Assembly: GCA_019192455.1 (NCBI GenBank)
Contig: JAHCML010000009.1
Span: forward strand, 62,001-126,000
Length of the DNA stretch: 64,000 bases
From: Alphaproteobacteria bacterium SS10
GTDB lineage: Bacteria > Pseudomonadota > Alphaproteobacteria > TMED2
Direction: 5' to 3'
The position numbers and the translations under genes are program-made. Positions 1 through 64,000 of this stretch are shown piece after piece. The notes beneath the pieces were generated by a model. The model was not told where the DNA came from and did no database searches. It saw only the letters and a list, made by a program, of their open reading frames with translations. Positions within the stretch are counted from its first letter, which is position 1, and each line of letters starts with the position of its first letter.

Positions 1-1
1 G

Positions 2-676
2 TTATCGCTTGCGCTTTAGCAGGACGTAGAAGGCGCCGCCGCCGCCATGGCGCGGCTGGGCGGCCTTAACCGCCAGGATGTGTTCGGCTAGGCCTGGCAT
101 AGCGAGCCAGTCCAAGAGCCGCCGTTTGATGACCCCAGGCGCCTGCGCCATGACATCGGCCCGACCATCATGGTCGGTGGTAACGCGGCTGCGGCCCTTG
201 CCGGTGATGACCAGCAAGCAGCGATGGCCAGATTGAACCCCGGTTTGAATAAACTGCTGAAGCTGCCGTTGCGCGTCATGCTGACGGGACCCATGCAGAT
301 CCAGCGTTGCATCAATTTCCATCTGGCCCCGGGTAAAGCGCGAGGCGGTGCGACCATCTACGCCCGGGATCACGGCGCCATGAACCTCCCAACCGCCTAA
401 CAAATCAGCGTGGGATCGCTTGGCCGATGGTTTCTTGGTCTGCGGTTGGGGCTTGGCCTTTGCGGCAGGCTTGGGGATGGGTGGCGGGGCTGCTTGGCCC
501 TTGGCGCCATCGCTTGTCGGCGTCTTGCGAATGTCTGCCGGTTCAGTATCTGAACGGCGGTTTCGATCTATTGGCTCAACGCCAGCAGCCACCCGGCGCC
601 AAAGCGTGCGATCTTCTGACCCCTGCTTACTAGCGTCCTTACTGCTGCCACCATCATTGCCGCCCTTACTGGCCAT
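2..676 (-). CDS. Smr domain protein
   Basis: The 224-residue product has a low-complexity, charged and Pro/Ala-rich N-terminal half (about residues 1-95) followed by a Smr (MutS2 C-terminal) domain. The Smr hallmark LDLHG is visible near residue 126, followed by the second motif VITGKG and a C-terminal segment ending GGGGAFYVLLKRKR. Stand-alone Smr proteins are nucleases or RNA/DNA-binding proteins in other bacteria; the substrate here is unknown. The ATG at 676 is the only sensible start. In many alphaproteobacteria this gene sits just downstream of mltA; here it lies on the other side of aroE, so the local order is slightly rearranged. Confidence 0.88.
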   Translation of the reverse strand: MASKGGNDGGSSKDASKQGSEDRTLWRRVAAGVEPIDRNRRSDTEPADIRKTPTSDGAKGQAAPPPIPKPAAKAKPQPQTKKPSAKRSHADLLGGWEVHGAVIPGVDGRTASRFTRGQMEIDATLDLHGSRQHDAQRQLQQFIQTGVQSGHRCLLVITGKGRSRVTTDHDGRADVMAQAPGVIKRRLLDWLAMPGLAEHILAVKAAQPRHGGGGAFYVLLKRKR

Positions 677-707
677 GGGGGCACCTGCTCACCGGGGTTC
701 AGTTCTA

Positions 708-1403
708 TTACTGATTAAAGCGCACCCGGTTGATCGTCTCCGGGCTTGCGATTACCCGAACGATTTGTGGCTTACGGCCGCCAGAGCAAGCCTTCTCACA
801 ATAAACGAAGTATTCCGGCAGCCCATCACGCAGGAAGTAATACATGTCCACCTGCACCTGACCCTTGGTCAGGATATAGAGGCGCCAATACTCATCAAAC
901 GAGCCCGCATCAATAATCGGGCGAAACTCAATCGACAACTGGCCGACCAGCGCATCAATCAACTCATTGGCGTGCAAGGCTTGTGAGGTGTCGAGCTGGG
1001 CCACACCCATGGTCACAAAGTAAGGCAGCTGATCTGCACTCGCGACCAGGTCATCATTGTTCTTAGCGGTCACCTCAAACAGCTGACCCTGCATGGAGCG
1101 CCAATCGTAACCATCGGCGGCAGAGATGAAGTGGCCTTCCTCCCGACACTCCAGCTTCGCCCATTGGAAGATGGGGTCTGGGATATAGGTATAGGCATCC
1201 TCTGGCGCGCCGGGGCAATCAGCGACCCCTGGGGCCGATAGATCAATCAGCGGGCCATCCTGGTCTTCCGACTGTTCCTCTACCGGCTCGTCCTCATCCG
1301 CGAAGAAGTTGGGCATGGAGGATTCCTGGGCCATGGCGGTGGCCGGGCCTAGTAGTAAGATCAGGGCGGCCAATAGGGCCAAAAAGCGGGGTAATCGGCT
1401 CAT
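708..1403 (-). CDS. exported protein of unknown function
   Basis: I do not recognise this protein. From the ATG at 1403 the product has 231 residues and begins with a clear Sec signal peptide: MSRLPRF, a Leu/Ala-rich core and an Ala-x-Ala cleavage region ending TAMAQ. An upstream TTG at 1430 would add nine residues before the signal peptide and is less likely. The mature part starts with a very acidic stretch (FADEDEPVEEQSEDQDG) and contains four cysteines, two near residues 63 and 86 and two near the C-terminus (CEKAC), which suggests disulfides in the periplasm. It lies 31 bases upstream of the Smr gene on the same strand and may be cotranscribed with it. Confidence 0.75.
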   Translation of the reverse strand: MSRLPRFLALLAALILLLGPATAMAQESSMPNFFADEDEPVEEQSEDQDGPLIDLSAPGVADCPGAPEDAYTYIPDPIFQWAKLECREEGHFISAADGYDWRSMQGQLFEVTAKNNDDLVASADQLPYFVTMGVAQLDTSQALHANELIDALVGQLSIEFRPIIDAGSFDEYWRLYILTKGQVQVDMYYFLRDGLPEYFVYCEKACSGGRKPQIVRVIASPETINRVRFNQ

Positions 1404-1430
1404 AATCAGGAAAGTCCGGGATGGAACCAA

Positions 1431-1612
1431 TGCGTCAAAGAATAGGACGTCAGTGTAGCGCGGAATGCTGGATTGAATCTAGCAACCGGCGCACACCGTC
1501 GAAAATTGATCGGGCCCTATTCAAGATCAACAACCACAACTGCCATTTGCGCACACCGCCTTGGCTGTCTAAGTAGGGGCCGTCGAGATCGTTAGAGACC
1601 CATTCCACCAAC
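1431..1612. other. divergent intergenic region
   Basis: This gap separates the exported unknown (minus) from aroE (plus) and should hold both promoters. The decamer GCGCACACCG occurs twice, at about 1490 and 1549, but no convincing promoter or operator could be assigned. An overlapping antisense open frame running into aroE looks like a shadow and was not called. Confidence 0.4.
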
Positions 1613-2512
1613 ATGACCAGCCAGGATAATGCCAGATCGCCAAGCGGCGCTGCCCGGGTTACCGGCCTGATCGGATGGCCGGTCAGCCATTCACTGTCGC
1701 CTGCTTTACACAACTACTGGCTTCGACAGTTCGGCATTGATGGGATGTACGCGCCATTTCCAGTGCATCCAGACAAGGTTGGTGATGCTATTGAGGGCCT
1801 ACGCGCACTCGGCGTCGCTGGGGCCAATGTCACGGTTCCCCATAAGACGGCGGTGATGCCGCATCTGGATAAGCTGACCGCAACAGCCGGGCGATTGGAG
1901 GCGGTTAACACGCTGATTGTCCACAAGGATGGTTTAGTGACTGGCGATAACACTGATGCGTACGGGTTTGAAAGTAGCCTAAAAGCGCATGCGGGTAGTC
2001 AGGTCGCCAAGCAGATTGAGCAAAATCAACAGGTTATGATGGTTGGGGCCGGTGGTGCGGCCCGCGCAGTGTTGGATGCGGTGCTCAACGCTGGTTACAG
2101 CCGTGTGGTGATCACCAACCGTACGCCCGATAAGGCCGATGCCCTGGCCGCGCATTTTCAACAATTCTATCCACAGGCCGTGATTACCACGACCTCCTGG
2201 GACCAACGTGCTGATGCGCTTAACGAAACTCACTTGCTGATCAACACAACGAGCCTCGGCATGGCGGGTAAACCAGCCCTCGATATCGATGTATCGGCAC
2301 TGCCAGGCGATGCCGTTGTCGCTGACATTGTGTATGTGCCGCTGATCACCCCCTTGCTATCCGCCGCGCGTGACCGGGGCCTCACCATCGTGGATGGTTT
2401 GGACATGCTGCTTTATCAGGCGCAGGCAGCATTTGAGGCCTGGCATGGTGAGCGGCCACCGGTGGATGCCGCCCTTCGCCAGATGATGCTGGACCGGATC
2501 CGTGATGGTTAG
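1613..2512 (+). CDS. aroE: shikimate dehydrogenase
   Basis: AroE reduces 3-dehydroshikimate to shikimate with NADPH in the cytosolic chorismate pathway. The 299-residue length is slightly above the usual 270-285 because of a short N-terminal tail. Substrate-binding residues are visible in GWPVSHSLSP (residues 21-30), the catalytic Lys in NVTVPHK (K78) and the catalytic Asp in GDNTDAYG (D115). The dinucleotide loop GAGGAA is near residue 145 and the NADP-type NRT motif near residue 168. The stop overlaps the start of coaE, so the two genes are translationally coupled. The order aroE-coaE-dnaQ is conserved near the origin in alphaproteobacteria. Confidence 0.96.
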   Translation: MTSQDNARSPSGAARVTGLIGWPVSHSLSPALHNYWLRQFGIDGMYAPFPVHPDKVGDAIEGLRALGVAGANVTVPHKTAVMPHLDKLTATAGRLEAVNTLIVHKDGLVTGDNTDAYGFESSLKAHAGSQVAKQIEQNQQVMMVGAGGAARAVLDAVLNAGYSRVVITNRTPDKADALAAHFQQFYPQAVITTTSWDQRADALNETHLLINTTSLGMAGKPALDIDVSALPGDAVVADIVYVPLITPLLSAARDRGLTIVDGLDMLLYQAQAAFEAWHGERPPVDAALRQMMLDRIRDG

Positions 2513-3203
2513 GCAATCCAGGCGCCTGCTGGTCATTGGGCTAACCGGGTCCATTGGGATGGGCAAATCAACCGCCGCCGCCATGCTGCGCCGGGCTGGC
2601 CTTCCGGTGTTTGATGCCGATAGGACGGTGCATCGGCTAATGGGACCGGGCGGTGCCGCCGTTGCGCCCCTACTTAAGGCGTTTCCAGAGATATCAGCCG
2701 AACAATCGGTTGCGACCGGGGTTGATCGCGCCGCGCTTAGCAATCACGTCGCCAAGAACCCCGATGCCTTAAAGGTGCTGGAGGCTGTGCTGCACCCGCT
2801 GGTCCGTCAGGCACAGCGGAAAGCCAGGCGCCAGGCCGCAATCAAAGGTGCGCGGATCCTAATCCTCGACATCCCGCTTTTGTTTGAGACTGGCGGCGAT
2901 CAGGCCTGTGACGCTGTTTTCGTGGTGTCAGCACCCGCCTTGATCCAGCGGCAGCGGGTTCTGCGTCGGCCAGGGATGACCGCCCAGAAACTAAACACCT
3001 TCCTGGCTAAACAGATGCCCGACCGGGTTAAACGTCGGCGCGCTGATCGGGTCATTCAGACCGGCCTCGGCTTCGCCTTTGCCAGGCGACAAATGCTGCG
3101 TGCCATCGCAGAGGCACCAGGGATTGCCCGGCAAAACCGGAAATCCCCAGCCCATCCACCACTTTTTGGGCCTAGCAACCGCAATCACTTCCGCCGCCGC
3201 TAG
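2505..3203 (+). CDS. coaE: dephospho-CoA kinase
   Basis: CoaE phosphorylates dephospho-CoA, the last step of coenzyme A synthesis. The P-loop GLTGSIGMGKST lies near the N-terminus, followed by FDADRTVHRLM, the HPLVR segment and the LDIPLLFE segment, all typical of the family. The ATG at 2505 was chosen; an in-frame GTG at 2502 directly precedes it. Either start overlaps the aroE stop (2510-2512), which implies coupled translation. The product is about 232 residues, longer than the usual 200-205, with a basic C-terminal tail ending NRNHFRRR whose role is unknown. Confidence 0.95.
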   Translation: MVRQSRRLLVIGLTGSIGMGKSTAAAMLRRAGLPVFDADRTVHRLMGPGGAAVAPLLKAFPEISAEQSVATGVDRAALSNHVAKNPDALKVLEAVLHPLVRQAQRKARRQAAIKGARILILDIPLLFETGGDQACDAVFVVSAPALIQRQRVLRRPGMTAQKLNTFLAKQMPDRVKRRRADRVIQTGLGFAFARRQMLRAIAEAPGIARQNRKSPAHPPLFGPSNRNHFRRR

Positions 3204-3264
3204 TCAGCCGGGCTGTTAGTCGTTAGCTCATTACCGACATCAGACATCGGAACGAGCAGCCACC

Positions 3265-3990
3265 ATGCGTGAGATCATTTTGGATACGGAAACAACCGGC
3301 ATTGACCCGCAAGAGGGGCACCGGATTGTTGAGATTGGCTGCGTCGAGGTTATCAACAACGTCCCCACCGGCCGGACCTATCACCAATACATCAACCCAG
3401 AGCGTGATATGCCAGCAGAAGCAGAGCGTATCCACGGGTTGAGTGAGACCTTCCTCGCCGACAAGCCGACCTTTTCTGAAGTGGCGGGCGCCTTCATGGA
3501 TTTCATTGGCCAGGATCAAATGGTGATCCACAACGCTGCCTTCGACATGAAGCATATCAATGCTGAGCTGGACCGGCTGGGCATCGGTGCGATCCCGATG
3601 GCCCGCGCCACCGACAGCCTGGCCATCGCCCGGAAGCGGTTTCCCGGCGCGCAATCATCCCTCGATGCATTATGCCGGCGCTTTGGTGTCGATAACTCTA
3701 ACCGCCAACTGCACGGCGCGTTGCTCGATGCCCAACTTTTGGCAGAGGTCTATCTTGAGCTACGTGGGGGTCGTGAGCCTGGCCTAGGCCTGGCCGGTCA
3801 GACGGCCGGCGGTGGGTTGGAGCAGACCACACTGCAAGCCAGTGACAAGCCTGTCCGACCTGCCCGCAAGCACACTATTCCGGAAACGGAACAAGCCGCC
3901 CACCGGAAAGCAGTGAGCGGCTTGAAGGATTCTCTCTGGGCCAAGATGCAACCGGCTGAATTCGCCGGCGCAGAGCAGCCCGAGGCTTAA
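3265..3990 (+). CDS. dnaQ: DNA polymerase III epsilon subunit (3'-5' exonuclease)
   Basis: This is the proofreading exonuclease of the replicative polymerase. The DEDDh catalytic set is visible: DTETTG (D7, E9) in ExoI, HNAAFD in ExoII, and the HGALLDA segment in ExoIII. The 241-residue product carries a C-terminal tail after about residue 175 that would bind the alpha subunit. It follows coaE by 61 bases on the same strand. The family also includes RNase T-like exonucleases, but length and context favour the polymerase subunit. Confidence 0.95.
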
Positions 3991-4001
3991 AGCTCTAGGC
4001 C

Positions 4002-4580
4002 TTAAACGTTGAACTTGTCGTCGGCATCACCAGCAGCTGGTGCGGTGCCCTGAACGGTGTCACCACCAGCAGCCATCGCCTGACGACGATAGAGATCGGC
4101 AAAGTCCACTGGGTTGATCAGCAGTGGTGGGAAACCACCCTGGCGGGAGACATTAGCCATGATCTCACGGGCAAACGGGAACAGCAGGCGTGGCGCTTCA
4201 ATCAGCAGGACAGGCTTACGCAGCTCATCTTTCACACCCTGAAGACGGAACAGACCGCCATAGGACAGGTCCAGAATGAAGGCCGTCTCAGCTTCCGCTT
4301 TCTCTTCGGTTGGGGCGCTGCGGGCGGTACCGACGATACGCAGGCTGACCTCATAAACATCGTTCTGCATGTCGCGCGCTTGCACATCCACATTGATCTC
4401 AACCTGTGGTGCTTTCTGCGCAGCGGCAGCAAGGCTGGCCGGGGCCCGTGGGTTCTCAAACGAGAGATCCTTCACATACTGCGCCAGAATGGTGATCGGC
4501 GCTGGGGCTGGCTGGCCTTCACCAGCTTGGCCATTGGTCTGGGCGGTATCTTGGGTATCTGGCGTCGCGGTATCGGACAT
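4002..4580 (-). CDS. secB: protein-export chaperone SecB
   Basis: SecB keeps preproteins unfolded and delivers them to SecA. The core PITILAQYVKDLSFENP and the downstream YEVSLRIVGTA and PFAREIMANVSRQGGFPPLLINPVDF segments match the family closely. At 192 residues it is longer than E. coli SecB (155), owing to an Asp/Gln/Pro-rich N-terminal tail (about 28 residues) and a C-terminal tail ending DADDKFNV. It converges on dnaQ with an 11-base gap. Neighbourhood next to dnaQ and fxsA is the usual one in alphaproteobacteria. Confidence 0.95.
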   Translation of the reverse strand: MSDTATPDTQDTAQTNGQAGEGQPAPAPITILAQYVKDLSFENPRAPASLAAAAQKAPQVEINVDVQARDMQNDVYEVSLRIVGTARSAPTEEKAEAETAFILDLSYGGLFRLQGVKDELRKPVLLIEAPRLLFPFAREIMANVSRQGGFPPLLINPVDFADLYRRQAMAAGGDTVQGTAPAAGDADDKFNV

Positions 4581-4688
4581 GGGTCAGGTCATCCCTGTAA
4601 TGAGGTGTGTTGGGTATCTATTGGTAATTGGGCGCTGAGCTAACATGCGCCGGGTGCGAAACTCAAGCGGTGGCTGGCTGTTAAAGGC

Positions 4689-5204
4689 CTAGTTTGGGCG
4701 CGGCTTATCGCCTTCAGTCTCGTTCGGGGTATTCCCACGGCTGTCATCACCATCCTCGACAACCGTATAATCCCCTTCAATCACAACGGGATCACCGCTG
4801 GGCCGGGCTTGACCGCCTGGCGGATAACCACCCGCGCTCGTATGCACCGTGGCCCGATGCTTCAAACGGCTATGCAACCAGCCTGCGGTCAGGTTTCGTA
4901 GGCCCGGCAGGGCAAAGGCAAGGCCAACCATATCGGTCAGGAAGCCAGGGATAATCAGCAGAACGCCGCCAAAAATGGTGGTCAGGCCGACCATAGCCTC
5001 GGCCAACGGCTCTCGCTTGGTCTGCACCGTCGCGCGGGCTTGCTCGAATGACTGGCGGCCTTGGCTGCTGATCAATGCAATACCAATGGTGGCGCTGGTC
5101 AGTATCAACAGCAGGGTAATGGCGACGCCAACCTGCTCGCCCACCGCAACAAACATGGCGATTTCGGCGAGGGGCCAAGCAATCAGGATAATCAATGCGG
5201 GCAT
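4689..5204 (-). CDS. fxsA: FxsA family membrane protein
   Basis: The 171-residue product begins with hydrophobic segments (PALIILIAWPLAEIAMFVAV and the following VAITLLLILTSATIGIAL) and a third near residues 75-100, the layout of FxsA/UPF0716 cytoplasmic-membrane proteins. In E. coli FxsA overproduction relieves phage T7 exclusion by the F plasmid; its normal role is unknown. The C-terminal 60 residues are soluble and acidic. It is on the same strand as secB and 108 bases upstream of it. A short CCCCG-TCA-CGGGG hairpin lies at 5226-5238 in its leader. Confidence 0.9.
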   Translation of the reverse strand: MPALIILIAWPLAEIAMFVAVGEQVGVAITLLLILTSATIGIALISSQGRQSFEQARATVQTKREPLAEAMVGLTTIFGGVLLIIPGFLTDMVGLAFALPGLRNLTAGWLHSRLKHRATVHTSAGGYPPGGQARPSGDPVVIEGDYTVVEDGDDSRGNTPNETEGDKPRPN

Positions 5205-5559
5205 GGTTTATGGCCGTTTCATCTACCCCGTCACGGGGCTTTGACTGGTCTTTGAGGGCGGATTAATACCGGGCTGATAGCGCATATATGGGCCCTTGCC
5301 TGCAAAAAGCTGCGATATTTTCCGATAAGACTGCTCATCGAACCCTAGCAGTAATCGGCAAACGCCCCATCTTATGACCAAGAAGGTGATGGCCAATTGA
5401 CCCATCGATGGCTAAGCTTTCTATGGGTTTAGAAGGTATATCGCTGATCTTTGGTCAGTAGCTTAATCCAGGCGCGCGGGCGGCACGTGGTTTGGAACGA
5501 CACTTAGTTTAAGTGAGTGATGCGTGTTAACGCCGCCGGGACGACTACCGGGATACATC
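5205..5559. other. divergent intergenic region
   Basis: These 355 bases separate fxsA (minus) from the Tim44-like gene (plus) and presumably hold two opposing promoters. A small hairpin (5226-5238) is the only obvious structure. A 60-codon minus-strand open frame here has no recognisable features and was not called. Confidence 0.4.
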
Positions 5560-6234
5560 ATGGAAATCATTATCTTTGGCATCATCGCGGGCGTTCTGAT
5601 CGCACGCTTGAATAGCGTGTTGGGTCAAAAGAATGACGGCGACGAACTGCGCGGTTCCGGCAATCTGGCGCGCGATAACCAAAGCCAGGACGGCCAAGGT
5701 GCCGATGGCAATGTGATCCCAATGCCTGGCCGGGCTGATATGGGCCCACCGAATGAGCTTGATGACGATATGCCCATCTCTGTCGCCGCACAGATTGAGC
5801 GGGTTCAGCGGATCGACGGCAATTTCGATGAGGATCACTTCAATGAGGGTGCGAAAGCCGCATTTCCCATGATTGTTGAGGCCTTTGCCGCTGGCGAGAA
5901 GGAAGTGCTGCGCGACCTGCTTGATGACGGCATCTACCAAGACTTCGCTGCCGCCATTGATGACCGCGCGCAATCCGGTGAGACCATGACCACCGAGATT
6001 AAGGCCGTCCACGATGTTTCAGTTCTCGAGGCGAAAATTAAGGACCGCATGATCGAAGTGACGGTTCGCATCATCTCTGATCAGGTGAATGAGCTGACCC
6101 GCAAGCAAGCGGCCAACGAAGGCAGCGGTGTTGAGCCAGCAACAGTTGAGATCACCGATATCTGGACCTTTGCCCGCCCGGTCGGCAGCGACGTTCCGAA
6201 CTGGAAGCTGATCGAGACCAGCGTCGACACGTAA
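5560..6234 (+). CDS. Tim44-like domain protein
   Basis: From the ATG at 5560 the product has 224 residues: one N-terminal membrane helix (EIIIFGIIAGVLIARLNSVL), a polar linker of about 55 residues, and a Tim44-like domain (about residues 80-224) with the family features FNEGAKAAFPMIVEAFAAGE and a C-terminal DIWTFARPVGSDVPNW. Alphaproteobacterial Tim44-like proteins are inner-membrane relatives of the mitochondrial import motor subunit. An in-frame GTG at 5524 would add a short tail before the helix; the ATG is preferred because it begins the membrane segment directly. The gene precedes mltA by 31 bases and is likely in an operon with it. Confidence 0.92.
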   Translation: MEIIIFGIIAGVLIARLNSVLGQKNDGDELRGSGNLARDNQSQDGQGADGNVIPMPGRADMGPPNELDDDMPISVAAQIERVQRIDGNFDEDHFNEGAKAAFPMIVEAFAAGEKEVLRDLLDDGIYQDFAAAIDDRAQSGETMTTEIKAVHDVSVLEAKIKDRMIEVTVRIISDQVNELTRKQAANEGSGVEPATVEITDIWTFARPVGSDVPNWKLIETSVDT

Positions 6235-6265
6235 TCTCTCGCCCCCTTACCTCTAAAAGCCCCAC

Positions 6266-7456
6266 ATGAAACATCTGTTCTTTGCGCTGGCATTGGCAGC
6301 GCTTGCCGCCTGTGCGACCGCTGACACTGAGGATGCTGACACGCCGGATGAGGTGGTGTTATCGCCCGCCAGCTGGTCTGATCTACCTGGGTGGCGACGG
6401 GATCAGATTGCCGATATCCGACCCGCTCTCAATCGATCCTGCGACCGGATTGGGCGGCTTTCAGCAACCAGGAATATTGGCCCGGATGGTATTGGCGGCA
6501 CCGCGGGTGATTGGCAGGTCATCTGTGACCAGCTGCAAAACACACCGGATCAGAACCTCCGCCCCGTTATCGAACAGATCCTGCAGCCCTATCGCGTGAC
6601 CGGCACTGTTAGCGGTGAAACCGGCCTGTTCACTGGTTACTTCGAACCGTCCTTGAATGGCAGCCTGACCCAGACGGGTCCTTACCAGACCCCGATCCAT
6701 GGCCGGCCAGATGATCTGGTGATGGTTCAGTTAGGCGGTTTCCGGGATGATTTGCGGGGACGTCGCATTGCCGGCCGGGTTCAGGACGGTCGCCTAACCC
6801 CGTTTGAAGATCGCGCCGAAATTGTCGATGGCGCGCTGCCCTCCGACACCCCGGTTTTAGCCTGGGCCGCCGATCCGATTGATGTGTTTTTCCTAGAAAT
6901 TCAGGGCTCTGGGCGCGTGAACCTGCCCGATGGCGATCAACTGCGCATTGGTTATGCCGGGCAGAATGGCCATCCTTACGTCCCAATTGGACGGACGCTA
7001 ATCGATGAGGGTGAGCTAACCCGCGAGAATGTCTCCCTTCAATCCATTCGGGAATGGCTGGCCGACAATCCTGCCGAGGCCCAGCGGGTCATGAATACCA
7101 ACCCATCATATGTCTTCTTCCGGGAGATTGAGGGTGATGGCCCGATCGGTGCTGAAGGTGTCGCGCTAACCCCGGGCCGTAGCCTGGCGGTTGATCGCAG
7201 CATCATGCCGCTTGGCGTGCCGATGTTTTTGGATGCTGATGATCCCCTCGATCCCACCCAGCGGTTTCAGCGTTTGATGATGGCACAGGATACTGGCGGT
7301 GCCATTCGTGGTGCCGTGCGTGGTGACGTGTTTTGGGGTGATGGTGCCGAGGCTGAATTGCGGGCAGGAAAGATGCGCAGCTCTGGCCGTTATTGGCTGT
7401 TACTGCCACGCAGCTTAGGCGGGCAACAGCTTGCGGTCGCGCAGGAAGCCCAATAG
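6266..7456 (+). CDS. mltA: membrane-bound lytic murein transglycosylase A
   Basis: MltA cleaves peptidoglycan glycan strands to give anhydromuropeptides. The N-terminus is a lipoprotein signal with lipobox LAAC (C16), so the enzyme should be anchored in the outer membrane. The MltA domain includes GLFTGYFEP and FFLEIQGSGR, and the C-terminal 3D barrel contains MMAQDTGGAIRG with the catalytic Asp. Length is 396 residues, normal. The 3' end overlaps the 3' end of maf on the other strand by 42 bases, so the last 14 codons of each gene are read from both strands. Confidence 0.95.
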   Translation: MKHLFFALALAALAACATADTEDADTPDEVVLSPASWSDLPGWRRDQIADIRPALNRSCDRIGRLSATRNIGPDGIGGTAGDWQVICDQLQNTPDQNLRPVIEQILQPYRVTGTVSGETGLFTGYFEPSLNGSLTQTGPYQTPIHGRPDDLVMVQLGGFRDDLRGRRIAGRVQDGRLTPFEDRAEIVDGALPSDTPVLAWAADPIDVFFLEIQGSGRVNLPDGDQLRIGYAGQNGHPYVPIGRTLIDEGELTRENVSLQSIREWLADNPAEAQRVMNTNPSYVFFREIEGDGPIGAEGVALTPGRSLAVDRSIMPLGVPMFLDADDPLDPTQRFQRLMMAQDTGGAIRGAVRGDVFWGDGAEAELRAGKMRSSGRYWLLLPRSLGGQQLAVAQEAQ

Positions 7457-8044
7457 CGGCAATAGCGGTAACCCGCGGATTGAGAACTCATCCCCATCCA
7501 CGGCTTGGAACAGATGCGGGCCGAGGCCTTCAATCTGATAACCACCCACACAGTTCAGCAGATCTGGCCCCGCCGCTTCCACGTATCGGGTGATAAAGGC
7601 CTCACTTAATGGCCTTACCTTTAGCCTTGGTCGCGCCACCTGATGCCAAATCCTGGCACCCTTATGGAGTAGGACGGCGGCCGTCTCTAACGTATGGACC
7701 TTGCCAGAGATGGCACGCAGGTGATCGGCAAGCTCATCCATATCGGCCGGTTTATCAAACCAGCGATCCTTATCACCATCGCTCAAAGCCATGATCTGAT
7801 CACAGCCGAGGACATATTGATCCGGATAGTTCGCCGCCACACGCTTGGCCTTGGTCTCGGCCAAGGCCCCCGCTGTTTCCATGGCGTTCAGACCACCCGC
7901 GCGGCAGGAGGCTTTCACCTCTTCCTCATCAACTGCGGCGGGTTGAACAATCAGCTCAACCCCGACAGCCTCAAGCATGGCCCGACGTGATGCGGAGCCT
8001 GAGGCCAGTACCAGCGGTTCAGCGGATAAAATGGCGTTACTCAT
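7415..8044 (-). CDS. maf: Maf/YceF family nucleotide pyrophosphatase
   Basis: Maf proteins are house-cleaning nucleoside triphosphate pyrophosphatases. The family signature LASGSASRRAMLE is at the N-terminus, followed by LAETKAKRVA and the YVLGCDQI segment. The ATG at 8044 gives 209 residues, a normal length; upstream in-frame codons lie inside the ppsR gene. The start overlaps the stop of the upstream gene in the sequence ATGAGTAA, so translation is probably coupled. The 3' end overlaps mltA by 42 bases. Confidence 0.93.
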   Translation of the reverse strand: MSNAILSAEPLVLASGSASRRAMLEAVGVELIVQPAAVDEEEVKASCRAGGLNAMETAGALAETKAKRVAANYPDQYVLGCDQIMALSDGDKDRWFDKPADMDELADHLRAISGKVHTLETAAVLLHKGARIWHQVARPRLKVRPLSEAFITRYVEAAGPDLLNCVGGYQIEGLGPHLFQAVDGDEFSIRGLPLLPLLGFLRDRKLLPA

Positions 8045-8954
8045 CGCCGGTGTTGCCAGCCTCATCGACCGCACCGTGCATTTTCTGACGACGGCGGGTT
8101 AGCAGCATCATCACTTCAGCGGCGGTTTCCTCGATCGACCGACGGGTCACATCAATTACCGGCCAACCATGCTTAGCGTAATAGCGACGGGCCTCTAGCA
8201 CCTCGGCACGGACCTTATCGGGATCAACATAATCGGTCTGTTCATCCTGCTTCAGCATGCGTAGGCGCTGCTGGCGAATTTGAACCAGGCGATCAGGATC
8301 CTTGGTCAAACCAACGATAATCGGCTTGGTCGCATCATGCAGGGCGTTGGGTAGCGGGGTGCCAGGGACATAAGGAATGTTAGCGGCCTTAATCCCACGA
8401 TTACCAAGATAGATGCAGGTTGGCGTCTTAGAGGTTCGGGATACGCCCAGCAGCACCACATCAGCCTCATAAAGCCGCTGACCCATCTGACCATCATCAT
8501 TGGCGAGGGCAAAATCCATCGCCTCAATACGATCAAAATACGCCTCATCAAGAGAGTGCTGACGACCGGGCTGTGAGTGGCGCTCTTGATCCAGATACAT
8601 GGCAAGCGCGTTCATCACCGGATCGAGTACAGGCACGCATGGCATGCGCAGCTCTTGGCACCGGGCGACAACCTTATTGCGAAGGTCATCATCAACCAGG
8701 GTCACCATCACCATACCTGGAAACCGCTCAAGCTCCTCAAGCACGAGGGATAGCTGGCGTTCGGTGCGCACCAGGTTCCAGAAATGCTCAATCGGCTCAA
8801 CATTATCGAACTGGGACAAGGCAGCGCGCGCGACGCTGTTAATGGTCTCACCACTACTGTCTGAGATCAGATGCAGGTGAAACTGACGCTTATCGACCTG
8901 TTCCATATCGCCGGGGGAGGAGGTGGACTCTGTCACGGAGGATATCACCGTCAT
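8037..8954 (-). CDS. ppsR: pyruvate, phosphate dikinase / PEP synthase regulatory protein (DUF299)
   Basis: Members of this family are bifunctional ADP-dependent kinases and phosphorylases that switch PPDK or PEP synthase off and on. Visible marks are HLHLISDSSGETI and the P-loop-like GVSRTSKTPTCIYLGNRG. The start is uncertain: ATGs at 9053, 8954 and 8906 are all in frame and none has a convincing Shine-Dalgarno site. The family core begins just after the 8906 ATG, and 8954 is a compromise giving 305 residues. This is the gene called RP001/CC0001 in descriptions of the Rickettsia and Caulobacter origin region. It points away from hemE across the proposed origin. Confidence 0.93.
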   Translation of the reverse strand: MTVISSVTESTSSPGDMEQVDKRQFHLHLISDSSGETINSVARAALSQFDNVEPIEHFWNLVRTERQLSLVLEELERFPGMVMVTLVDDDLRNKVVARCQELRMPCVPVLDPVMNALAMYLDQERHSQPGRQHSLDEAYFDRIEAMDFALANDDGQMGQRLYEADVVLLGVSRTSKTPTCIYLGNRGIKAANIPYVPGTPLPNALHDATKPIIVGLTKDPDRLVQIRQQRLRMLKQDEQTDYVDPDKVRAEVLEARRYYAKHGWPVIDVTRRSIEETAAEVMMLLTRRRQKMHGAVDEAGNTGDE

Positions 8955-9119
8955 GGGGATTGTTCTGGGGAAGGATAGAGGCACAGTATGTGCGAAAGCG
9001 GCCTCAACTGCCTTAGCCTTCGAAAGCATGCCCACTGACTGTCGCTTTATCATAGCCCTATCCCAAGGTGGATGGTTTTTCCCGCACTACCCGGCACCCG
9101 GGCACAACGGTTTTACATT

Positions 9120-9360
9120 CCACCAGCCGTCCACCGACCGATGATCAGTCATCCACGATTGCGACCCTATCTGTAAGCCGCAGTATCTGGATGCCTCCCA
9201 CCGTTGTACCGGCTTTTCACAGGGATGAGTGGACGTCGAAGAAAGTAGGGCTAAAAGCCTGTGGGCAAGCTATGGAAAAGCGTTAATCCCCAATTCCCAC
9301 AGGGATCCACTAAACAACAACAAATCATATTATAATTAATAATTAGTAATGGTTGGGTGC
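9120..9360. other. oriC: candidate chromosomal replication origin (oriC)
   Basis: The gap between ppsR and hemE holds a strongly AT-rich block at 9311-9350 (5 G or C in 40 bases) flanked by sequences resembling the DnaA box TTATCCACA. By eye these are TCATCCACG at 9149 (7 of 9), TGTGGGCAA at 9260 (7 of 9 to the reverse complement), TATGGAAAA at 9271 (7 of 9 to the reverse complement), and weaker ATTCCCACA at 9293 and GGATCCACT at 9303. The flanking genes match the origin neighbourhood described for Caulobacter and Rickettsia (hemE on one side; DUF299, maf, aroE, coaE, dnaQ on the other). No GANTC methylation site was seen in 9060-9490. The identification is inference from context and composition. 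Confidence 0.65.
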
Positions 9361-9494
9361 TTCGTGTTGACCGGGTGTCGCAAAAATGGCCTTTTGTGCC
9401 CGGCCAAATGAAGGCGATTAGTACGGAGTTTTAGACCGGTACCCGCCTCCCGTGGTAAGCCTGTTTATCTGCTGTTTTTGGGAATTTCTTTCAG

Positions 9495-10658
9495 ATGTCT
9501 GATTTCGACCAATCGGTACCGACAGGGGAACAAGGGGCTGCAGGGAATGCTGTTCAGGCAGCAGCTGAGGATCCAGCTGCACAGCCAGAGGCGGCGACCA
9601 AGCTCTTTCTCGAAATCCTAGATGGCGATATCGCCGAACGCCCAGCCTTCTGGTTCCTACGCCAAGCCGGTCGTTACATGCAGGAATACCGGGATGTTCG
9701 CGCCAAGGCAGGTAGCTTCCTGAACCTCGTGACTAACCCGCAATTGGCAGCCGAAGTGACGTTGCAGCCAATTCGCCGTTTCCACCCCGATGCGGCCATC
9801 GTGTTCTCAGACATCCTGATGGTTCCCTACGCACTTCAGCAGAAGTTGGAGTTTGTGGAAGGTGAGGGGCCAAAGCTCGATCCCATTCGTGAATTCAACG
9901 ATATGGGCAAGCTAACCCCAGCCAACATCAAAGAACGGGTGGCCCACGCCACCGAGACCGTGAAACTGGCGAAGGCCGGTTTGCCGGAAGATGTGGCGAT
10001 GATCGGTTTTGCCGGCTCACCTTGGACGGTTGCCACCTACATGGTTGAGGGTGGCGGCACCAAAGACTTCGCGATGGCGAAAAAATGGGCCTATCGCGAT
10101 CCGCGCGGCTTTAACGGCCTGCTAACCGTGATCATTGAAACCACGGTTGAGTTCCTCTCCGCCCAGATTGAGGGTGGGGTTGAGGCCGTCATGCTGTTCG
10201 ACAGCCATGCTGGCGCATTACCGCCGCAGCTTTATGAACCCCTGGTGGTTCGCCCGACCCAACGGTTGGTGAAGGCATTGAAGGCACGGCATCCAAAGAC
10301 GCCGATCATTGGTTTCCCGCGCGGTGTTGGTGAAAACTACCAACACTTCGCCAAGATCACCGGCATCAACGCCATCCATATCGATGAGTTTGTGACGCCG
10401 AAATATGCCTATGATCACCTCTCCATGCTGATGCCAGTGCAGGGTAATATCGATCCCGGCGCTGTCCTTGCCGGCGGTGAAGCCCTGAAAAAGGCAGCAG
10501 AGAGCATCATGATGCGGATGTGTGATCGGCCATTTATCCTGAATGTTGGTCATGGTTTGAACAAAGCCACGCCAATTCGCCATGTTGAGTATCTGGCAGA
10601 CCTTACCCGCCGTTTCTCAAACCTCGCGGCGGCGGCTGAAATGATGGCAATGGATTAA
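9495..10658 (+). CDS. hemE: uroporphyrinogen decarboxylase
   Basis: HemE converts uroporphyrinogen III to coproporphyrinogen III in haem synthesis. The signature RPAFWFLRQAGRYMQEYR is near residues 48-65 and FSDILMVPYAL follows. At 387 residues the protein is longer than the usual 340-350 because of an Ala/Gln/Glu-rich N-terminal extension of about 35 residues before the conserved KLFLEIL. No better internal start codon is evident. It begins the plus-strand series hemE-hemJ-rho to the right of the proposed origin. Confidence 0.96.
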   Translation: MSDFDQSVPTGEQGAAGNAVQAAAEDPAAQPEAATKLFLEILDGDIAERPAFWFLRQAGRYMQEYRDVRAKAGSFLNLVTNPQLAAEVTLQPIRRFHPDAAIVFSDILMVPYALQQKLEFVEGEGPKLDPIREFNDMGKLTPANIKERVAHATETVKLAKAGLPEDVAMIGFAGSPWTVATYMVEGGGTKDFAMAKKWAYRDPRGFNGLLTVIIETTVEFLSAQIEGGVEAVMLFDSHAGALPPQLYEPLVVRPTQRLVKALKARHPKTPIIGFPRGVGENYQHFAKITGINAIHIDEFVTPKYAYDHLSMLMPVQGNIDPGAVLAGGEALKKAAESIMMRMCDRPFILNVGHGLNKATPIRHVEYLADLTRRFSNLAAAAEMMAMD

Positions 10659-10699
10659 TCCAGCGCCACTAGTCACCTACCGAAAACCGGTTTTGTCAG

Positions 10700-11134
10700 A
10701 TGGATAATCCCTATCTCTGGGTTAAGGCAGCGCACATCATTGCCATGACTGCCTGGATGGCCGGTCAGTTCTATCTGCCACGGCTTTACGTCTATCACGT
10801 GGAAAACGGCCAAACCGGGCCAAAGGCTGAAATGCTCCAAGTCATGGAGCGTAAGCTTTTGAAACTCATTATGAATCCGGCGATGATCGCGACCTGGGTT
10901 CTGGGTATCACCCTACTGGTTATGAACCCAGCCTGGCTTGAGGCCGGTTGGATGCATGCGAAGATCACCCTGGTTGTCTTGATGAGTGGTTTTCACGGTG
11001 CCTGCTCAAAATGGCGTAAGGAATTGGCGGCTGGCACTTGCACCAAAACCAGCAAGTTCTTCCGTATCGCCAATGAAGTTCCAACGGTTCTGCTGATCCT
11101 GATTGTGATCTTGGTGGTGGTACAACCGTTTTAA
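10700..11134 (+). CDS. hemJ: protoporphyrinogen oxidase HemJ
   Basis: The 144-residue protein has four predicted membrane helices and the HemJ/UPF0093 features KAAHIIAMTAWMAGQFYLPRL at the N-terminus and RIANEVPTVLLI near the C-terminus. HemJ oxidises protoporphyrinogen IX to protoporphyrin IX in the inner membrane of bacteria lacking HemG or HemY. It follows hemE by 41 bases, so two haem steps are probably cotranscribed. Confidence 0.93.
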   Translation: MDNPYLWVKAAHIIAMTAWMAGQFYLPRLYVYHVENGQTGPKAEMLQVMERKLLKLIMNPAMIATWVLGITLLVMNPAWLEAGWMHAKITLVVLMSGFHGACSKWRKELAAGTCTKTSKFFRIANEVPTVLLILIVILVVVQPF

Positions 11135-11482
11135 TCGGCGGGTTTATTGGGATTGACGCCACAGTGCGGCTGACATAGTGTCGGATTAATCCCTGTTTGT
11201 TGAACAACATGGCTGGCCCGCAACCGCGCGGTCCGGTGGTTCCTGGTTAAAGGCGCTGAACGCCCAATGCCGCGATGTTAAGGAGCCGCAAGCTGGGTTC
11301 TCCGCCTGGCTTTATTGATTACCAGCACTGAAGGCTGGCTCAACAAGACGTTTTAGCGACGGTTAACCCCTGTTTTACCCAATCGCTGGATCGTCAAATA
11401 CCCAAAGAAATCAGTTTCTTATTGGCCAGTTTCCCGCCGATCCACCCAATCTCCCAAACCGACATCATCCTTTGTTGCGCAC
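11135..11482 (+). other. hemJ-rho intergenic region and rho leader
   Basis: This 348-base gap holds no recognisable gene. A weak promoter-like pair, TTGACG at 11153 and TAGTGT at 11176 with 17-base spacing, could start rho transcription and would leave a leader of about 300 bases. A long leader would fit autoregulation of rho by Rho-dependent attenuation, known in E. coli, but no specific structure was identified here. Confidence 0.35.
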
Positions 11483-12739
11483 ATGAATCTTCAAGACCTC
11501 AAAGAAAAGACACCGCAAGAACTCCTCGCCTTCGCTGAGGAGCTCGAGATCGAGAACGCAAGCAGCCTCCGCAAGCAGGAGCTTATGTTCGCCTGCCTAC
11601 AGCAGTTGGCGACCAACGATGTGGCGATCTATGGCGGTGGTGTGCTGGAAGTCCTGCAGGATGGTTTTGGTTTTCTGCGCTCACCTGAAGCGAACTATCT
11701 TGCTGGCCCAGACGATATCTATGTCTCACCCAGCCAAATCCGCCGGTTTGGTCTACGGACTGGTGACACGGTTGAGGGTCAGATCCGCTCACCTAAAGAT
11801 GGTGAGCGCTACTTCGCGATGCTGAAGGTTGGTTCGGTCAACTTCGATGAGCCAGACAAGCTTCGCCATCGGGTCAATTTCGATAACCTGACGCCGCTCT
11901 ATCCGGATGAGAAAATCCGCCTGGAAATCGATAACCCAACCAAGAAAGACTACACCCCACGGGTGATTGAGTTGGTCTCACCACTTGGTAAGGGTCAGCG
12001 GGCCCTACTGGTTGCGCCACCACGGACCGGTAAGACCGTGATGCTGCAATCCATCGCTACCTCACTCGAGGCCAACCACCCAGAGGCGTATCTAATCGTT
12101 CTGTTGATCGATGAACGCCCGGAAGAGGTGACCGATATGGCGCGCTCTGTGAAAGGTGAGGTTGTTTCCTCGACCTTTGATGAGCCAGCGACCCGCCACG
12201 TGCAAGTGGCTGAAATGGTTATCGAAAAAGCTAAACGCCTCGTTGAGCATAAGCGCGACGTTGTCATATTGTTGGACAGCATCACCCGTTTGGCGCGAGC
12301 CTATAACACCGTGGTTCCATCCTCCGGTAAGGTCCTGACCGGTGGTGTTGATGCGAACGCTCTGCAACGCCCAAAACGCTTCTTCGGTGCCGCCCGTAAC
12401 ATTGAAGAGGGTGGCTCACTCACCATTATCGCGTCTGCGCTGATCGATACCGGCAGCCGGATGGATGAGGTGATCTTTGAAGAGTTCAAGGGCACCGGTA
12501 ACGCTGAGATCGTTATGGATCGGAAGCTGGCTGATAAGCGCACCTTCCCAGCGATCGATGTCGGTAAGTCCGGTACCCGTAAGGAAGAGCTGCTGGTCGA
12601 TAAGAACGCGCTGGCGAAGATGTGGATGCTGCGTCGTATCCTCATGCCAATGGGCACGACCGATGCGATGGAATTCCTGCTCGATAAGCTCAAGCACACC
12701 AAGAACAACGACGACTTCTTCCAGTCGATGAACCAGTAA
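11483..12739 (+). CDS. rho: transcription termination factor Rho
   Basis: Rho is a hexameric RNA helicase that terminates transcription. The product is 418 residues, a normal length. The N-terminal Rho_N helix bundle ([20 protein letters not shown]) is followed by the RNA-binding cold-shock-like domain ([20 protein letters not shown]) and the RecA-like ATPase core with Walker A APPRTGKT, Walker [16 protein letters not shown] and the R-loop region. It ends 20 bases before the convergent 3' end of the zinc-finger-like membrane protein gene. Confidence 0.98.
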
Positions 12740-12759
12740 TCTGTTATTGGCGCCTGGGG

Positions 12760-14493
12760 TTAGTAAACGTCAGGCACTGGCAGCTGTGGGATCTCGACCG
12801 GCAGATATGGGGCGATAAAGCTCAGCCAATCTGGCTGTACGCCGCCCAGAACGGCTGCTGCAATGATGGCGGCCACATGCAGAATTGGAATGCCGATTAG
12901 GGCGATGCCAAACAGGCTACCGCTCTTCGTCTTGGTCTGGCTGGCGTCCGCTGTTTCTTCCTCGTCTTCTTCCTCAACCAACAGCACTGCACCGGTTGTT
13001 CCGGTCCCGGTACCATCCTCAGGTGTCAAGGATGTTGCCGTGTTATAGGCGGTTTCCAGCGCCTCGTTGAAAAGGTCAGGTAGGGATAGCTGTAACGCGC
13101 GGCCAGAGACGTAGCGCATCCCCGCCAAGGTCAGCATCAGCCACAGAATTGGCAAACCGGCATCAAGCGCCCAACCGGCGGCCGGGTGGCCAGCGATCTT
13201 AATCGCGATATCTCGCACCGGGATCATGTAGAGACCGAGTGAAATAAGCGGGGTCAGCAAGGTCCCGGCCAAAACCGCGCGCAAGCGTGGGTGCCGGGTG
13301 ATATGGAGGAAGGATCGATCAACCAGACTGGCAACCCGTTTTGCCATCTTGGTTGAGAGGCCGTGCGGAAACTTCTCCAGCAGATAGTTTGGCACCTGGC
13401 CATTGCCCGCCAGTGTTTGCACCAGGGCCTGTTTCAACAGCCGGTATTTCGCTGCCTCGCGGATATGCCCACCCACATTGCCACTGCCCTTCGCCGCTTT
13501 CTCAAGCGCGCCCAGGCCGGGTTTGATCAAGAGGTCCAGAAATGGTGGTACAGCACCCAACCGGCTGCGCTTACCAAAGGCGACAACCGGGAGCTTGCGC
13601 TTACCAAGCGCCAGATTGACCTGCGCTAGAGGGAAGCCGACCTCATACTCAAACAGCAGGCCCTGATTGGTCGCCTTTTGCTCCACCACATCGATATCGG
13701 CGTGGTGTTCGTTCAGGATGGTCGGTGGCTCAGTTTTCAACACCTTCTGCATCGGTGGTGGCACTTCCTTGCCCGAGATCCGGAAGTTTGCCTTACCGAT
13801 CAGGTTGACGCCGGCAACATGGGCAAACCGGCCATGGCGTTCACATTCGTCACAGCCGATCTGGGTTTTGCCATGGCAGGTCTGGCATTGGATCTGACCT
13901 TTACCCATGCACTGGTCACACTGCATCTGCCCTGTACCCTTGCAGTAATTGCAGGGTTGTTTGCCAGTCGGCGTGTCGACGCTGCCGGTGCCGTTACAAT
14001 GCTCGCAGAAGACCTTGCCGGTACTGTTACAGGTCTTACAGGGCAGCCAGCCCTGACCAACACAGGTGGGACAGGTGATCATGCCCTGGCCGTGGCACCG
14101 GTTGCAGATCTCAACATAAGCGAAAGACATGACCGAGTTTGGCAGCTTTAGCTTATCGGTTTGGAAGCCCCAGCCTTTGCCGGGCTGCTGAAGCACCAGA
14201 TTGGCCAATTGCTCGCGCAGCTCTGGGTCGCGGCCCGCATCCTCGCTCGCCGTTTTGGCCCGCATTTGCCAATCATGGCGCGAACCACAAATCTCAGCGC
14301 CGTCGGGCGGGTCGCCAAACAGACGCTGGGTACTGACCTTACCGGCGACCTGGACTGTCACCTGGCCGCGGATCTTGGCATTGCCTTCTTTGGCACCAAC
14401 AACCTTAACCTTGCGCCCATCCATGCCGTTGCCATCAACAATGGCCGCGATTTGCGCTTTGGCGGCTTCGGTGAGGGTGCCCTTTTCGGCCAT
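12760..14493 (-). CDS. membrane protein with eight CxxC motifs, DnaJ zinc-finger-like
   Basis: I do not recognise a named family for the whole protein. The 577-residue product has an N-terminal soluble part (1-125), then a cysteine-rich block (130-217) with eight CxxC motifs starting at C130, C141, C152, C163, C181, C192, C203 and C214, mostly in the form CxxCxGxG as in the DnaJ zinc-binding domain. There is no J domain (no HPD). The C-terminal half has hydrophobic segments near 405-425, 442-462 and 525-550, with an acidic stretch EEEDEEE near 507 between them. DnaJ itself has only four CxxC motifs. A role in binding unfolded protein or metal at the membrane is possible but is inference. Confidence 0.85.
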   Translation of the reverse strand: MAEKGTLTEAAKAQIAAIVDGNGMDGRKVKVVGAKEGNAKIRGQVTVQVAGKVSTQRLFGDPPDGAEICGSRHDWQMRAKTASEDAGRDPELREQLANLVLQQPGKGWGFQTDKLKLPNSVMSFAYVEICNRCHGQGMITCPTCVGQGWLPCKTCNSTGKVFCEHCNGTGSVDTPTGKQPCNYCKGTGQMQCDQCMGKGQIQCQTCHGKTQIGCDECERHGRFAHVAGVNLIGKANFRISGKEVPPPMQKVLKTEPPTILNEHHADIDVVEQKATNQGLLFEYEVGFPLAQVNLALGKRKLPVVAFGKRSRLGAVPPFLDLLIKPGLGALEKAAKGSGNVGGHIREAAKYRLLKQALVQTLAGNGQVPNYLLEKFPHGLSTKMAKRVASLVDRSFLHITRHPRLRAVLAGTLLTPLISLGLYMIPVRDIAIKIAGHPAAGWALDAGLPILWLMLTLAGMRYVSGRALQLSLPDLFNEALETAYNTATSLTPEDGTGTGTTGAVLLVEEEDEEETADASQTKTKSGSLFGIALIGIPILHVAAIIAAAVLGGVQPDWLSFIAPYLPVEIPQLPVPDVY

Positions 14494-14631
14494 GGGTGCG
14501 GGTTCTTATTCTGCGCGTAAACGCGTTAGGTCATTGCGACTAAAGGCTAACCAATTCAGGCCGCGCAGACAATTTGCATGTTTAACTCAAATTTTAGCTG
14601 ATTTATTCAGGTAATCGACAGGTTATTCTCT

Positions 14632-14671
14632 CAATATATTTATATTGATTACTTTAATAAATAAGTAATCA
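14632..14671 (+). promoter_or_regulatory. two adjacent perfect palindromes before the receiver-like gene
   Basis: In an AT-rich stretch (14580-14680), CAATATA-TT-TATATTG forms a perfect 16-base palindrome at 14632-14647. TGATTACTT-N8-AAGTAATCA forms a perfect inverted repeat at 14646-14671, sharing two bases with the first. The second ends seven bases before the ATG at 14679, so it covers the usual ribosome-binding position. It may be a repressor operator or an RNA hairpin that hides the start. Confidence 0.55.
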
Positions 14672-14678
14672 TTTAAGT

Positions 14679-15191
14679 ATGGAGGCATGGCCCATCAATA
14701 TATTGGCGTTTAGTCCAACCCCGTCCCAGGAGCAGGCGACCCATAAGGTGTTGCCGCAGGAACTCGGTTTTGGGGTGGATATGGCGCCCAGCGACCGGTT
14801 CATGGGCCGTTCGCTAAACTGCCATTGCTACGACGTGATCGTGATGGTTGAGCCAAAGCGTCTGGATGACGTCCTTTATGCTTGGCGCCTATCGCGGCAA
14901 TCCCGCTTAAATCAGCAAACACCGCTGGTGGTTATGGGCTCCCCGCCGAGCTCGTCGTTGGCGGCGATTATTGAGCGGATGCCCAGCCTGACCCACATCA
15001 CCCTGCCAGCACCGCGTAAGGTGATCTGTCGCCAGGTGATCTCAATCGCCTATGGTCGCGCCTTGCACCGCGCACTGACCAGGCCAAGGAATGAGACCAG
15101 CTTAATGCCAACCACCTTGGCGGCATTGCTGCCCTATCCGCAGCAACGGGGCATGGTCACGCCCGGCTCAATGGCGGCGGCGCCCGCATAA
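14679..15191 (+). CDS. small protein with degenerate receiver-like fold
   Basis: The 170-residue product is not a named family that I recognise. Residues 1-130 show the alternating strand-helix pattern of response-regulator receiver domains: a first strand NILAFS, a second YDVIVMVEP where the phosphorylated Asp would sit, a third PLVVMGS, and HITLPAP where the Lys-Pro pair is expected. The acidic pair, the phosphoacceptor Asp (Val here) and the Lys are all absent, so if the fold is right it is a pseudo-receiver that cannot be phosphorylated in the usual way. The last 40 residues look disordered. No DNA-binding domain is present. No Shine-Dalgarno site is seen; a palindrome occupies that position. 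Confidence 0.65.
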   Translation: MEAWPINILAFSPTPSQEQATHKVLPQELGFGVDMAPSDRFMGRSLNCHCYDVIVMVEPKRLDDVLYAWRLSRQSRLNQQTPLVVMGSPPSSSLAAIIERMPSLTHITLPAPRKVICRQVISIAYGRALHRALTRPRNETSLMPTTLAALLPYPQQRGMVTPGSMAAAPA

Positions 15192-15209
15192 CCTTCCAAA
15201 TTCCGGACA

Positions 15210-15243
15210 ATAAAAAACCGCCTGGGCGATGGCCGTGGCGGTT
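15210..15243 (-). terminator. Rho-independent terminator of tRNA-Gly
   Basis: On the minus strand AACCGCC (15243-15237) pairs with GGCGGTT (15222-15216) and is followed by a run of six T residues. It lies 18 bases past the CCA end of the tRNA gene. Confidence 0.8.
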
Positions 15244-15261
15244 AAGCATTTCGGATGGCGA

Positions 15262-15336
15262 TGGAGCGGGTGATGAGATTCGAACTCACGACTTCAACCT
15301 TGGCAAGGTTGCGCTCTACCCCTGAGCTACACCCGC
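15262..15336 (-). tRNA. tRNA-Gly (anticodon GCC)
   Basis: The minus strand reads GCGGGTG for the 5' acceptor strand and CACCCGC for the 3' strand, giving a perfect seven-pair acceptor stem. The D arm contains TAGCTCAGGGGTAGAGC, the anticodon loop TTGCCAA carries GCC, and the T arm contains GTTCGAATC. CCA is encoded in the gene. A terminator follows immediately. Confidence 0.97.
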
Positions 15337-15484
15337 GCTGCCATCGGAGCCGGGAATATACACGGTAGCTTTTCAGATGCAAGGCGATTCGTAACAGTGG
15401 GTTTTTGGCCCTTTTCCTGGCGGCTGGCTTGGCTTAAGTCAGGGCATTCGATTGAACCATCCCGATGCCGTTGAGGCCAGTGAT

Positions 15485-16033
15485 ATGAGTGAACCCGCCG
15501 TAACCCCGATCAGCGAGGATGCCGCCCCGCCCACCAGCGCCGATGACCTTCTGGCCAAGCTGGATGAGCTGGGCATCGCCTATCAGCGACATCATCATGA
15601 GCCGTTGTTCACGGTCGCCGATAGCCAGGCGATGCGGGGCCAGATCGATGGTGCCCATATCAAGAACCTGTTTGTGAAGAACAAGAAGGGGCAGATCTGG
15701 ATGATCACGGTGCTTGAGCACCGCTCAGTCGATCTCAACACCCTGGCTAAACAGATTGGCGCGGGTCGTGTCTCTTTCGCGAAGCCTGAACTGCTTTGGC
15801 AGTATTGGGGTGTCAGGCCCGGTGCCGTCACCCCATTTGGCGCCATCAATGACAGTGAGAATGTGGTCACCGTCATCCTTGATGAAGCGCTGAAGGGCGA
15901 GGCCTGCGTCAACTGCCACCCGTTGGTGAATGACCAAACCATTGGGGTTAGCGCCGATGATTTGGTTAAGTTCCTAACCCACACCAATCATGAGCCGACA
16001 TTCGTTACGATACCGGAACGTGAAAGCGCATAA
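15485..16033 (+). CDS. ProX/YbaK-type prolyl-tRNA editing protein
   Basis: Free-standing members of this domain family deacylate mischarged tRNAs, most often Ala-tRNA-Pro. The core from about residue 18 shows LLAKLDELGIAYQRHHHEP, then the conserved HIKNLFVKNKKGQ with the catalytic Lys region, and PGAVTPFGAIND, all as in ProXp-ala/PrdX proteins. The ATG at 15485 gives 182 residues; an in-frame TTG at 15452 would add 11. The specificity for Ala rather than another amino acid is inferred from family resemblance. It precedes the thioredoxin-TPR gene by 80 bases. Confidence 0.9.
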   Translation: MSEPAVTPISEDAAPPTSADDLLAKLDELGIAYQRHHHEPLFTVADSQAMRGQIDGAHIKNLFVKNKKGQIWMITVLEHRSVDLNTLAKQIGAGRVSFAKPELLWQYWGVRPGAVTPFGAINDSENVVTVILDEALKGEACVNCHPLVNDQTIGVSADDLVKFLTHTNHEPTFVTIPERESA

Positions 16034-16113
16034 CGGCTAAGCACTTGCAGCTTTGGCTCTCCATGCCAATTTGCTAGATCGAACAAACAGCCCGCGTCCT
16101 GCGGCCTGCAACT

Positions 16114-17133
16114 GTGAGCGACCAGATTATGGAATTCATCATCGGCCAGGATAAACCAGCCGCCCCAACTGCTGCTGATCAGATGGCAGACGCCGCAACG
16201 CCAGCGGTCGGCCCAGCCGATGCCGCTGCGCCCGGCTCTACCACCATGCCACCGAGCGATGGCGATATTGTCGATGCCAATATCAATACCTTCGAAGAGG
16301 CGGTGATTAAGGCCTCCATGACCCGGCCGGTGCTGATTGATTTCTGGGCCAGCTGGTGCGGCCCCTGTCGTCAGCTGACCCCGATCCTAGAGAAGGTGGT
16401 CACTGAGGCACGCGGCGCCATCAAGCTGGTCAAAATCAACGCTGATGAGAACCCAGAGCTTTGCCAGATGCTGCAGGTGCAATCCCTGCCAACGGTCTTT
16501 GCCCTGTTCCAGGGTCGTCCGGTCGATGCCTTTATGGGCGCGCAGCCTGAGAGCACGATCCGCGAGTTTGTGACCAAGCTGGCCGGTCTCGCTGGCCCAG
16601 CGGCCCTGCCGCTCGATGCGATGGTTGAGGAAGCCCAGGCAGCTCTGAACGATGATGATGCAGCGGCTGCCTATGAGCTGTTTGCCCAAGTCCTGGAAGA
16701 GAACGAGGAACACCCAAAGGCCTTGGCCGGTGCCGCCCGTTCCCTGCTTGCCATGGGTGAGGCTGAGGCTGCGACCAGCCTGCTTGAGGATCTGCCGCCG
16801 AAGCTTCAGATGGATAGCGATATTCAAGCGGCCAAATCCGCGATTGAGGTTGCCGGCCAGGCTGCCGATGCCGGCCCATTGGCTGATCTGCAGGCCGCTG
16901 TGGATGCAAATGCCGATGACCACCAAGCGCGCCTTGATCTGGCGATCGCTGCCTTTGGCGCTGGTGAGCAGGAACGCGCGATGAACGAGCTGATGGTCAT
17001 CATCGCTGCCGACCGTGATTGGGAAGAGGGGGCGGCGCGTCAGCAGCTCCTGAAATTCTTTGAAACGCTGGGCCCGGCTGACCCCCTGACATCGAAATTT
17101 CGACGTCAGCTATCGGCTATCCTGTTTTCTTAG
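16114..17133 (+). CDS. CnoX-like thioredoxin-TPR protein
   Basis: The product (339 residues from the GTG at 16114, or 334 from the ATG at 16129) has a disordered Ala/Pro-rich N-terminus of about 50 residues, a thioredoxin domain (about 52-165) and a C-terminal TPR-like helical repeat region (about 170-339). The redox motif WCGPC is intact at 81-85, unlike E. coli CnoX where the first Cys is replaced. CnoX proteins are redox-active chaperones that hand clients to GroEL. The protein lies in an apparent operon with the ProX, LON-domain and YcaR-like genes, a common alphaproteobacterial order. Confidence 0.92.
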   Translation: MSDQIMEFIIGQDKPAAPTAADQMADAATPAVGPADAAAPGSTTMPPSDGDIVDANINTFEEAVIKASMTRPVLIDFWASWCGPCRQLTPILEKVVTEARGAIKLVKINADENPELCQMLQVQSLPTVFALFQGRPVDAFMGAQPESTIREFVTKLAGLAGPAALPLDAMVEEAQAALNDDDAAAAYELFAQVLEENEEHPKALAGAARSLLAMGEAEAATSLLEDLPPKLQMDSDIQAAKSAIEVAGQAADAGPLADLQAAVDANADDHQARLDLAIAAFGAGEQERAMNELMVIIAADRDWEEGAARQQLLKFFETLGPADPLTSKFRRQLSAILFS

Positions 17134-17192
17134 ATATTGCGCACTATATCGTTGTCAGGCGGCGGAAACCCTCGGTTGGGGGACAAAACCGC

Positions 17193-17996
17193 ATGCCATG
17201 TTATGCGCAACAAACAGCGTTAACGGACCGATTGATCACCGATCTCATGTCCCCAGAAGCAAGCAAAGAAATAATCGCCGATCTCCCCGCCGAGATTGCG
17301 GTCTTTCCCCTAACTGGCGTGCTGCTGCTCCCCGGTGGGCGGCTGCCGCTTAACATCTTCGAGCCGCGTTATCTGGCGATGATTGACCATGCCTTCCGCC
17401 ATGGCCGTTTGATTGGCATGGTACAGCCACGCGTGGCCAATCCCGCCGATAATCATGGCGATGACCTGACGCTCGATGATGATGAGGAAATCGCCCGGAT
17501 TGCCGCTGCTGCTGCGGCGGCTGAAACCGGCCGTGATGAACCGCCAGCGCTTTATGACACTGGCTGTGTCGGCAAGATCGTGCAGTTTGAAGAGACCGAT
17601 GATGGCCGATACATCGTTGTTCTGGAAGGTTTGTCTCGGTTCCGGATTGAAAAAGAGCTACCACTTGATCCGGGTGGGTTCCGCAAGGTTGCCGTCAATT
17701 GGCAAGAATTCGGCACCGACCTTGCCGAGACGGGGCAGGAGATTGATCGCGATCGCCTCATCCCCAGCCTGCAGCAGTTTTTTGAGATCCACGGCCTGTC
17801 AGCGGATTGGGAAGCCATTGCTGAGACACCCGATGATCGCCTGGTGACGACCCTCTGCATGATCTGCCCGTTTGAGCCGGGGGAGAAGCAGGCCCTGCTA
17901 GAAGCCCCCGATCTGGCCAGCCGCGTTGATGTGATGCAGGCGCTAATCGATATGGCGGTTCATGAAGGTGATGACGTGGCGGCGGTTCGCCATTAG
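17193..17996 (+). CDS. LON substrate-binding domain protein
   Basis: The 267-residue product is a single LON N-terminal (PF02190) domain without an AAA+ or protease part. The diagnostic start is AVFPLTGVLLLPGGRLPLNIFEPRY, shown here only in part as FPLTGVLLLPGGRLPLNIFE, and the GRFRI-like segment GLSRFRIEKE follows in the middle. Function of stand-alone LON-domain proteins is unclear. The start at 17193 has a G-rich sequence about 13 bases upstream; an in-frame ATG at 17247 is an alternative that removes 18 residues. Confidence 0.9.
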   Translation: MPCYAQQTALTDRLITDLMSPEASKEIIADLPAEIAVFPLTGVLLLPGGRLPLNIFEPRYLAMIDHAFRHGRLIGMVQPRVANPADNHGDDLTLDDDEEIARIAAAAAAAETGRDEPPALYDTGCVGKIVQFEETDDGRYIVVLEGLSRFRIEKELPLDPGGFRKVAVNWQEFGTDLAETGQEIDRDRLIPSLQQFFEIHGLSADWEAIAETPDDRLVTTLCMICPFEPGEKQALLEAPDLASRVDVMQALIDMAVHEGDDVAAVRH

Positions 17997-18008
17997 GGTG
18001 CGGCCACC

Positions 18009-18224
18009 ATGTCAGCAGATCAATCAACAGACACCAATACAAGGCAGCCAGCGCCGGTCGATCCGAAGCTGCTAGAGATCCTTGTCTGCCCGGTTAGTAA
18101 GGGCCCGCTTCGCTATGATGCAAAGGCCCAGGAGCTAATCTCAGAGATGGCGCGGGTTGCCTATCCGATCCGCGACGGTATCCCGATCATGCTGGTCGAT
18201 GAAGCCCGCCCGCTAGACGACTGA
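18009..18224 (+). CDS. YcaR/UPF0434 (Trm112-like) protein
   Basis: The 71-residue protein matches the YcaR family: [14 protein letters not shown], a short linker, and [17 protein letters not shown]. In E. coli YcaR the zinc-type motif is CPVC with a further Cys in the second strand; here only C27 remains and the second position is Ser, a change common in alphaproteobacterial members. Eukaryotic and archaeal Trm112 activate methyltransferases, but a partner here is not known. It follows the LON gene by 12 bases. Confidence 0.9.
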
Positions 18225-18259
18225 TCCCGTAATGGTTGATCTCCCCATGGTTGATCCCC

Positions 18260-18643
18260 GTGTCTGATGCACCAGAAACCAAAACCGCTGATCGCCCTTG
18301 GGTGACTGAGATTGCCGTGGCGGCTGATCGGCGGGGCCTTACCATTACCTTTGAAAATCCCCTGCCCGATGGCCGGCAATCCGTCGATTTCACGGCCGAG
18401 TATCTGCGGGTGGAAAGCCCATCAGCGGAAGTCCAAGGCCATGGGCCAGGACAAAAGCGACTTGTCAGGGGTAAGGAAGAGGTGGCGATCGCCAGCCTTG
18501 ATCCGATTGGCCATTACGCGGTGCGGATCGGCTTTTCCGATGGCCATTCAAGCGGTCTCTATACCTGGGAGACCTTCCAGACATTGGCGCTAGAGCACCA
18601 GGAACGCTGGGCGGCCTATCAGGCGGCCACCCAGAGCTCGTAA
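18260..18643 (+). CDS. DUF971 (gamma-butyrobetaine hydroxylase N-terminal-like) protein
   Basis: From the GTG at 18260 the product has 127 residues and is a single DUF971 domain: an opening strand LTITFENPLPDG, AEYLRVESPSAEVQGHGPGQ in the middle and the closing GHYAVRIGFSDGHSSGLYTW. Stand-alone DUF971 proteins are linked in other organisms to iron-sulfur cluster handling, which is weak evidence for function here. An in-frame TTG at 18236 is a less likely start. It is the last gene of the plus-strand series beginning with ProX. Confidence 0.85.
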   Translation: MSDAPETKTADRPWVTEIAVAADRRGLTITFENPLPDGRQSVDFTAEYLRVESPSAEVQGHGPGQKRLVRGKEEVAIASLDPIGHYAVRIGFSDGHSSGLYTWETFQTLALEHQERWAAYQAATQSS

Positions 18644-18650
18644 CTGGTCA

Positions 18651-18881
18651 TTAAGCCTTCCAGAACGGCTTGCTCGCCTCACGATGGGCGTCCGCTCGGG
18701 TAACCCCAATATCCTGCAGCATATGATCAGGCAGGGCCATCAGGTCGCGGCGTTGCTTAGCACGGGTTTGCCAAACAGCAATTAGGGCAAAGACCGGCTC
18801 GAGCCGGGTGGCCAGGTCCAACGGGTGGGTTGGGCTGGAAGCAAGCTCGTGGGAAACAGCGGTACGATTTAGAGCACTCAT
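18651..18881 (-). CDS. DUF1127 protein
   Basis: The 76-residue protein ends with the DUF1127 (YjiS-like) motif: a Trp, basic residues and LPDHMLQDIGVTRADAHREA, then KPFWKA. Small DUF1127 proteins bind RNA or affect phosphate and carbon metabolism in Agrobacterium and relatives. The ATG at 18881 is preferred over GTG and TTG codons just upstream because AGGAG lies seven bases before it. It is divergent from the LysR-type gene and converges on the DUF971 gene. Confidence 0.88.
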   Translation of the reverse strand: MSALNRTAVSHELASSPTHPLDLATRLEPVFALIAVWQTRAKQRRDLMALPDHMLQDIGVTRADAHREASKPFWKA

Positions 18882-19044
18882 CACCAATCTCCTCTCATCA
18901 GCTAACCGAAGCGGCGGTGATTGCCGCGTCGTTCTTGATGAACAGAGTTGGGGTAAATAAACTAAGTGACAAACGCGAAATTCTTGCCCCGTGAATCAGA
19001 TAATCTTCGCCTTACACGAGAAACTGGGGATTTTGGAGTGATCA

Positions 19045-19992
19045 ATGGCCCGTGCCCTGCCGCCGCTAAACAGCCTTCGCGCCTTTGAATGCGCTGCCCG
19101 GCTTGGCGGTTTTGTCGCCGCGGCGGGGGAGTTGAATGTGACCCCAGCCGCGATCAGCCAGCAGGTGAAACAGCTGGAAGCGCATTTGGACACCCAGCTA
19201 TTTGATCGGCGCCCCCGTGGATTAATGCTGACGACGGCCGGCCAACAGCTGCTGCCTGAGCTGACCAAGGGCCTCGCCCACATGTCTCGCGCAGTCGGGT
19301 CGCTGGCGGCCGAACCTCTGGCTGGACAGCTGCGCATTGGGGCCGAGCCAACGCCCGCCATCGCTTGGCTGGTGCCGCGTTTGGGTGGCTTCCTCTCTGA
19401 CCATCCGGAGATTGAGCTGACCATCGACACGGCGTATCCCACACCAAACCCAAGCAGTGGCGAGGTTGATATCTCGCTGCGCTATGGTCGCGGGAACTAT
19501 CCAGGGCTGGTCGCCACCCTGTTGATGACGGAGGAGGTGTTCCCCGTCTGCGCGCCCAGTGTTCTGAACCAAACACCGCTGCGCAAGGCGGCGGATCTGG
19601 CCGACCATGTGCTGATCCATGATGTTGACACCCAGGATGATGAGCCGGCGCTGAAATGGGGCCGGTGGCTGCGCGATCTGGGGGTGCCAAATGTGGATGC
19701 GACCCGTGGCTTGAGCTTTACCAACTCCGCCATTGTCTATCAGGCGGCGCTGGCTGGTTATGGTGTGGCGCTGGGCCGTACTGCGCTTGTCTCTCGCCAC
19801 CTTGAGAAGGGGCGGTTGGTTCGCCCGTTAACTGATAGTCGACCGGCGGATTTCGCCTATTACGTGGTGACCACCGCTGCTAATGCCGCCCGTCCCCGCA
19901 TTCGCACCTTCATTGAATGGCTGCAGGCCGAGGTTGCCCGCGATGACGCCCAGGGCCTTGGTGTTCCGGGGGCTAGCGTACCTAGCGCCTAA
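19045..19992 (+). CDS. LysR-family transcriptional regulator, GcvA-like
   Basis: The 315-residue product begins with the winged helix-turn-helix of GcvA-type LysR proteins (LPPLNSLRAFECAARLGGF, then LNVTPAAISQQVKQLE). A periplasmic-binding-protein-like effector domain covers about residues 90-300. The target is unknown; GcvA controls glycine cleavage in E. coli, but no gcv genes are present here. It is divergent from the DUF1127 gene, and its stop overlaps the stop of thpR on the other strand (CTAA). Confidence 0.92.
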   Translation: MARALPPLNSLRAFECAARLGGFVAAAGELNVTPAAISQQVKQLEAHLDTQLFDRRPRGLMLTTAGQQLLPELTKGLAHMSRAVGSLAAEPLAGQLRIGAEPTPAIAWLVPRLGGFLSDHPEIELTIDTAYPTPNPSSGEVDISLRYGRGNYPGLVATLLMTEEVFPVCAPSVLNQTPLRKAADLADHVLIHDVDTQDDEPALKWGRWLRDLGVPNVDATRGLSFTNSAIVYQAALAGYGVALGRTALVSRHLEKGRLVRPLTDSRPADFAYYVVTTAANAARPRIRTFIEWLQAEVARDDAQGLGVPGASVPSA

Positions 19993-20540
19993 GCCCCGGT
20001 AAGACTGTAATCGGCCATGGGCAGATAGCGTGGCTGGCCCTTGCCCAGTTGGCTCTCAAACAGGGTGAAATGATCAGCCCTCCAGCTTTGCCGTGGCGGG
20101 ATCAGGGCGTTTTGGGTGTGATGCTCCACCGCGGCACTTGATGGGCCATCGCGGCGGGGGAAGCGCGCCAGGGTGACATGGGGCAGAAACTTACGATGCT
20201 CTGGCTCCAGCCTGGCCATTTGCAGGCACCGCTCAATCTTCGCCTGGAGATGCTCGAGTGCGTGGTCATGATCAACCCCAAGCCAAATATTCCTGGCGGT
20301 TCTTCCGCTACCGAAATGACCTAGAACTGTGGTGCTGATCTCTACCGGGTCACCGGTGATCTGGCCAAGGGCGGCATCAATATCGCTGGCCGCCGCCTCA
20401 TCCACGTCACCGATAAAGCGTAGGGTCAGATGCAGGTTTTCAGGTGAGACCCAGCGCGCACCCTCCAAGCCGCCCATACAGGCCGTGATCGCATGGGCGG
20501 CGGTTTCAGGAACCGGAAGCCCAACAAACAGGCGCAGCAT
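19989..20540 (-). CDS. thpR: RNA 2',3'-cyclic phosphodiesterase
   Basis: ThpR (formerly LigT, 2'-5' RNA ligase) hydrolyses 2',3'-cyclic phosphate ends of RNA. The two catalytic HxT motifs are visible as HLTLRFIGDV and HVTLARFPR. The 183-residue length is typical. It lies seven bases after the aldo-keto reductase gene on the same strand and may be cotranscribed with it. Confidence 0.93.
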   Translation of the reverse strand: MLRLFVGLPVPETAAHAITACMGGLEGARWVSPENLHLTLRFIGDVDEAAASDIDAALGQITGDPVEISTTVLGHFGSGRTARNIWLGVDHDHALEHLQAKIERCLQMARLEPEHRKFLPHVTLARFPRRDGPSSAAVEHHTQNALIPPRQSWRADHFTLFESQLGKGQPRYLPMADYSLTGA

Positions 20541-20546
20541 GGCGGG

Positions 20547-21599
20547 TTATGGGCCCGGGTTGGGGTGCCGTTGGTGGATTGCCTCAATCCCCGCCATGAC
20601 GGGCTCGCTCAACGTCACATCCTTGGCTGCGATATTGATGCGCAGCTGCTCCATCGAGGTGGCACCGATGATGGTTGAGGTAACAAAGGGCTGCGCATCA
20701 CAGAAAGCGATCGCCATTTGGTTCGGGTCGAGCCCATGCATCTCTGCTAGACCGACATAATCCTCGGTGGCTGCCTCGGCCTGTGGGTTGCCGTAACGGG
20801 ATTTCCGGGAATCCATACTGCGCCGCGCGCCAGGTGGGCGGGCGCCGCCGATATATTTGCCAGAGAGTTGACCACCGGCCAGCGGGGAATAGGGCAAGCA
20901 ACCGCAATCTTCGCGGATTGAGATCTCTGCTAGCCCAACCTCGTAACTGCGGTTCAGCAGGTTGTATGGGTTCTGCACCGACACAACCCGTGGCAGGCCA
21001 AGCGTCTCAGCGTAATGCAGGAACTTCATCAACCCATATGGGGTGTCATTGGATAGGCCAATTGTGCATATCTTCCCGGCCTTCACCAACTCGCCAAGCA
21101 CCTCGAGGGTTTCCAGGATTGGCACGGCATTGGCCGCTTCCTCAGCTTCCGGATCGTGGTTGAAGCCAAGCTGGCCAAAGCGATTGGCCGGGCGGTCGGG
21201 CCAGTGCAGCTGATACAGGTCGACGTAATCGGTCTGCAGCCGCTTTAGGCTGTTCTCTAGCGCCTCAACGATATTGGCCTTGTCTGAGCGGGTCTTGCCA
21301 TCCCGGATCCAGTCAAAATGGGGTGCACGGCCCACCACTTTGGTGGCCAGCACGATTTTGTCCCGGTTCTTGCGCGCCGTGAACCAGTTGCCGATGAACT
21401 CCTCAGTCTTGCCATAGGTCTCAGCAGAGGGTGGGACGGAGTACATCTCAGCGGTATCGAAGAAGTTTACGCCCTGATCGACGGCGTAATCCATTTGCTC
21501 ATGGCCTTCAGCCTCGGTGTTTTGAACACCCCAGGTCATGGTGCCAAGGCAGATGCGGGAGACCTGAATATCGGTCCGCCCAAGCGGTGAATAGCGCAT
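20547..21599 (-). CDS. tas: Tas-type NADP(H)-dependent aldo-keto reductase
   Basis: The 350-residue product is closely like E. coli Tas: LGTMTWGVQNTEAEGHEQMD, then FDTAEMYSVPP with the catalytic Tyr, IVLATKVVG with the catalytic Lys and LYQLHWPDRP with the catalytic His. Tas is a cytosolic aldo-keto reductase that can suppress tyrosine auxotrophy in E. coli when overproduced; its physiological substrate is unknown. It follows the FIST gene by 35 bases on the same strand and precedes thpR by 6 bases. Confidence 0.93.
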   Translation of the reverse strand: MRYSPLGRTDIQVSRICLGTMTWGVQNTEAEGHEQMDYAVDQGVNFFDTAEMYSVPPSAETYGKTEEFIGNWFTARKNRDKIVLATKVVGRAPHFDWIRDGKTRSDKANIVEALENSLKRLQTDYVDLYQLHWPDRPANRFGQLGFNHDPEAEEAANAVPILETLEVLGELVKAGKICTIGLSNDTPYGLMKFLHYAETLGLPRVVSVQNPYNLLNRSYEVGLAEISIREDCGCLPYSPLAGGQLSGKYIGGARPPGARRSMDSRKSRYGNPQAEAATEDYVGLAEMHGLDPNQMAIAFCDAQPFVTSTIIGATSMEQLRINIAAKDVTLSEPVMAGIEAIHQRHPNPGP

Positions 21600-21634
21600 T
21601 TTATATGGTTCGTTTCGGGTGCGAAAAGAAAGGC

Positions 21635-22774
21635 TTACCCAAATAACATGAGTATGCCGGTATGGGTATACAACCGGTCATGGCTGATTTCCCCATTGGC
21701 GAAGATACCGGCCATGGGGATCTCGCCAAAGATATCGGTGATGGCGCGCACCTCGGCACTGTCGGGGCCGAACATATTCTCGCCCCGCGCCATGCAGGAG
21801 AAATAGAGGGCACCGCGTGGTTCGGGCATCCGCTCTTTCAGCCGGCGCAGCATCTGCTCCATATCCGCCATGGCGGCATAGGTGTTGCGCTGAACGAATT
21901 GCAGCAGCTGACCTTCCTCAACCTCTTCCGAGATCGCGATCCAGCCGCGCTCATTATCCACGCCGAGGATGTTGCGAACCAGGTAATCACCGGTGTCTGA
22001 ACCGCTAACCGGTAGGGCGGCAAAGACATGGGCTTCGGTCTGCTCTTCCGACCCCGACAGGGTTTCGGCGATGTCTTCCTTGAAGACCTCAAGCGCTGGG
22101 CGCCCCTCAACCGTCATGATCACGTTGTCTTCGCACTCGGTGATAGGGCGGGCCGGGCTAACCGGCGTACAGCCCTGGGTCAGGCCGGTGGCAATGCTCA
22201 CATTCTCATCAAAAAACACGCCGCTGACGCCCTGCTCAATGATTTTCCCGGCCACCTGTTTCAAGGCGACGCGGGACGAGCTTAGGCCGCCAACCAGGAA
22301 CGCTTCCGTATCGGCGGCGGTGTCCATGATGAGGCGCGGCAAATCTTCATCGCGCGGGTCGCCATGGATGACGGCTGCAACCGCGTGGCGCCCGGTCAAC
22401 CAATCGGCCACCGGCATCGTATCGCTGGAAATCTCGCCAAACCCATCGCTATCGCGTCGGAACAGCTGGAAGCTGCCAACCGGCAAATGCCCAACCATGA
22501 GGGTCAGCGCTGGCTCGGCCAGGATTTCCTCAGACCCGGCAACGATGCCGATACCGACGGAACCAACCCAATCCTCAATCCCGGTAATGCCGCGCAGTAG
22601 GGTTAAGATGCTGCCCAAATCATCGACCAGCGCATCGGTGACATAGATGAACCCGATATTGGCACCGCCAATGGCGCCAAGGTCATCCAGGCAACGTTTG
22701 GCCACCTCTTTCCAATCCTGGCCGCGGGCAACGGCAAGGCGAAACGGGCCAGTGGTGATGTCAGGGGTGGTCAT
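21635..22774 (-). CDS. FIST N- and C-domain sensory protein
   Basis: The 379-residue protein has the FIST arrangement: an N-terminal domain (about residues 20-220, including GGLSSSR near 165) and a FIST_C domain (about 225-365, with ALYFSCMARG and GPDSAEVRAI near the end). FIST is a proposed small-molecule sensing module, possibly for amino acids, often joined to signalling domains. Here it stands alone with no output domain, so it must act through a partner or have enzymatic activity not yet known. Confidence 0.9.
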   Translation of the reverse strand: MTTPDITTGPFRLAVARGQDWKEVAKRCLDDLGAIGGANIGFIYVTDALVDDLGSILTLLRGITGIEDWVGSVGIGIVAGSEEILAEPALTLMVGHLPVGSFQLFRRDSDGFGEISSDTMPVADWLTGRHAVAAVIHGDPRDEDLPRLIMDTAADTEAFLVGGLSSSRVALKQVAGKIIEQGVSGVFFDENVSIATGLTQGCTPVSPARPITECEDNVIMTVEGRPALEVFKEDIAETLSGSEEQTEAHVFAALPVSGSDTGDYLVRNILGVDNERGWIAISEEVEEGQLLQFVQRNTYAAMADMEQMLRRLKERMPEPRGALYFSCMARGENMFGPDSAEVRAITDIFGEIPMAGIFANGEISHDRLYTHTGILMLFG

Positions 22775-22837
22775 AAAGCGGTTGGTTCAGCGTAACTTGT
22801 AACCCGGTGTAGACGGTTTTCTTACCCGGCTGCAAGC

Positions 22838-23572
22838 TCAACTCTCCCGACCATCAAGGCCATCGAGCAGCGTCTGAATGACCGGCAGCATGCGGGTCAC
22901 CATCTCTTTCGCCCCCGCTTGGTTGGGGTGGATGCCGTCATTCTGGTTCAGGCTTCGGTCCCCGGCCACGCCGTCCAGCAGGAACGGGTAGTACTCTGCC
23001 TCATATTCCAGGGCCAATTCGGGATAGATCGGGTCAAACGCCGCCTGATACTCCGGGCCCAGGCTGGTTGGTGCCCGCATACCGGCCAGCAGCACCGGTA
23101 TGCCCTCGGCATCGAACCGCTCCATCATCGCGGTTAGGTTCTGACGGGTGGAGGCGGGGTCGATGGCGCGCAGGATGTCATTGCCGCCAAGTGCCAGCAC
23201 CACGGCATCCGGCCGGTCACCCAGCGCCCAATCCAGGCGGGACACCCCGCCGGCCGTGGTATCGCCGGACACCGAGGCGTTGATGATCTCAACCTCATAA
23301 CCATTCTCGGCCAAGGCTCCCTCAAGCTGGGCCTCAAAGGCCTGCTCTTCGGCCAGGCCATAACCGGCCAGCAAACTGTCGCCATAGAGCATGAGGCGGA
23401 CCGGTTCGGCAGCCTGCGCCAGCGCGGGAGGTGTGAAGGCCAGCAAGATTGCAAAAAACAGTGAGTGAAACTCGCACCTTGAGGGTCCAAAGCGATGGAA
23501 AAGCTGTGCTGCAATGCCATATCGGTTATCGGCTTGAGACTTAAGGCAAGGGCGGCGAAGCGCATTGAACAT
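22838..23572 (-). CDS. tesA: GDSL-family arylesterase / acyl-CoA thioesterase (TesA-like)
   Basis: The mature enzyme shows all SGNH blocks: YGDSLLAGYGL (nucleophile Ser), SVSGDTTAGG, LALGGNDILR and DGIHPNQAG. TesA-type enzymes are periplasmic hydrolases of acyl esters. The in-frame ATG at 23572 gives 244 residues but puts a 33-residue basic tail before the hydrophobic segment FFAILLAFTPPALAQA. Removing one base from the A6 run at 23453-23458 would instead join a GTG at 23477 to a compact signal peptide, so the true start or frame is uncertain. The gene is divergent from an ABC ATPase whose ATG overlaps the 23572 ATG. The tesA-ybbA-ybbP grouping is conserved in proteobacteria. Confidence 0.85.
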   Translation of the reverse strand: MFNALRRPCLKSQADNRYGIAAQLFHRFGPSRCEFHSLFFAILLAFTPPALAQAAEPVRLMLYGDSLLAGYGLAEEQAFEAQLEGALAENGYEVEIINASVSGDTTAGGVSRLDWALGDRPDAVVLALGGNDILRAIDPASTRQNLTAMMERFDAEGIPVLLAGMRAPTSLGPEYQAAFDPIYPELALEYEAEYYPFLLDGVAGDRSLNQNDGIHPNQAGAKEMVTRMLPVIQTLLDGLDGRES

Positions 23573-24296
23573 GCTAGATAATCCTTCATCAGCGGGCCTC
23601 GACGACGCGGCACCCGCAGCCTCGACAGAACCCGTGATCAAACTCGACGGTGTGCATGTGACACTGGGGAGTGAGGCCGGTCCGGTCAATATCCTGAAAG
23701 GGATTGATCTCTCGATCCCCGCGGGTCGCACTGTCTCAATCGTGGGCCCATCTGGCTCTGGTAAGTCCACGATGATGATGGTGATCGGCGGGCTGGAACG
23801 CCCGACCGAGGGCACCGTCACGGTGGCCGGGCAGGATCTCGCCAAGTTGGATGAGGATGGCCTCGCCCAGTTCCGCCGCGACCATATCGGCATCGTGTTC
23901 CAGGCCTTCCACCTGGTACCAACCATGACCGCGCTGGAAAATGTCGCCATCCCGCTTGAGTTTGCGGGCCGTACTGATGCGTTTGAGGTGGCAGAGCGGG
24001 AGCTTGAGCTGGTTGGCCTCGGCCATCGTTTAACCCATTACCCGGGTCAGCTATCGGGCGGTGAGCAGCAGCGTGTTGCCCTGGCCCGGGCGTTCGCCGT
24101 GCAGCCGAAACTGCTGCTGGCCGATGAACCGACAGGCAACCTCGATGGCGCCACTGGCGACCGGGTGATTGAGTTGATGTTCGACCTTGCCGCCAAGCGC
24201 GGGACGACGGTCCTGCTGATCACCCACGATCCGGCGCTGGCGGCCAAATGCGATAGCCAGATCCGACTATCCGATGGCTTGATCGAGGCTGATTGA
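23571..24296 (+). CDS. ABC transporter ATP-binding protein (YbbA/LolD-like)
   Basis: The 241-residue ATPase contains Walker A GPSGSGKST, the Q-loop region FQAFHLVPTMTALENV, signature LSGGEQQR and Walker B LLLADEPT. Resemblance is to the MacB/LolD/YbbA group that partners FtsX-like permeases. The ATG at 23571 follows an in-frame TTG at 23565. Its stop and the permease start share one base (TGATG), so the two subunits are translationally coupled. Divergence from the esterase gene matches the ybbAP-tesA arrangement of E. coli. Confidence 0.94.
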   Translation: MLDNPSSAGLDDAAPAASTEPVIKLDGVHVTLGSEAGPVNILKGIDLSIPAGRTVSIVGPSGSGKSTMMMVIGGLERPTEGTVTVAGQDLAKLDEDGLAQFRRDHIGIVFQAFHLVPTMTALENVAIPLEFAGRTDAFEVAERELELVGLGHRLTHYPGQLSGGEQQRVALARAFAVQPKLLLADEPTGNLDGATGDRVIELMFDLAAKRGTTVLLITHDPALAAKCDSQIRLSDGLIEAD

Positions 24297-26887
24297 TGAC
24301 TGAGGGCGTGATTGATCAAACTGGCAATCCGGCCGCTGGCTGGTCCATGGCCTGGCGCATCGCCCGGCGGGAGCTGCGCGGCGGTATTGCCGGTTTTCGG
24401 ATCTTTATCCTGTGCCTGATGATCGGGGTTGCGGCTATTGCCGCTGTCCGCTCCGTCTCCAGCGCGGTGCTCAACAGTTTGAGCGATGATGGTCGCGCCA
24501 TTCTGGGCGGCGATATGGTCATGCGCTCGATCTATATCCCCGCCGAGCCAGAGCAGCAGTCGTTCCTGGACGTGATCGGCACTGTCTCAAACGGTGTTGA
24601 GATGCGCGCCATGGCGAGGGTGCCGGGTGCCACCGGCCTCGGCGCCGGTGCGGCCACGCTGGTTGAGCTTAAGGCCGTCGATGATCTTTACCCACTCTAT
24701 GGCGAGGTTGAGCTGCAAGGCGGTGGTGACTTCCGTGAGGCCGTGGCCCAACAGGCCGATGGCAGCTGGGGCGCTGTGGTTGAGGAGGGGGCGCTAATCC
24801 GTCTGAACCTCGAAATCGGCGACCGGGTTGTGCTGGGCCAGGCGGATATGACCATCACCGATGTCATTGCCCGTGAGCCTGACCGTGCCTCTGGCGGCAC
24901 CTTTACCCTCGGCCCCCGGATGATGGTCGATCTTGCCGCCATGGATGACACCGGGCTGATGCAGGAGGGGAGCCTGATCTACTTCCTCTACCGCCTGGAT
25001 CTGAATGATGGGGTTAGCGTTGATGAGGCGCGCCGGGCCATCGCCGACAATGTACCCGCCGCCGGTTGGCGGGTTCGCGACTTCCGCAATGCCTCACCCG
25101 CACTCCGCAACTTCATTGAGCGGCTGACCATGTTCCTGACCCTGACCGGGCTGACGGCCTTGCTGGTCGGTGGTGTAGGGGTTGGCAATGCAGTGAAGGG
25201 TTACCTCGATGGGAAGTCCCGTACCATCGCCATGCTGAAATGCGTCGGTGCGCCGGGCTCCCTGATTTTCCGCGCCTATCTGTTACAGGTGATGGCGCTG
25301 GCCAGTATTGGTATTGGCCTTGGCCTGGTGGTGGGGGCCATTGCGCCCATCCTTGTGGGCCAGGCGCTTGAGGGCATTTTGCCGATCCGTATCTCGATCG
25401 GGTTTGATGGTATTGGCCTGATCTTGGCCGGCCTGTTCGGCTATCTCGTTGCCCTGACCTTCACCGTTTGGCCGCTTGGCTATGCCCGGGATGTGCCGGC
25501 GGTGGCGATTTTCCGCGAGATGTTTGCCGATAACCGGAAAGAGCCGCACCGCCGTTATGTCCTGATGACCGGCGCCTTGGCCCTGACCCTCGGGGCCATC
25601 GCGGTGCTGACGGCGGAGCATCAGGTCTTTGCCTTCGCATTCGTTTCGGGGGCGGTACTAATATTGATTGCCTTCAATGCGGCCGGTGGTTTGATCACCA
25701 ACGGGGCAAAGGCGCTGGGCCGCCCGCGCTCACCAACGCTTCGTCTGGCGCTTACCAATCTGCATCGCCCCGGCAGCCCGGCACCCACCGTGGTGTTGTC
25801 TCTGGGCCTCGGCCTGACGGTCTTGGTTACAATCGCCCTGATTGAGGGGAACTTCGCCCGCGCGGTGAATGATGAGATCCCGAAGGATGCGCCGACCTTC
25901 TTCTTTGTCGATATCCAGCCGGATCAGCTTGAGCCGTTCCGCAACCAGGTGGAATCTGAGCCTGGGGTGACCGATTTCCGGGCCACGCCGATGATGCGCG
26001 GCCGTATAGTGGAGGTGAATGGCACCCCGGCGCGTGAAGCGGTGGTGAATGAGGATGAGGCCTGGGTCCTAAATGGTGATCGCGGCGTCACCTACTCTGC
26101 TGAGCCAGCCAATCAGGGTGAGACCTGGGCCGGTGAATGGTGGGACCCGTCTTATGTTTCAGGCCGCGATGGTCCGCCGCTCGTCTCGGTTGAGGAGAGC
26201 ATCGCCGAGGCATTCGGCATCGGCCCGGGGGATGAGATTACGGTCAATATCCTCGGCCGCGATCTCACCGCGACCATCGCCCATGTGCGGGAGGTGAATT
26301 GGGGCACGGTGCAGATCAACTTCACCCTGATCTATGCGCCTGGCCTGCTCGACAACGCACCGCAGACCTTCCTCGCCACCCTCAAGGCACCACCGGAGAG
26401 TGAGGCCGCAATCCAGCGCGGCGTGCCGGCCAATTTCCCCAATATCTCTATGGTTCGGGTCCGCGATGCCATCGATACGGTGAACACCGTGTTGGGTAAT
26501 ATCGCGACCGCCGTCCGGGTTACCGCCGCGGTGACCCTGGTTGCCGGAACGCTGGTCCTGGCTGGTGCTATCGCCGCCGGTCACCGCCGCCGGATCTATG
26601 ATGCCGTCGTTCTGAAGGTTTTGGGCGCCACCAGATGGACGGTCCTGCGGGCCTTCCTCACCGAATATGGCGTGTTGGGGATCAGCACGGCGTTAATCGC
26701 CGGGGTTGCGGGCACCATCACTGCCTATCTGGTTCTAACTGGGACCATGGGCATGGCCTGGACCTTCCTGCCCATGGCGGTGATCAACACCATCCTGATC
26801 GCCAGCGTCATCACCATCGGCCTAGGCTTCCTCGGCACCTGGCACGCGCTAGGCCAGAAGCCAGCACCATTATTGCGGAATGACTAG
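24296..26887 (+). CDS. ABC transporter permease with two FtsX domains (YbbP-like)
   Basis: The 863-residue protein has an N-terminal membrane helix (FRIFILCLMIGVAAIAAV), a large periplasmic domain, a first FtsX-type helix group (about 275-410), a second periplasmic domain (about 520-740) and a final FtsX helix group ending near the C-terminus. This is the YbbP layout. Together with the preceding ATPase it forms a transporter or mechanotransmission system whose substrate is unknown. Linkage to a lipid-type esterase suggests work at the envelope, which is inference. Confidence 0.93.
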   Translation: MTEGVIDQTGNPAAGWSMAWRIARRELRGGIAGFRIFILCLMIGVAAIAAVRSVSSAVLNSLSDDGRAILGGDMVMRSIYIPAEPEQQSFLDVIGTVSNGVEMRAMARVPGATGLGAGAATLVELKAVDDLYPLYGEVELQGGGDFREAVAQQADGSWGAVVEEGALIRLNLEIGDRVVLGQADMTITDVIAREPDRASGGTFTLGPRMMVDLAAMDDTGLMQEGSLIYFLYRLDLNDGVSVDEARRAIADNVPAAGWRVRDFRNASPALRNFIERLTMFLTLTGLTALLVGGVGVGNAVKGYLDGKSRTIAMLKCVGAPGSLIFRAYLLQVMALASIGIGLGLVVGAIAPILVGQALEGILPIRISIGFDGIGLILAGLFGYLVALTFTVWPLGYARDVPAVAIFREMFADNRKEPHRRYVLMTGALALTLGAIAVLTAEHQVFAFAFVSGAVLILIAFNAAGGLITNGAKALGRPRSPTLRLALTNLHRPGSPAPTVVLSLGLGLTVLVTIALIEGNFARAVNDEIPKDAPTFFFVDIQPDQLEPFRNQVESEPGVTDFRATPMMRGRIVEVNGTPAREAVVNEDEAWVLNGDRGVTYSAEPANQGETWAGEWWDPSYVSGRDGPPLVSVEESIAEAFGIGPGDEITVNILGRDLTATIAHVREVNWGTVQINFTLIYAPGLLDNAPQTFLATLKAPPESEAAIQRGVPANFPNISMVRVRDAIDTVNTVLGNIATAVRVTAAVTLVAGTLVLAGAIAAGHRRRIYDAVVLKVLGATRWTVLRAFLTEYGVLGISTALIAGVAGTITAYLVLTGTMGMAWTFLPMAVINTILIASVITIGLGFLGTWHALGQKPAPLLRND

Positions 26888-26973
26888 TGGTTGGGCGCTT
26901 GCCAGCTCGATTGCCGCTATTTTAGCAAAAGCTCATGATTTCCCAGTGGTTTGGGCTTTGGTCACCACTGTCG

Positions 26974-26999
26974 AAATCGGTGCAGATCGCACCGATTTT
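26974..26999 (+). terminator. hairpin after the ABC permease gene
   Basis: AAATCGGTGC (26974-26983) pairs perfectly with GCACCGATTT (26989-26998) across a five-base loop. The T run is short (26996-26999) and mostly within the stem, so termination efficiency is uncertain. A weaker hairpin CAGTGGT/ACCACTG precedes it at 26944-26970. Confidence 0.5.
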
Positions 27000-27148
27000 G
27001 GTTGAAACGGCTTGTCTGTTTCACCATCTTGCTCGGTATCGATGGGTGCGTGTTAGAGACATGTCTTAATCAGAGGCATGAAGGACGACACCATCGCGCC
27101 TGCCCGCGCTCGCGGTCGGGAAGCATAAGTTTCAATGGAGGTATCTCG

Positions 27149-27871
27149 ATGTCGACCGAATGGTCCAACGGGAGTCAATCCGTAGAGTACGGCCAAGCGG
27201 CCACCGGCGTCAGCTTTGACGAAGGCCTGCGTCAGCACATGCTGCGCCTCTACAATCTAGTGGGCGGCGGTATCGCCGTTGCTGGTTTTGCAGCCCTCGC
27301 CACCGCCTATACGCCTTTGGGTGGTTTGCTTTACAGCACCGGTCTGAACTGGGTCGTGGCCTTTGCGCCGCTGGCCATGCTGTTCTGGGCCATGTTCCGC
27401 AGCCACACCTGGTCACTGGGTAAACTGCACACCTTCTACTGGTCCTTCACGGTCGTGATGGGTGTGTCCATGGCCTATGTTTTCGCGGTTTATACCGGCG
27501 AGAGCTTAGCGCGGGTGTTCTTTATTACGGCGGCGACCTTTGCCGGTGCCTCGCTCTATGGTTACACAACCAAGAAGAGCCTGGCCGGTTTCGGTAGCTT
27601 CCTGATCATGGGCGTTATCGGCCTGATCATCGCCAGCATCGTGAACATCTTCCTGCAATCCTCTGCCCTGCAGTTTGCGATCAGCATCATCGGTGTCATC
27701 GCCTTCACTGGCCTGACTGCCTATGACACGCAGAACCAGAAGCAGGTTTATCTGCAGACCGGTGGCGGTGAGCTTGCACAGCGCGCGGGTGTGATGGGGG
27801 CGATCAGCCTGTTCATCAACTTCGTGAACCTGTTCCAGTTCCTGCTGATGTTGCTCGGCAATCGCGAGTGA
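27149..27871 (+). CDS. Bax inhibitor-1 family membrane protein
   Basis: The 240-residue product has seven predicted membrane helices and the BI-1/YccA family signature near the C-terminus, including GLTAYDTQNQ and FINFVNLFQFLLMLLG. Bacterial members form pH-sensitive calcium leak channels or interact with FtsH (YccA). The ATG at 27149 is chosen because GGAGG lies about nine bases upstream; the open frame extends 66 codons further but without family similarity. A strong terminator follows. Confidence 0.94.
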   Translation: MSTEWSNGSQSVEYGQAATGVSFDEGLRQHMLRLYNLVGGGIAVAGFAALATAYTPLGGLLYSTGLNWVVAFAPLAMLFWAMFRSHTWSLGKLHTFYWSFTVVMGVSMAYVFAVYTGESLARVFFITAATFAGASLYGYTTKKSLAGFGSFLIMGVIGLIIASIVNIFLQSSALQFAISIIGVIAFTGLTAYDTQNQKQVYLQTGGGELAQRAGVMGAISLFINFVNLFQFLLMLLGNRE

Positions 27872-27897
27872 TTTGAAGCATCGACCAAATAGGATTA

Positions 27898-27923
27898 AGG
27901 CCCGGCATCGTCCGGGCCTTTTT
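27898..27923 (+). terminator. Rho-independent terminator
   Basis: AGGCCCGG (27898-27905), a six-base loop and CCGGGCCT (27912-27919) are followed by TTTTT. It lies 26 bases after the BI-1 family stop codon. Confidence 0.92.
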
Positions 27924-27974
27924 CTTTGCCTGATTGATGTCGCCCATAGGGGCGCTTCTTAGGGAAGCGGGGTC

Positions 27975-30900
27975 TTAAGTGCCCACGCGGTCGAGGATTG
28001 GGATCGCCCGCAAGGCGAGGATCACCTGCTCGACCTCTTCCTCAATCTGGGCCGCCATCTCATCTGAGATTAGGCTCTTGTCCGGCTCTTCCGCCGGTTC
28101 TTCTGATTGGAGAAGTTTGGCGGTCTTCTCAAGGCTGGCGGTCATCGCCATAAGGCGCGGCGCGCCGAAGGAGCCCGCCAGGCTCTTCATCGCGTGGGCT
28201 TCCTCACCCACTGCCTTAATGTCTTCTGTTGTGAGTGCCAGCGCGATTTTGGCGCCGCGATCCCGCGCCTCCACCTCAAAGCTGTCGATCAGGTCATCAA
28301 CCACATCATCGCCGATTGTCTCGCGCATGCCGTCGATTACCTGACGATCAATGGTCTCATCTGTCGGATCATCTTGCATGGAATGTCGGCCCCCGGCTGT
28401 GTTGGTCGCACGGTTGTCTTGGCTAGCATGACCAAGGTCGCCATCGCCACCCATACCATCCTCTGGCTGCATCGTATGGGTGATGAGCTCACTAATCTCC
28501 AACGCTTCGGCATCGCGCGGCATGCTGGCGGTCAGAAGGGAGACGGTGCTGGCATCCGGCAGTTCTTCTGGGTTGATCAGCCCGATGATTTGGATTTCCG
28601 CCGTTTCCGGTTGGCTTCGCAGGCGTTCAACCAGCGCCATACCGTTCACCGATGGTGTCATCAGGTCGATGATGGCGAGGTCGACGCCCAGATCTCGGGT
28701 CTGCTCCAGCGCGCCGGTGGCGTTACCGGCCGTAATGCTCTGCATCGATTGGCCGTCCAGCATCTCTGACAGCCGTTGCTGGTTGTAGAGGCTGTCATCG
28801 ACAACCAGGGCCAGGGCACGTGGGCCCATTGCTTTGGCCGTTGCCTCATCCTCCCCGGATTTAAGCCGGGTGCGTTTGCGGGGGATCGGCTGGCCCTTGA
28901 TCAGCGCCTCGATATCGCTGCGGTGGAATGGGACCGGCAGTATATCGGCAAAGCCACCGGCCAAATGCAGCTCCCGCTCCGCCCGCTGTCGGGGTTGATC
29001 GACCAGGATCACACGGCCAGCCGCCGGGCTTGCCACCGCGATTTCTTTCGGTAGGGTGGGTAAATCACGACGGAACAGCCGGGCATCGATCAGGGTCGCG
29101 CTGTAATGGAACTCCACCGGCAGATCCGACAGATCATCGGCCACCTCAACCTCACAGCCAATACCGTCGAGCTGGGCCACCAGGCTTTCCCGGATGATGG
29201 AGGGTGGGGCCAGGATTAAGTAGCGTTTGCCGCTGCCAGCGGGCGGCATTGGTGCCTCGGCCCGGGCCCGGTGCGGCAGGCGCAGCTTAGCGGTAAACCA
29301 GAAGGTTGAGCCGCTGTCAGGGCGGCTGGTAACGCCGATATCACCGCTCAACAGCTCGGTCAGCCGTCGACAGATGGCAAGGCCCAGCCCGGTGCCACCA
29401 TGCTTACGGTTTAGGACGGGGCTGCCCTGGTAGAAATCACCGAACAGGGCCTCTTGCTCCTCAGGCGCGATGCCGATGCCGGTATCGCTGACCTCAAATC
29501 GCAAGGTGATGGTGGGGTCCGTGCTGGTGCCGTCGGCGCTCTCGGCATTGCCTAGGCTGGTCACGACCGGCTTCACGCTGATGCGGATGCCGCCCTCATT
29601 GGTGAACTTGATCGCATTGCCCAACAAGTTCAGCAGGATCTGGCGCAGGCGCCCAACATCGCCGCGCAGATAGCGTGGCACATCAAAAGGGATATCGGCG
29701 CTGATCCGGAGGCCTTGCCCCTGGGCCCGGGCGGAGAAGAGGTCAACCAGCCCCTCAACCTGCTCAATCAGGTCAAAATCCCGGTTCTCCAGGATTAGGC
29801 GCCCGGCCTCCATCTTTGAGATATCGAGGATATCCTCAATGATCGTCATCAGGCCGTTGGCGGCATCCCTCGCCGTTTCGGCAAAATCCCGCTGCTCTTC
29901 GTTCAGCTCTGAACTGCTTAGCAGGCTTAGCATGCCGAGCACCGCGTTCATCGGCGTGCGGATTTCATGGCTCATAACCGCCAGGAATTCGGATTTGGCC
30001 CGGCTGGCCCGCTCGGCGGCATCGCGCGCCTGGGTTAACTGCCCGGCGGCCCGCTCCCGGCGGAGGGCGGCCACCACCAGATCGACGGCGGTGGATAGGG
30101 TCTCAACCTCAATATCCAGCCATTCGCGCGGCTGATCTAACTGTAGGAAGCCAACAATGCCCCAGAGGGGGTCTAGCTCATCATCAAAGGGGCGGATTGG
30201 AAACAGGCAGAATGATTGGACACCGACGTAATCCATCAACTCTTGCAGCTCTTCATCGGCGGTCGAGAGTGCCTCAATCGCCGGGCGCCCACGGCGCAGA
30301 TCGGCCATCTCTGCGAGGCCGCTCGCCACCGGGTCGAACTCTTCAAGCTTGTCCTGGAACAGTGGATCGCCATAGCCAGGCGCGGTCCAGGCCCAGCGCT
30401 CCGCCGCTAGATAATCCTTGGGCAGGAATACCTCGCCCTCATCAGCGGCGTCGCCGTTATTATTCTCGGGCCGCTGCAGCATATGGACGAAGACATGGCT
30501 GACCCCGGCGGCGGTGCCGAGGCGCTCCAACACATTGGTTAGAGTTTCCCGCCAATCCTCATCAGCCAGGAAGTTTTCGGCCGCAACACCGACGGCAGAC
30601 AAGATCGCTTCGCGCCGTCTCAAGGTTTCTTGCACCCGCAAGCGTTCGGTGACATCGCGGAGTGAGATCACGCCGGCAATCCCGTCGCGGGTCGGAATAC
30701 GGCGGGTTCGGGCCTCAGCAAGGAAGGGCGAGCCATCACCCTTCAGGCAGGTGATCTCGATCACATTGCCAGTGTCGCGGGCAATCGCCTCCATGAGGCG
30801 GCTGCGATCAATGCTGGCGACTAGTTCGCCGGGGTCGCGCCCGACCAGCTGATCCTGGGCGATGCCGAACAGATTGGCGGCGGCATTGTTGCAATCGCCG

Positions 30901-31529
30901 ATCACCCCATCATGGTGCATCAATAGCCCTTCGAGTGAGGCGTCAGAGAGGACGCGCATGCGGCCCTCACTCTCACGCAGGGCCATGGCGGCCTGCTTCC
31001 ACTCGGTTATGTCTTGGCGGATCGCGATACGACCAGCGGCAACCCGGCTGTCTTCAATGCGCAACCAACGATGCTCGGCGGTTAGCAGGTCCAGTGGATC
31101 GCCATCGGCATTGTCCATGACCCCCTGCAGCATCCCGCGCGCCAGCGCCTGATCGGCAAACAGGTTGGCATCGATGCACGCCTCAATCAGGGCCGCGTAG
31201 CCCATCCCCTCGGCTATGGTGACGGTGTCGTTATGCAGCTCAACAAACGGCGCGTTGTAGGCGACCAGTTTGTCATCTTGATCAAAGATCGCGACGCCGT
31301 GCGCCACGCCATCTAAAACCGCACCCAGCGCACCAGCCGCCGCCGTCAGGCTGCTATCAGCACTGGTCACAGGGCTATCACTTGCGGGTTTGGCGTCTTG
31401 AGAAGGGGTCACGTGTTGGCAGGTTTGATCAGGTCGGATTGATTGGGGTCGCGCGAGGCCTGCGCGCCCATCCAGAATTGTTGCGCCTGGGTGGCTTGAT
31501 TGTGGTTCCCCAAAACCTGCCATCACCAC
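27975..31529 (-). CDS. hybrid sensor histidine kinase with PAS, GAF, receiver and Hpt domains
   Basis: The 1184-residue frame has two PAS-like domains (about 68-175 and 185-300), a GAF-like domain (310-490), a HisKA dimerisation domain with the H-box FLAVMSHEIRTPMNAV (H521), a HATPase with DTGIGI (682-687) and GGTGLGL (711-717), a degenerate receiver (768-875), a second receiver (903-1020) with the acidic pair DD at 911-912 and D955, and a C-terminal Hpt domain with H1112. No membrane helix is evident, so sensing is likely cytosolic. The second receiver lacks an obvious conserved Lys. The start is uncertain; a GTG at 31412 would remove 39 residues of low-similarity sequence. No dedicated response regulator gene is adjacent. 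Confidence 0.92.
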   Translation of the reverse strand: MVMAGFGEPQSSHPGATILDGRAGLARPQSIRPDQTCQHVTPSQDAKPASDSPVTSADSSLTAAAGALGAVLDGVAHGVAIFDQDDKLVAYNAPFVELHNDTVTIAEGMGYAALIEACIDANLFADQALARGMLQGVMDNADGDPLDLLTAEHRWLRIEDSRVAAGRIAIRQDITEWKQAAMALRESEGRMRVLSDASLEGLLMHHDGVIGDCNNAAANLFGIAQDQLVGRDPGELVASIDRSRLMEAIARDTGNVIEITCLKGDGSPFLAEARTRRIPTRDGIAGVISLRDVTERLRVQETLRRREAILSAVGVAAENFLADEDWRETLTNVLERLGTAAGVSHVFVHMLQRPENNNGDAADEGEVFLPKDYLAAERWAWTAPGYGDPLFQDKLEEFDPVASGLAEMADLRRGRPAIEALSTADEELQELMDYVGVQSFCLFPIRPFDDELDPLWGIVGFLQLDQPREWLDIEVETLSTAVDLVVAALRRERAAGQLTQARDAAERASRAKSEFLAVMSHEIRTPMNAVLGMLSLLSSSELNEEQRDFAETARDAANGLMTIIEDILDISKMEAGRLILENRDFDLIEQVEGLVDLFSARAQGQGLRISADIPFDVPRYLRGDVGRLRQILLNLLGNAIKFTNEGGIRISVKPVVTSLGNAESADGTSTDPTITLRFEVSDTGIGIAPEEQEALFGDFYQGSPVLNRKHGGTGLGLAICRRLTELLSGDIGVTSRPDSGSTFWFTAKLRLPHRARAEAPMPPAGSGKRYLILAPPSIIRESLVAQLDGIGCEVEVADDLSDLPVEFHYSATLIDARLFRRDLPTLPKEIAVASPAAGRVILVDQPRQRAERELHLAGGFADILPVPFHRSDIEALIKGQPIPRKRTRLKSGEDEATAKAMGPRALALVVDDSLYNQQRLSEMLDGQSMQSITAGNATGALEQTRDLGVDLAIIDLMTPSVNGMALVERLRSQPETAEIQIIGLINPEELPDASTVSLLTASMPRDAEALEISELITHTMQPEDGMGGDGDLGHASQDNRATNTAGGRHSMQDDPTDETIDRQVIDGMRETIGDDVVDDLIDSFEVEARDRGAKIALALTTEDIKAVGEEAHAMKSLAGSFGAPRLMAMTASLEKTAKLLQSEEPAEEPDKSLISDEMAAQIEEEVEQVILALRAIPILDRVGT

Positions 31530-31621
31530 TCCCCGACAGGGTAACAGGATCGTGGTATCAAGGCACCCTCCTTGTCCTTATGGCGAATTAGGCGATAGCG
31601 GCCTCAAAACGGGTTGAAACC

Positions 31622-32383
31622 ATGATCATTACCTTTACCGATTTTGGCTTAAGCGGCCCTTACCTCGGCCAGGTTCGCGCCGTCTTTGCCGCTGAGGCGC
31701 CGCAAGTGCCGGTGATTGACCTGTTTGCCGATGCCCCGGCCTATGATCCCATGGCGGCCAGCTATCTGCTTGCTGCCTATGCGCCGTCGCTGCCCGATGG
31801 GTCGGTGTTCTTTTGCGTTGTTGACCCAGGTGTTGGTGGTGATCGTGACCCGATCATGGTGGCCGCCGGGGGGCGCCAGTTCGTGGGGCCCGACAATGGG
31901 CTTTTTGAGGGGGTCTTGCGGCAGGCGGAGCATGCGGCAAGTACACAAGGTGCCCGCCCGCCTAAGGCTTGGCGCATCGATTGGCGGCCAGAACGGGGGC
32001 TATCCGATAGCTTCCACGGCCGCGATCTGTTCGCACCGGTGACCGCGCGCCTAGCCAATGGGATGCGGGTTGATGCAACGCCCACCGCACCCGGTGATCT
32101 GTATCGTCCGGACTGGCCCGATCACCTGGCTCGAGTCATTTATATCGATCATTACGGAAACGCAATGATCGGCCTCTCGCAAGAGGATCTGGCCGAAACT
32201 GACCAGTTGGATGTGGGTGGCAAGCTGATCCAGCACGCCCGGGTCTTTAGCGATACGGAAACGGGCCATCCCTTCTGGTATGTGAACAGCAATGGGCTGG
32301 TTGAGATCGCGGTTAATCGGGGTCGCGCGGATGAGGCGCTGGGCCTATCCGTTGGGTTCGATGTGACGATAGTGAAAGCCTAG
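31622..32383 (+). CDS. S-adenosylmethionine hydrolase / SAM hydroxide adenosyltransferase family protein
   Basis: This DUF62 family includes SAM hydrolases that make adenosine and methionine, and the halogenases SalL and FlA. The N-terminal TFTDFGLSGPYLGQ, the VVDPGVGGDRDP motif and FVGPDNGLF are family hallmarks, and FHGRDLFAPVTA follows. The Asp in the opening FTDFG segment is the usual SAM-ribose-binding residue. Length is 253 residues. It diverges from the hybrid kinase gene and converges on lemA. Confidence 0.92.
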   Translation: MIITFTDFGLSGPYLGQVRAVFAAEAPQVPVIDLFADAPAYDPMAASYLLAAYAPSLPDGSVFFCVVDPGVGGDRDPIMVAAGGRQFVGPDNGLFEGVLRQAEHAASTQGARPPKAWRIDWRPERGLSDSFHGRDLFAPVTARLANGMRVDATPTAPGDLYRPDWPDHLARVIYIDHYGNAMIGLSQEDLAETDQLDVGGKLIQHARVFSDTETGHPFWYVNSNGLVEIAVNRGRADEALGLSVGFDVTIVKA

Positions 32384-32392
32384 GCGGTACCG

Positions 32393-33016
32393 TTATCGGC
32401 GGGCGAAGAACTCGTGCATTTGCAGGTCTTCGCCAGTCTCATCATCAGCCCGCCAGCGGGTGGATTTCAGCCGGAATGGGCGTGATGATTTAAGCCCGAA
32501 AACATTCGCGATCTGCTTGTTCGGGAAGCCCTTAAGCCGCTCGTTATAGTCGCGAACATTGTCGTTATAGTCCGCTTCCGCTGCTTTGATGTGGTCGGTC
32601 GCCACTTGTAGCCGTTCCAGTGCTTCCCGATATTCCGGGTTGCCCATGACATCGGGATAGGTACCCGCAAGGTCGATCAGGGCGCGCAGGCGCTTGCTCA
32701 ACTCATCCTCACGCTTGGCCCGTTCTGGTGGGTCAATCACACTGATATCGGTCCGGTTGATTGCCTGACGCACAGCGGCGGCGAAGTTTCGAACCCAGTC
32801 GATGGCCATATTCTGGCTGCTGGCGTGGTTTTCCAGGGTTTTGATCAGGGCCGGGATCCGATTGCGGCGGTCCAGCAGCCGGTTCTCAATCTCCCGCCAG
32901 GACTGATCGACGCGTTCTTTCTGGCGCAGAATGCGGCCACGGGTCTGCATGAGGTTCATGCCGGCCACCAGGATCGCGACCGCGACTAGGATGACCCACC
33001 ACTCCAATTCGATCAT
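32393..33016 (-). CDS. LemA family protein
   Basis: The 207-residue protein has an N-terminal membrane helix (WWVILVAVAILVAGMNLM) and then a long helical domain with the LemA features RNRIPALIKTLENH and YNDNVRDYNERLKGFPNKQI. LemA proteins are small membrane-anchored coiled proteins of uncertain function, in some bacteria tied to a membrane protease or cell-envelope sensing. The ATG at 33016 is preferred over an upstream TTG at 33031. Confidence 0.9.
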   Translation of the reverse strand: MIELEWWVILVAVAILVAGMNLMQTRGRILRQKERVDQSWREIENRLLDRRNRIPALIKTLENHASSQNMAIDWVRNFAAAVRQAINRTDISVIDPPERAKREDELSKRLRALIDLAGTYPDVMGNPEYREALERLQVATDHIKAAEADYNDNVRDYNERLKGFPNKQIANVFGLKSSRPFRLKSTRWRADDETGEDLQMHEFFARR

Positions 33017-33216
33017 CGGCCGCGCCCCCAAAACTGGGCCAATGCGCCGCCTGACATCGATGGTCTATCGCTCATTAGCAAATGCCTCATAACCCCATTC
33101 TATGCGGAACGGCGGAAAACTGCGCCAGTTGTTTCACGTTCCTGGCTTGCCGAGCCTGTTTTGGGCGTTACCTCAATGCCGCAAGAATGAATCACAATGC
33201 GGTCGTCTGATCCCAA

Positions 33217-34086
33217 ATGAACAAGGTCTCTGAACCTAATCCGCCAATTGATGGGCAAAGCGCCAGTACCATTGATGCGCCAGCGCCGATTGACCTCGCC
33301 CCATTGGCCGCTGGCGATCTGGCTGCTTTGGCGGCTGCGTTCCCGCAGGCGGCGGCAAGGGACGACACCCTGGCCGACTGGCCACCCGGTTCTGATGGGG
33401 CTAAGGCACGGATTGAGGCCTTAGCACCCCAGGCCTATGAGAAGAGCCGAAACCATGTGGACGGTAAGGTTTCCCGCCTTTCCCCCTATATCCGCCATGG
33501 GGTTGTTGAGTTGGCGGCGATCCGCGATGCCGCGCTGGATAAGGTGGGCAAACCCAAGCAGGCCTTCAAATTCGTGCAAGAGCTGGCCTGGCGGGATTAC
33601 TGGCTCCGCGTCTATGCCGAGATTGGCGATGGCGTCTGGGACGATCAGGAAGATTGGAAGACCGGCTTTACCGCCGGTGATTATGCGGATCAGCTGCCCG
33701 ATGAGATCCCAGCCGGTCAAACCGGCCTGAAATGCATGGATGATTGGGCGGATGAGCTGCGGGAAACCGGCTATCTGCACAATCATGTGCGGATGTATGT
33801 GGCCGCCTATGTGGTTCATTACCGCCGGGTTAAGTGGCAGGCGGGCGCGCGTTGGTTCCTTATCCATCTGCTGGATGGCGACCCCGCCTCAAACAATCTG
33901 TCCTGGCAGTGGGTGGCCAGCACTTTTGGCCACAAGCCCTACATCTTCAACCGGGATAATCTGGTGAAGTACACGGATGGTAAGCATTGCCAGGGCTGTC
34001 CCCATGCGGTGGCCGGTACCTGCCCGTTTGATGCGTCCTATGACGCCTTGTCTGATCGGTTGTTTCCAAATGGCCAGGGCGGCTAG
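33217..34086 (+). CDS. photolyase/cryptochrome FAD-binding domain protein (antenna-less)
   Basis: The 289-residue product corresponds only to the C-terminal FAD-binding half of DNA photolyases and cryptochromes: YEKSRNHVDG and LSPYIRHGVVE near residues 73-95, ELAWRDYWLRVY (122-133), HNHVRMYVAAYVVHY (188-202) and DPASNNLSWQWVASTFGHK (222-240). The N-terminal antenna domain is missing; residues 1-60 are short and unlike it. Four cysteines at 173, 258, 261 and 269 resemble the spacing of the iron-sulfur ligands of bacterial FeS-type photolyases, in which the first ligand lies about 88 residues before a CxxC. The next gene, 14 bases on, encodes what looks like the missing N-terminal domain. Confidence 0.88.
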   Translation: MNKVSEPNPPIDGQSASTIDAPAPIDLAPLAAGDLAALAAAFPQAAARDDTLADWPPGSDGAKARIEALAPQAYEKSRNHVDGKVSRLSPYIRHGVVELAAIRDAALDKVGKPKQAFKFVQELAWRDYWLRVYAEIGDGVWDDQEDWKTGFTAGDYADQLPDEIPAGQTGLKCMDDWADELRETGYLHNHVRMYVAAYVVHYRRVKWQAGARWFLIHLLDGDPASNNLSWQWVASTFGHKPYIFNRDNLVKYTDGKHCQGCPHAVAGTCPFDASYDALSDRLFPNGQGG

Positions 34087-34100
34087 TAAGGGGTTGGGCG

Positions 34101-34562
34101 ATGCTGATTTGGGTTCATGATGATGCGTTGGGGCCAACTCAGCTGGTGTTTGAGCGGTTTCCGAAGGCAGCCGCTGCCTATGTCTTCGATGATCAGGTGA
34201 TTGAGCATCGGCATTATGGGCTGAAGCGTTTGCATTTCATTGCCGGTTGCCTGGCCACGCTGAACGAGCATCACCCGGTTGCGACCTATCATGGTGATAC
34301 GGCGCAAACTCTCGCCAGCCTGGCCAAGCAATCTGGCACCGACATAATCGCCACCATGGCAACCCCTTGTCCGAAGCTTGGGCAGGTCATGGGTGACCTG
34401 GAGGTGCGGCATGGATTGTCACTCACGGTGGTGGAGCCGACGCCCCTCGTGCAGCTGGAAAGTGAGCCCGACCTAAAGCGCTTCTCACGCTATTGGCGGC
34501 AGGCTCAAAAGTCGGCGTTCAAACATGCCGATTTGCCGTTGTTCAAACGACCGCAACCTTGA
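34101..34562 (+). CDS. photolyase N-terminal (antenna-type) domain protein
   Basis: The 153-residue product resembles the alpha/beta N-terminal domain of photolyases: an opening strand LIWVHDDALGP, YVFDD in the second strand, YGLKRLHFIAGCLATL as the following helix, TYHGDTAQTLASLAKQ, and the acidic DLEVRHGLSLTVVEPTPLV near the end. A final FSRYWRQAQKSAF segment is also seen in stand-alone proteins of this sort. It lacks any FAD-binding part. It follows the FAD-domain gene by 14 bases, so the two pieces are likely made together, in the reverse of their order in a fused photolyase. The identification is by eye and is less certain than that of its neighbour. Confidence 0.72.
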   Translation: MLIWVHDDALGPTQLVFERFPKAAAAYVFDDQVIEHRHYGLKRLHFIAGCLATLNEHHPVATYHGDTAQTLASLAKQSGTDIIATMATPCPKLGQVMGDLEVRHGLSLTVVEPTPLVQLESEPDLKRFSRYWRQAQKSAFKHADLPLFKRPQP

Positions 34563-34863
34563 AATCTGTTGGCAGCGCTGGTCGGTGATCAGCTCACTGG
34601 TCGAACACCATCTTTGTCGGACAATCAACAATAGGGCGCTCAGACGCCGCCACGCTTGGCCTGCCCCAGCCAGTGGTCGATGGGGTGGGTTGGGGTTGTT
34701 TCCAAATCGTTACTCTTAAGACGACATCTCAGCTTCCAGCACTCTGTCAAAATTGACGATTAGCGTCTATTTCTGCATTCTGAATTCGATAAATAGAATT
34801 CGGAATGCGTAAAAACGCAGTATATAAGCCGATTTCTGGTGATTGCGCCTAGCATAGGTTGAG
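34563..34863. other. intergenic region before the GntR-type regulator
   Basis: These 301 bases carry no gene that I can support. The last 120 bases are AT-rich and contain TTGACG at 34753 followed by the palindrome described separately. The first part is of normal composition and shows only short repeats of CTGGTCG. Confidence 0.45.
34775..34808 (+). promoter_or_regulatory. near-perfect inverted repeat, probable operator of the GntR/FCD regulator
   Basis: GCATTCTGAATTC and GAATTCGGAATGC form 13-base arms (12 of 13 complementary) around an eight-base AT-rich spacer. The repeat ends 55 bases before the regulator ATG. A second small hairpin, GCGT-AAAA-ACGC, overlaps its right edge at 34807-34818. 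Position and symmetry suit binding by a dimeric regulator, most simply the product of the adjacent gene. Confidence 0.65.
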
Positions 34864-35583
34864 ATGTCGATCCGCGAGATTCCAAGCCGTTCTGACCTGG
34901 TTCATGAGGCTTACGACGCCATAAAAGCCGCGATCATGGCCGGTGATTTACAGCCGGGCGCCTATCTGGCGCAGGAGAGTCTGGCCGCCAAATTGGGGGT
35001 CAGTCGCCAGCCGGTTAGTCATGCGCTGATGCTGCTGCGTCATGATGGTTTGGTGGTTGAACGGGGTCGGAAGGGTCAAATGGTGGCGCCTTTGGACCCC
35101 CATCATTTGCTCTCGCTTTATCAGGTGCGTGGTGCCCTCGATCGGCTCGCGGCTGAGCTGACCGCGACGCGATTGGCGCGCCTATCTGAGGGCGCGGCGG
35201 CGGGTCCCGGTGGCGGCCTTGATGGCGGCCTCGGCACCGACCTCACCATGATGCTGGCTGATGGGTCGGGGGCAATCGCTAGCAATGATATCGCCCGATT
35301 GGTCGAGGCGGATCTCGCCTTCCATCGGTTGATCTACAAACTATCTGGTAACCCCGAACTTGGTGAAATGGCGGATGCGGCCTGGCCCCATATGGTTCGA
35401 TCCATGCGGGTGCTGCTGACGGATATCGAGCAGCGGCAGAAGGCGTGGGATGATCACCGCCGGATCGTGAAGGCGATCCTTGATGGCGATGTGGCGGAGG
35501 CTGGCAACCGGGCGGCACAGCACGCCGAAGAGGCAGGGGAAGCGACCTTCGCCTGCCTGCTTGAGATTGCTAAGAACCGATAG
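34864..35583 (+). CDS. GntR-family transcriptional regulator, FadR/FCD type
   Basis: The 239-residue product has a GntR winged helix (about residues 8-75, with LAAKLGVSRQPVSHALMLL) and an all-helical FCD effector domain. FCD metal-site residues are visible at D150 and H154 (EADLAFHRLIY), H198 (DDHRR) and H220. A Gly-rich insertion at about 109-125 (EGAAAGPGGGLDGGLG) is unusual for the family and lies between the first helices of the FCD domain. Members usually sense carboxylic acids. No catabolic operon is adjacent, so the regulon is not evident; the upstream palindrome suggests autoregulation. Confidence 0.92.
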   Translation: MSIREIPSRSDLVHEAYDAIKAAIMAGDLQPGAYLAQESLAAKLGVSRQPVSHALMLLRHDGLVVERGRKGQMVAPLDPHHLLSLYQVRGALDRLAAELTATRLARLSEGAAAGPGGGLDGGLGTDLTMMLADGSGAIASNDIARLVEADLAFHRLIYKLSGNPELGEMADAAWPHMVRSMRVLLTDIEQRQKAWDDHRRIVKAILDGDVAEAGNRAAQHAEEAGEATFACLLEIAKNR

Positions 35584-35600
35584 ACCCCGGTTAAGGTGGA

Positions 35601-35834
35601 TTACGGCCTTGGTGGTGGGGTGGCCGTGGCTGCCTTTTCTGCTGCCCGCTTCGCCTTCACCACTTGCAGCAGGTGATAGAAGGGCGGGGTTGGTGGCCCG
35701 CTGACCTTTGGGCGCTCTGGCTTAATGCCGAGCTTGGCCGCTTGGCGATCCTCTTCCAGCGCATCGAGCAGATGCTGAAGTGAGCCGTGCTTAACCGGCG
35801 TGCCAGGTGTTGGATTGTTGGGGGTTGGCGTCAT
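35601..35834 (-). CDS. small protein of unknown function
   Basis: The 77-residue product is not recognised. Its ends are Pro/Thr-rich (MTPTPNNPTPGTP and ATPPPRP) and the middle is a charged helix-like part, SLQHLLDALEEDRQAAKLG. GGAGA lies about eleven bases before the ATG at 35834, supporting translation. It lies 35 bases downstream of the first tandem unknown gene on the same strand and could be its operon partner. Confidence 0.6.
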   Translation of the reverse strand: MTPTPNNPTPGTPVKHGSLQHLLDALEEDRQAAKLGIKPERPKVSGPPTPPFYHLLQVVKAKRAAEKAATATPPPRP

Positions 35835-35869
35835 TGTTCTTGCTCTCCGTCGATTATCCGGCCCGTCGC

Positions 35870-37057
35870 TTACGGTGCGGGGGCAGCGTCAGCTTGTGAG
35901 GTTGGGCCACCCAGGGTTTGGTTCCGGGGCAGGGTTTCTGGACCAGGCGTGGTGGGCTCAACCGCGTCACCGGCAATTGGGTCGCCGGGCTGCAGGCCCT
36001 CAGCCTTCAGGATGGCGGCCAGGTCAGGGTTGCGGCGGATGGCAACAACGGCTGAGCTCATGCCCTCAAGCAGTTGGCGTGCGGTGATCCGGGTGCCCGG
36101 GTCGTCAGAGTCTTTCCACTCCTGATAATGGCTGCGGGCCGCCAAGATGCTCTCGACCGGGTTCTCACGTTGGTTGGTAATCAGCGCCCGCGATTGGGTG
36201 ACCATGTCCAGCATGTTGGCCATGTAGTGCAGGTTGGTGCGGCCAATATCGCGCATGGCGGCCAGGGTCTCCGCCAGCTCACCCTCGGCGCGGGGCGGCT
36301 TGTCCATCGTGTCGTACTGGCGGCGTAGGCGGTTCGCCTGTCCGCGATGATGGGTGGCCTCGCGTGCCATGTTGACCAGGCCGGTCAGCTGGGTGCGGGC
36401 GTTCAGCCGCTCCTCATTCTCAGACCCGAAACCGAGATAGCGTCGGCCACCCTTCAGCTCGCCCAGGATCTCTGGGTTCTCTTCAACCTGTTGAGCGGCG
36501 GCTTCCAGGGCATCCTCGCCCAGCTCGCGGCGTAGTTCCGACCATTTACGGCGTGCCACGGCAGGCTCGTCATAGGCGCGGATGATCGCATTCTCGATGC
36601 TGCTTTCCGCAATGTTGGCGCGGCCGCCTTGCTCGCTCATCTGGCGGGCCACATGGCTGCGACGGGCCATTTGATCGCGCCAGGCAATGGCGGTGTCCAA
36701 ACGCTCCGGCGTTAGATAGGTGCTGAGCCAGGCCGCACGTTCGGCAACCACCTCAAGGGCGCGTTGGCGGCTCGGCAGGCCATTCATGGTGGAGCAGGCG
36801 CCAATAATCACATGATGGCCCATGCTTTTGTTCAGCTCATCTGACTCATGCAGGGTTGGGGCATCGCGATCCGCCATCTTGCGGATGTCAAACATGTGGT
36901 TGTCGAGCTGACCCTGACCAAGGAAGGGGATCGGGTCGCGCCAGGCCGGCATGGCCGACTGATCAGGCGTGGCCTCCTGTTCATGCCCCATCGTGCTCAA
37001 ACGCTCGAGCAGCGTCGCATAGGCGCCGGGTGAGCCGTCATACCGATGGGGATGCAT
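35870..37057 (-). CDS. unknown protein, tandem paralogue A
   Basis: I do not recognise this family. From the ATG at 37057, which has a strong GGGAGG site eight bases upstream, the product is 395 residues. It has no signal peptide or membrane helix and is predicted mostly helical and polar. It is a clear paralogue of the next gene: shared segments are the N-terminal MHP(H/L)(R/K)Y(D/N)GSPG, RAAWLSTYLTPE, TAIAWRDQMA versus RAIAWRDQVA, LKGG, RRQYDTM versus RRQYDAM, and AMRDIGRTNLHYM versus AMRDINSINLHYM. The C-terminal 35 residues are Pro/Gly-rich and probably disordered. The open frame extends 118 codons further upstream, but that part lacks similarity to the paralogue. Confidence 0.85.
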   Translation of the reverse strand: MHPHRYDGSPGAYATLLERLSTMGHEQEATPDQSAMPAWRDPIPFLGQGQLDNHMFDIRKMADRDAPTLHESDELNKSMGHHVIIGACSTMNGLPSRQRALEVVAERAAWLSTYLTPERLDTAIAWRDQMARRSHVARQMSEQGGRANIAESSIENAIIRAYDEPAVARRKWSELRRELGEDALEAAAQQVEENPEILGELKGGRRYLGFGSENEERLNARTQLTGLVNMAREATHHRGQANRLRRQYDTMDKPPRAEGELAETLAAMRDIGRTNLHYMANMLDMVTQSRALITNQRENPVESILAARSHYQEWKDSDDPGTRITARQLLEGMSSAVVAIRRNPDLAAILKAEGLQPGDPIAGDAVEPTTPGPETLPRNQTLGGPTSQADAAPAP

Positions 37058-37096
37058 AGGTTTCCTCCCTTGAGACAATGGGGTGCGTTTGATGAT

Positions 37097-37173
37097 GTTT
37101 TGTATACTATATAAGTAACAATCGGGCCATAAAAATCTGCATTGTTTCCTTAAATTAGACAAAAAATCTGTCG
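37097..37173 (-). promoter_or_regulatory. conserved upstream region of paralogue A
   Basis: This 77-base AT-rich region aligns without gaps to the region upstream of paralogue B. Four identical blocks are, in transcription order, TTTTTGTCTA, GAAACAATG, ATTGTTAC and TATACAAAAC, separated by 7, 17 and 8 non-conserved bases. Its near edge is 40 bases before the ATG at 37057, exactly as for paralogue B. No standard -35/-10 pair fits convincingly. Confidence 0.7.
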
Positions 37174-37252
37174 ATTGACGCGTTTTGGGAGGAAAAATGG
37201 CGTCGAAACCAGGGTTGAGCCAGCGTGATACCGGCTGGGTGCTGCGCCACAA

Positions 37253-37295
37253 CGCGAAAGGCCCGCCAGCGGAGGATGGGATCGCTGGTCGAGCC
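37253..37295 (-). terminator. possible terminator of paralogue B
   Basis: On the minus strand GGC-CCAGCG pairs with CGCTGG-GCC around a central loop with a small internal loop, then TTTCG follows. The T run is weak, so this may only be a stem-loop. Confidence 0.35.
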
Positions 37296-37325
37296 TTTGC
37301 GGTAGGGCCTAAATTGTGGGGGTAA

Positions 37326-38474
37326 TTAGGCCAGATTGCTGGGTCCGGTGCGCTCCGGGCTGCGGGCGGTGCCTGGTCGCTTCTTGTCGGCCAGCGGGTT
37401 GGTTGGCTCAATGCCCTGGGCGCGAAGGCTGGCCGACAGGCTTGGGTCGTCCATGATGGCGGTGAAGGCTGGGGCCAGGCCCTGCCTTAGGCTGCGGGCG
37501 GCGCTGCGGCTGCCCATGTCATCCTGGGCAATCAGATCATGGTACAGCTCTCTTGCCGCCACGACGGTGGTGACCGGATCGGTTTCTTGGCCGGCGATCA
37601 GCGCCTGTGCCCTGGTCACCTTGTCTGCCATATCCATCATGTAATGCAGGTTGATGCTGTTGATGTCGCGCATGGCCATGAGGGTGTCTGCCACTTCGGC
37701 ATCGCCCCGGCCGGGCTTCTCCATGGCGTCGTATTGGCGGCGGATCTTGGTGATCTGCTGGCCATGATTGGCGATCTTGGCCGCTGATTGCGGCAGGGTG
37801 GCCAGGCTGTTGATCGCCTCTCGCCGTTCGGCATTGGGACCGCCGAGGCCAAGCCAGGTGTTACCACCTTTAAGGGTGCCAATAATCGATGGGTCCATCG
37901 ACACCTTGCGCGCTGCCGCAGCGAGGCCGCCCGTCTCGGGGGCAGAGACCAGCTCACCCCAAGCCTGTTTGGCGGCATCGGGATCGGTAAAGGCATTGGC
38001 CACCACCCGCTCCATCGCTCTGGTGTCTTGATTGATGTGGTTGCGGTTGTCGCTGATCTGGCTGCTGAGTTCGGCCACCTTGGCGACCTGGTCACGCCAA
38101 GCAATGGCGCGGTCCATCTTCTCCGGCGTTAGGTAGGTAGAGAGCCAGGCCGCGCGCTCGGTCAGGATGTCGAGGCTTTGCTGACGGGCGTCCAGGCCGT
38201 CTTTAACCGAATGGGCGCCGATAGTGGCGTGGTGGGTCATCGGTTGATCAAGCTGATCATCAGGGTGCAGCGTCGCGCCATCCCGGTCTGCCATGCCTTT
38301 CAGTACGGGCATATGGGCGTCGAGATCGGCGGTGGCGATATTCGGCAGAATGTCCTGCCAGCCGGGCATCGGCCCTGCCAGATCGTGGGCTGATCGCTTC
38401 TCACCCATGGTCGCTAGCCGCTCAAGCTGGGCCTCATAAGGGCCGGGCGAACCGTTGTATTTTAATGGGTGCAT
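37326..38474 (-). CDS. unknown protein, tandem paralogue B
   Basis: The 382-residue product is the paralogue of the preceding entry and is likewise unrecognised. The ATG at 38474 is preceded by GAGGAG seven bases away; three codons further upstream the open frame has no similarity to the paralogue. The protein is soluble and mainly helical, with the shared core running from the N-terminal MHPLKYNGSPG through RAAWLSTYLTPEKMDRAIAW, the LKGGNTWLGLGGPN loop and RRQYDAMEKPGRG to the MRDINSINLHYMMDMADKVT helix. The extreme C-terminus is basic and Pro-rich. Conservation is strongest in the N-terminal tag and in the central helices. Confidence 0.85.
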   Translation of the reverse strand: MHPLKYNGSPGPYEAQLERLATMGEKRSAHDLAGPMPGWQDILPNIATADLDAHMPVLKGMADRDGATLHPDDQLDQPMTHHATIGAHSVKDGLDARQQSLDILTERAAWLSTYLTPEKMDRAIAWRDQVAKVAELSSQISDNRNHINQDTRAMERVVANAFTDPDAAKQAWGELVSAPETGGLAAAARKVSMDPSIIGTLKGGNTWLGLGGPNAERREAINSLATLPQSAAKIANHGQQITKIRRQYDAMEKPGRGDAEVADTLMAMRDINSINLHYMMDMADKVTRAQALIAGQETDPVTTVVAARELYHDLIAQDDMGSRSAARSLRQGLAPAFTAIMDDPSLSASLRAQGIEPTNPLADKKRPGTARSPERTGPSNLA

Positions 38475-38513
38475 TGATCTACTCCTCGACAACAATCTCT
38501 TATCTGAACACTT

Positions 38514-38591
38514 GTTTTGTATATCAAATACGTAACAATAATCTTAGAAAGAGGCCCATTGTTTCTGATTAGTAGACAAAAATAGCAGTCG
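38514..38591 (-). promoter_or_regulatory. conserved upstream region of paralogue B
   Basis: Counterpart of the region upstream of paralogue A. The four blocks fall at positions 1-10, 19-26, 44-52 and 60-69 counted from the gene-proximal end in both copies, while the bases between them have largely diverged. The distance to the ATG is again 40 bases. Confidence 0.7.
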
Positions 38592-38704
38592 CAATCCCCT
38601 CGTATGGCCGTGCTTGATAGAAGCAGCCAGACAAAAATTACCAATATTTTCCAATGTGTTGGCGGCTAGGTACTTATCCAAACACCGGTGACAAATGCCG
38701 AAAG

Positions 38705-39544
38705 CTAGGTCGCGGCGACGATCTTGCGGATTTGCTTCTTCGGAATCATCAAGCTTGTGCAGCAGCGCTCCAGGAATTTCTTCTCAGACTTGTCCACGGA
38801 GCCGTCGGCTGCTGCCAACATGCGGATACCATCAATGACCATTAGGCGTTGGGGTGGTTTAAGGCCGGCTGCGATCGCGCTCAGGTAATCGGTCAGATCT
38901 TTTTCTTCCAGCGTATGTGTGGCGATCGCATTTCTTATCTCGCCTTGCTTCACCTCTTGGCCGGTGATTTTCGACATATAGTCGGCGATTAGCGCCACCT
39001 CACGTGGGTCAATCTCACCATCTGCCTTGGCGGTCGCGATCAGCACCTCACGGAGAAGATCGGCAAATGAACTGCCAGCCTCGGCGTGAAACTTCTTCGT
39101 TGCTCGTTTGGCTTTTCTAACTGATTGGACAATCAATAAGATCAGCAGCAGCAGGCCCGGCCAGAAGGCATAGCCAAACACGTAGGTGGCAGCTGGGATC
39201 TCGCTCGGCGGTAGGGGATCTGGCAATACGCCAAGTGATTGCAGTTGCGCTATCTTCTCGGCATCCATCGGCCAGTATTTGTCGGTCCCGTTGGCTTCAA
39301 TGACCAGGCCCTTATCAACCACGTAGACACCGAGGCCGAGCCAGAATGTCGTGGCTAAGTGTGACAGGCGCCCATTATTTGCCCATTCACTCGGCAGGCT
39401 GGATGCCAGCCCGGGGGGAATGGTGACCGACGCTACCTTGGTCGTGCTGTCGTCATTGCCAACTCGGATTTTAGCTTCCGCCTCACTTGGCATACTCAAA
39501 CTTAAAACCAGCAGGCAAATCACCACCGACAGCAAACGCATCAT
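38705..39544 (-). CDS. TerB-like domain membrane protein
   Basis: The 279-residue product starts with a signal peptide (LLSVVICLLVLSLSMPSEAEA), has an external domain of about 95 residues, one membrane helix (about 121-141, PAATYVFGYAFWPGLLLLIL) and a cytosolic TerB-like helical domain (150-279). The two acidic motifs of TerB-type domains are present as KADGEIDPREVALI and AADGSVDKSEKKFLE. TerB domains occur in tellurite-resistance and membrane stress systems; the partner here is not apparent, as no ter genes are nearby. The external part is unlike anything I recognise. Confidence 0.8.
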   Translation of the reverse strand: MMRLLSVVICLLVLSLSMPSEAEAKIRVGNDDSTTKVASVTIPPGLASSLPSEWANNGRLSHLATTFWLGLGVYVVDKGLVIEANGTDKYWPMDAEKIAQLQSLGVLPDPLPPSEIPAATYVFGYAFWPGLLLLILLIVQSVRKAKRATKKFHAEAGSSFADLLREVLIATAKADGEIDPREVALIADYMSKITGQEVKQGEIRNAIATHTLEEKDLTDYLSAIAAGLKPPQRLMVIDGIRMLAAADGSVDKSEKKFLERCCTSLMIPKKQIRKIVAAT

Positions 39545-39641
39545 GTCACGCCCTCATGACCTTCAAGAAACTGAGTATATGAGTATGTGCTTGTCGATGG
39601 AGTGACACAATCCTAAACCCAGTCATCAAGCGTGATTGCCT

Positions 39642-40538
39642 TCAAACCATGTTGTTCATGGCGAAGCGGGCCAGGCGGTTATAGAGCGGCGGCGGTGCCA
39701 GCTGGCCGGGCAGCTCTGGTAGGCGCAGCAGGTCTGGCCAGTGGGTGTCAGGCATATCGATGCCCCAGGCCCGGCGAAGTTTCTGCAGGCTGGGTGGCAG
39801 TAGGGCCAGGGCCTTGCGGATGCCCGCTGGGCAATCGGTGATGATGGTGCCAACCCCGGTGGCGATCAGGCTGGTCGCCAGGCGTGGATGGTTAATCGTC
39901 CAGGCCACCACTGGTAGGTTCGCCGCCCGCAAATCGGCCATCTGTGCCGTGGTGATATGCATGCCGTTCAGATGGATGGCTGACAGCTCCAACCGTTGAT
40001 GCAGGCGCCGCCAATCTTTGGGCAATCGATTGGCCAGAAGGCCGCGCGGGTAGCCAGGCGCATCACGCCGTGCCGCCAACAAGGATTTGGCCGAGAAGCT
40101 GGAGAGTAATGGCGGTGGCTCACCCTTTGGCCAATAGGCCTTAATCGCCTCGGTCACGGCGAGGGCGGTCGTTCGCTCCCGCCCGATACAGGGCTTAATC
40201 TCGATATTTGGGGTGATACCCAGAAGGGCGCAGCGGGCCAGCGCTTCGGGCAGGGTGGGCACGGCCTCACCGGTGAAGCTGTCATGGAACCGGTAACCGG
40301 CATCAAGATGGCGGATGGTGCGGTAACTGGTGTCGCGGACCAGGGCACGATGACCGGTGGTACGCTTTAAGCTGACATCATGCATCAGGATCGGGATGCC
40401 ATCTGCGGTCAGCTTAACGTCGAACTCGACCCAACTGGCCCCTTCCCGTGCCGCTTGATCAATACCGGCCAGGGTGTTTTCCGGGGCTAGTCTCATGGCC
40501 CCCCGGTGGCCGATGACACGCGGCAGTTCAAGCTGCAT
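39642..40538 (-). CDS. glycerophosphodiester phosphodiesterase
   Basis: GDPD enzymes hydrolyse glycerophosphodiesters to sn-glycerol 3-phosphate and an alcohol. The catalytic features are visible: VIGHRGAMRLAPENT, EFDVKLTADGIPILMHD and the later IEIKP. The ATG at 40538 gives 298 residues and has GAGGAGG about six bases upstream; a GTG at 40559 lies before that site and is unlikely. No signal peptide, so a cytosolic enzyme. A C-terminal extension of about 50 residues follows the barrel. Confidence 0.93.
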   Translation of the reverse strand: MQLELPRVIGHRGAMRLAPENTLAGIDQAAREGASWVEFDVKLTADGIPILMHDVSLKRTTGHRALVRDTSYRTIRHLDAGYRFHDSFTGEAVPTLPEALARCALLGITPNIEIKPCIGRERTTALAVTEAIKAYWPKGEPPPLLSSFSAKSLLAARRDAPGYPRGLLANRLPKDWRRLHQRLELSAIHLNGMHITTAQMADLRAANLPVVAWTINHPRLATSLIATGVGTIITDCPAGIRKALALLPPSLQKLRRAWGIDMPDTHWPDLLRLPELPGQLAPPPLYNRLARFAMNNMV

Positions 40539-40875
40539 CGTCGCCTCCTCGGTGGCCACCTTGCCGACCAGCTGGCCAAACAGGGTGCGGGGTCCAATCT
40601 CTCGTTTTTGGACATGGCCGTTCCGATCTCACGCCGCTGGTCGAAACTTTGCCAGCAAAACAAAACTGGAACGCACACATCATTGCGGAGGTGTATGCGG
40701 GGGAAGTGTTACGGTTTCGCTAAAGTCCCTTGACGGAACTGTTAAATCGGTCGGGCCCGGTGGTTTTGCGCCAGTTTGTTACGTAAGCGTGGGTGATTGG
40801 CGCATGGTTGTGTCGCCCAAGACACGAGTGAGAAGGTGAAGAGCCAGGGTTTTACTGGCTCTGGACTAGGTTTCC
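40539..40875. other. intergenic region between the two phosphodiesterase genes
   Basis: This 337-base gap contains the ribosome-binding site of the downstream gene and a perfect 8-pair stem-loop, AGAGCCAG (40840-40847) with CTGGCTCT (40855-40862), 13 bases past the stop of the upstream gene. The stem lacks a good T run on either strand. Nothing else was recognised. Confidence 0.45.
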
Positions 40876-41646
40876 CTAATGCGAGTCATTGAGGGTAATC
40901 TGCCGCCTGGGTTGGGCATCCAGGATCGGCTTCAGGGTTTTGGGCGTATCGGTGAACACGCCCTCAACACCCCAGGCTAGCAACTCATGCATTTGGTCAG
41001 TATCATTGACGGTATACACTAGCACGTGTCGACCCGTCGATTTGAATGCCGCCACCTCCTCGGCCGTGACGCGATCCCCGTTCACATTGATGGTTGCCAC
41101 CGTTAGCCGATCCGCGATTTCCCGCCAATCATCCGGCTTGTCCCAGATCAGGTAGCCGCGCGGCCATTCGGGTGCCTCCCGCTTGGCAACCTCCAACGCC
41201 TCGATTGAAAAACTGGAGATAAAGGGTGGCGGCGCATCACTGGGCCAACAGGCCTTAAGGGTGGCCATAACCGCCATCGCCGTCTCGACATCCCTATTGG
41301 GGGCCACCTTGATCTCAACATTCGCCGTTAGCCCTAGGGCGTGGACCAGCTCGATGGCGTCCTCAAGTGTGGGGATTGGCTGGCCATTGCCTGCATCCAG
41401 CTCCCGAAGCGCTGCAAAGGGTGTTTTGTCCACCTGCCCAGTGCCGTTGGTCGTGCGGTCCAGGGTGTCATCGTGGAACAGGATGGTTTGGGGTGGGGTA
41501 TCGCCGCTGATGGTGGCATCGAACTCCACCATCGGTGCGCCCTGTGCGCTGGCTTCGCGAATGCTGGCGAGGGTGTTTTCAGGCGCGTGGGCCGCTGCCC
41601 CGCGATGGCCGATCAGTAAGGGTAAGGTGAGGGTTAGCGGCCTCAT
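40876..41646 (-). CDS. glycerophosphodiester phosphodiesterase, second copy
   Basis: The 256-residue protein is a paralogue of the gene at 39642. It has LLIGHRGAAAHAPENTLASI, the acidic MVEFDATISGD, ILFHDDTLDRTTNG and NVEIKVAP, so all catalytic positions are kept. It lacks the C-terminal extension of the other copy. It begins 34 bases after the methyltransferase gene, across a 14-base tandem repeat. Confidence 0.93.
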   Translation of the reverse strand: MRPLTLTLPLLIGHRGAAAHAPENTLASIREASAQGAPMVEFDATISGDTPPQTILFHDDTLDRTTNGTGQVDKTPFAALRELDAGNGQPIPTLEDAIELVHALGLTANVEIKVAPNRDVETAMAVMATLKACWPSDAPPPFISSFSIEALEVAKREAPEWPRGYLIWDKPDDWREIADRLTVATINVNGDRVTAEEVAAFKSTGRHVLVYTVNDTDQMHELLAWGVEGVFTDTPKTLKPILDAQPRRQITLNDSH

Positions 41647-41658
41647 CTCTGATCACTC

Positions 41659-41686
41659 GGTTTGGGTTACTCAGTTTGGGTTACTC
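41659..41686. repeat. 14-base tandem direct repeat
   Basis: GGTTTGGGTTACTC (41659-41672) is followed directly by AGTTTGGGTTACTC (41673-41686), 13 of 14 identical. The second copy contains the stop codon of the methyltransferase gene, so this looks like a small slippage duplication at the gene's 3' end. Confidence 0.8.
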
Positions 41687-42676
41687 GGTGGATTGAACCC
41701 CGGTAACCTTGCCATCAATCACCGTCTCGCCCTTTGGATAGGCGGTGGGCAACACGGCATCTAGCTCAACCGGCCATTTGACCGAGCTTCTACCAACCTT
41801 CCTGAACAAAACGGCGGAGGACAGGCTGCCCTCATAATGCTCATCAAACGCATTGGTCGGGTGGCACATGCGGGGCACAATAAACGCCTGCTCGCCAATC
41901 ACCGCCTGCTCAATCACAAAGCCGGTCGCGGGGTTAAAGATCGCGTGCCAGGCCTGGTCTGAGAAACGCCAGAAATCCCAGGGCTGCTCATGCAGTGGCC
42001 AAGTCTGGTGGGTCATGACGAGGCCGATGCCGCCGGTCTTCATCACCTTGCTAAGCTCGATGGCCACCTTCCACGGCATCAACAGGTGTTCAAACACCGA
42101 GAAGGACATAACGGCATCAAAGGTGTTCTTGCGGAAGTGCCGGGACAGGGAATGGGCATCGCCGGTCACATCCACATTCGGCCCTTCCATGATGTCGAGA
42201 CCGGTATACTGCCAATCCTTCGGTGCGAAGTGACGGCGGGCAATGCTGGACCGGGCCCGGGCGCCGATTTCCAACAGATGGCCGGGCTTACCCTGCGCCT
42301 GCATGGCGTTGATAAAGGTCTCTAGGGCCTGGTGGGTGCCATCGCCCTGGGGCTGTCCCGGATTGGTGATCTTATGCTGCTGCTGATCTTGCGTATCGAT
42401 GACCAGCTCACCGCTGGCGAGGTCGCTTGCCTTGGTCTTTAGCTCAAAGCGTTGATCAAAGGAGAACCGGGTTGAGCCTTCGTCGCCCGTCTCGGTCTTC
42501 AGTGTCAGCGGAAACACCTGATCATCGGGCAGCACCAGCTTAACGCCAGTAATCGGGGCGCCCATCACCTGAACCCAGCCGGTAATGACCAGCGAGCCCT
42601 GGAACAGGGAATAGCGACCCATGCCGTATTTCACGGTGGGTATCGTTTCCGCGGGGGTTGGTGCTGGTTCGTTCAT
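41681..42676 (-). CDS. two-domain SAM-dependent methyltransferase
   Basis: The 331-residue product has an N-terminal beta-rich domain of about 100 residues (GSLVITGWVQVMGAPITGVK onwards) and a class I methyltransferase domain. Motif I is HLLEIGARARSSI, the second acidic residue lies in YTGLDIMEGPNVD, then FDAVMSFSVFEHLLMPW and a post-motif GGIGLVMTHQTWPLHE. The closest look is to methyltransferases acting on glycans or small molecules. The substrate is unknown. The N-terminal domain may bind carbohydrate, which is inference. Confidence 0.82.
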   Translation of the reverse strand: MNEPAPTPAETIPTVKYGMGRYSLFQGSLVITGWVQVMGAPITGVKLVLPDDQVFPLTLKTETGDEGSTRFSFDQRFELKTKASDLASGELVIDTQDQQQHKITNPGQPQGDGTHQALETFINAMQAQGKPGHLLEIGARARSSIARRHFAPKDWQYTGLDIMEGPNVDVTGDAHSLSRHFRKNTFDAVMSFSVFEHLLMPWKVAIELSKVMKTGGIGLVMTHQTWPLHEQPWDFWRFSDQAWHAIFNPATGFVIEQAVIGEQAFIVPRMCHPTNAFDEHYEGSLSSAVLFRKVGRSSVKWPVELDAVLPTAYPKGETVIDGKVTGVQSTE

Positions 42677-42744
42677 GCGAGACCGGTATCCGGATGGGCG
42701 CAGGATGTAAAGCTCTGGCAGAATTCAGCCAATTTATGGGTGCA

Positions 42745-42776
42745 AAAGCAAAGGGGCCAGCGAATGCCGGCCCCTT
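42745..42776 (-). terminator. terminator downstream of pnp
   Basis: On the minus strand AAGGGGCC (42776-42769) pairs with GGCCCCTT (42758-42751) across a ten-base loop and is followed by TGCTTTT. It lies 28 bases past the pnp stop codon. Confidence 0.8.
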
Positions 42777-42803
42777 CTCAAAAATCGTTTCACCCTGTGG
42801 GTG

Positions 42804-44930
42804 TTACGCGTCTTCCATCTCTGGTTCGACTTCTTCGCCGGTTTCCTGATCGATGTTTTTCATCGACAGGCGAACCTTGCCGCGATCGTCGAAGCCGAGG
42901 CATTTCACCTTAACTTCCTGGCCTTCTTCCAGGACGTCGGTGACCTTACCGATGCGACGGTTGGCAATCTCAGAGATGTGCACCAGGCCGTCACGGCTGC
43001 CGAGGAAGTTCACGAACGCACCGAAGTCGAGGATCTTGACCACCTTACCGGTGTAGATCACGCCAACCTCTGGATCGGCGGCGATGCCTTTGATCCATTC
43101 GATCGCGCGGGTCGCGGCTTCGTTGTCGGTGGCGGCAACCTTAACGGTGCCATCATCGTCCAGATCGATCTTACAACCGGTGGTTTCGACGATCTCACGG
43201 ATCACCTTACCGCCGGAGCCGATGACTTCACGGATCTTCTCAGGCTTGATCTTGAAGCTGGTGATGCGTGGGGCGAACTCGTTCACCTCTTCGCGGGCAC
43301 CTTCAATTGCCTTGTTCATCTCACCCAGGATGTGGACCCGGCCGTCTTTGGCCTGCTCAAGCGCCACTTCCATGATCTCTTTCGTGATCGAGGTGATTTT
43401 GATGTCCATCTGCAGTGAGGTGATACCGTCTTTGGTACCAGCCACTTTGAAGTCCATATCGCCGAGGTGATCCTCATCACCAAGGATGTCAGACAGAACC
43501 GCGAAGCGACCGTCTTCTTCCTTGATCAGGCCCATGGCGATACCAGCCACTGGCTTTGGCAGCGGCACAGCCGCATCCATCAGCGCCAGCGAGGTGCCGC
43601 AAACGGTGGCCATAGAGGAGGAACCGTTGGATTCCGTCACCTCAGAGACAACCCGCATGGTGTAGGGGAAGTCTTCTTTCGATGGCAGCATCGGCTTAAT
43701 CGCACGCCAAGCTAGCTTGCCGTGGCCGATCTCACGACGACCAGGTGAGCCCATGCGGCCAGCTTCACCGACAGAGTATGGCGGGAAGTTGTAGTGCAGC
43801 ATGAAGTTCTCACGGTACTCGCCTTCCAGCGCGTCGATGATTTGCTCATCCTGACCGGTGCCGAGGGTGGCAACGGCGAGCGCCTGGGTTTCACCGCGGG
43901 TGAACAGGGCAGAACCGTGGGTACGTGGCAGGACCCCAACCTCCGCCACGATCGGGCGAACGGTTTTGGTGTCACGACCGTCGATCCGGACGCCGGTGTC
44001 GAGGATGTCACCACGCACGATGCTGGCTTCGAGCTTCTTGAAGCTCTCACCGACCATGTTTGGCTCAATCGCGTCGTCTTCAGCATAGAGGGCCATGGCC
44101 TTCTCTTTTGCTTCACCGACTTTGCCCTGACGCTCAACCTTGTCCTTGATCTTGTAAGCGGCTTTGAGGTCGTCACCGACTTCACCTTGCAGCTTCTCGA
44201 ACACGGCCTTTTGGTCGTAGGTCGGCTCTGGCATTGGGCGAGGCTCTTTCGCGCACGCTTCGGCCAGCTCGATGATGGCGTCGATGACCGGTTGGAATTG
44301 CTCCATACCGAAGTTCACCGCACCCAGCATGACTTCTTCAGACAGCTCAGACGCTTCTGATTCAACCATCAGCACACCTTCGGTGGTGCCGGCCACAACC
44401 AGGTCGAGAATGCTCTCTTCCATTTGTTGTGAGGTTGGGTTCAGGACGTATTCGCCATCGATGTAACCAACGCGCGCCGCACCGATTGGGCCCAGGAATG
44501 GCAGGCCAGACAGGGTGAGGGCAGCGGAAGCACCGACCATGGCGACCACATCTGGGTCATTCTCAAGGTCGTGGGCCAGAACGGTGGTAACCACCTGGGT
44601 CTCGTTCTTATAGCCATCAATGAAGAGTGGGCGGATCGGCCGGTCGATGAGACGGGAAACCAGGGTTTCTTTCTCAGTTGGGCGACCTTCACGCTTGAAG
44701 AAGCCGCCAGGGATTTTACCGGCAGCGAAGGTTTTTTCCTGATAGTTCACGGTCAGCGGGAAGAAGTCCTGACCCGGCCGTGGTGAATGGGCGCCAACAG
44801 CGGTACACAGCACGGTGGTCTCACCATAGCTGATCATCACGGCCCCATCGGCCTGACGGGCAACCTTGCCCGTTTCAATGACGAGCTTACGCCCGCCCCA
44901 CATCAATTCCTTACGGAAAACACTGAACAT
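42804..44930 (-). CDS. pnp: polyribonucleotide nucleotidyltransferase
   Basis: PNPase degrades RNA phosphorolytically from the 3' end. The 708-residue protein has two RNase PH domains (first near 10-145, second near 320-540, with [14 protein letters not shown]), the helical linker between them, a KH domain (about 550-610, [15 protein letters not shown]) and an S1 domain (about 620-690, [20 protein letters not shown]). The ATG at 44930 follows rpsO by 428 bases, a longer gap than in E. coli, with hairpins that could serve RNase III processing or autoregulation. Confidence 0.98.
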
Positions 44931-45358
44931 TACGTTCGTTCCTTACCTACGTGGATCGATACCACCAAAACCTGGCCCTGCCAGATCCGTGAACAGCCAA
45001 ACAGTCCTACAGCCTATTCCCGGGTTCCCTTCAGGTATCGATCATGTGACGGCGCCCGGACCATCCGGACGCACATGAAAACAAGCGATCAGCCGTGCCA
45101 AAAGCTTGCGCGGGCCGACCCTTCGGCCCATCGGGAGATGCTGGCAAGAGGGAGCGCCAGCCTTGCGCCCGACCCTCGGTCGGACGAAGCCCAAATCCAA
45201 AAACGGGAAACGGCGACCGCGGGGTGCCGCAATCGCCGTTACCGAAAATCTTGTTCGTTTGATCGACCCCAATGGCAAAATCCGCAGACAGTAAGGGTGT
45301 GCTGGGCGTTCCCATCACCGCTGTCTGTGTCACCATCAAGCCGATACGCCTTCTACAA
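44931..45358 (-). other. rpsO-pnp intergenic leader with hairpins
   Basis: This 428-base stretch lies between rpsO and pnp. Two clean stems are present: AACGGCGA/TCGCCGTT at 45209-45240 (eight pairs) and GGGCCGA/TCGGCCC at 45112-45129 (seven pairs, four-base loop). On the minus strand the first is followed after a short gap by GTTTTTGG, so it could act as a leaky terminator for rpsO. A long structured leader before pnp fits the RNase III-dependent autoregulation known in E. coli, though this is not shown here. Confidence 0.55.
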
Positions 45359-45628
45359 TTAGCGGCGTAGACCAAGACGCTCGATCAGCGTCTTGTAGCG
45401 GTCATCGCTCTTCTTTTGCAGATAGTCGAGCAGACCACGACGACGACCAACCATGGACAGCAGGCCACGACGGCTGTGGGTGTCCTTTTTGTTGATCTTC
45501 AGATGTTCGGTCAGGTTGTTGATCCGCTCGGTCAGGATTGCGACCTGAACCTCTGGTGAGCCGGAATCATTATCACTTTGGCCATATTCTTTCATGAGCT
45601 CGGCCTTGCGCTCTAGGGTAATCGACAT
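45359..45628 (-). CDS. rpsO: 30S ribosomal protein S15
   Basis: S15 binds 16S rRNA early in assembly of the small subunit. The 89-residue product is typical, with [15 protein letters not shown], the conserved [14 protein letters not shown] and the C-terminal [12 protein letters not shown]. The ATG at 45628 has AGGAG nine bases upstream; a TTG two codons earlier is not needed. Confidence 0.98.
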
Positions 45629-45671
45629 CGTCAAATCTCCTATCGATGAGTGTCAAAAACGGTTGCGTGGC

Positions 45672-46607
45672 TTAGAGGTTCAGGACACGGATCGGTTTGA
45701 TCTCGGGTCCGTCCAACTGCGCTAGGGCCACCGGCTTGCCATCCGACATGGTCAAGATCGGCTCGCCCTCATCCTCCATTTCGAGGTTGTCTAGGCGGTG
45801 TCGATCCTGACGGGACAGGAATTTAACCGATTGGCCGAGGCGCAGTTTCTGGGCCTCTTCACGCGTTAAGGCGAGGGCCGGGATGTCGTCCAGCGCTGCC
45901 TCAACCGGGAGCAAAAGCTGCTCTCGGGCGTGGGTTATAGACGAATCTTCGATTTCGTCCAATGGAATCGCATCATCTGCCGTGAAAGGCCCGGCAGAAA
46001 GCCGCCGTAACTGGCTGACATGGGCCAATGTACCGAGCTCTAGCGCCAGGTCCCGGGCGAGAGAGCGGACATAAGTGCCGGCCCCGCAAGCGACCTCAAA
46101 CTTGGCGTGGTCCTGATCGACGATCTCGATCAGCTCGAACTCAAAGATCTCCACCTCACGGGTGGGGATTTCGACCTCTTCCCCCTCACGGGCGAGATCA
46201 TAGGCACGCTCGCCATTGATCTTGATCGCGGAGAATTTGGGCGGCACCTGGGTGATGAGGCCTTTGAAACTCGGCAGGGCGTCCAGGATCTCTTGCTCAC
46301 CCGGGCGGGCATCGCTGGTCTTGATCACCTCGCCATCGGCATCATCGCTATCGGTTGCCTCACCCCAACGGACGGTGAAGGCATAGGATTTATCGCCATG
46401 CAGGGCGTAGTTGACCGTCTTGGTCGCCTCACCAAAGGCAATCGGCAGCACGCCGGTTGCCAGCGGGTCGAGAGTGCCGCCATGGCCTGCCTTCTGTGCG
46501 TTCAGATGGCGGCGGATGCGGTTCACGACGGTGGTTGAGGTAACGCCGATCGGCTTGTCCACGACCATCCAGCCATGGACCGGATCGCCCTTCTTACGGC
46601 GGCCCAT
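45672..46607 (-). CDS. truB: tRNA pseudouridine-55 synthase
   Basis: TruB makes the pseudouridine of the T loop in tRNA. The motif GHGGTLDPLATGVLP contains the catalytic Asp, and the N-terminal WMVVDKPIGVTS is typical. The 311-residue length is normal. The start shares one base with the rbfA stop (TAATG), so the pair is translationally coupled. Confidence 0.97.
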   Translation of the reverse strand: MGRRKKGDPVHGWMVVDKPIGVTSTTVVNRIRRHLNAQKAGHGGTLDPLATGVLPIAFGEATKTVNYALHGDKSYAFTVRWGEATDSDDADGEVIKTSDARPGEQEILDALPSFKGLITQVPPKFSAIKINGERAYDLAREGEEVEIPTREVEIFEFELIEIVDQDHAKFEVACGAGTYVRSLARDLALELGTLAHVSQLRRLSAGPFTADDAIPLDEIEDSSITHAREQLLLPVEAALDDIPALALTREEAQKLRLGQSVKFLSRQDRHRLDNLEMEDEGEPILTMSDGKPVALAQLDGPEIKPIRVLNL

Positions 46608-47083
46608 TACTGGTCCTCACCCTTCAGGTGATCATCCGCCATCTCGTCGTCCTCGAGGCTATCGAGGTCAAAGCCTTGCTTATCCTGGTTGGCACGGTTC
46701 AGCAGGGCGCCAATCCGGTCCGCCTCTTCAAAGGTGTCATCCAGAATGAATTTGAGGTTTGGCGTGTATTTCAGATGCATGGAGCGGCCCACAAGACCCC
46801 GGAAATAGGGCGAGGCCTTGTTTAGTGCGGCGACAACATCCTCAACCGACGCACCCTCAACTGGCGCCTGGCCGCCCAAGGGCATCACATAGGCAGAGGC
46901 GTTTTTAAGGTCTGGGCTAACCCGAACCTCGGTCACTGTGATGCTGACATCGCGCAGTAGGGGGTCGCGTGCCTCATTCTCTTGAAGGATTTGTGCCAGG
47001 GCGTGTCGGATTTCTTCCCCGACGCGCAATTGCCGCTGGCTGCGCCCGGCCGCTGTGCCGCGCGCTGATGACCGATGGGCCAT
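46607..47083 (-). CDS. rbfA: ribosome-binding factor A
   Basis: RbfA assists late maturation of the 30S subunit. The KH-like core includes QLRVGEEIRHALAQIL, the DISITVTEVRVSPDL-like segment (here VSITVTEVRVSPDLKNA) and LKYTPNLKFILDDTF. At 158 residues it has a basic N-terminal tail and an acidic C-terminal tail ending MADDHLKGEDQ. The gene lies 81 bases after infB, as in most alphaproteobacteria. Confidence 0.97.
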   Translation of the reverse strand: MAHRSSARGTAAGRSQRQLRVGEEIRHALAQILQENEARDPLLRDVSITVTEVRVSPDLKNASAYVMPLGGQAPVEGASVEDVVAALNKASPYFRGLVGRSMHLKYTPNLKFILDDTFEEADRIGALLNRANQDKQGFDLDSLEDDEMADDHLKGEDQ

Positions 47084-47164
47084 GATCTATCGTCTTTCAC
47101 TCAATACGCATCAGCCCAGCACATGTTGTTTGGGCTGATGTCTTTGTCGGTTCAGCTCGGTCGA

Positions 47165-49846
47165 TTAAAGCTCGCGGGCCACTTCTTCGACTTCGAAGCA
47201 CTCAATGACGTCACCGGCTTTGATGTCGTCATACTTCTCAAATGCCATACCGCATTCGAAGCCGTTCTTGACCTCTTTGACCTCATCCTTGAAGCGCTTG
47301 AGCGTCTTCAGGGAGCCCTCATGGATCACCACACTGTCACGCAGCAGCCGGACCTTGGCACCGCGGCGAACTTCGCCCTCGGTGACATAGCAACCGGCAA
47401 CCTTGCCGACCTTGGTGATGTTGAAGACCTCGCGGATTTCGGCATTGCCGAGGAAGGTCTCGCGCAAGCTTGGCGCCAACAGGCCGCTCAGCAGGCCGCG
47501 CACATCGTCGATCAGGTTGTAGATGATCGAGTAGTAGCGGATGTCCACGCCATCCTTCTCAGCCGTTTCACGGGCTTGCGGATTGGCACGAACGTTAAAG
47601 CCGACCAGCATCGCACTGGTGGAGCTAGCAAGGGTGACGTCGCTCTCGTTAATCGCACCAACACCGGAGTGCAGGACGCGGAGGTTCACCTCATCGCTGT
47701 CCTCGGCGAGTTTGGTGAGCGAGGTGGCAATAGCCTCAACCGAGCCATGGACATCGCCCTTAATGACGACGGCCAGTTCTTTCTGCTCACCCGCTGCGAT
47801 GGCGCTGAACATTTGCTCAAGTGAGCCCTGACCAGCAGCAATCGTCTGGGTCTCGCGCAGCTTGCGCTGGCGGAACTCAGAAATCTCACGGGCCTTGGCT
47901 TCGTTCTCAACGACGGCGAACTCATCACCGGCATTTGGTGCGCCCTGGAGGCCGAGGATCTCGACCGGCACGCCTGGGCCAGCTTCTTTGACGTTCTGAC
48001 CGCGGTCATTGACCAGGGCACGAACGCGGCCCCACTCAGCGCCGGCAACGAAGATATCGCCAACTTTAAGCGTACCACCCTGAACCAGGACGGTAGCGAC
48101 CGGGCCGCGACCTTTATCCAGTTTGGCCTCAATCACGGTGCCGTTGGCAACGCGGTTTGGATTGGCCTTCAGTTCCAGGATCTCAGCTTGCAGGAGAATG
48201 GCTTCCTCCAGCTTGTCGAGATTGGTGCCCTGCTTGGCTGAGACTTCCACATCCAGAATGTCACCGCCCATGGCTTCCACGATCAGCTCGTGGGTCAGCA
48301 GCTCTTGGCGGACCTTGTCTGGGTTGGCCTCTGGCAGGTCGACCTTGTTGATCGCGACGATGATTGGCACCTCGGCAGCCTTGGCGTGGTTAATCGCCTC
48401 AACTGTCTGCGGCATGATCCCATCATTGGCGGCAACGACCAGGATCACCAGATCGGTCACGGTTGCACCACGTTGGCGCATCTCGGTGAACGCGGCGTGG
48501 CCCGGGGTGTCGATGAAGCTGATCTTTGCCCCATCTTCCAAGGTCACTTGATAGGCACCGATATGCTGGGTGATGCCACCGGCTTCGCCCGCGACCACAT
48601 CGGTTTTACGCAAGGCATCGAGGAGGGAGGTCTTGCCGTGGTCGACATGGCCCATCACGGTCACGATTGGCGCGCGCGGCACCATATCGCCGTCATCATC
48701 TTTGGTCTCGGTGGTGAACAGGCCAAGTTCCACGTCGCTTTCAGAGACGCGGACCATGTTGTGGCCAAATTCCTCAACCAGCAGCTCAGCGGTATCGGCA
48801 TCGATGGATTGGTTGATGGTGGCCATCACACCCATCTTCATCAGCGCCTTAATCAGGTCGCCGCCACGCTCGGCCATACGGTTGGCTAGCTCTTGCACGG
48901 TGATGGCGTCGGGCACCTTCACCTCGCGGGTGACCTTAACGGCCTCCTGCGGCTGCATGGACTTCATCCGCTCACGCTCACGGGCACGGCGTTGTGCGGC
49001 CAGTGATGGGAAGCGACCTTCGCCCACATCATCGTTAAGCGCCTGGGTAACCGTCAGCTTACCCGTGCGGCGGCGGTCGCCACCGGCACCACGGCGGGTG
49101 TTTGGGGTCTGTTTAACAGCGCCAGCGCCCTTGCCCTTTTTACGGCCACCGCGGGCATCTTCCTCTTCAACCGGGCCAGCAGGTGCGGCCGGACCAGCGG
49201 TGCGGGCAGTAGCGCGCTCACGCTCGGCCTCTTCGGCGCGGCGCTTGGCGGCTTCTTCTTCAAGGCGGGCGTCTTCGACGGCCTTTTGCTCGGCTTCGTC
49301 AGCCTGGATCTTTTTCAGCTCGGCCAGCTCACGGTCGCGCAGGCTTTGCGCCTCATCAACCGGTGCTTCTTCAGCCGCTGCTTCCTCGGCTGGCTCTTCG
49401 TCCTTCTTGGCCTTCTTCGCGCGCGTTGGGCGCGGTGGTGGGGCTGGACGCTCTTCGGTTTTGCGGTTGGCGGCTTCCTGCAGCGCCTTGATCCGGGCGT
49501 CGCGCTCGCTCTCGCTCAGATTGCGAAGGGCCTGGGTTTCTGGCGACTCTTCCTCTTTGACCTCGGCTTTGCCTTCGGTCTGGGGCTGCGCCTCAACCGG
49601 GTCTTCCTGCTCTTCCGGCTTGGTCTCGGTCGTCAGGCCTTCAGCGCTTAGGGTACGCTTACGGCGGACTTCCACCTGGACGTTCTTAGACCGGCCCTGG
49701 CTGACGCTTTGACGCACAGCACCGCTCTCGCCAGGCCGCTTGATCTCAAGCTTGCCAGCGCCGCCTAGGCTTAGCGTCTTGGTCTTCTTCGCTTCGGGCT
49801 TTTTGTCCTCGGCGGTCTTCTTGTCGGAGGTCTTCGTTTCAGTCAT
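47165..49846 (-). CDS. infB: translation initiation factor IF-2
   Basis: IF-2 places fMet-tRNA on the 30S subunit. Residues 1-310 are a long, charged, Glu/Ala/Lys-rich region that is probably disordered or coiled. A conserved IF2_N segment (about 313-362, [20 protein letters not shown]) follows, then the GTPase domain with GHVDHGKT at 399-406 and later DTPGHAAF and NKVDLP, and the C-terminal domains. The 893-residue length is usual for alphaproteobacteria. Confidence 0.98.
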
Positions 49847-50004
49847 GTCGATCCGTGTCGTCCTATCCGGCGGCCCACCCCTAAGCTTCGTGTTCGAGCT
49901 CTCTGTTCGGGGCGCCGCCGTTAGCGGTGGGGTGTTGTGGCAAAAACCAACGGGTTAAGCAACCAAACTCGTGTTTTTCCGCCCTTTTTGGGCTGTCATG
50001 GGGA

Positions 50005-50682
50005 TTAGGTTTCCGGCGGCTCCCGGCCAATCCCGCCAAGGCGGTCCAAATCACGAACAAGGCTTTCGGCCAGCGAGCCTGGGCCCACGGCCACATGGAC
50101 CGCGATATCACGGCCAAAAACGGCGCCTAGTTCGGCAGCAGTAAAGGTGTCGTCATTGCGGGCAGTGGTGCGGGCGCCTTTGCCGTAGCGCTCAACCTTA
50201 TCGCGGCCGGCCGGGCTGGCATCACTCGCCTGAATTAAGAGATAGGCATCATCGCGGCGCAGCCAATCGATAACTTTATCGGAGCCGGCGACAGCCTGAC
50301 CGCCGCGCCGGGCAAGGCCCAGCCAGTTCAGGCAGCGTTGCGATAATAGGTTTGAAAGCTGTGACGGCAGCTCAGCATCCACCGTCACCGGCTGTTTGAA
50401 TGCGCGGGAGAAGAGCTTCTTCTCAATCGCGGTTTCAAGGGCATCGTGATCAGCGGTTACCCAGGCACCACGGCCGGGTAGCTTTTCAGCGAGGTCGGGT
50501 GTGACCTGGCCTTCACCATCGAGGACAAAGCGGATCAGCCGGTCGGTTGGACCTGGCTGACGGGACACAAGACAGCGCCGTTCCGGCCCACTCTTTTTAT
50601 TGCGGGCCGAATTGGCGGGACCGTTATCGAGCGTATCCTGCTCGAACTCCTGGTCCGTTGCGGTGTCTTGTGCCGTGCTCAA
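50005..50682 (-). CDS. YlxR/DUF448 RNA-binding protein with L7Ae-like C-terminal domain
   Basis: The 225-residue product carries a YlxR domain (about 30-115) beginning ERRCLVSRQPGPTDRLIRFV and including LPGRGAWVTADHDALE, followed by a ribosomal L7Ae-like domain (about 120-200) with LNWLGLARRGGQAVAG. This fusion is usual in alphaproteobacteria. It lies between nusA and infB, the invariant position of ylxR, and likely acts in translation or transcription control. Confidence 0.92.
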   Translation of the reverse strand: MSTAQDTATDQEFEQDTLDNGPANSARNKKSGPERRCLVSRQPGPTDRLIRFVLDGEGQVTPDLAEKLPGRGAWVTADHDALETAIEKKLFSRAFKQPVTVDAELPSQLSNLLSQRCLNWLGLARRGGQAVAGSDKVIDWLRRDDAYLLIQASDASPAGRDKVERYGKGARTTARNDDTFTAAELGAVFGRDIAVHVAVGPGSLAESLVRDLDRLGGIGREPPET

Positions 50683-50745
50683 ATGCGTCCTTTCGGAAGT
50701 GGCTGGGGCAGCGGGTAAATCCGTTACTGAATGGCTCGGCGTACA

Positions 50746-52332
50746 TTACGCCGTGGCCTTTTCAGCTTCTTCACCCTCAGCTTCAGCCGCCTCGGCTTCG
50801 GCAGCTGCTTCATCAGCGGCTTGCCACTCTTCTTCAAATAGCTGGCTACGCAGTGCCATGATGATGGCGTTTGCGCTGTCCTCAGTGATCGCTTCTTCAC
50901 CAACGATTTCAACGAATTCGTCACCAGCCAGATAGGCGATGTCTTCCAGGCTGCGAACTTCGTTCTCGCCCAGCTTCACCATCATTTCTGGGGTCATACC
51001 GCCGATCTCGGCCAGCTGATCTTCCACGCCAAGCTCAACCCGGCGGGCTTCAAACTCGGCATCACGCTTCTCGATGAAGTTGGCGGCGCGCTGCTGAAGT
51101 TCAGCGCCCAGCTCTTCCTCGATGCCTTGAATGCCGGTCAGTTCATCAACTGGGCTTTGGGCGATGTCTTCCAGGCTAGCGAAGCCCTCAGTGACCAGCA
51201 GGCTGGCCAGCATCTCGTCGCAATCCAGTGCCTCGATGAAGATCTCGGTACGCTTCTTCATCATCTCCTGGAAGCGGGCGGCTTCGTCCTCTTCGGTGAT
51301 GATGTCGATATCCCAGCCGGTCAACATGGAAGCGAGGCGCACATTCTGACCACGACGGCCAATTGCCTGCTTCAGCTGCTCTTCTGGCACCACAACCTCA
51401 ACCCGGCCGGTTTCCTCATCCATCACCACTTTGGAGACCTCAGCAGGGGCCAGCGCGTTCACCAAGAAGGTGGCGGCGTCTTGGGTCCATGGAATGATGT
51501 CGATCTTCTCGCCTTGCAGCTCGCCAACGACGGCCTGCACACGGCTACCACGCATACCAACGCAAGCGCCGACAGGGTCGATAGAGCTGTCATTGGAGAT
51601 CACAGCGATCTTCGCGCGGCTGCCTGGGTCACGGGCAACGGCCTTAATCTCAATCACACCGTCATAGATTTCAGGCACTTCCTGCGCGAACAGCTTGGCC
51701 ATGAATTCTGGGTGGGTGCGGGACAGGAAGATCTGTGGGCCGCGCTGCTCTTCACGAACATCGAAGATATAGGCGCGAACCCGGTCACCGTTCTTGAAGA
51801 ACTCACGCATGATGGTCTCATCACGGCGCATATAGCCCTCGGCACGGCCAAGATCGATGATCACATTGCCATACTCAACCCGCTTGACGATACCGTTGAC
51901 GATCTCGCCAGCGCGGTCCTTGTACTCTTCATATTGGCGGGCACGCTCAGCGCCGCGCACTTGCTGAACGATCACCTGCTTCGCGGTCTGTGCGGCGATG
52001 CGGCCAAAATCAATTGGTGGCAGTGGGTCGATCAGGAACTCACCGATCTCAACGCCCTCTTGGATAACCACAGCTTCGCGATGTGGAAGCTGGATGTTTT
52101 CATCTTCGATCTCAGCATCGTCGGCGACGACCTCGCGGTAGCGGGCCAGGGTGATCTCACCGTTTTTGCGGCTGACCTCGGCGCGGATATCGTGCTCTAG
52201 GCCGTATTTTGAGCGGCCAGCTTTTTGGATCGCCTGTTCCATGGCGACCAGCACTTCTTCCCGGTCGATGCTTTTCTCGCGGGCGACCGCATCGGCCACT
52301 TGCAGCAATTCGAGGCGTGGAGTTCCTGACAT
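50746..52332 (-). CDS. nusA: transcription termination/antitermination protein NusA
   Basis: NusA binds RNA polymerase and controls pausing, termination and antitermination. The 528-residue product has the N-terminal polymerase-binding domain, an S1 domain (about 130-205), two KH domains (about 230-350, with GACVGMRGSRVQAV and QAIGRRGQNVRLAS) and two C-terminal acidic repeat domains, then a Glu/Ala-rich tail of about 30 residues. The order rimP-nusA-ylxR-infB is conserved. Confidence 0.98.
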   Translation of the reverse strand: MSGTPRLELLQVADAVAREKSIDREEVLVAMEQAIQKAGRSKYGLEHDIRAEVSRKNGEITLARYREVVADDAEIEDENIQLPHREAVVIQEGVEIGEFLIDPLPPIDFGRIAAQTAKQVIVQQVRGAERARQYEEYKDRAGEIVNGIVKRVEYGNVIIDLGRAEGYMRRDETIMREFFKNGDRVRAYIFDVREEQRGPQIFLSRTHPEFMAKLFAQEVPEIYDGVIEIKAVARDPGSRAKIAVISNDSSIDPVGACVGMRGSRVQAVVGELQGEKIDIIPWTQDAATFLVNALAPAEVSKVVMDEETGRVEVVVPEEQLKQAIGRRGQNVRLASMLTGWDIDIITEEDEAARFQEMMKKRTEIFIEALDCDEMLASLLVTEGFASLEDIAQSPVDELTGIQGIEEELGAELQQRAANFIEKRDAEFEARRVELGVEDQLAEIGGMTPEMMVKLGENEVRSLEDIAYLAGDEFVEIVGEEAITEDSANAIIMALRSQLFEEEWQAADEAAAEAEAAEAEGEEAEKATA

Positions 52333-52392
52333 TTTTCCGTCCTTCGTTCTTCTGTCCGCTGTCTCTAGCTAGTGCGGCGCAGTGTTAGTCGC

Positions 52393-52989
52393 TCAATGTT
52401 GAGTCTCGGTAATCTCTAATTCGGTATCGACATCATCGCCGGCTTCATCCAACTCCAAGGCACCGCCCTGGGCGCCGGCTTTACCGCCCGCCTTCGCCTG
52501 TTCATGGGCGATCAGCGCATCGGTTAGGATCAGCTTGGCTTTCTGAATGCCGTTGAAAGGCAGGGCGATCTCACCCTCCTCCATCTCCAGCACCACGGCG
52601 TCGTCATCCTGGGTGCCGATAATCGTGCCGCTGAACTTACGGCGGCCGCCCGGCTCAGTCGTGGCGTGGTGGAACAGCTCCACCTTCGCCTGAAAGCCGG
52701 CGTAGTTCACATAATCCTTCAGCCGGGTCAGCGGCCGGTCGATCCCTGGTGACGATACCTCAAGGTGGTACGCGTCAGGGATTGGGTCTTCCACATCGAG
52801 CACGGCAGAAATAGCGCGGGAGATATCGGCGCAATCATCCACGGTCATCGATGCACCATCGGCGCGGTCGGCCATGATTTGCAGCACTGGGCGCTTACCG
52901 CCCTGCAGCTGCACGCGCACCAGCTCATAGCCCATATCTTCCAGGGCGGGCTCGATAATCGTCGCAACTTTGGTTGCCGGATCGGCCAT
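52393..52989 (-). CDS. rimP: ribosome maturation factor RimP
   Basis: RimP acts in 30S assembly. From the ATG at 52989 the product is 198 residues with IIEPALEDMGYELVRVQLQG, MTVDDCADISRAISAVLDVE, the YHLEVSSPGIDRPL signature and a C-terminal Sm-like part. The frame extends 24 codons upstream without similarity; AAGG lies just before the chosen ATG. The C-terminal 40 residues are acidic and probably disordered. Confidence 0.96.
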   Translation of the reverse strand: MADPATKVATIIEPALEDMGYELVRVQLQGGKRPVLQIMADRADGASMTVDDCADISRAISAVLDVEDPIPDAYHLEVSSPGIDRPLTRLKDYVNYAGFQAKVELFHHATTEPGGRRKFSGTIIGTQDDDAVVLEMEEGEIALPFNGIQKAKLILTDALIAHEQAKAGGKAGAQGGALELDEAGDDVDTELEITETQH

Positions 52990-53199
52990 GCTTTGCCTTG
53001 CTCGTAAAACTCTGTCCTGGCCCCATTCGGCCAACAAAAAAGGCGGACCGAAACGGCCCACCCATCCAACGCGATCCTGTCGCGCCGATTGTCGCTCAAC
53101 CTCGTCTTCTACAAAGCGTCATCACGTACAATCAGGTATGGCCGCCAATATAGGGATTTTTACGACAGGCACAAGCGCGGATGATTGGGGGGCGTCCTG

Positions 53200-53931
53200 C
53201 TAGCCCTCATCAATGCGGGTGAAGTTCAGGAAGTAACCGCAGCGGCCCTGGGCCACCGCCTTCTCAAAATACCGCGTTGGCGACCAATCCTCTGGTGGTA
53301 CTCGCCAATCACTCGCCTGCTCTGCCTGCCACTTAAAGGCGGGGTGGCGCCAGGTCCGTTCCATCATCCAATCGGCCAGTCTTGGATCATCGGTGGCCAG
53401 GCGCAGCTCGGCGCCTGGTTTCATGATCGCGGCAAACCGGTCCAGGGTGGATGGCTGTAGGAAGCGGCGGCGGTGATGCTTGGTTTTCGGCCAGGGATCT
53501 GGGAACTGAAGATAAAGGCGCCCAACAACTGAATTTGGAATGGCGGGCAGTAGCTTGCGCGCGTCATCGGGAAACACCCGCACATTCTCAATCTTGCGCG
53601 CATGCATGTGGTTCAGCATGGCGGCGACACCGTTCAGAAACGGCTCAAAGCCCAGAATGCCGACATTGGGATAGGTCTCGGCGATATGCAGGGTGTGCTC
53701 ACCATTGCCAAAGCCGATTTCGAGCCAGAAATCCTCGATCTCGCGACCGAACAGGCCGTCCGGGCCGATCAGCTCATCCGCGGTGTAGGTTTCACCCTCT
53801 GGTGGGACTGGCAGGCCGTATTCGGGCAGGGTGGTCAGCGCATCGGCGCGGCCCGCCCGTAAGGGGCGGCCACGGCGGCGGCCATAGAAACGATCGCCGC
53901 GTCTGCGCGGTTGAGCATCGCTCTCCTGCAT
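53200..53931 (-). CDS. trmB: tRNA (guanine-N7-)-methyltransferase
   Basis: TrmB methylates G46 of tRNA. Motif I is FWLEIGFGNGEH, and VGRLYLQFPDPWPKTKHHRR is the family's most conserved segment. The 243-residue length is normal, including a short basic N-terminus. The gene follows metK by 58 bases. Confidence 0.96.
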   Translation of the reverse strand: MQESDAQPRRRGDRFYGRRRGRPLRAGRADALTTLPEYGLPVPPEGETYTADELIGPDGLFGREIEDFWLEIGFGNGEHTLHIAETYPNVGILGFEPFLNGVAAMLNHMHARKIENVRVFPDDARKLLPAIPNSVVGRLYLQFPDPWPKTKHHRRRFLQPSTLDRFAAIMKPGAELRLATDDPRLADWMMERTWRHPAFKWQAEQASDWRVPPEDWSPTRYFEKAVAQGRCGYFLNFTRIDEG

Positions 53932-53989
53932 AAGGCCAGCAGTTAACCCCCGATCGCGTCTTGTGTCCCCGGCAGATCCCTAAAGTCGC

Positions 53990-55216
53990 TTAGAACGCGC
54001 TCTTCAGTTGGTCGACCAGGTCCGTCTTCTCCCAAGAGAAGCCGCCATCAGCCTCTGGCTCACGGCCAAAGTGACCATAAGCAGCGGTGCGGGCATAGAT
54101 TGGGCGGCTCAGCTTAAGGTGCTCACGGATGCCACGTGGGCTTAGATCCATCACATCCTGCAGGATGGCTGGCAGCTTGGTGTCGTCCACTTTCTCGGTG
54201 CCATGGGTATTCACATAAACCGAGAGCGGCTTGGAAACGCCAATCGCGTAGGAAAGCTGGATCGTGACGCGGTCGGCCAGATCAGCGGCGATCACGTTCT
54301 TGGCGAGGTAGCGCGCGGCATAGGCAGCTGAGCGGTCAACCTTCGTCGGATCCTTACCGGAGAAGGCACCACCACCGTGTGGTGCGGCACCGCCATAGGT
54401 GTCGACGATGATCTTACGACCGGTCAGGCCGGCATCACCATCCGGACCACCAATCACGAAGCGACCGGTTGGGTTCACATAGAACTCAGCATCCGGGCAC
54501 ATCCAACCCTCAGGCAGGATCTTCTCGACATGGGTGCGAACATATTCGCGGATTTCTTCCTGGCTGGCGCCTTCGGTGTGCTGGGTCGACACAACAACGG
54601 AGGTGGCGCCAACAGGTTGGCCATCGCGGTATTGCAGGGTGACCTGGCTCTTCGCGTCTGGGCCGAGGAAATCGACATCTTTGGCGTGGCGAGCAGTGGC
54701 CAGTGACCGAAGGATTTCGTGGGAATAGTAAATCGGCGCTGGCATCAGAACCGGCGTCTCACGGCAGGCATAACCGAACATGATGCCCTGGTCGCCCGCA
54801 CCTTCATCCTTGTTGTCAGCCGCATTGGCATCAACACCGATGGCGATATCAGCAGATTGCTGGTGCACCCGGTTCAGGACTTCCGCGTTCTTCCAGTGGA
54901 AGCCGTCTTGCTCGTAACCGATGTCTTTGATCGCTTCGCGGGCCAGCTGCTCCATCAGCTCATGGGTCACGCTGTCCGGGCCGCGCACTTCACCGGCCAG
55001 GCCGACAAAGTTGGTGGTGGTCATGGTCTCAACCGCCACGCGGGAGAGCGGGTCAGCGCCGAGGAAGGCATCGACGATGGCGTCGGAGATGCGGTCACAC
55101 ACCTTATCTGGGTGACCTTCAGAGACAGACTCACTGGTGAAAAGGAAATCGCCCTGGCTCACGCTACTACTACCTTCTGCGGAGGCGGCTGGCTTGGATG
55201 GTGGGACAACAGTCAT
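53990..55216 (-). CDS. metK: S-adenosylmethionine synthase
   Basis: MetK makes SAM from methionine and [23 protein letters not shown] at the N-terminus and [19 protein letters not shown] in the middle are signature sequences. The ATG at 55216 is chosen: it has GGAG about nine bases upstream and gives 408 residues, about 20 more than E. coli MetK. Upstream in-frame codons fall in the intergenic region. SAM made here is the methyl donor for trmB and the methylthio reaction of miaB in the same cluster. Confidence 0.97.
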
Positions 55217-55410
55217 GGGCCAGAACTCCGCCGTTATTATGAATTGATTAGATGATGCGACGTCATCAACGAACGCTGATGAGAGGGTGGCTGTTGTGGC
55301 AAGCGTAGCCGCCAAGGTCAAGCATCAGGCGCCTGCCCAGCATAAGCTGTAAAAATTTAGGGTTGATAACCACAAGACATAGCCGGTTTGGCCGGGTCTT
55401 AAGCGCCTGT
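55217..55410 (-). other. metK leader
   Basis: The 194 bases between the XRE regulator and metK hold a stem-loop TCATCA/TGATGA (about 55258-55283) and a GGTTATCAACC self-complementary stretch (near 55352). I looked for SAM-binding riboswitches known upstream of metK in other alphaproteobacteria and could not recognise one. A promoter or leader control is possible. Confidence 0.35.
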
Positions 55411-55899
55411 TTAGTCAGCCTTCGCCAGGGTGCGGGCGAGGTCTAGGATCCGGCGACGGACACCGGTATCGCCAATGCTGTAATAGGCCCGAACCAGGTC
55501 CAGGGTCTCTTTACGCGCCATTGGGTCATTGTCGAGCCGCGCCTGTGGTTCCTCACCGAAGCCGGCGACCGGCTCGGTCGTGGCTTCCCCGGGCCCCTCA
55601 TAGATCGCGAGGACGTCGGCGGGCATATCATCGAAGAAGTAGTTTACCGAGACGTCGAGCAGGCGGCTCAAATGGAATAGGCGGCTGGCGCCGATCCGGT
55701 TGGCGCCGCGCTCATACTTCTGCACCTGCTGGAAGGTGAGGCCCAGGGCATCACCGAGCCGTTCCTGGCTCATGCCCAGTAGGGTCCGCCGCTGGCGCAG
55801 TCGCAGGCCCACATGCATGTCCACCGGGTGTGGACCGCTATCCTGTTTACGGGCACCACCAGATTGGGCTTGTCCTGGTTGATCCTGATCGAAAGGCAT
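55411..55899 (-). CDS. XRE-family transcriptional regulator
   Basis: The 162-residue protein has a central helix-turn-helix (about 27-85) with GLRLRQRRTLLGMSQERLGD and GLTFQQVQKYERGANRI, and an extra C-terminal helical part of about 70 residues. The form is widespread in alphaproteobacteria, often next to lnt and metK as here. Its targets are unknown. No obvious operator was seen upstream. Confidence 0.92.
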   Translation of the reverse strand: MPFDQDQPGQAQSGGARKQDSGPHPVDMHVGLRLRQRRTLLGMSQERLGDALGLTFQQVQKYERGANRIGASRLFHLSRLLDVSVNYFFDDMPADVLAIYEGPGEATTEPVAGFGEEPQARLDNDPMARKETLDLVRAYYSIGDTGVRRRILDLARTLAKAD

Positions 55900-56033
55900 A
55901 AACGGCTCTATTGGGCTATTCGACGGGCGAATATCTGTTTGGTTTCCTACACTAACTGGGTTGCCCGTTGGCTTGCCGACCCCGGTACCCGGTCATGTTT
56001 TGGTTGGCTTAACTGATCGATACACGCTTTGCG

Positions 56034-57767
56034 TTAGGTCGCAGTTTTATTGGTGCTGCGTACCGTCACGACCGTTATCACGATCCAACCAATCAGCAAG
56101 ATATAGAAAAACCACATCGGGGTGAAGTGAGATGCGTCATTCAGCTCACTCGATCCGTCTGGGGTGGCCCGATTGACCGGCTTTGGCAGCGGCATATCGA
56201 GGACATCGGCGGTGTTGATCGCACTCTGAACCAGCACCCGGCCATGGCCGTCGATGACCCCAGAGATGCCGGTATTGGCGACCCGAACAACCGGCAACCC
56301 AGTTTCAATCGCGCGCATTCTAGCGCTGAAGAAATGCTGATGTGGGCCAGCTGTGGCGCCGAACCAGGCATCATTGGTGACCGTCACAATCCAATCAGCC
56401 GACGATACGGCACCGCTGAAAAGCCCTGGAAAAATAACCTCATAGCAGACCATGGGCAGTGGCCGTGGCAGGCTGGGCGGCAGTAGCGGTGGTAGGTAGG
56501 TGGCGTCCAGGCGCTGGCCCGGGCTGAAATCAGAAGACCCAGCGGCAATCGCGTCCATACCCAGCGGGCGTAGGATCGAGCGGAGCGGTAGGAACTCACC
56601 AAACGGGACCAGCTTGACCTTGTCATACCGGCCCAGCGCATCCCCTGCCGCGTTCAGGGTGATCACACTGTTGTGATAGCGGAAGCCCCCTTCCTCATTA
56701 TCGTTCTCTAGCGGCTCCCGATGTGGCGTGCCGGTGAGGAGGTAGCCGTCATATGGGATTGCCAGGGACACGGCGGTCCGTGCCGCCTCATCAATGCCGA
56801 GGGCATAGGGCACCGCCGTTTCTGGCCAGATAATTATTGGCGGGATCGTATCGCCGTCATCGTCCGGTGGCTGGGTGGATAGGGTGATCAGCCGGTTCAG
56901 GATCTCACGCCGGTTTTCCGCATCCCACTTCTCAGTCTGCTGAACATTGGGTTGGATCAGCCGAACGGTGGTGCTGGCATGGTAAGTGGTTGGATTGTCG
57001 GACAGGCGTGCGGCACCCCAGGACCACAGGGCCACGGTGCCGATGATCGCCAACAGCGGCAGAGCCAGGCGCAGCCGCGCCTCAACCTTGCCCTGGCAGA
57101 GGGTCGCGAGGGCTAGTGGGACCGCAATCGCAAACAGGCTTAAGCCATAGCTGCTGATCAGGGCCGCCCCTTGCAGCAGTGCCTCACTACCGGCGAGGCC
57201 ATAGCCGACCAGGTTCCAGGGAAAGCCAGTCAGAACCGTGCCGCGCAGGAACTCAGCCAGGGTAAAGGCGGCGACTAGCGCCAGAAATCGACCGGTACCC
57301 TTAGCGCCAGAGGCGGTGACGGCGAGACCGGCCAGGCCCCAGAATATCGCAAGTCCAGCGGGCAGCAGGGTCACGGCAAACGGCACCAACCACCAATACT
57401 TGCCAATATCGGTGAACAGGGCCGCGCTGATCCAGTAGAGGCCAAAGGCCAGATAGCCAAAGCCAAAGGCCCAAGCGGTCGCAAACCCGCCCCGCTTTGT
57501 CGTTACCCCATCAAACAACCAGGCAAAGCCGATCCAAGCGATAGGCAAAGCAGGCAAGAAGTTGAGCGGGGCGAGGGATAGGACGGCCAGGGCACCCAGC
57601 AAGAACGCCAAGCCCATCCGCTTCCAAGGCTTAAGCGCCGCGCACCAGGCGGCGGGCCGCTCAAGCGGGGCAAGCCAGGCATCAAGCTGGCCCGGTACGC
57701 CTTTCAAGAAGAGGGGGCGCAGGGAGATGGGTTTCGGGACGGCCCAGGGCGCCTGACTGACTGCCAT
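56034..57767 (-). CDS. lnt: apolipoprotein N-acyltransferase
   Basis: Lnt adds the third acyl chain to lipoproteins at the outer face of the inner membrane. The 577-residue product has about six N-terminal helices (50-250), a periplasmic nitrilase-like domain (about 265-525) and a C-terminal helix. The catalytic triad is visible in WPETAVPY (E316), YDKVKLVPFGEFLP (K383) and MVCYEVIFP (C441). It follows the CBS-domain gene by 14 bases and MltA is among its likely substrates. Confidence 0.96.
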   Translation of the reverse strand: MAVSQAPWAVPKPISLRPLFLKGVPGQLDAWLAPLERPAAWCAALKPWKRMGLAFLLGALAVLSLAPLNFLPALPIAWIGFAWLFDGVTTKRGGFATAWAFGFGYLAFGLYWISAALFTDIGKYWWLVPFAVTLLPAGLAIFWGLAGLAVTASGAKGTGRFLALVAAFTLAEFLRGTVLTGFPWNLVGYGLAGSEALLQGAALISSYGLSLFAIAVPLALATLCQGKVEARLRLALPLLAIIGTVALWSWGAARLSDNPTTYHASTTVRLIQPNVQQTEKWDAENRREILNRLITLSTQPPDDDGDTIPPIIIWPETAVPYALGIDEAARTAVSLAIPYDGYLLTGTPHREPLENDNEEGGFRYHNSVITLNAAGDALGRYDKVKLVPFGEFLPLRSILRPLGMDAIAAGSSDFSPGQRLDATYLPPLLPPSLPRPLPMVCYEVIFPGLFSGAVSSADWIVTVTNDAWFGATAGPHQHFFSARMRAIETGLPVVRVANTGISGVIDGHGRVLVQSAINTADVLDMPLPKPVNRATPDGSSELNDASHFTPMWFFYILLIGWIVITVVTVRSTNKTAT

Positions 57768-57781
57768 AAGCTGACCAGTTT

Positions 57782-58837
57782 CTAACTTTGGTTGGAGGCG
57801 CCGGTAACGGTCGCGCCTTGTCCCTCATCGGTACGGCCTGCGGTCCGGTAATGGTGCACCCGCAAACGGCGAATGCGGCGGGGATCACATTCTAACACCT
57901 CAAACTCAAGGCCTGAGCTATGGGGGATTAGGGCGCCGCGATTTGGCACCTCACCGGCCAGGGCGAAAACCAGGCCGCCCAGCGTGTCGATGTCTTCCCG
58001 CTCTTCCTCGGTCAGCAGGTGGCCGACATGGGCCTCAAAATCATCGATATCCAAGCGGGCATCGACGATCAGGGTGCCGTCTGGCTGTTCCACCAACTGT
58101 GGTGCCTCATCCGTCTCATGCTCATCGCGGATTTCACCGACGATCTGCTCAACCAGATCTTCAATGGTCACCAGGCCATCAATGCCGCCGAATTCATCAA
58201 CGACAAGGGCCAGGTGGGTCTGCTTCATCCGCATCTCAAGCAGCAAATCCATGACCGGCATTGAGGGGGCAACAATCATGGGGTTGCGGACCAGATCAGT
58301 CAGCACGAGCGGCTTACCGGCTGCCAGGGCCGCCAGCACATCCCGGATGTGCAGAACGCCGACAACCTCATCCAGGCTCTCGCGATAAACCGGCATCCGG
58401 CTGTGGGTCTTGTTGGCCAGCAGCTTCAGCAGATCACTTTGCGGGGTGTCGACCTCAATCGCATTGATGTCCACCCGCGGGACCATGCAGTCTTCGGCTG
58501 AGAGGTCGCGCAGCGCTAGCACGTTCTGGATCAGCATCCGCTCATGCGCGGCGGCGGCGTTATCAGCCTCGGCGCCATTGCGACCATTGCCGTTCTTGCC
58601 GCCGTTTTTGCTGTTGCCGGTCATCTCGCCATAGATGGCGGCATCGACGCCGATATCATTGCCGTCATCGCCACCAAACAGGCGTTTGATCCGCGCCATT
58701 AGGCCATCGCCGCCGTTGTTATCAGCGGGGTTGTAGGTTTTCTGGCTGATCGGTGCCCCACCCGTGTGGGGCTTGGGACTAGATCCCGGTGGTTCTTCAC
58801 CCGCGGGCATGCTGGATTTGGTTGGTTGCTCACTCAT
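57782..58837 (-). CDS. CorC/TlyC-type CBS-domain protein
   Basis: The 351-residue product has a disordered N-terminal part rich in Gly and Asn (about 1-95), a CBS pair (about 115-235, with CMVPRVDINAIEVDTP) and a C-terminal CorC_HlyC domain (about 250-330) with LVVDEFGGIDGLVTIEDLVE. It lacks membrane helices. Relatives are called magnesium/cobalt efflux protein CorC or haemolysin C, with uncertain function. The start overlaps ybeY by four bases (ATGA). Confidence 0.92.
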   Translation of the reverse strand: MSEQPTKSSMPAGEEPPGSSPKPHTGGAPISQKTYNPADNNGGDGLMARIKRLFGGDDGNDIGVDAAIYGEMTGNSKNGGKNGNGRNGAEADNAAAAHERMLIQNVLALRDLSAEDCMVPRVDINAIEVDTPQSDLLKLLANKTHSRMPVYRESLDEVVGVLHIRDVLAALAAGKPLVLTDLVRNPMIVAPSMPVMDLLLEMRMKQTHLALVVDEFGGIDGLVTIEDLVEQIVGEIRDEHETDEAPQLVEQPDGTLIVDARLDIDDFEAHVGHLLTEEEREDIDTLGGLVFALAGEVPNRGALIPHSSGLEFEVLECDPRRIRRLRVHHYRTAGRTDEGQGATVTGASNQS

Positions 58838-59400
58838 TGTGCTGAGGCCTCTTCGTCAACGGCCAAACCAACACGATCAAAGCGATAGGGGTCATCGAGA
58901 CCCAACCGGCGTAACGCCAACACTTCCAACTGCTCCATAAAAGCGGCCTGTTCGTCATCTTCATGGTCCAGGCCGACCAGGTGATACAGCCCGTGCACCA
59001 CCAAATGGGTGACGTGCTGCCATATGGGAATATCCCGCGCTTGGGCCTCGGTTGCAACCACATCCTGGGCCAGGATCAAGTCACCGATGGGCAGCGCCTC
59101 CATCCCGGGCAGGGCGGACACAGTTTCGCCCGTCTCAAATTGCGGGAAGGACAGCACATTCGTCGGCTTATCCTTGCCCCGATAATCCCGGTTTAGCTCA
59201 CGTACGGCATCGTTATCCGTCAGGACAACTGAGACTTCCCAGCCAAGCTCACTCGGCCAGTCGGCGGGTTTGCCATTGGCGATCAGCTCTTCGTGACCAG
59301 CATTCAGGGCATCTTGGACCACTTGCACAGGCGTTTTGGGCGCGAGGGCAGCGGCCCATTGGTCATCCGCGACCTCTAGGATCAGGGCAGGCTGGGTCAT
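58834..59400 (-). CDS. ybeY: endoribonuclease YbeY / rRNA maturation factor
   Basis: YbeY is a metal-dependent RNase needed for 16S rRNA 3' maturation and 70S quality control. The zinc triad is visible in HGLYHLVGLDH (H136, H140, H146), and VLTDNDAVRELNRDYRGKD is typical. The product is 188 residues. Both ends overlap neighbours by four bases, so it lies in a tightly coupled operon between phoH-like and corC-like genes, as in E. coli ybeZYX. Confidence 0.96.
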   Translation of the reverse strand: MTQPALILEVADDQWAAALAPKTPVQVVQDALNAGHEELIANGKPADWPSELGWEVSVVLTDNDAVRELNRDYRGKDKPTNVLSFPQFETGETVSALPGMEALPIGDLILAQDVVATEAQARDIPIWQHVTHLVVHGLYHLVGLDHEDDEQAAFMEQLEVLALRRLGLDDPYRFDRVGLAVDEEASAQ

Positions 59401-60443
59401 TCGGGCTGTTTCTTTGTTTTATCAGCCCGGGCATAGGCACGGACGATCCGGGCCACCAGCGCATGGCGCACCACATCTTCAGCGGCGAAGCGGACAATAT
59501 CCATATCCTCCTCCTCGCCGAGGATATCCAACGCCTCCAACAGGCCAGAGCGGACATTGGGCGGCAGGTCGATCTGGCTCGGATCGCCGGTCACAACCAT
59601 GCGGCTATTCTCACCCAGGCGGGTCAGCACCATGCGCATCTGCATCGTGGTGGTGTTCTGCGCCTCATCCAGGATCACGAACGCATTGGCCAGGGTACGG
59701 CCGCGCATGAAGGCAAGCGGGGCCACTTCGATCTGCCCACTCTCCAGCCGTTTGGCCGTGCGTTCTGGGCCCAAAAGATCAAACAGCGCGTCATAAATCG
59801 GGCGCAGATAGGGGTCGACCTTGTCCCGCATATCACCGGGCAGGAAGCCAAGGCGCTCACCGGCCTCAACCGCGGGGCGGGTGATGATGATCCGGTCCAC
59901 CTCTTCCGCCAGAAACCGGCGCACTGCCTCAGCGACGGCGAGGTAGGTTTTACCGGTACCGGCCGGGCCAACGCCAAAGACAAGGGCGCTATCGGCCATG
60001 GCCTGAAGGTAGCGCGCCTGGGTTGGGCTGCGTGGCATCAGACCGGCGGCATTGCTGTGCCCACGGCCAGGTTTACCGCCCCGCTCAACCACCGGGGTTC
60101 CGGCACCGATGGCGCGGAGGGCGGCAGCCCGTGCGGTTTCATCAAGATTGCCCATGGCACTCCTCAACACGGCATCAATCTCAGCCGGTCCAACCTCAAG
60201 CCCGTGCTTCAACCGCTGCCAGATCGTTTCCAGCGCGGTGCGGGCGGTTTCAACCGACTCTTCTGGGCCGATCAGGGCAAGGCGATTGCCCCGGCTCGCG
60301 ATCTGCAGGCCCAGCTGGTGTTCGATACGCGCAAGATGGGCGTCATGCTCGCCGCAGAGAAGGGCGAGCAGGTGGTTATCGTCGAATTCCAGGGTGATCT
60401 GATTGTTCAGATCCGATGGTTTTGCGGTCTTGCTATCGCTCAA
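59397..60443 (-). CDS. ybeZ: PhoH-like ATPase (YbeZ)
   Basis: The 348-residue protein has a short KH-like N-terminal part (about 14-90) and a PhoH P-loop ATPase domain with [35 protein letters not shown] (Walker B) and [13 protein letters not shown]. YbeZ works with YbeY in RNA metabolism. Four-base overlaps join it to miaB upstream and ybeY downstream. Confidence 0.96.
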
Positions 60444-61900
60444 GACGCAACCTCCAGCTCGCTGCCCATCACCTCATCAGCAACGGTGACAATGTCACCG
60501 GTGACGCTGTTCGCGTGGGCGCTGGCGATCTTCACATCTACCACCTGGCCAAACAGCCGCTCATTCGCCGTCACGTGGACCGACTGCATGTAGGGCGAGC
60601 GGCCATGCAACTGGCCCGGGATCCGGCCCATACGGTCCAGCAGTACTGGCACGGTCTCGCCGATCATCCGGCGGTTGAAGGCATCCTGCTGGGCATTCAG
60701 TAGCTGCTGAAGTGCGCTCAGCCGCTCGGACTTCACGTCTTCAGGCACTTGGGTCTTGGCATCGGCCGCTGGCGTGCCCGGGCGGGTGGAGTATTTGAAC
60801 GAGTAGGCTTGCGCATACTCAACCTCTTGAACCAGGCGCAGGGTATCGGCGAAGTCCTTATCGCTCTCACCTGGGAAGCCGACGATGAAGTCAGAGGATA
60901 GCGCCAGGTCGGGGCGGGCCGTCCGCAGCCGGTCAATGATCTGGTGGTAGAACTTGGCATCATGCTTACGGTTCATGGCCGCCAAAATGCGATCAGAGCC
61001 GGCTTGGATGGGCAGATGCAGGAACGGCATCAAGCCTGGGATCGCGCCATGGGCCTCAATCAACGCATCATCCATGTCGCGCGGGTGCGAGGTGGTGTAG
61101 CGCAGGCGCTCAATGCCATCGATCTCCGCCAGCTCATACAGCAGACGGGCGAGGCCCCAATCGGAACCATCCGGCCCCTCACCGTGATAGGCATTCACGT
61201 TTTGGCCCAGGAGGTTCAGCTCTTTCGTGCCGCCAGCCGCTAACCGTTTCGCTTCCGTAATAAGCTGGGCGACGGGGCGGGAGTATTCGGCACCACGGGT
61301 ATAGGGAACAACACAGAAGGCGCAGAACTTATCGCAGCCTTCCTGAACCGAGAGGAACGCGCTGGGGCCTGGATTACTGGCGTTCTTCTCTGCCTCGCCT
61401 TGCAGTTGATCGAACTTCTCATCCACCGCGAAATCGGTGTTGATCAGCCGCTTGCCGCCGGTGCCCTTCTCAACCGCCGCCACCATCTCAGGCAGGGCAT
61501 GATAGGCCTGGGGCCCGAACACCATATCGACATAGGGTGCGCGCTCGGTGATCTCTTCACCCTCTGCCTGGGCGACGCAGCCAGCGACAGCGATAGCCGT
61601 CTTCTTGCCCTTAGCGGCGCGGGCATCCTTCACCTTGCGTAACCGGCCAAGGTCGGAGAACACCTTCTCCGTCGCTTTTTCCCGGATATGGCAGGTGTTC
61701 AGGATAACCAGATCCGCATCCTCTGGTGCCTCCACGGGCTTATAGCCCAGCGGGGTGAGGAGGTCGGCCATCCGCTCACTGTCATAGACATTCATCTGAC
61801 AGCCCCAGGTACGGATCAGCACGCCCTTGGTGTCTGGGCGCTCTTCGGCTGGGTTTTCGGGCGCGGTATCAGGCGCGGTTTTGGTTTGGCTATTGTTCAT
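60440..61900 (-). CDS. miaB: tRNA-2-methylthio-N6-dimethylallyladenosine synthase
   Basis: MiaB is a radical-SAM methylthiotransferase acting on A37 of tRNA. The N-terminal cluster ligands are C34 (WGCQMN), C70 (NTCHIREKA) and C108 (AGCVAQAEG). The radical-SAM cluster is CDKFCAFC at C189, C193 and C196. A TRAM domain ends the 486-residue protein. The first 24 residues are a polar tail. Confidence 0.97.
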
Positions 61901-61969
61901 GGCAGCGGGGATTTACAGTGGCTGCTTGAAGGCTGCAAGGCAAGTCTGCCGGAAATTAGGGCAAAGCGC

Positions 61970-62836
61970 CTATGCGGCAAGCGCTTCCGGGCTTGGATCA
62001 GGCGTTCTCTCTGGCACGCCGGCAAGGCCATCGAGGGGCAGGCCGCCATTGATCTGGTCGATAGCCCCGCGCACCGCATCCTCGGCCTGCTTTGCCATGT
62101 CCTTACGGCTCGCCCCCGCAACCTTGATCGGCTTCAGAAAGGCCACCGTCACCGTGCAGTGGCCGAGGCAGGCCAGGCGCCATAGATGGGGCATCAGGTC
62201 CATATCGCCGTACCAGGCATAGACATGGCGCATATCCCGGCCAAGCGGCAGGTTATCCAAATGGGTGCAAAGAACGGCAATCGGCTGGATGGTCAGCTGG
62301 GTATCGCCCTCCCCATTCCCCGCGGCTAAATCAGCGACAGAGAACAGCGCGGATTTGAACGGCAAGACGCCAAGGCTGTCGGATGATGTGCCCTCTGGGA
62401 ACAGAATCAGATCGGTGCCATCGGTCACCCGGTCGGCCATGTTGCGCCGCTGGTTGTCCAGGTCGCGGCGGTTCCGCTCAATGAACACGGTGCGCTGTAG
62501 GCGGGCCAGCGTGCCAAAGAGTGGCCAGCTCGCCACCTCAGCCTTGGCAACAAAACTGCCAGGGATCAGCGAGCCCAGAACCGGGATATCGAGATAGGAT
62601 GTGTGGTTTGAGACGAACAGCAATGGCTTTGTCTCCACCGGCTTGCCATGCAGTTCAATCTCAATGCCAAACACCTTACAGGCCAGCTTGTGAAACATCA
62701 GCGGGATGCGATGCTCATGGGCGCGGCGAAGGGATGGTACGGCCAGAATGATGGCCTGGATCCCACCGACCAGCAGGACCATCAGGAGGAAGGTCAACAG
62801 GCGGACGGTGCCAAGTATGCGGGAGCCGGTGGGCAT
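61970..62836 (-). CDS. plsC: 1-acyl-sn-glycerol-3-phosphate acyltransferase family protein
   Basis: The 288-residue protein has a hydrophobic N-terminal segment (about 10-33) and the PlsC motifs NHTSYLD (H78 to D83) and FPEGTSSDS. PlsC makes phosphatidic acid at the inner membrane. Because an OlsB-like gene lies 24 bases upstream, this copy could instead be an OlsA-type acyltransferase, which adds the second acyl chain of ornithine lipid; sequence alone does not decide. Confidence 0.92.
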   Translation of the reverse strand: MPTGSRILGTVRLLTFLLMVLLVGGIQAIILAVPSLRRAHEHRIPLMFHKLACKVFGIEIELHGKPVETKPLLFVSNHTSYLDIPVLGSLIPGSFVAKAEVASWPLFGTLARLQRTVFIERNRRDLDNQRRNMADRVTDGTDLILFPEGTSSDSLGVLPFKSALFSVADLAAGNGEGDTQLTIQPIAVLCTHLDNLPLGRDMRHVYAWYGDMDLMPHLWRLACLGHCTVTVAFLKPIKVAGASRKDMAKQAEDAVRGAIDQINGGLPLDGLAGVPERTPDPSPEALAA

Positions 62837-62860
62837 ATCAGTCGGGGCGTTCGCTAGACG

Positions 62861-63682
62861 TCAGTTGGATGCGCTACTGGCGTCGGCGTCTTTCTCGTCA
62901 TTAATCCGACGGGTGTAGTGGTCGTAGTATTTGGAGGTGACCGTATCGGTCTTCACCACCACACAAACGTCGGTTGTGTGGAACTGCGGATCAATCACCG
63001 CGCCGTCTCCAAACTTCGCACCCAGGCGCAGATAACCCTTAATCAGGGGTGGCATCTCATTCAGCGCGCGCTTGGGGTCAATCTGATCGGCGGGTAGCCG
63101 GTTCATATCGACATAACGGTCGCGCACGGCCACGGGCCGCAGTTCTTCCGGCGCCATGTGGTGATGGTGCAGGTAGGAAAACGCCATCGCATGTTCATCC
63201 GGATCAACGCCGGGGAAACTCGCACAGCCAAACATGAAGCCGATATCGTAATGGAACACGTAAGCGGCCAAACCGCGCCATAGCAGCTGCATGGTTGGGC
63301 GGTCGCGATACTCGGCATGAACGCAAGAGCGGCCGAGCTCCAGGATGTCGCCCGGCTGCTGAACCAGCGGGTCGATATCGTACTCATCAACCGAGTAGAA
63401 TTGGCCAGCCTTCTGGGCCAGTTCACGGCGCATCAGGCGGTAGGTGCCGACGATCTGATTACGCTCATGATCCATCACCATCAGGTGGTCGGCATGGTCA
63501 TCGAACGCATCCATATCCTTACGCTCGGCGGCCATGGCCTCATCCGGCTTTGCGGCCATTTCTTCATAGAAGATTTCGTAGCGCAGGCGCTGAACGGCGG
63601 CCACATCCTCCGGCCCCGTGGCTAGTCGTGCGCCGAGGCGGCCAAGGCGCAGGCCGTCCCCTTGCAAAAGCTCCAAACTCAC
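62861..63682 (-). CDS. olsB: OlsB-like ornithine-acyl-ACP N-acyltransferase
   Basis: The product resembles OlsB (GNAT-like, PF13444): LATGPEDVAAVQRLRYEIFYEEM, then VGTYRLMRRE, ELGRSCVHAEYRDRPTMQLLW and FMFGCASFPGVDP. OlsB makes lyso-ornithine lipid from ornithine and 3-hydroxyacyl-ACP. The GTG at 63682 gives 273 residues; a TTG at 63706 is possible. The adjacent acyltransferase may complete ornithine lipid, a phosphate-free membrane lipid common in alphaproteobacteria. Confidence 0.88.
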   Translation of the reverse strand: MSLELLQGDGLRLGRLGARLATGPEDVAAVQRLRYEIFYEEMAAKPDEAMAAERKDMDAFDDHADHLMVMDHERNQIVGTYRLMRRELAQKAGQFYSVDEYDIDPLVQQPGDILELGRSCVHAEYRDRPTMQLLWRGLAAYVFHYDIGFMFGCASFPGVDPDEHAMAFSYLHHHHMAPEELRPVAVRDRYVDMNRLPADQIDPKRALNEMPPLIKGYLRLGAKFGDGAVIDPQFHTTDVCVVVKTDTVTSKYYDHYTRRINDEKDADASSASN

Positions 63683-63900
63683 CGGTGCTATCCCCGCTAC
63701 TCTCAATGCCCGGCGGTATAGGGTCCGGGCTGATTATTCTGTGCCTTGGTTGTACCCAACGATGGTCCCAAGGGCTGGCGCTCACGTCGCCGTGCGATTG
63801 GCCGCAATATGATGTCGAGCTTTGTTATTGCCAAGCATAACCGGCCCGCAAGAAACAAAAATTGATCTGGGGTGGCCTTAGAACGGGCGCCTAGAGCGTA

Positions 63901-63933
63901 AAGAAAAAGCCCGCCTCAGGCTTGGGACGGGCT
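63901..63933 (-). terminator. Rho-independent terminator of the gene entering from the right
   Basis: On the minus strand AGCCCG (63933-63928) pairs with CGGGCT (63913-63908), with extra pairs inside, and is followed by TTTTTCTTT. It lies 29 bases past the stop of the partial gene at the edge. Confidence 0.88.
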
Positions 63934-63961
63934 CTTCTATATCAAATCTCAGCGCTTGGAA

Positions 63962-64000
63962 TTACTTCCGGCGACCACGCTTGCGGGTGGTTTTGGTGCC
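63962..64000 (-). CDS. C-terminus of a basic protein (partial)
   Basis: Only the last 12 codons and the stop lie in the window, reading GTKTTRKRGRRK. The Lys/Arg-rich end would suit a nucleic-acid-binding or ribosomal protein, but this is too short to identify. The downstream terminator supports it as a real gene end. Confidence 0.6.
   Translation of the reverse strand, partial: GTKTTRKRGRRK

Follow-up and report, generated by a model that had tools for sequence, protein, structure and literature searches.

Two adjacent genes in the window (the whole 64,000-nucleotide stretch that was analysed) raise the question of whether the two halves of a photolyase, encoded separately and in reversed order, can constitute one enzyme, and which reaction such an enzyme would catalyze. 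Gene 1 (33217..34086, + strand, 289 aa) is followed on the same strand, in a different frame, by gene 2 (34101..34562, + strand, 153 aa). The 14 bases between the stop codon of gene 1 and the start codon of gene 2 (34087..34100, + strand) contain a ribosome-binding-like stretch, AAGGGG, located 7 bases ahead of the gene 2 start codon (ATG). A sequence-only reading of this locus had taken the first gene for the FAD-binding half alone and the second for the antenna domain, and had proposed that both products form a two-subunit protein for light-dependent repair or sensing.

No LexA-type operator (GTTC-N7-GTTC) was found upstream of gene 1, and matches to this motif across the window did not exceed chance level. 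Likewise, a promoter and terminator scan at the locus yielded nothing clearly above shuffled sequences. Two tandem paralogous proteins with 44% identity are encoded on the - strand at 35870-38495; they matched PF17841 (the BID domain of Bartonella effectors) weakly and below the threshold (E 6.5e-4 and 9.2e-4). Two more photolyases with the ordinary domain order are encoded on contig C2 of the same genome (L001 and L002; open frames of 484 and 531 aa), so that the pair is not the sole photolyase of this organism.

Gene 1 encodes a separate FAD-binding half

Pfam analysis of the gene 1 product revealed PF03441 as the sole domain match (E 1.7e-23, residues 119-244), and an N-terminal photolyase domain was not found in this chain by the same analysis, as the sequence-only reading had stated. 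Residues 1 to about 35 form an extension without conservation, and the C-terminus is located 20 residues behind the last cysteine. In the alignment, the protein shares 48-61% identical amino acids with 33 relatives. The gene 1 profile showed its top matches with the class I photolyases 1tez and 1owl (E ~9e-27), and PhrB was matched at only ~2e-4. From these data, gene 1 was annotated as a catalytic half of the SPL (short photolyase-like)/Phr4 type.

The motifs YIRHG and NNLSWQW, which had been recognized beforehand, are located at residues 91-95 and 226-232, respectively. When gene 1 was aligned with the photolyase of A. nidulans, E283, W286 and R287 corresponded to E122, W125 and R126 of gene 1, N349 and M353 to N189 and M193, D380, D382 and N386 to D220, D222 and N226, and W390 and W392 to W230 and W232. 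All these positions are nearly invariant across 79 pairs, and the functions of the A. nidulans residues are established knowledge on class I photolyases. W367 of the electron-transfer chain is represented by W207, and an almost invariant tyrosine (Tyr156) seems to occupy the position of W314, in a region in which the alignment is less certain. Judging from the alignment, gene 1 keeps the residues of a class I photolyase for cyclobutane pyrimidine dimers (CPDs), which favours CPD repair over 6-4 repair.

Four conserved cysteines probably bind an iron-sulfur cluster

The four cysteines of gene 1 to which attention had been drawn are indeed present at positions 173, 258, 261 and 269, with 85 residues from Cys173 to the CxxC motif. 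Cys173, the predicted first ligand (33733..33735, + strand), is conserved in 77 of the 79 pairs and lies in the motif xxCxxxxxxxxxxTGYxH, which is the same in the FeS-BCP relatives L023 and L028. Cys258 and Cys261, the predicted second and third ligands (CxxC; 33988..33999, + strand), are conserved in 77/79 and 78/79 pairs, respectively, and YCxxC is present in the aligned region of L023 and L028. The predicted fourth ligand, Cys269 (34021..34023, + strand; 77/79), is part of a CPF motif that also occurs in the FeS-BCP relatives. The suspected resemblance to the ligands of FeS-type photolyases was thus borne out, and from their conservation it is concluded that these cysteines very probably bind a [4Fe-4S] cluster.

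In the two exceptions among the 79 pairs (L005 and L090), the ligands are missing together and not singly, which is the pattern expected for cluster ligands. Both pairs belong to the alphaproteobacterial class, and their gene 1 has no cluster cysteines; they represent a natural test of the purpose of the cluster.

Gene 2 encodes an antenna-type domain

The sequence of gene 2 itself provided weak evidence: PF00875 was matched with an E value of 0.013, which is under the Pfam cut-off, and a search of the PDB with the single sequence gave no useful match. Tests at the level of the family, of profiles and of structure were therefore added. PF00875 was matched by 25 of 36 members of the gene 2 family (best E 7.9e-5) and the related DPRP family by 3 of 36. 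Profile-profile alignment with the N-domains of FeS-BCP proteins extended over 137 columns (E 4.5e-7, valid for a single comparison). In this alignment, the RFSRYW conserved at the end of gene 2 was paired with the YTPYW that ends an ordinary N-domain. The family profile also matched the homologous region of cryptochrome 8p4x in the PDB, if weakly (E 0.024).

The AlphaFold2 model, calculated from the 36-member alignment, showed a five-stranded alpha/beta fold (pLDDT 93.4), and the best 27 matches of this model in the PDB (Foldseek) were all photolyases or cryptochromes (top E 3.1e-4, TMq 0.62). As judged from the profiles and the model, gene 2 is a photolyase N-terminal alpha/beta (antenna) domain by fold, made as a separate, Phr5-like subunit, and the PF00875 match is real. 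An unrelated fold, which had been named beforehand as an outcome that would speak against the pairing, did not emerge, and the FAD half first, antenna-type half second arrangement of the two genes was confirmed.

Both genes occur together, also when they are unlinked

Among 80 sampled relatives of gene 1 from Alphaproteobacteria, Chloroflexota, Acidobacteriota and Cyanobacteria, 75 have a gene 2 homologue directly or shortly downstream on the same strand, and many of these linked pairs show a 4-base ATGA stop/start overlap, typical of translational coupling. One of the five others (L010) is located at a contig end; in the remaining four (L039, L053, L060 and L067), gene 2 was detected elsewhere in the genome (E ~1e-61 or better).

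The survey for co-occurrence that the sequence-only reading had proposed gave a clear result in the Cyanobacteria (the phylum of Microcoleus vaginatus). Gene 1 was detected in 36 of 194 genomes and gene 2 in the identical 36, and by the same criterion neither gene is present in the other 158. Within the 36 genomes, the pair is linked in 22 and unlinked in 14. The Fisher test gave p 5e-40, uncorrected for shared ancestry; such formal p-values are too small because the sampled genomes are related. One of the 158 genomes without the pair encodes a more distantly related photolyase (451-aa frame, E 4.5e-64) and lacks gene 2.

A further sample comprised 297 genomes of uncertain taxon; it was drawn first for the phylum to which L017 belongs and then for that of L015, and was counted once since both draws gave identical genomes. 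In this sample, gene 1 (E<1e-90) and gene 2 (E<1e-30) were found in the same 4 genomes, three of them with unlinked genes. Both genes were also found in the same 2 of 204 genomes of the own phylum, and all four genomes of the own class with a strong gene 1 contain gene 2, one of them in diverged form. Linkage has been lost but neither gene has been lost, which indicates an obligate partnership. The mirror-tree correlation of the two proteins was high as well (r 0.90; permutation maximum 0.30); it was not counted as evidence, since common descent of the species could by itself produce it.

It could be argued that gene 2 serves several photolyases in general, or that a Usp/HUP protein of no relation to them happens to lie nearby, as Usp was weakly matched by 2 of 36 gene 2 family members and Usp structures appeared lower in the Foldseek list. 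However, the presence of gene 2 follows that of gene 1 exactly, genomes without gene 1 lack gene 2 though some have other photolyases, and in Acidobacteriota gene 2 is fused to gene 1, which makes this explanation very unlikely. Even less credible is the idea that an ordinary photolyase decayed or was frameshifted and left the pair as a remnant. Two open reading frames in different frames, 14 bases apart, might suggest such an origin, but a frameshift cannot yield a reversed domain order, and several phyla have conserved the two proteins and retained them jointly, also where the genes are unlinked.

Natural fusions and neighbouring photolyase genes

In several Acidobacteriota, both domains are fused in one open reading frame in the same reversed order (L015, its near-duplicate L016, L035, L040, L043, L072, L075 and L083). 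The structure predicted for the L043 fusion (439 residues) reached a pLDDT of 90.9 and a pTM of 0.91; confidence was low only in a short linker. Such a pTM is hard to reach unless the domains are confidently placed relative to each other, and it is the evidence that suggests an interface between the separate products of gene 1 and gene 2. Absence of an interface had been named as a further outcome against the pairing; the reversed-order fusions were instead modelled as a compact two-domain protein. Compared with ordinary photolyases (Foldseek), the L043 model gave TMq values of about 0.3-0.46 and only about one domain was covered, as is expected because the domain order is reversed.

A second, different photolyase gene often adjoins the pair. 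It lies upstream in L013, L023, L026, L028, L047, L063, L076 and L077 and downstream in L014, L017, L032, L047, L048, L056, L069 and L084; an FeS-BCP-like gene precedes the pair in several Chloroflexota, and a VWFKRDLR-type photolyase follows it in Acidobacteriota. Photolyase genes of other classes beside the pair support a role in repair. From the proposal of a two-subunit repair or sensing protein, the repair part was retained, due to the catalytic residues and the neighbouring photolyases, and no support was obtained for sensing. A cryptochrome-like light sensor with gene 2 as signalling partner would be compatible with the obligate partner and the two-protein layout. Nevertheless, such a sensor is highly improbable, since the catalytic residues are intact, the neighbours are photolyases and not signalling genes, and a mutant of the related phr4 showed a defect in UV survival (PMC9426592).

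Comparison with known systems

A split photolyase with reversed order of the halves is already known. In 2012, two adjacent genes encoding the two photolyase domains were described for Synechococcus WH7803, with the suggestion that their products might form a heterodimer (PMC3441193). The genes were named phr4 and phr5 in marine Synechococcus in 2022, and in two Cyanobium strains they are joined in one gene, phr6 (PMC9426592). As in the window, the FAD half comes first and the photolyase-domain half second, and four cysteines are present at positions homologous to those of gene 1. The cysteines of L140/L141, which come from two genomes of picocyanobacterial size, correspond exactly to the published positions C169/C254/C257/C263, which ties the window pair to the Phr4/Phr5 family. 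Unlike Phr4/Phr5, the window pair lies in a genome whose nearest sampled relatives share no more than its class, Rhodospirillaceae-like Alphaproteobacteria among them. The spacing of the window pair differs from that of Phr4/Phr5, so that the idea of a cyanobacterial frameshift is not needed.

The phr4 mutant of strain RS9916 showed a lower survival after UV-C (PMC9426592). The phr4/phr5 region protected E. coli against UV-C, the light dependence was not significant, and the authors predicted a 6-4 photolyase (PMC9426592); this result and prediction count against a two-subunit CPD photolyase. The same two-subunit enzyme might accordingly repair 6-4 photoproducts, as was proposed for Phr4/Phr5 from the iron-sulfur cysteines: the four-cysteine pattern matches that of the FeS-BCP 6-4 photolyases, and the phenotype of the phr4 mutant occurred with UV-C and not with UV-B (PMC9426592). 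On the other hand, gene 1 is nearer to class I/III CPD photolyases than to PhrB by the profile matches given above, and the CPD-contacting residues E122, W125, N189, M193 and W232 are kept. In several relatives a separate FeS-BCP gene adjoins gene 1 and would be redundant. Furthermore, the SPL of R. fascians, reportedly studied by Xu in 2021, is said to bear a cluster and to repair CPDs. A 6-4 specificity is thus considered rather unlikely, and repair of CPDs by the two-subunit enzyme is preferred.

The FeS-BCP or prokaryotic 6-4 photolyases (PhrB, CryB) share with gene 1 the motifs that hold the four cysteine ligands, and have an N-domain alignable with gene 2 over the 137 columns mentioned. 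They differ from the window pair in being a single chain with a DPRP-type N-domain followed by the FAD domain, and the FAD domain is only distantly related to gene 1. Canonical class I/III photolyases carry the alpha/beta and FAD domains in this order in one chain; the window pair shows neither feature.

SPLs were described as a class without an alpha/beta domain (PMC9649867; mentioned in PMC9178010). Gene 1 likewise is short, has no such domain in its chain, and resembles class I/III CPD photolyases most closely in the profile matches; the four cysteines, present in some SPLs, are found in gene 1 as well. In contrast to this description, the alpha/beta domain of the window pair exists as a separate, strictly co-occurring gene.

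A reversed topology with an N-terminal catalytic domain was also reported for NewPHL/Phr7 (Emmerich et al. 2020, as cited in PMC9426592). This protein is reported to be a single chain with a C-terminal Z-domain and without cluster cysteines, whereas gene 1 possesses four cysteines and no such C-terminal domain. The Z-domain was considered as a fused gene 2 homologue and rejected, as only a short C-terminal FxRYW-like motif was found in common by hhalign. For a candidate further reversed architecture, hhalign gave no confirmation.

Proposed function and implications

The pair likely represents an SPL-type photolyase with an iron-sulfur cluster that requires both subunits, probably acts on CPDs and receives its antenna-type domain in trans. 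Gene 1 would be the catalytic subunit, which binds FAD and the predicted [4Fe-4S] cluster and takes up the UV lesion, most likely a CPD; the lesion would be split by electron transfer from the light-excited FADH- of gene 1. Gene 2 would provide the alpha/beta domain that ordinary photolyases carry N-terminally in their single chain. Made separately here, it might dock on gene 1 and cap the FAD side, hold an antenna chromophore, or both. The SPL of R. fascians is reportedly active on its own, so that catalysis may not require gene 2.

What is added here to the known split photolyases is the strict, linkage-independent co-occurrence of both genes, their wide spread and the natural fusions. Part of this apparent novelty may already be contained in the original SPL and NewPHL papers. 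Since the antenna domain seemed to be missing, SPLs were proposed as a candidate root of the photolyase/cryptochrome family (PMC9649867, PMC9498864), and an antenna-type subunit that strictly co-occurs, even if distant in the genome, bears directly on this argument. The chances appear about even that the whole SPL class is not antenna-less but uses the alpha/beta domain as a separate, obligate, often unlinked and trans-acting subunit. Through the co-occurrence, the wide spread and the fusions, the idea developed for picocyanobacteria becomes a testable statement on the whole SPL class. If it is true, the 'minimal ancestral photolyase' would be half of a split enzyme, and the published activity of lone SPLs would be merely partial. 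Such a natural two-chain photolyase would allow light capture and catalysis to vary separately.

What the first reader, a model, noticed from the sequence alone, without database searches (positions are those of the whole stretch)
35870..38591. Tandem paralogous genes of unknown function with phase-conserved upstream blocks
Two adjacent genes encode clearly related soluble proteins of 395 and 382 residues that I cannot place in any family. Upstream of each, at the same 40-base distance from the ATG, four identical blocks (10, 8, 9 and 10 bases) occur at identical spacing without any gap, while the bases between them have diverged. This is strong evidence of selection on a shared promoter or operator and of coordinated expression. 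Flanking DNA is AT-rich compared with neighbours.
Basis: seen in the sequence. Interest (0 to 1): 0.82.

Follow-up and report, generated by a model that had tools for sequence, protein, structure and literature searches.

The report
Paired BID-domain genes with shared operator
Two neighbouring genes that looked family-less encode proteins with a BID domain, the docking tag that lets proteins leave bacteria through type IV secretion machines, and this bacterium's only such machine is of the Dot/Icm type rather than the type the tag is normally tied to.

Summary
Two genes (35870-37057 and 37326-38474, minus strand; 395 and 382 aa, 44% identical) share four exact upstream blocks (38 bases) in register from -108 to -39, while the spacers are at background (10/32). 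The duplication is old: third codon positions are 44% identical (32% by chance), so the blocks look like conserved regulatory DNA. The blocks form two TTGT-N13/14-ACAA dyads 42 bp apart. The composite occurs nowhere else in the 3.19 Mb genome, so it is a private, pair-specific operator, not a regulon.

The family question is partly solved. Residues ~130-250 are a BID domain. Support: weak Pfam hits in both proteins, Foldseek top hits to BID crystal structures, a profile of this genome's five such proteins finding only BID structures in the PDB, and reciprocal profile hits with BID relaxases. Three further BID proteins are encoded elsewhere in the genome. Its only detected coupling protein is DotL, part of a chromosomal Dot/Icm (type IVB) system. 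Rhizobiales plasmids chosen only for Dot/Icm genes also carry BID relaxases and Fic-BID toxins.

Most likely they are translocated substrates of this Dot/Icm system. Translocation and target are untested. The N- and C-terminal parts match no known family.

The parts
35870..37057 (-). Gene 1, 395 aa BID-domain protein (BID about residues 150-245; C-terminal helical part about 250-360; net-negative tail)
37326..38474 (-). Gene 2, 382 aa paralogue, BID domain about residues 130-250, C-terminal helical bundle about 256-352
37096..37165 (-). Four-block upstream element of gene 1 (blocks 37156-37165, 37140-37148, 37115-37122, 37096-37106); two TTGT-N13/14-ACAA dyads
38513..38582 (-). Four-block upstream element of gene 2 (blocks 38573-38582, 38557-38565, 38532-38539, 38513-38523), same spacing
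35601..35834 (-). Possible third small ORF (77 aa) downstream of gene 1 on the same strand; may be co-transcribed, coding status unproven

Best explanation
The two genes are an old tandem duplication of a BID-domain protein. The BID domain (middle of each protein) is the docking module that a type IV coupling ATPase recognises. In this bacterium the only detectable coupling protein is DotL (with DotM) of a chromosomal Dot/Icm-like (type IVB) system, so the proteins are most likely translocated through that machine into neighbouring cells, bacterial or eukaryotic. Each gene has its own copy of a composite operator (two TTGT-N13/14-ACAA dyads four helical turns apart, probably bound cooperatively by a dimeric regulator at the promoter), which co-regulates the pair separately from the other three BID genes. 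Shown: the BID homology and fold, the Dot/Icm gene set, the absence of a second detectable coupling protein, the operator conservation. Inferred: translocation, DotL recognition, target, identity of the regulator.
For: BID homology. Pfam PF17841 hits both proteins independently at the same place (E 4e-4 and 9e-4, below cut-off). An own-genome PF17841 search also finds two further loci. A profile of the five BID regions, run against the PDB, hits only BID structures 4yk2 (E 0.0026) and 4yk3 (E 0.0049). Foldseek's best PDB matches to the AF2 model are BID domains (probability 0.94-0.99); VIA Z 9.3, rmsd 2.9 over 101 residues to 4yk2. In 385 Alphaproteobacteria genomes the strongest foreign hits are C-termini of relaxases (ORFs), and a profile of only those relaxases finds gene 1 at 2.4e-9 and gene 2 at 1.7e-6. 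T4BSS: DotA, DotM, DotL/TrbC, DotB, DotD, DotI and DotH all detected; PF02534 finds one coupling protein only. BID plus T4BSS elsewhere: Rhizobiales plasmids picked by DotI alone carry Fic-BID toxins and BID TraA relaxases found by the own-protein profile (E 1e-8 to 5e-5; best reversed decoy 0.31), with Pfam BID above cut-off in three Fic proteins. Operator.
Against: No translocation data. The positively charged tail that completes the known BID signal is missing in gene 1 (net -2) and weak in gene 2 (+2). The Dot/Icm plasmids with BID substrates use a TraD/TrwB-like coupling protein, not a DotL like this one, while alphaproteobacterial I-type plasmids with a true DotL (Beijerinckia, Acetobacter) carry no BID on the stretches read. 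In 385 genomes only this one has both A2-type BID and DotM. The genes are far from the dot/icm loci (contig C9 against C3). No catalytic domain was found.
Confidence: 0.6

Rival explanations
1. BID-domain proteins that are remnants of a lost VirB/VirD4 or conjugative element: former relaxase or toxin tails retained with a housekeeping, non-secreted role.
For: BID domains are classically tied to VirB/VirD4 (PMC6509941), which was not detected here; gene 1 lacks a charged tail; the genes are far from dot/icm genes.
Against: Five divergent copies with conserved BID motifs and intact frames, and a conserved dedicated operator, point to maintained function; a complete-looking T4BSS is present.
Confidence: 0.2
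2. The proteins are not translocated but act inside the cell as adaptors or regulators of the Dot/Icm system or of an unrelated process; the BID fold is only a helical scaffold.
For: N-terminal ~115 residues and C-terminal bundle match no effector or enzyme family.
Against: In the characterised cases reviewed, BID is part of a secretion signal (PMC6509941); plasmids with Dot/Icm carry BID on proteins that must leave the cell, the relaxases.
Confidence: 0.15
3. The upstream blocks are residual identity of a recent duplication rather than a selected operator.
For: The genes are tandem paralogues.
Against: Spacers are 31% identical and third codon positions 44% (32% by chance) while 38/38 block bases are identical.
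Confidence: 0.04

Closest known systems
BID (Bep intracellular delivery) domain, Pfam PF17841; structures 4yk1, 4yk2, 4yk3
   Same: Predicted four-helix fold, DP..A......P..lG.l.G..R..A motif, reciprocal profile hits.
   Different: Below Pfam's curated cut-off; domain is internal and followed by another ~100-residue helical part; no FIC, zeta or relaxase domain; gene 1 tail not basic.
Bartonella effector proteins (Beps) and VbhT
   Same: Expanded paralogous set of BID proteins in one genome, probably secretion substrates.
   Different: No FIC domain found; not linked to VirB/VirD4; unrelated N-terminus.
Fic-BID toxins and TraA relaxases on Dot/Icm-bearing Rhizobiales plasmids (Aminobacter pSR4, Sinorhizobium pSS05631d, Shinella unnamed7)
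   Same: Detected by the window-genome BID profile; the transfer machine on the same plasmid is also type IVB.
   Different: Plasmid-borne, TraD/TrwB-like coupling protein, known enzymatic domains; here apparently chromosomal, DotL, no enzyme domain found.
Zeta/BID gene downstream of icmL on Rhizobiaceae linear plasmids (PMC13293297)
   Same: A BID-like gene with a Dot/Icm system in Alphaproteobacteria; published as speculation.
   Different: Zeta toxin architecture on a plasmid.

Membership tests
BID domain (PF17841) | Homologous sequence profile | tested here: met
   Weak direct hits in both paralogues; only BID structures hit in the PDB by the family profile; reciprocal hits with relaxase BIDs. 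Score is below Pfam's curated cut-off and NCBIfam NF033856 did not ring.
[quoted passage not shown]
   AF2 model residues 131-250 mostly pLDDT 85-92; Foldseek top hits are BID, probability 0.94-0.99; VIA Z 9.3 to 4yk2, modest for a helical fold.
BID type IV secretion signal (tBID) | C-terminal position with a positively charged tail | tested here: not met
   Domain is internal; tail net charge -2 in gene 1, +2 in gene 2.
Bep / VirB-VirD4 BID substrate | Genetic link to a VirD4-type coupling protein | tested here: not met
   PF02534 finds a single coupling protein in the genome, DotL/TrbC-like; TraD/TrwB types would score higher.
Bep / VirB-VirD4 BID substrate | FIC, zeta or relaxase catalytic domain, or pY repeats | tested here: not met
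   Pfam, PHROGs and NCBIfam show none; pY motifs not tested.
[quoted passage not shown]
Type IV secretion effector | Translocation dependent on the apparatus | not testable with these tools
   Needs an experiment.
Composite operator / regulon | More than two copies of the pattern in the genome | tested here: not met
   searches find only the two copies; other BID genes lack it.

The most novel reading that the evidence does not exclude
BID is not a private signal of VirB/VirD4 but a general alphaproteobacterial export tag that DotL/DotM of type IVB systems can also read; this lineage uses a chromosomal Dot/Icm machine to deliver a small BID effector family of a new architecture, with one pair under its own composite operator.
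Probability: 0.4. Interest if true: 0.72.

Novelty: new variant of a known kind. Interest (0 to 1): 0.58.

Why it matters
BID signals have been described as tied to one VirD4 sublineage (PMC6509941). A set of BID proteins with DotL as the only detected coupling protein, plus Dot/Icm plasmids whose relaxases and Fic toxins carry BID, would mean that one docking module works with two very different secretion machines. That makes coupling-protein recognition of BID directly testable, and gives a way to look for Dot/Icm effectors in Alphaproteobacteria.

Tried and rejected
Full-length homologues: none in 57 other genomes of the class, plasmids and phages, GTDB contigs with two pattern sets or viral contigs. 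The contig scans rest on short conserved peptides and can miss relatives. PHROGs and NCBIfam gave no family; viral structure library nothing convincing. RNA element: the two leaders fold differently (z 0.35 and -1.6) and Rfam finds nothing. Standard sigma-70 scan: no promoter at the blocks. Regulon: rejected; one search used a wrong spacer length and says nothing. Second BID in the C-terminal part: suggested by motif register (DPSL..LRAQG) but hhalign probability 0.4% and no BID among fold hits of a good model (pLDDT 87.6), so not claimed. BID on Beijerinckia and Acetobacter I-type plasmid stretches: not found.

Full report
Observation. Gene 1 is 35870-37057(-), 395 aa; gene 2 is 37326-38474(-), 382 aa. 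Aligned from the ATG without gaps, the leaders share TTTTTGTCTA, GAAACAATG, ATTGTTAC and TATACAAAACA between -108 and -39: 38 of 38 block bases against 10 of 32 spacer bases; shuffles never exceeded 12. The coding regions are 58/63/44% identical at codon positions 1/2/3, where 32% is expected by chance at position 3. Synonymous sites are therefore close to saturation and the blocks are unlikely to be passive residue of a recent copy.

Anatomy of the element. Each block holds a TTGT or ACAA core: TTGT-N13-ACAA, then TTGT-N14-ACAA, 42 bp apart, i.e. two dyads on one face of the helix (inference from spacing). Only six such dyads exist in the 64 kb window, four of them here. The whole 70-bp element is itself nearly palindromic: its reverse complement matches 22-23 of 38 block positions, at or just above the shuffle maximum of 22. 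Pattern searches of the whole 3.19 Mb genome find only these two copies, even with three mismatches for the ATTGTTAC-TATACAAAA half, and the other BID genes lack it. The two leaders do not share an RNA fold and Rfam has no match. I read it as a private composite operator at the promoter of each gene; the regulator is unknown and no consensus sigma-70 promoter was recognised there.

What the proteins are. Pfam gives a weak BID match (PF17841) at the same place in both paralogues (E 4e-4 and 9e-4, below the curated cut-off). Searching the genome with PF17841 finds the pair plus two loci on contig C3; a third C3 protein is recognised from its neighbourhood and the alignment. A profile of these five regions finds only these five in the genome. 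In the PDB it finds only two sequences, both BID crystal structures (4yk2 E 0.0026, 4yk3 E 0.0049). The AlphaFold2 model of gene 2 is good only in parts (mean pLDDT 61; residues 131-250 mostly 85-92), and Foldseek ranks BID domains at the top of the PDB for it (probability 0.94-0.99, though E values are not small); VIA-align Z 9.3, rmsd 2.9 over 101 residues to 4yk2, a value that alone would be modest for a helical fold.

Independent confirmation. In 385 alphaproteobacterial genomes the strongest foreign matches of that profile are C-termini of proteins that read as MobA/VirD2-type relaxases (ORFs; relaxase identity from their N-terminal sequence, not from a family search), where BID domains are known to occur (PMC6509941). 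A profile made only of those relaxase segments finds gene 1 at 2.4e-9 and gene 2 at 1.7e-6 as its next hits (small ORF database). Motif shared: DP..A......(D/N)P..lG.l.G....R..A. I therefore accept BID homology with about 95% confidence.

Which machine. A single coupling protein is detected in the genome by PF02534. It is DotL/TrbC-like (36% to a Beijerinckia DotL). Around it and at C3:1500000-1521000 lie DotA, DotM, DotB, DotD, DotI, DotH and others. TraD/TrwB-type coupling proteins score better with PF02534 than this DotL does, so a second coupling protein should have been seen. DotM occurs in 13 of 385 genomes sampled, and only this one also has the BID profile match.

Is BID with type IVB found elsewhere? 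Plasmids were chosen by similarity to this genome's DotI only. The four alphaproteobacterial ones read (Aminobacter pSR4, Sinorhizobium pSS05631d, Shinella unnamed7, Martelella pMM259) all carry Ti-type TraA relaxases, and three carry Fic proteins, two of these beside an annotated VbhA antitoxin. The own-protein BID profile hits these Fic and TraA proteins at 1e-8 to 5e-5, against 0.31 for the best reversed decoy, and Pfam puts BID above cut-off in the three Fic proteins. No virB gene is annotated on the three plasmids read completely, but the PLSDB gene table is incomplete and pMM259 is also typed MPF_T. Their coupling protein is TraD/TrwB-like. Beijerinckia and Acetobacter I-type plasmids with a true DotL and MobF relaxase show no BID on the stretches read. 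A published report noted a Zeta/BID gene next to icmL on Rhizobiaceae linear plasmids and called its function highly speculative (PMC13293297). So BID substrates do accompany type IVB channels, but a DotL-BID pair is so far seen only here.

Mechanism and limits. Best reading: two co-regulated, divergent substrates of the chromosomal Dot/Icm system, docked by BID on DotL/DotM and delivered to another cell. Translocation, docking partner, recipient and activity are inferred. The known bipartite signal includes a basic C-terminal tail (PMC6509941); gene 1 lacks it (-2) and gene 2 is only +2. The N-terminal ~115 residues are poorly predicted; the C-terminal ~100 residues form a confident helical bundle (pLDDT 87.6) with no specific fold match.

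Verdict. New variant of a known kind.

Noticed in passing
L015 9591-10859(-) (genome contig C3, next to a BID gene): 422 aa protein with an HENTH zincin-like motif and a weak match to putative metallopeptidase family DUF6782 (below cut-off), adjacent to a BID-domain gene: possible effector enzyme.
   Followed up: partly
L016 8299-9144(-) and 9227-10297(-): A second tandem pair of BID-domain genes (281 and 356 aa), without the four-block operator.
   Followed up: partly
L053 11922-12329(-) and 12400-12801(-): Two adjacent short membrane/pilin-like genes within the dot/icm cluster whose C-terminal two thirds look identical, a recent tandem duplication or gene conversion.
   Followed up: no
window 35601-35834(-): 77 aa proline-rich ORF just downstream of gene 1, possibly the third gene of the unit.
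   Followed up: no
window 38705-39544(-): Gene upstream of gene 2 encodes a TerB-domain protein (PF05099).
   Followed up: partly
window 39642-40559(-) and 40876-41646(-): Two neighbouring paralogues that look like glycerophosphodiester phosphodiesterases (IGHRGA..PENTL motif, from memory).
   Followed up: no
L059, L060, L061, L062 (Rhizobiales plasmids): Dot/Icm channel combined with Ti-type TraA relaxase, TraD/TrwB-like coupling protein and (in three of four) Fic-BID toxin: a hybrid conjugation system with an I-type channel and BID substrates.
   Followed up: partly
L049 1324-2055(-) and L051 4131-5039(-): Stand-alone BID-like proteins in two other alphaproteobacterial genomes in which DotM was not detected.
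   Followed up: no
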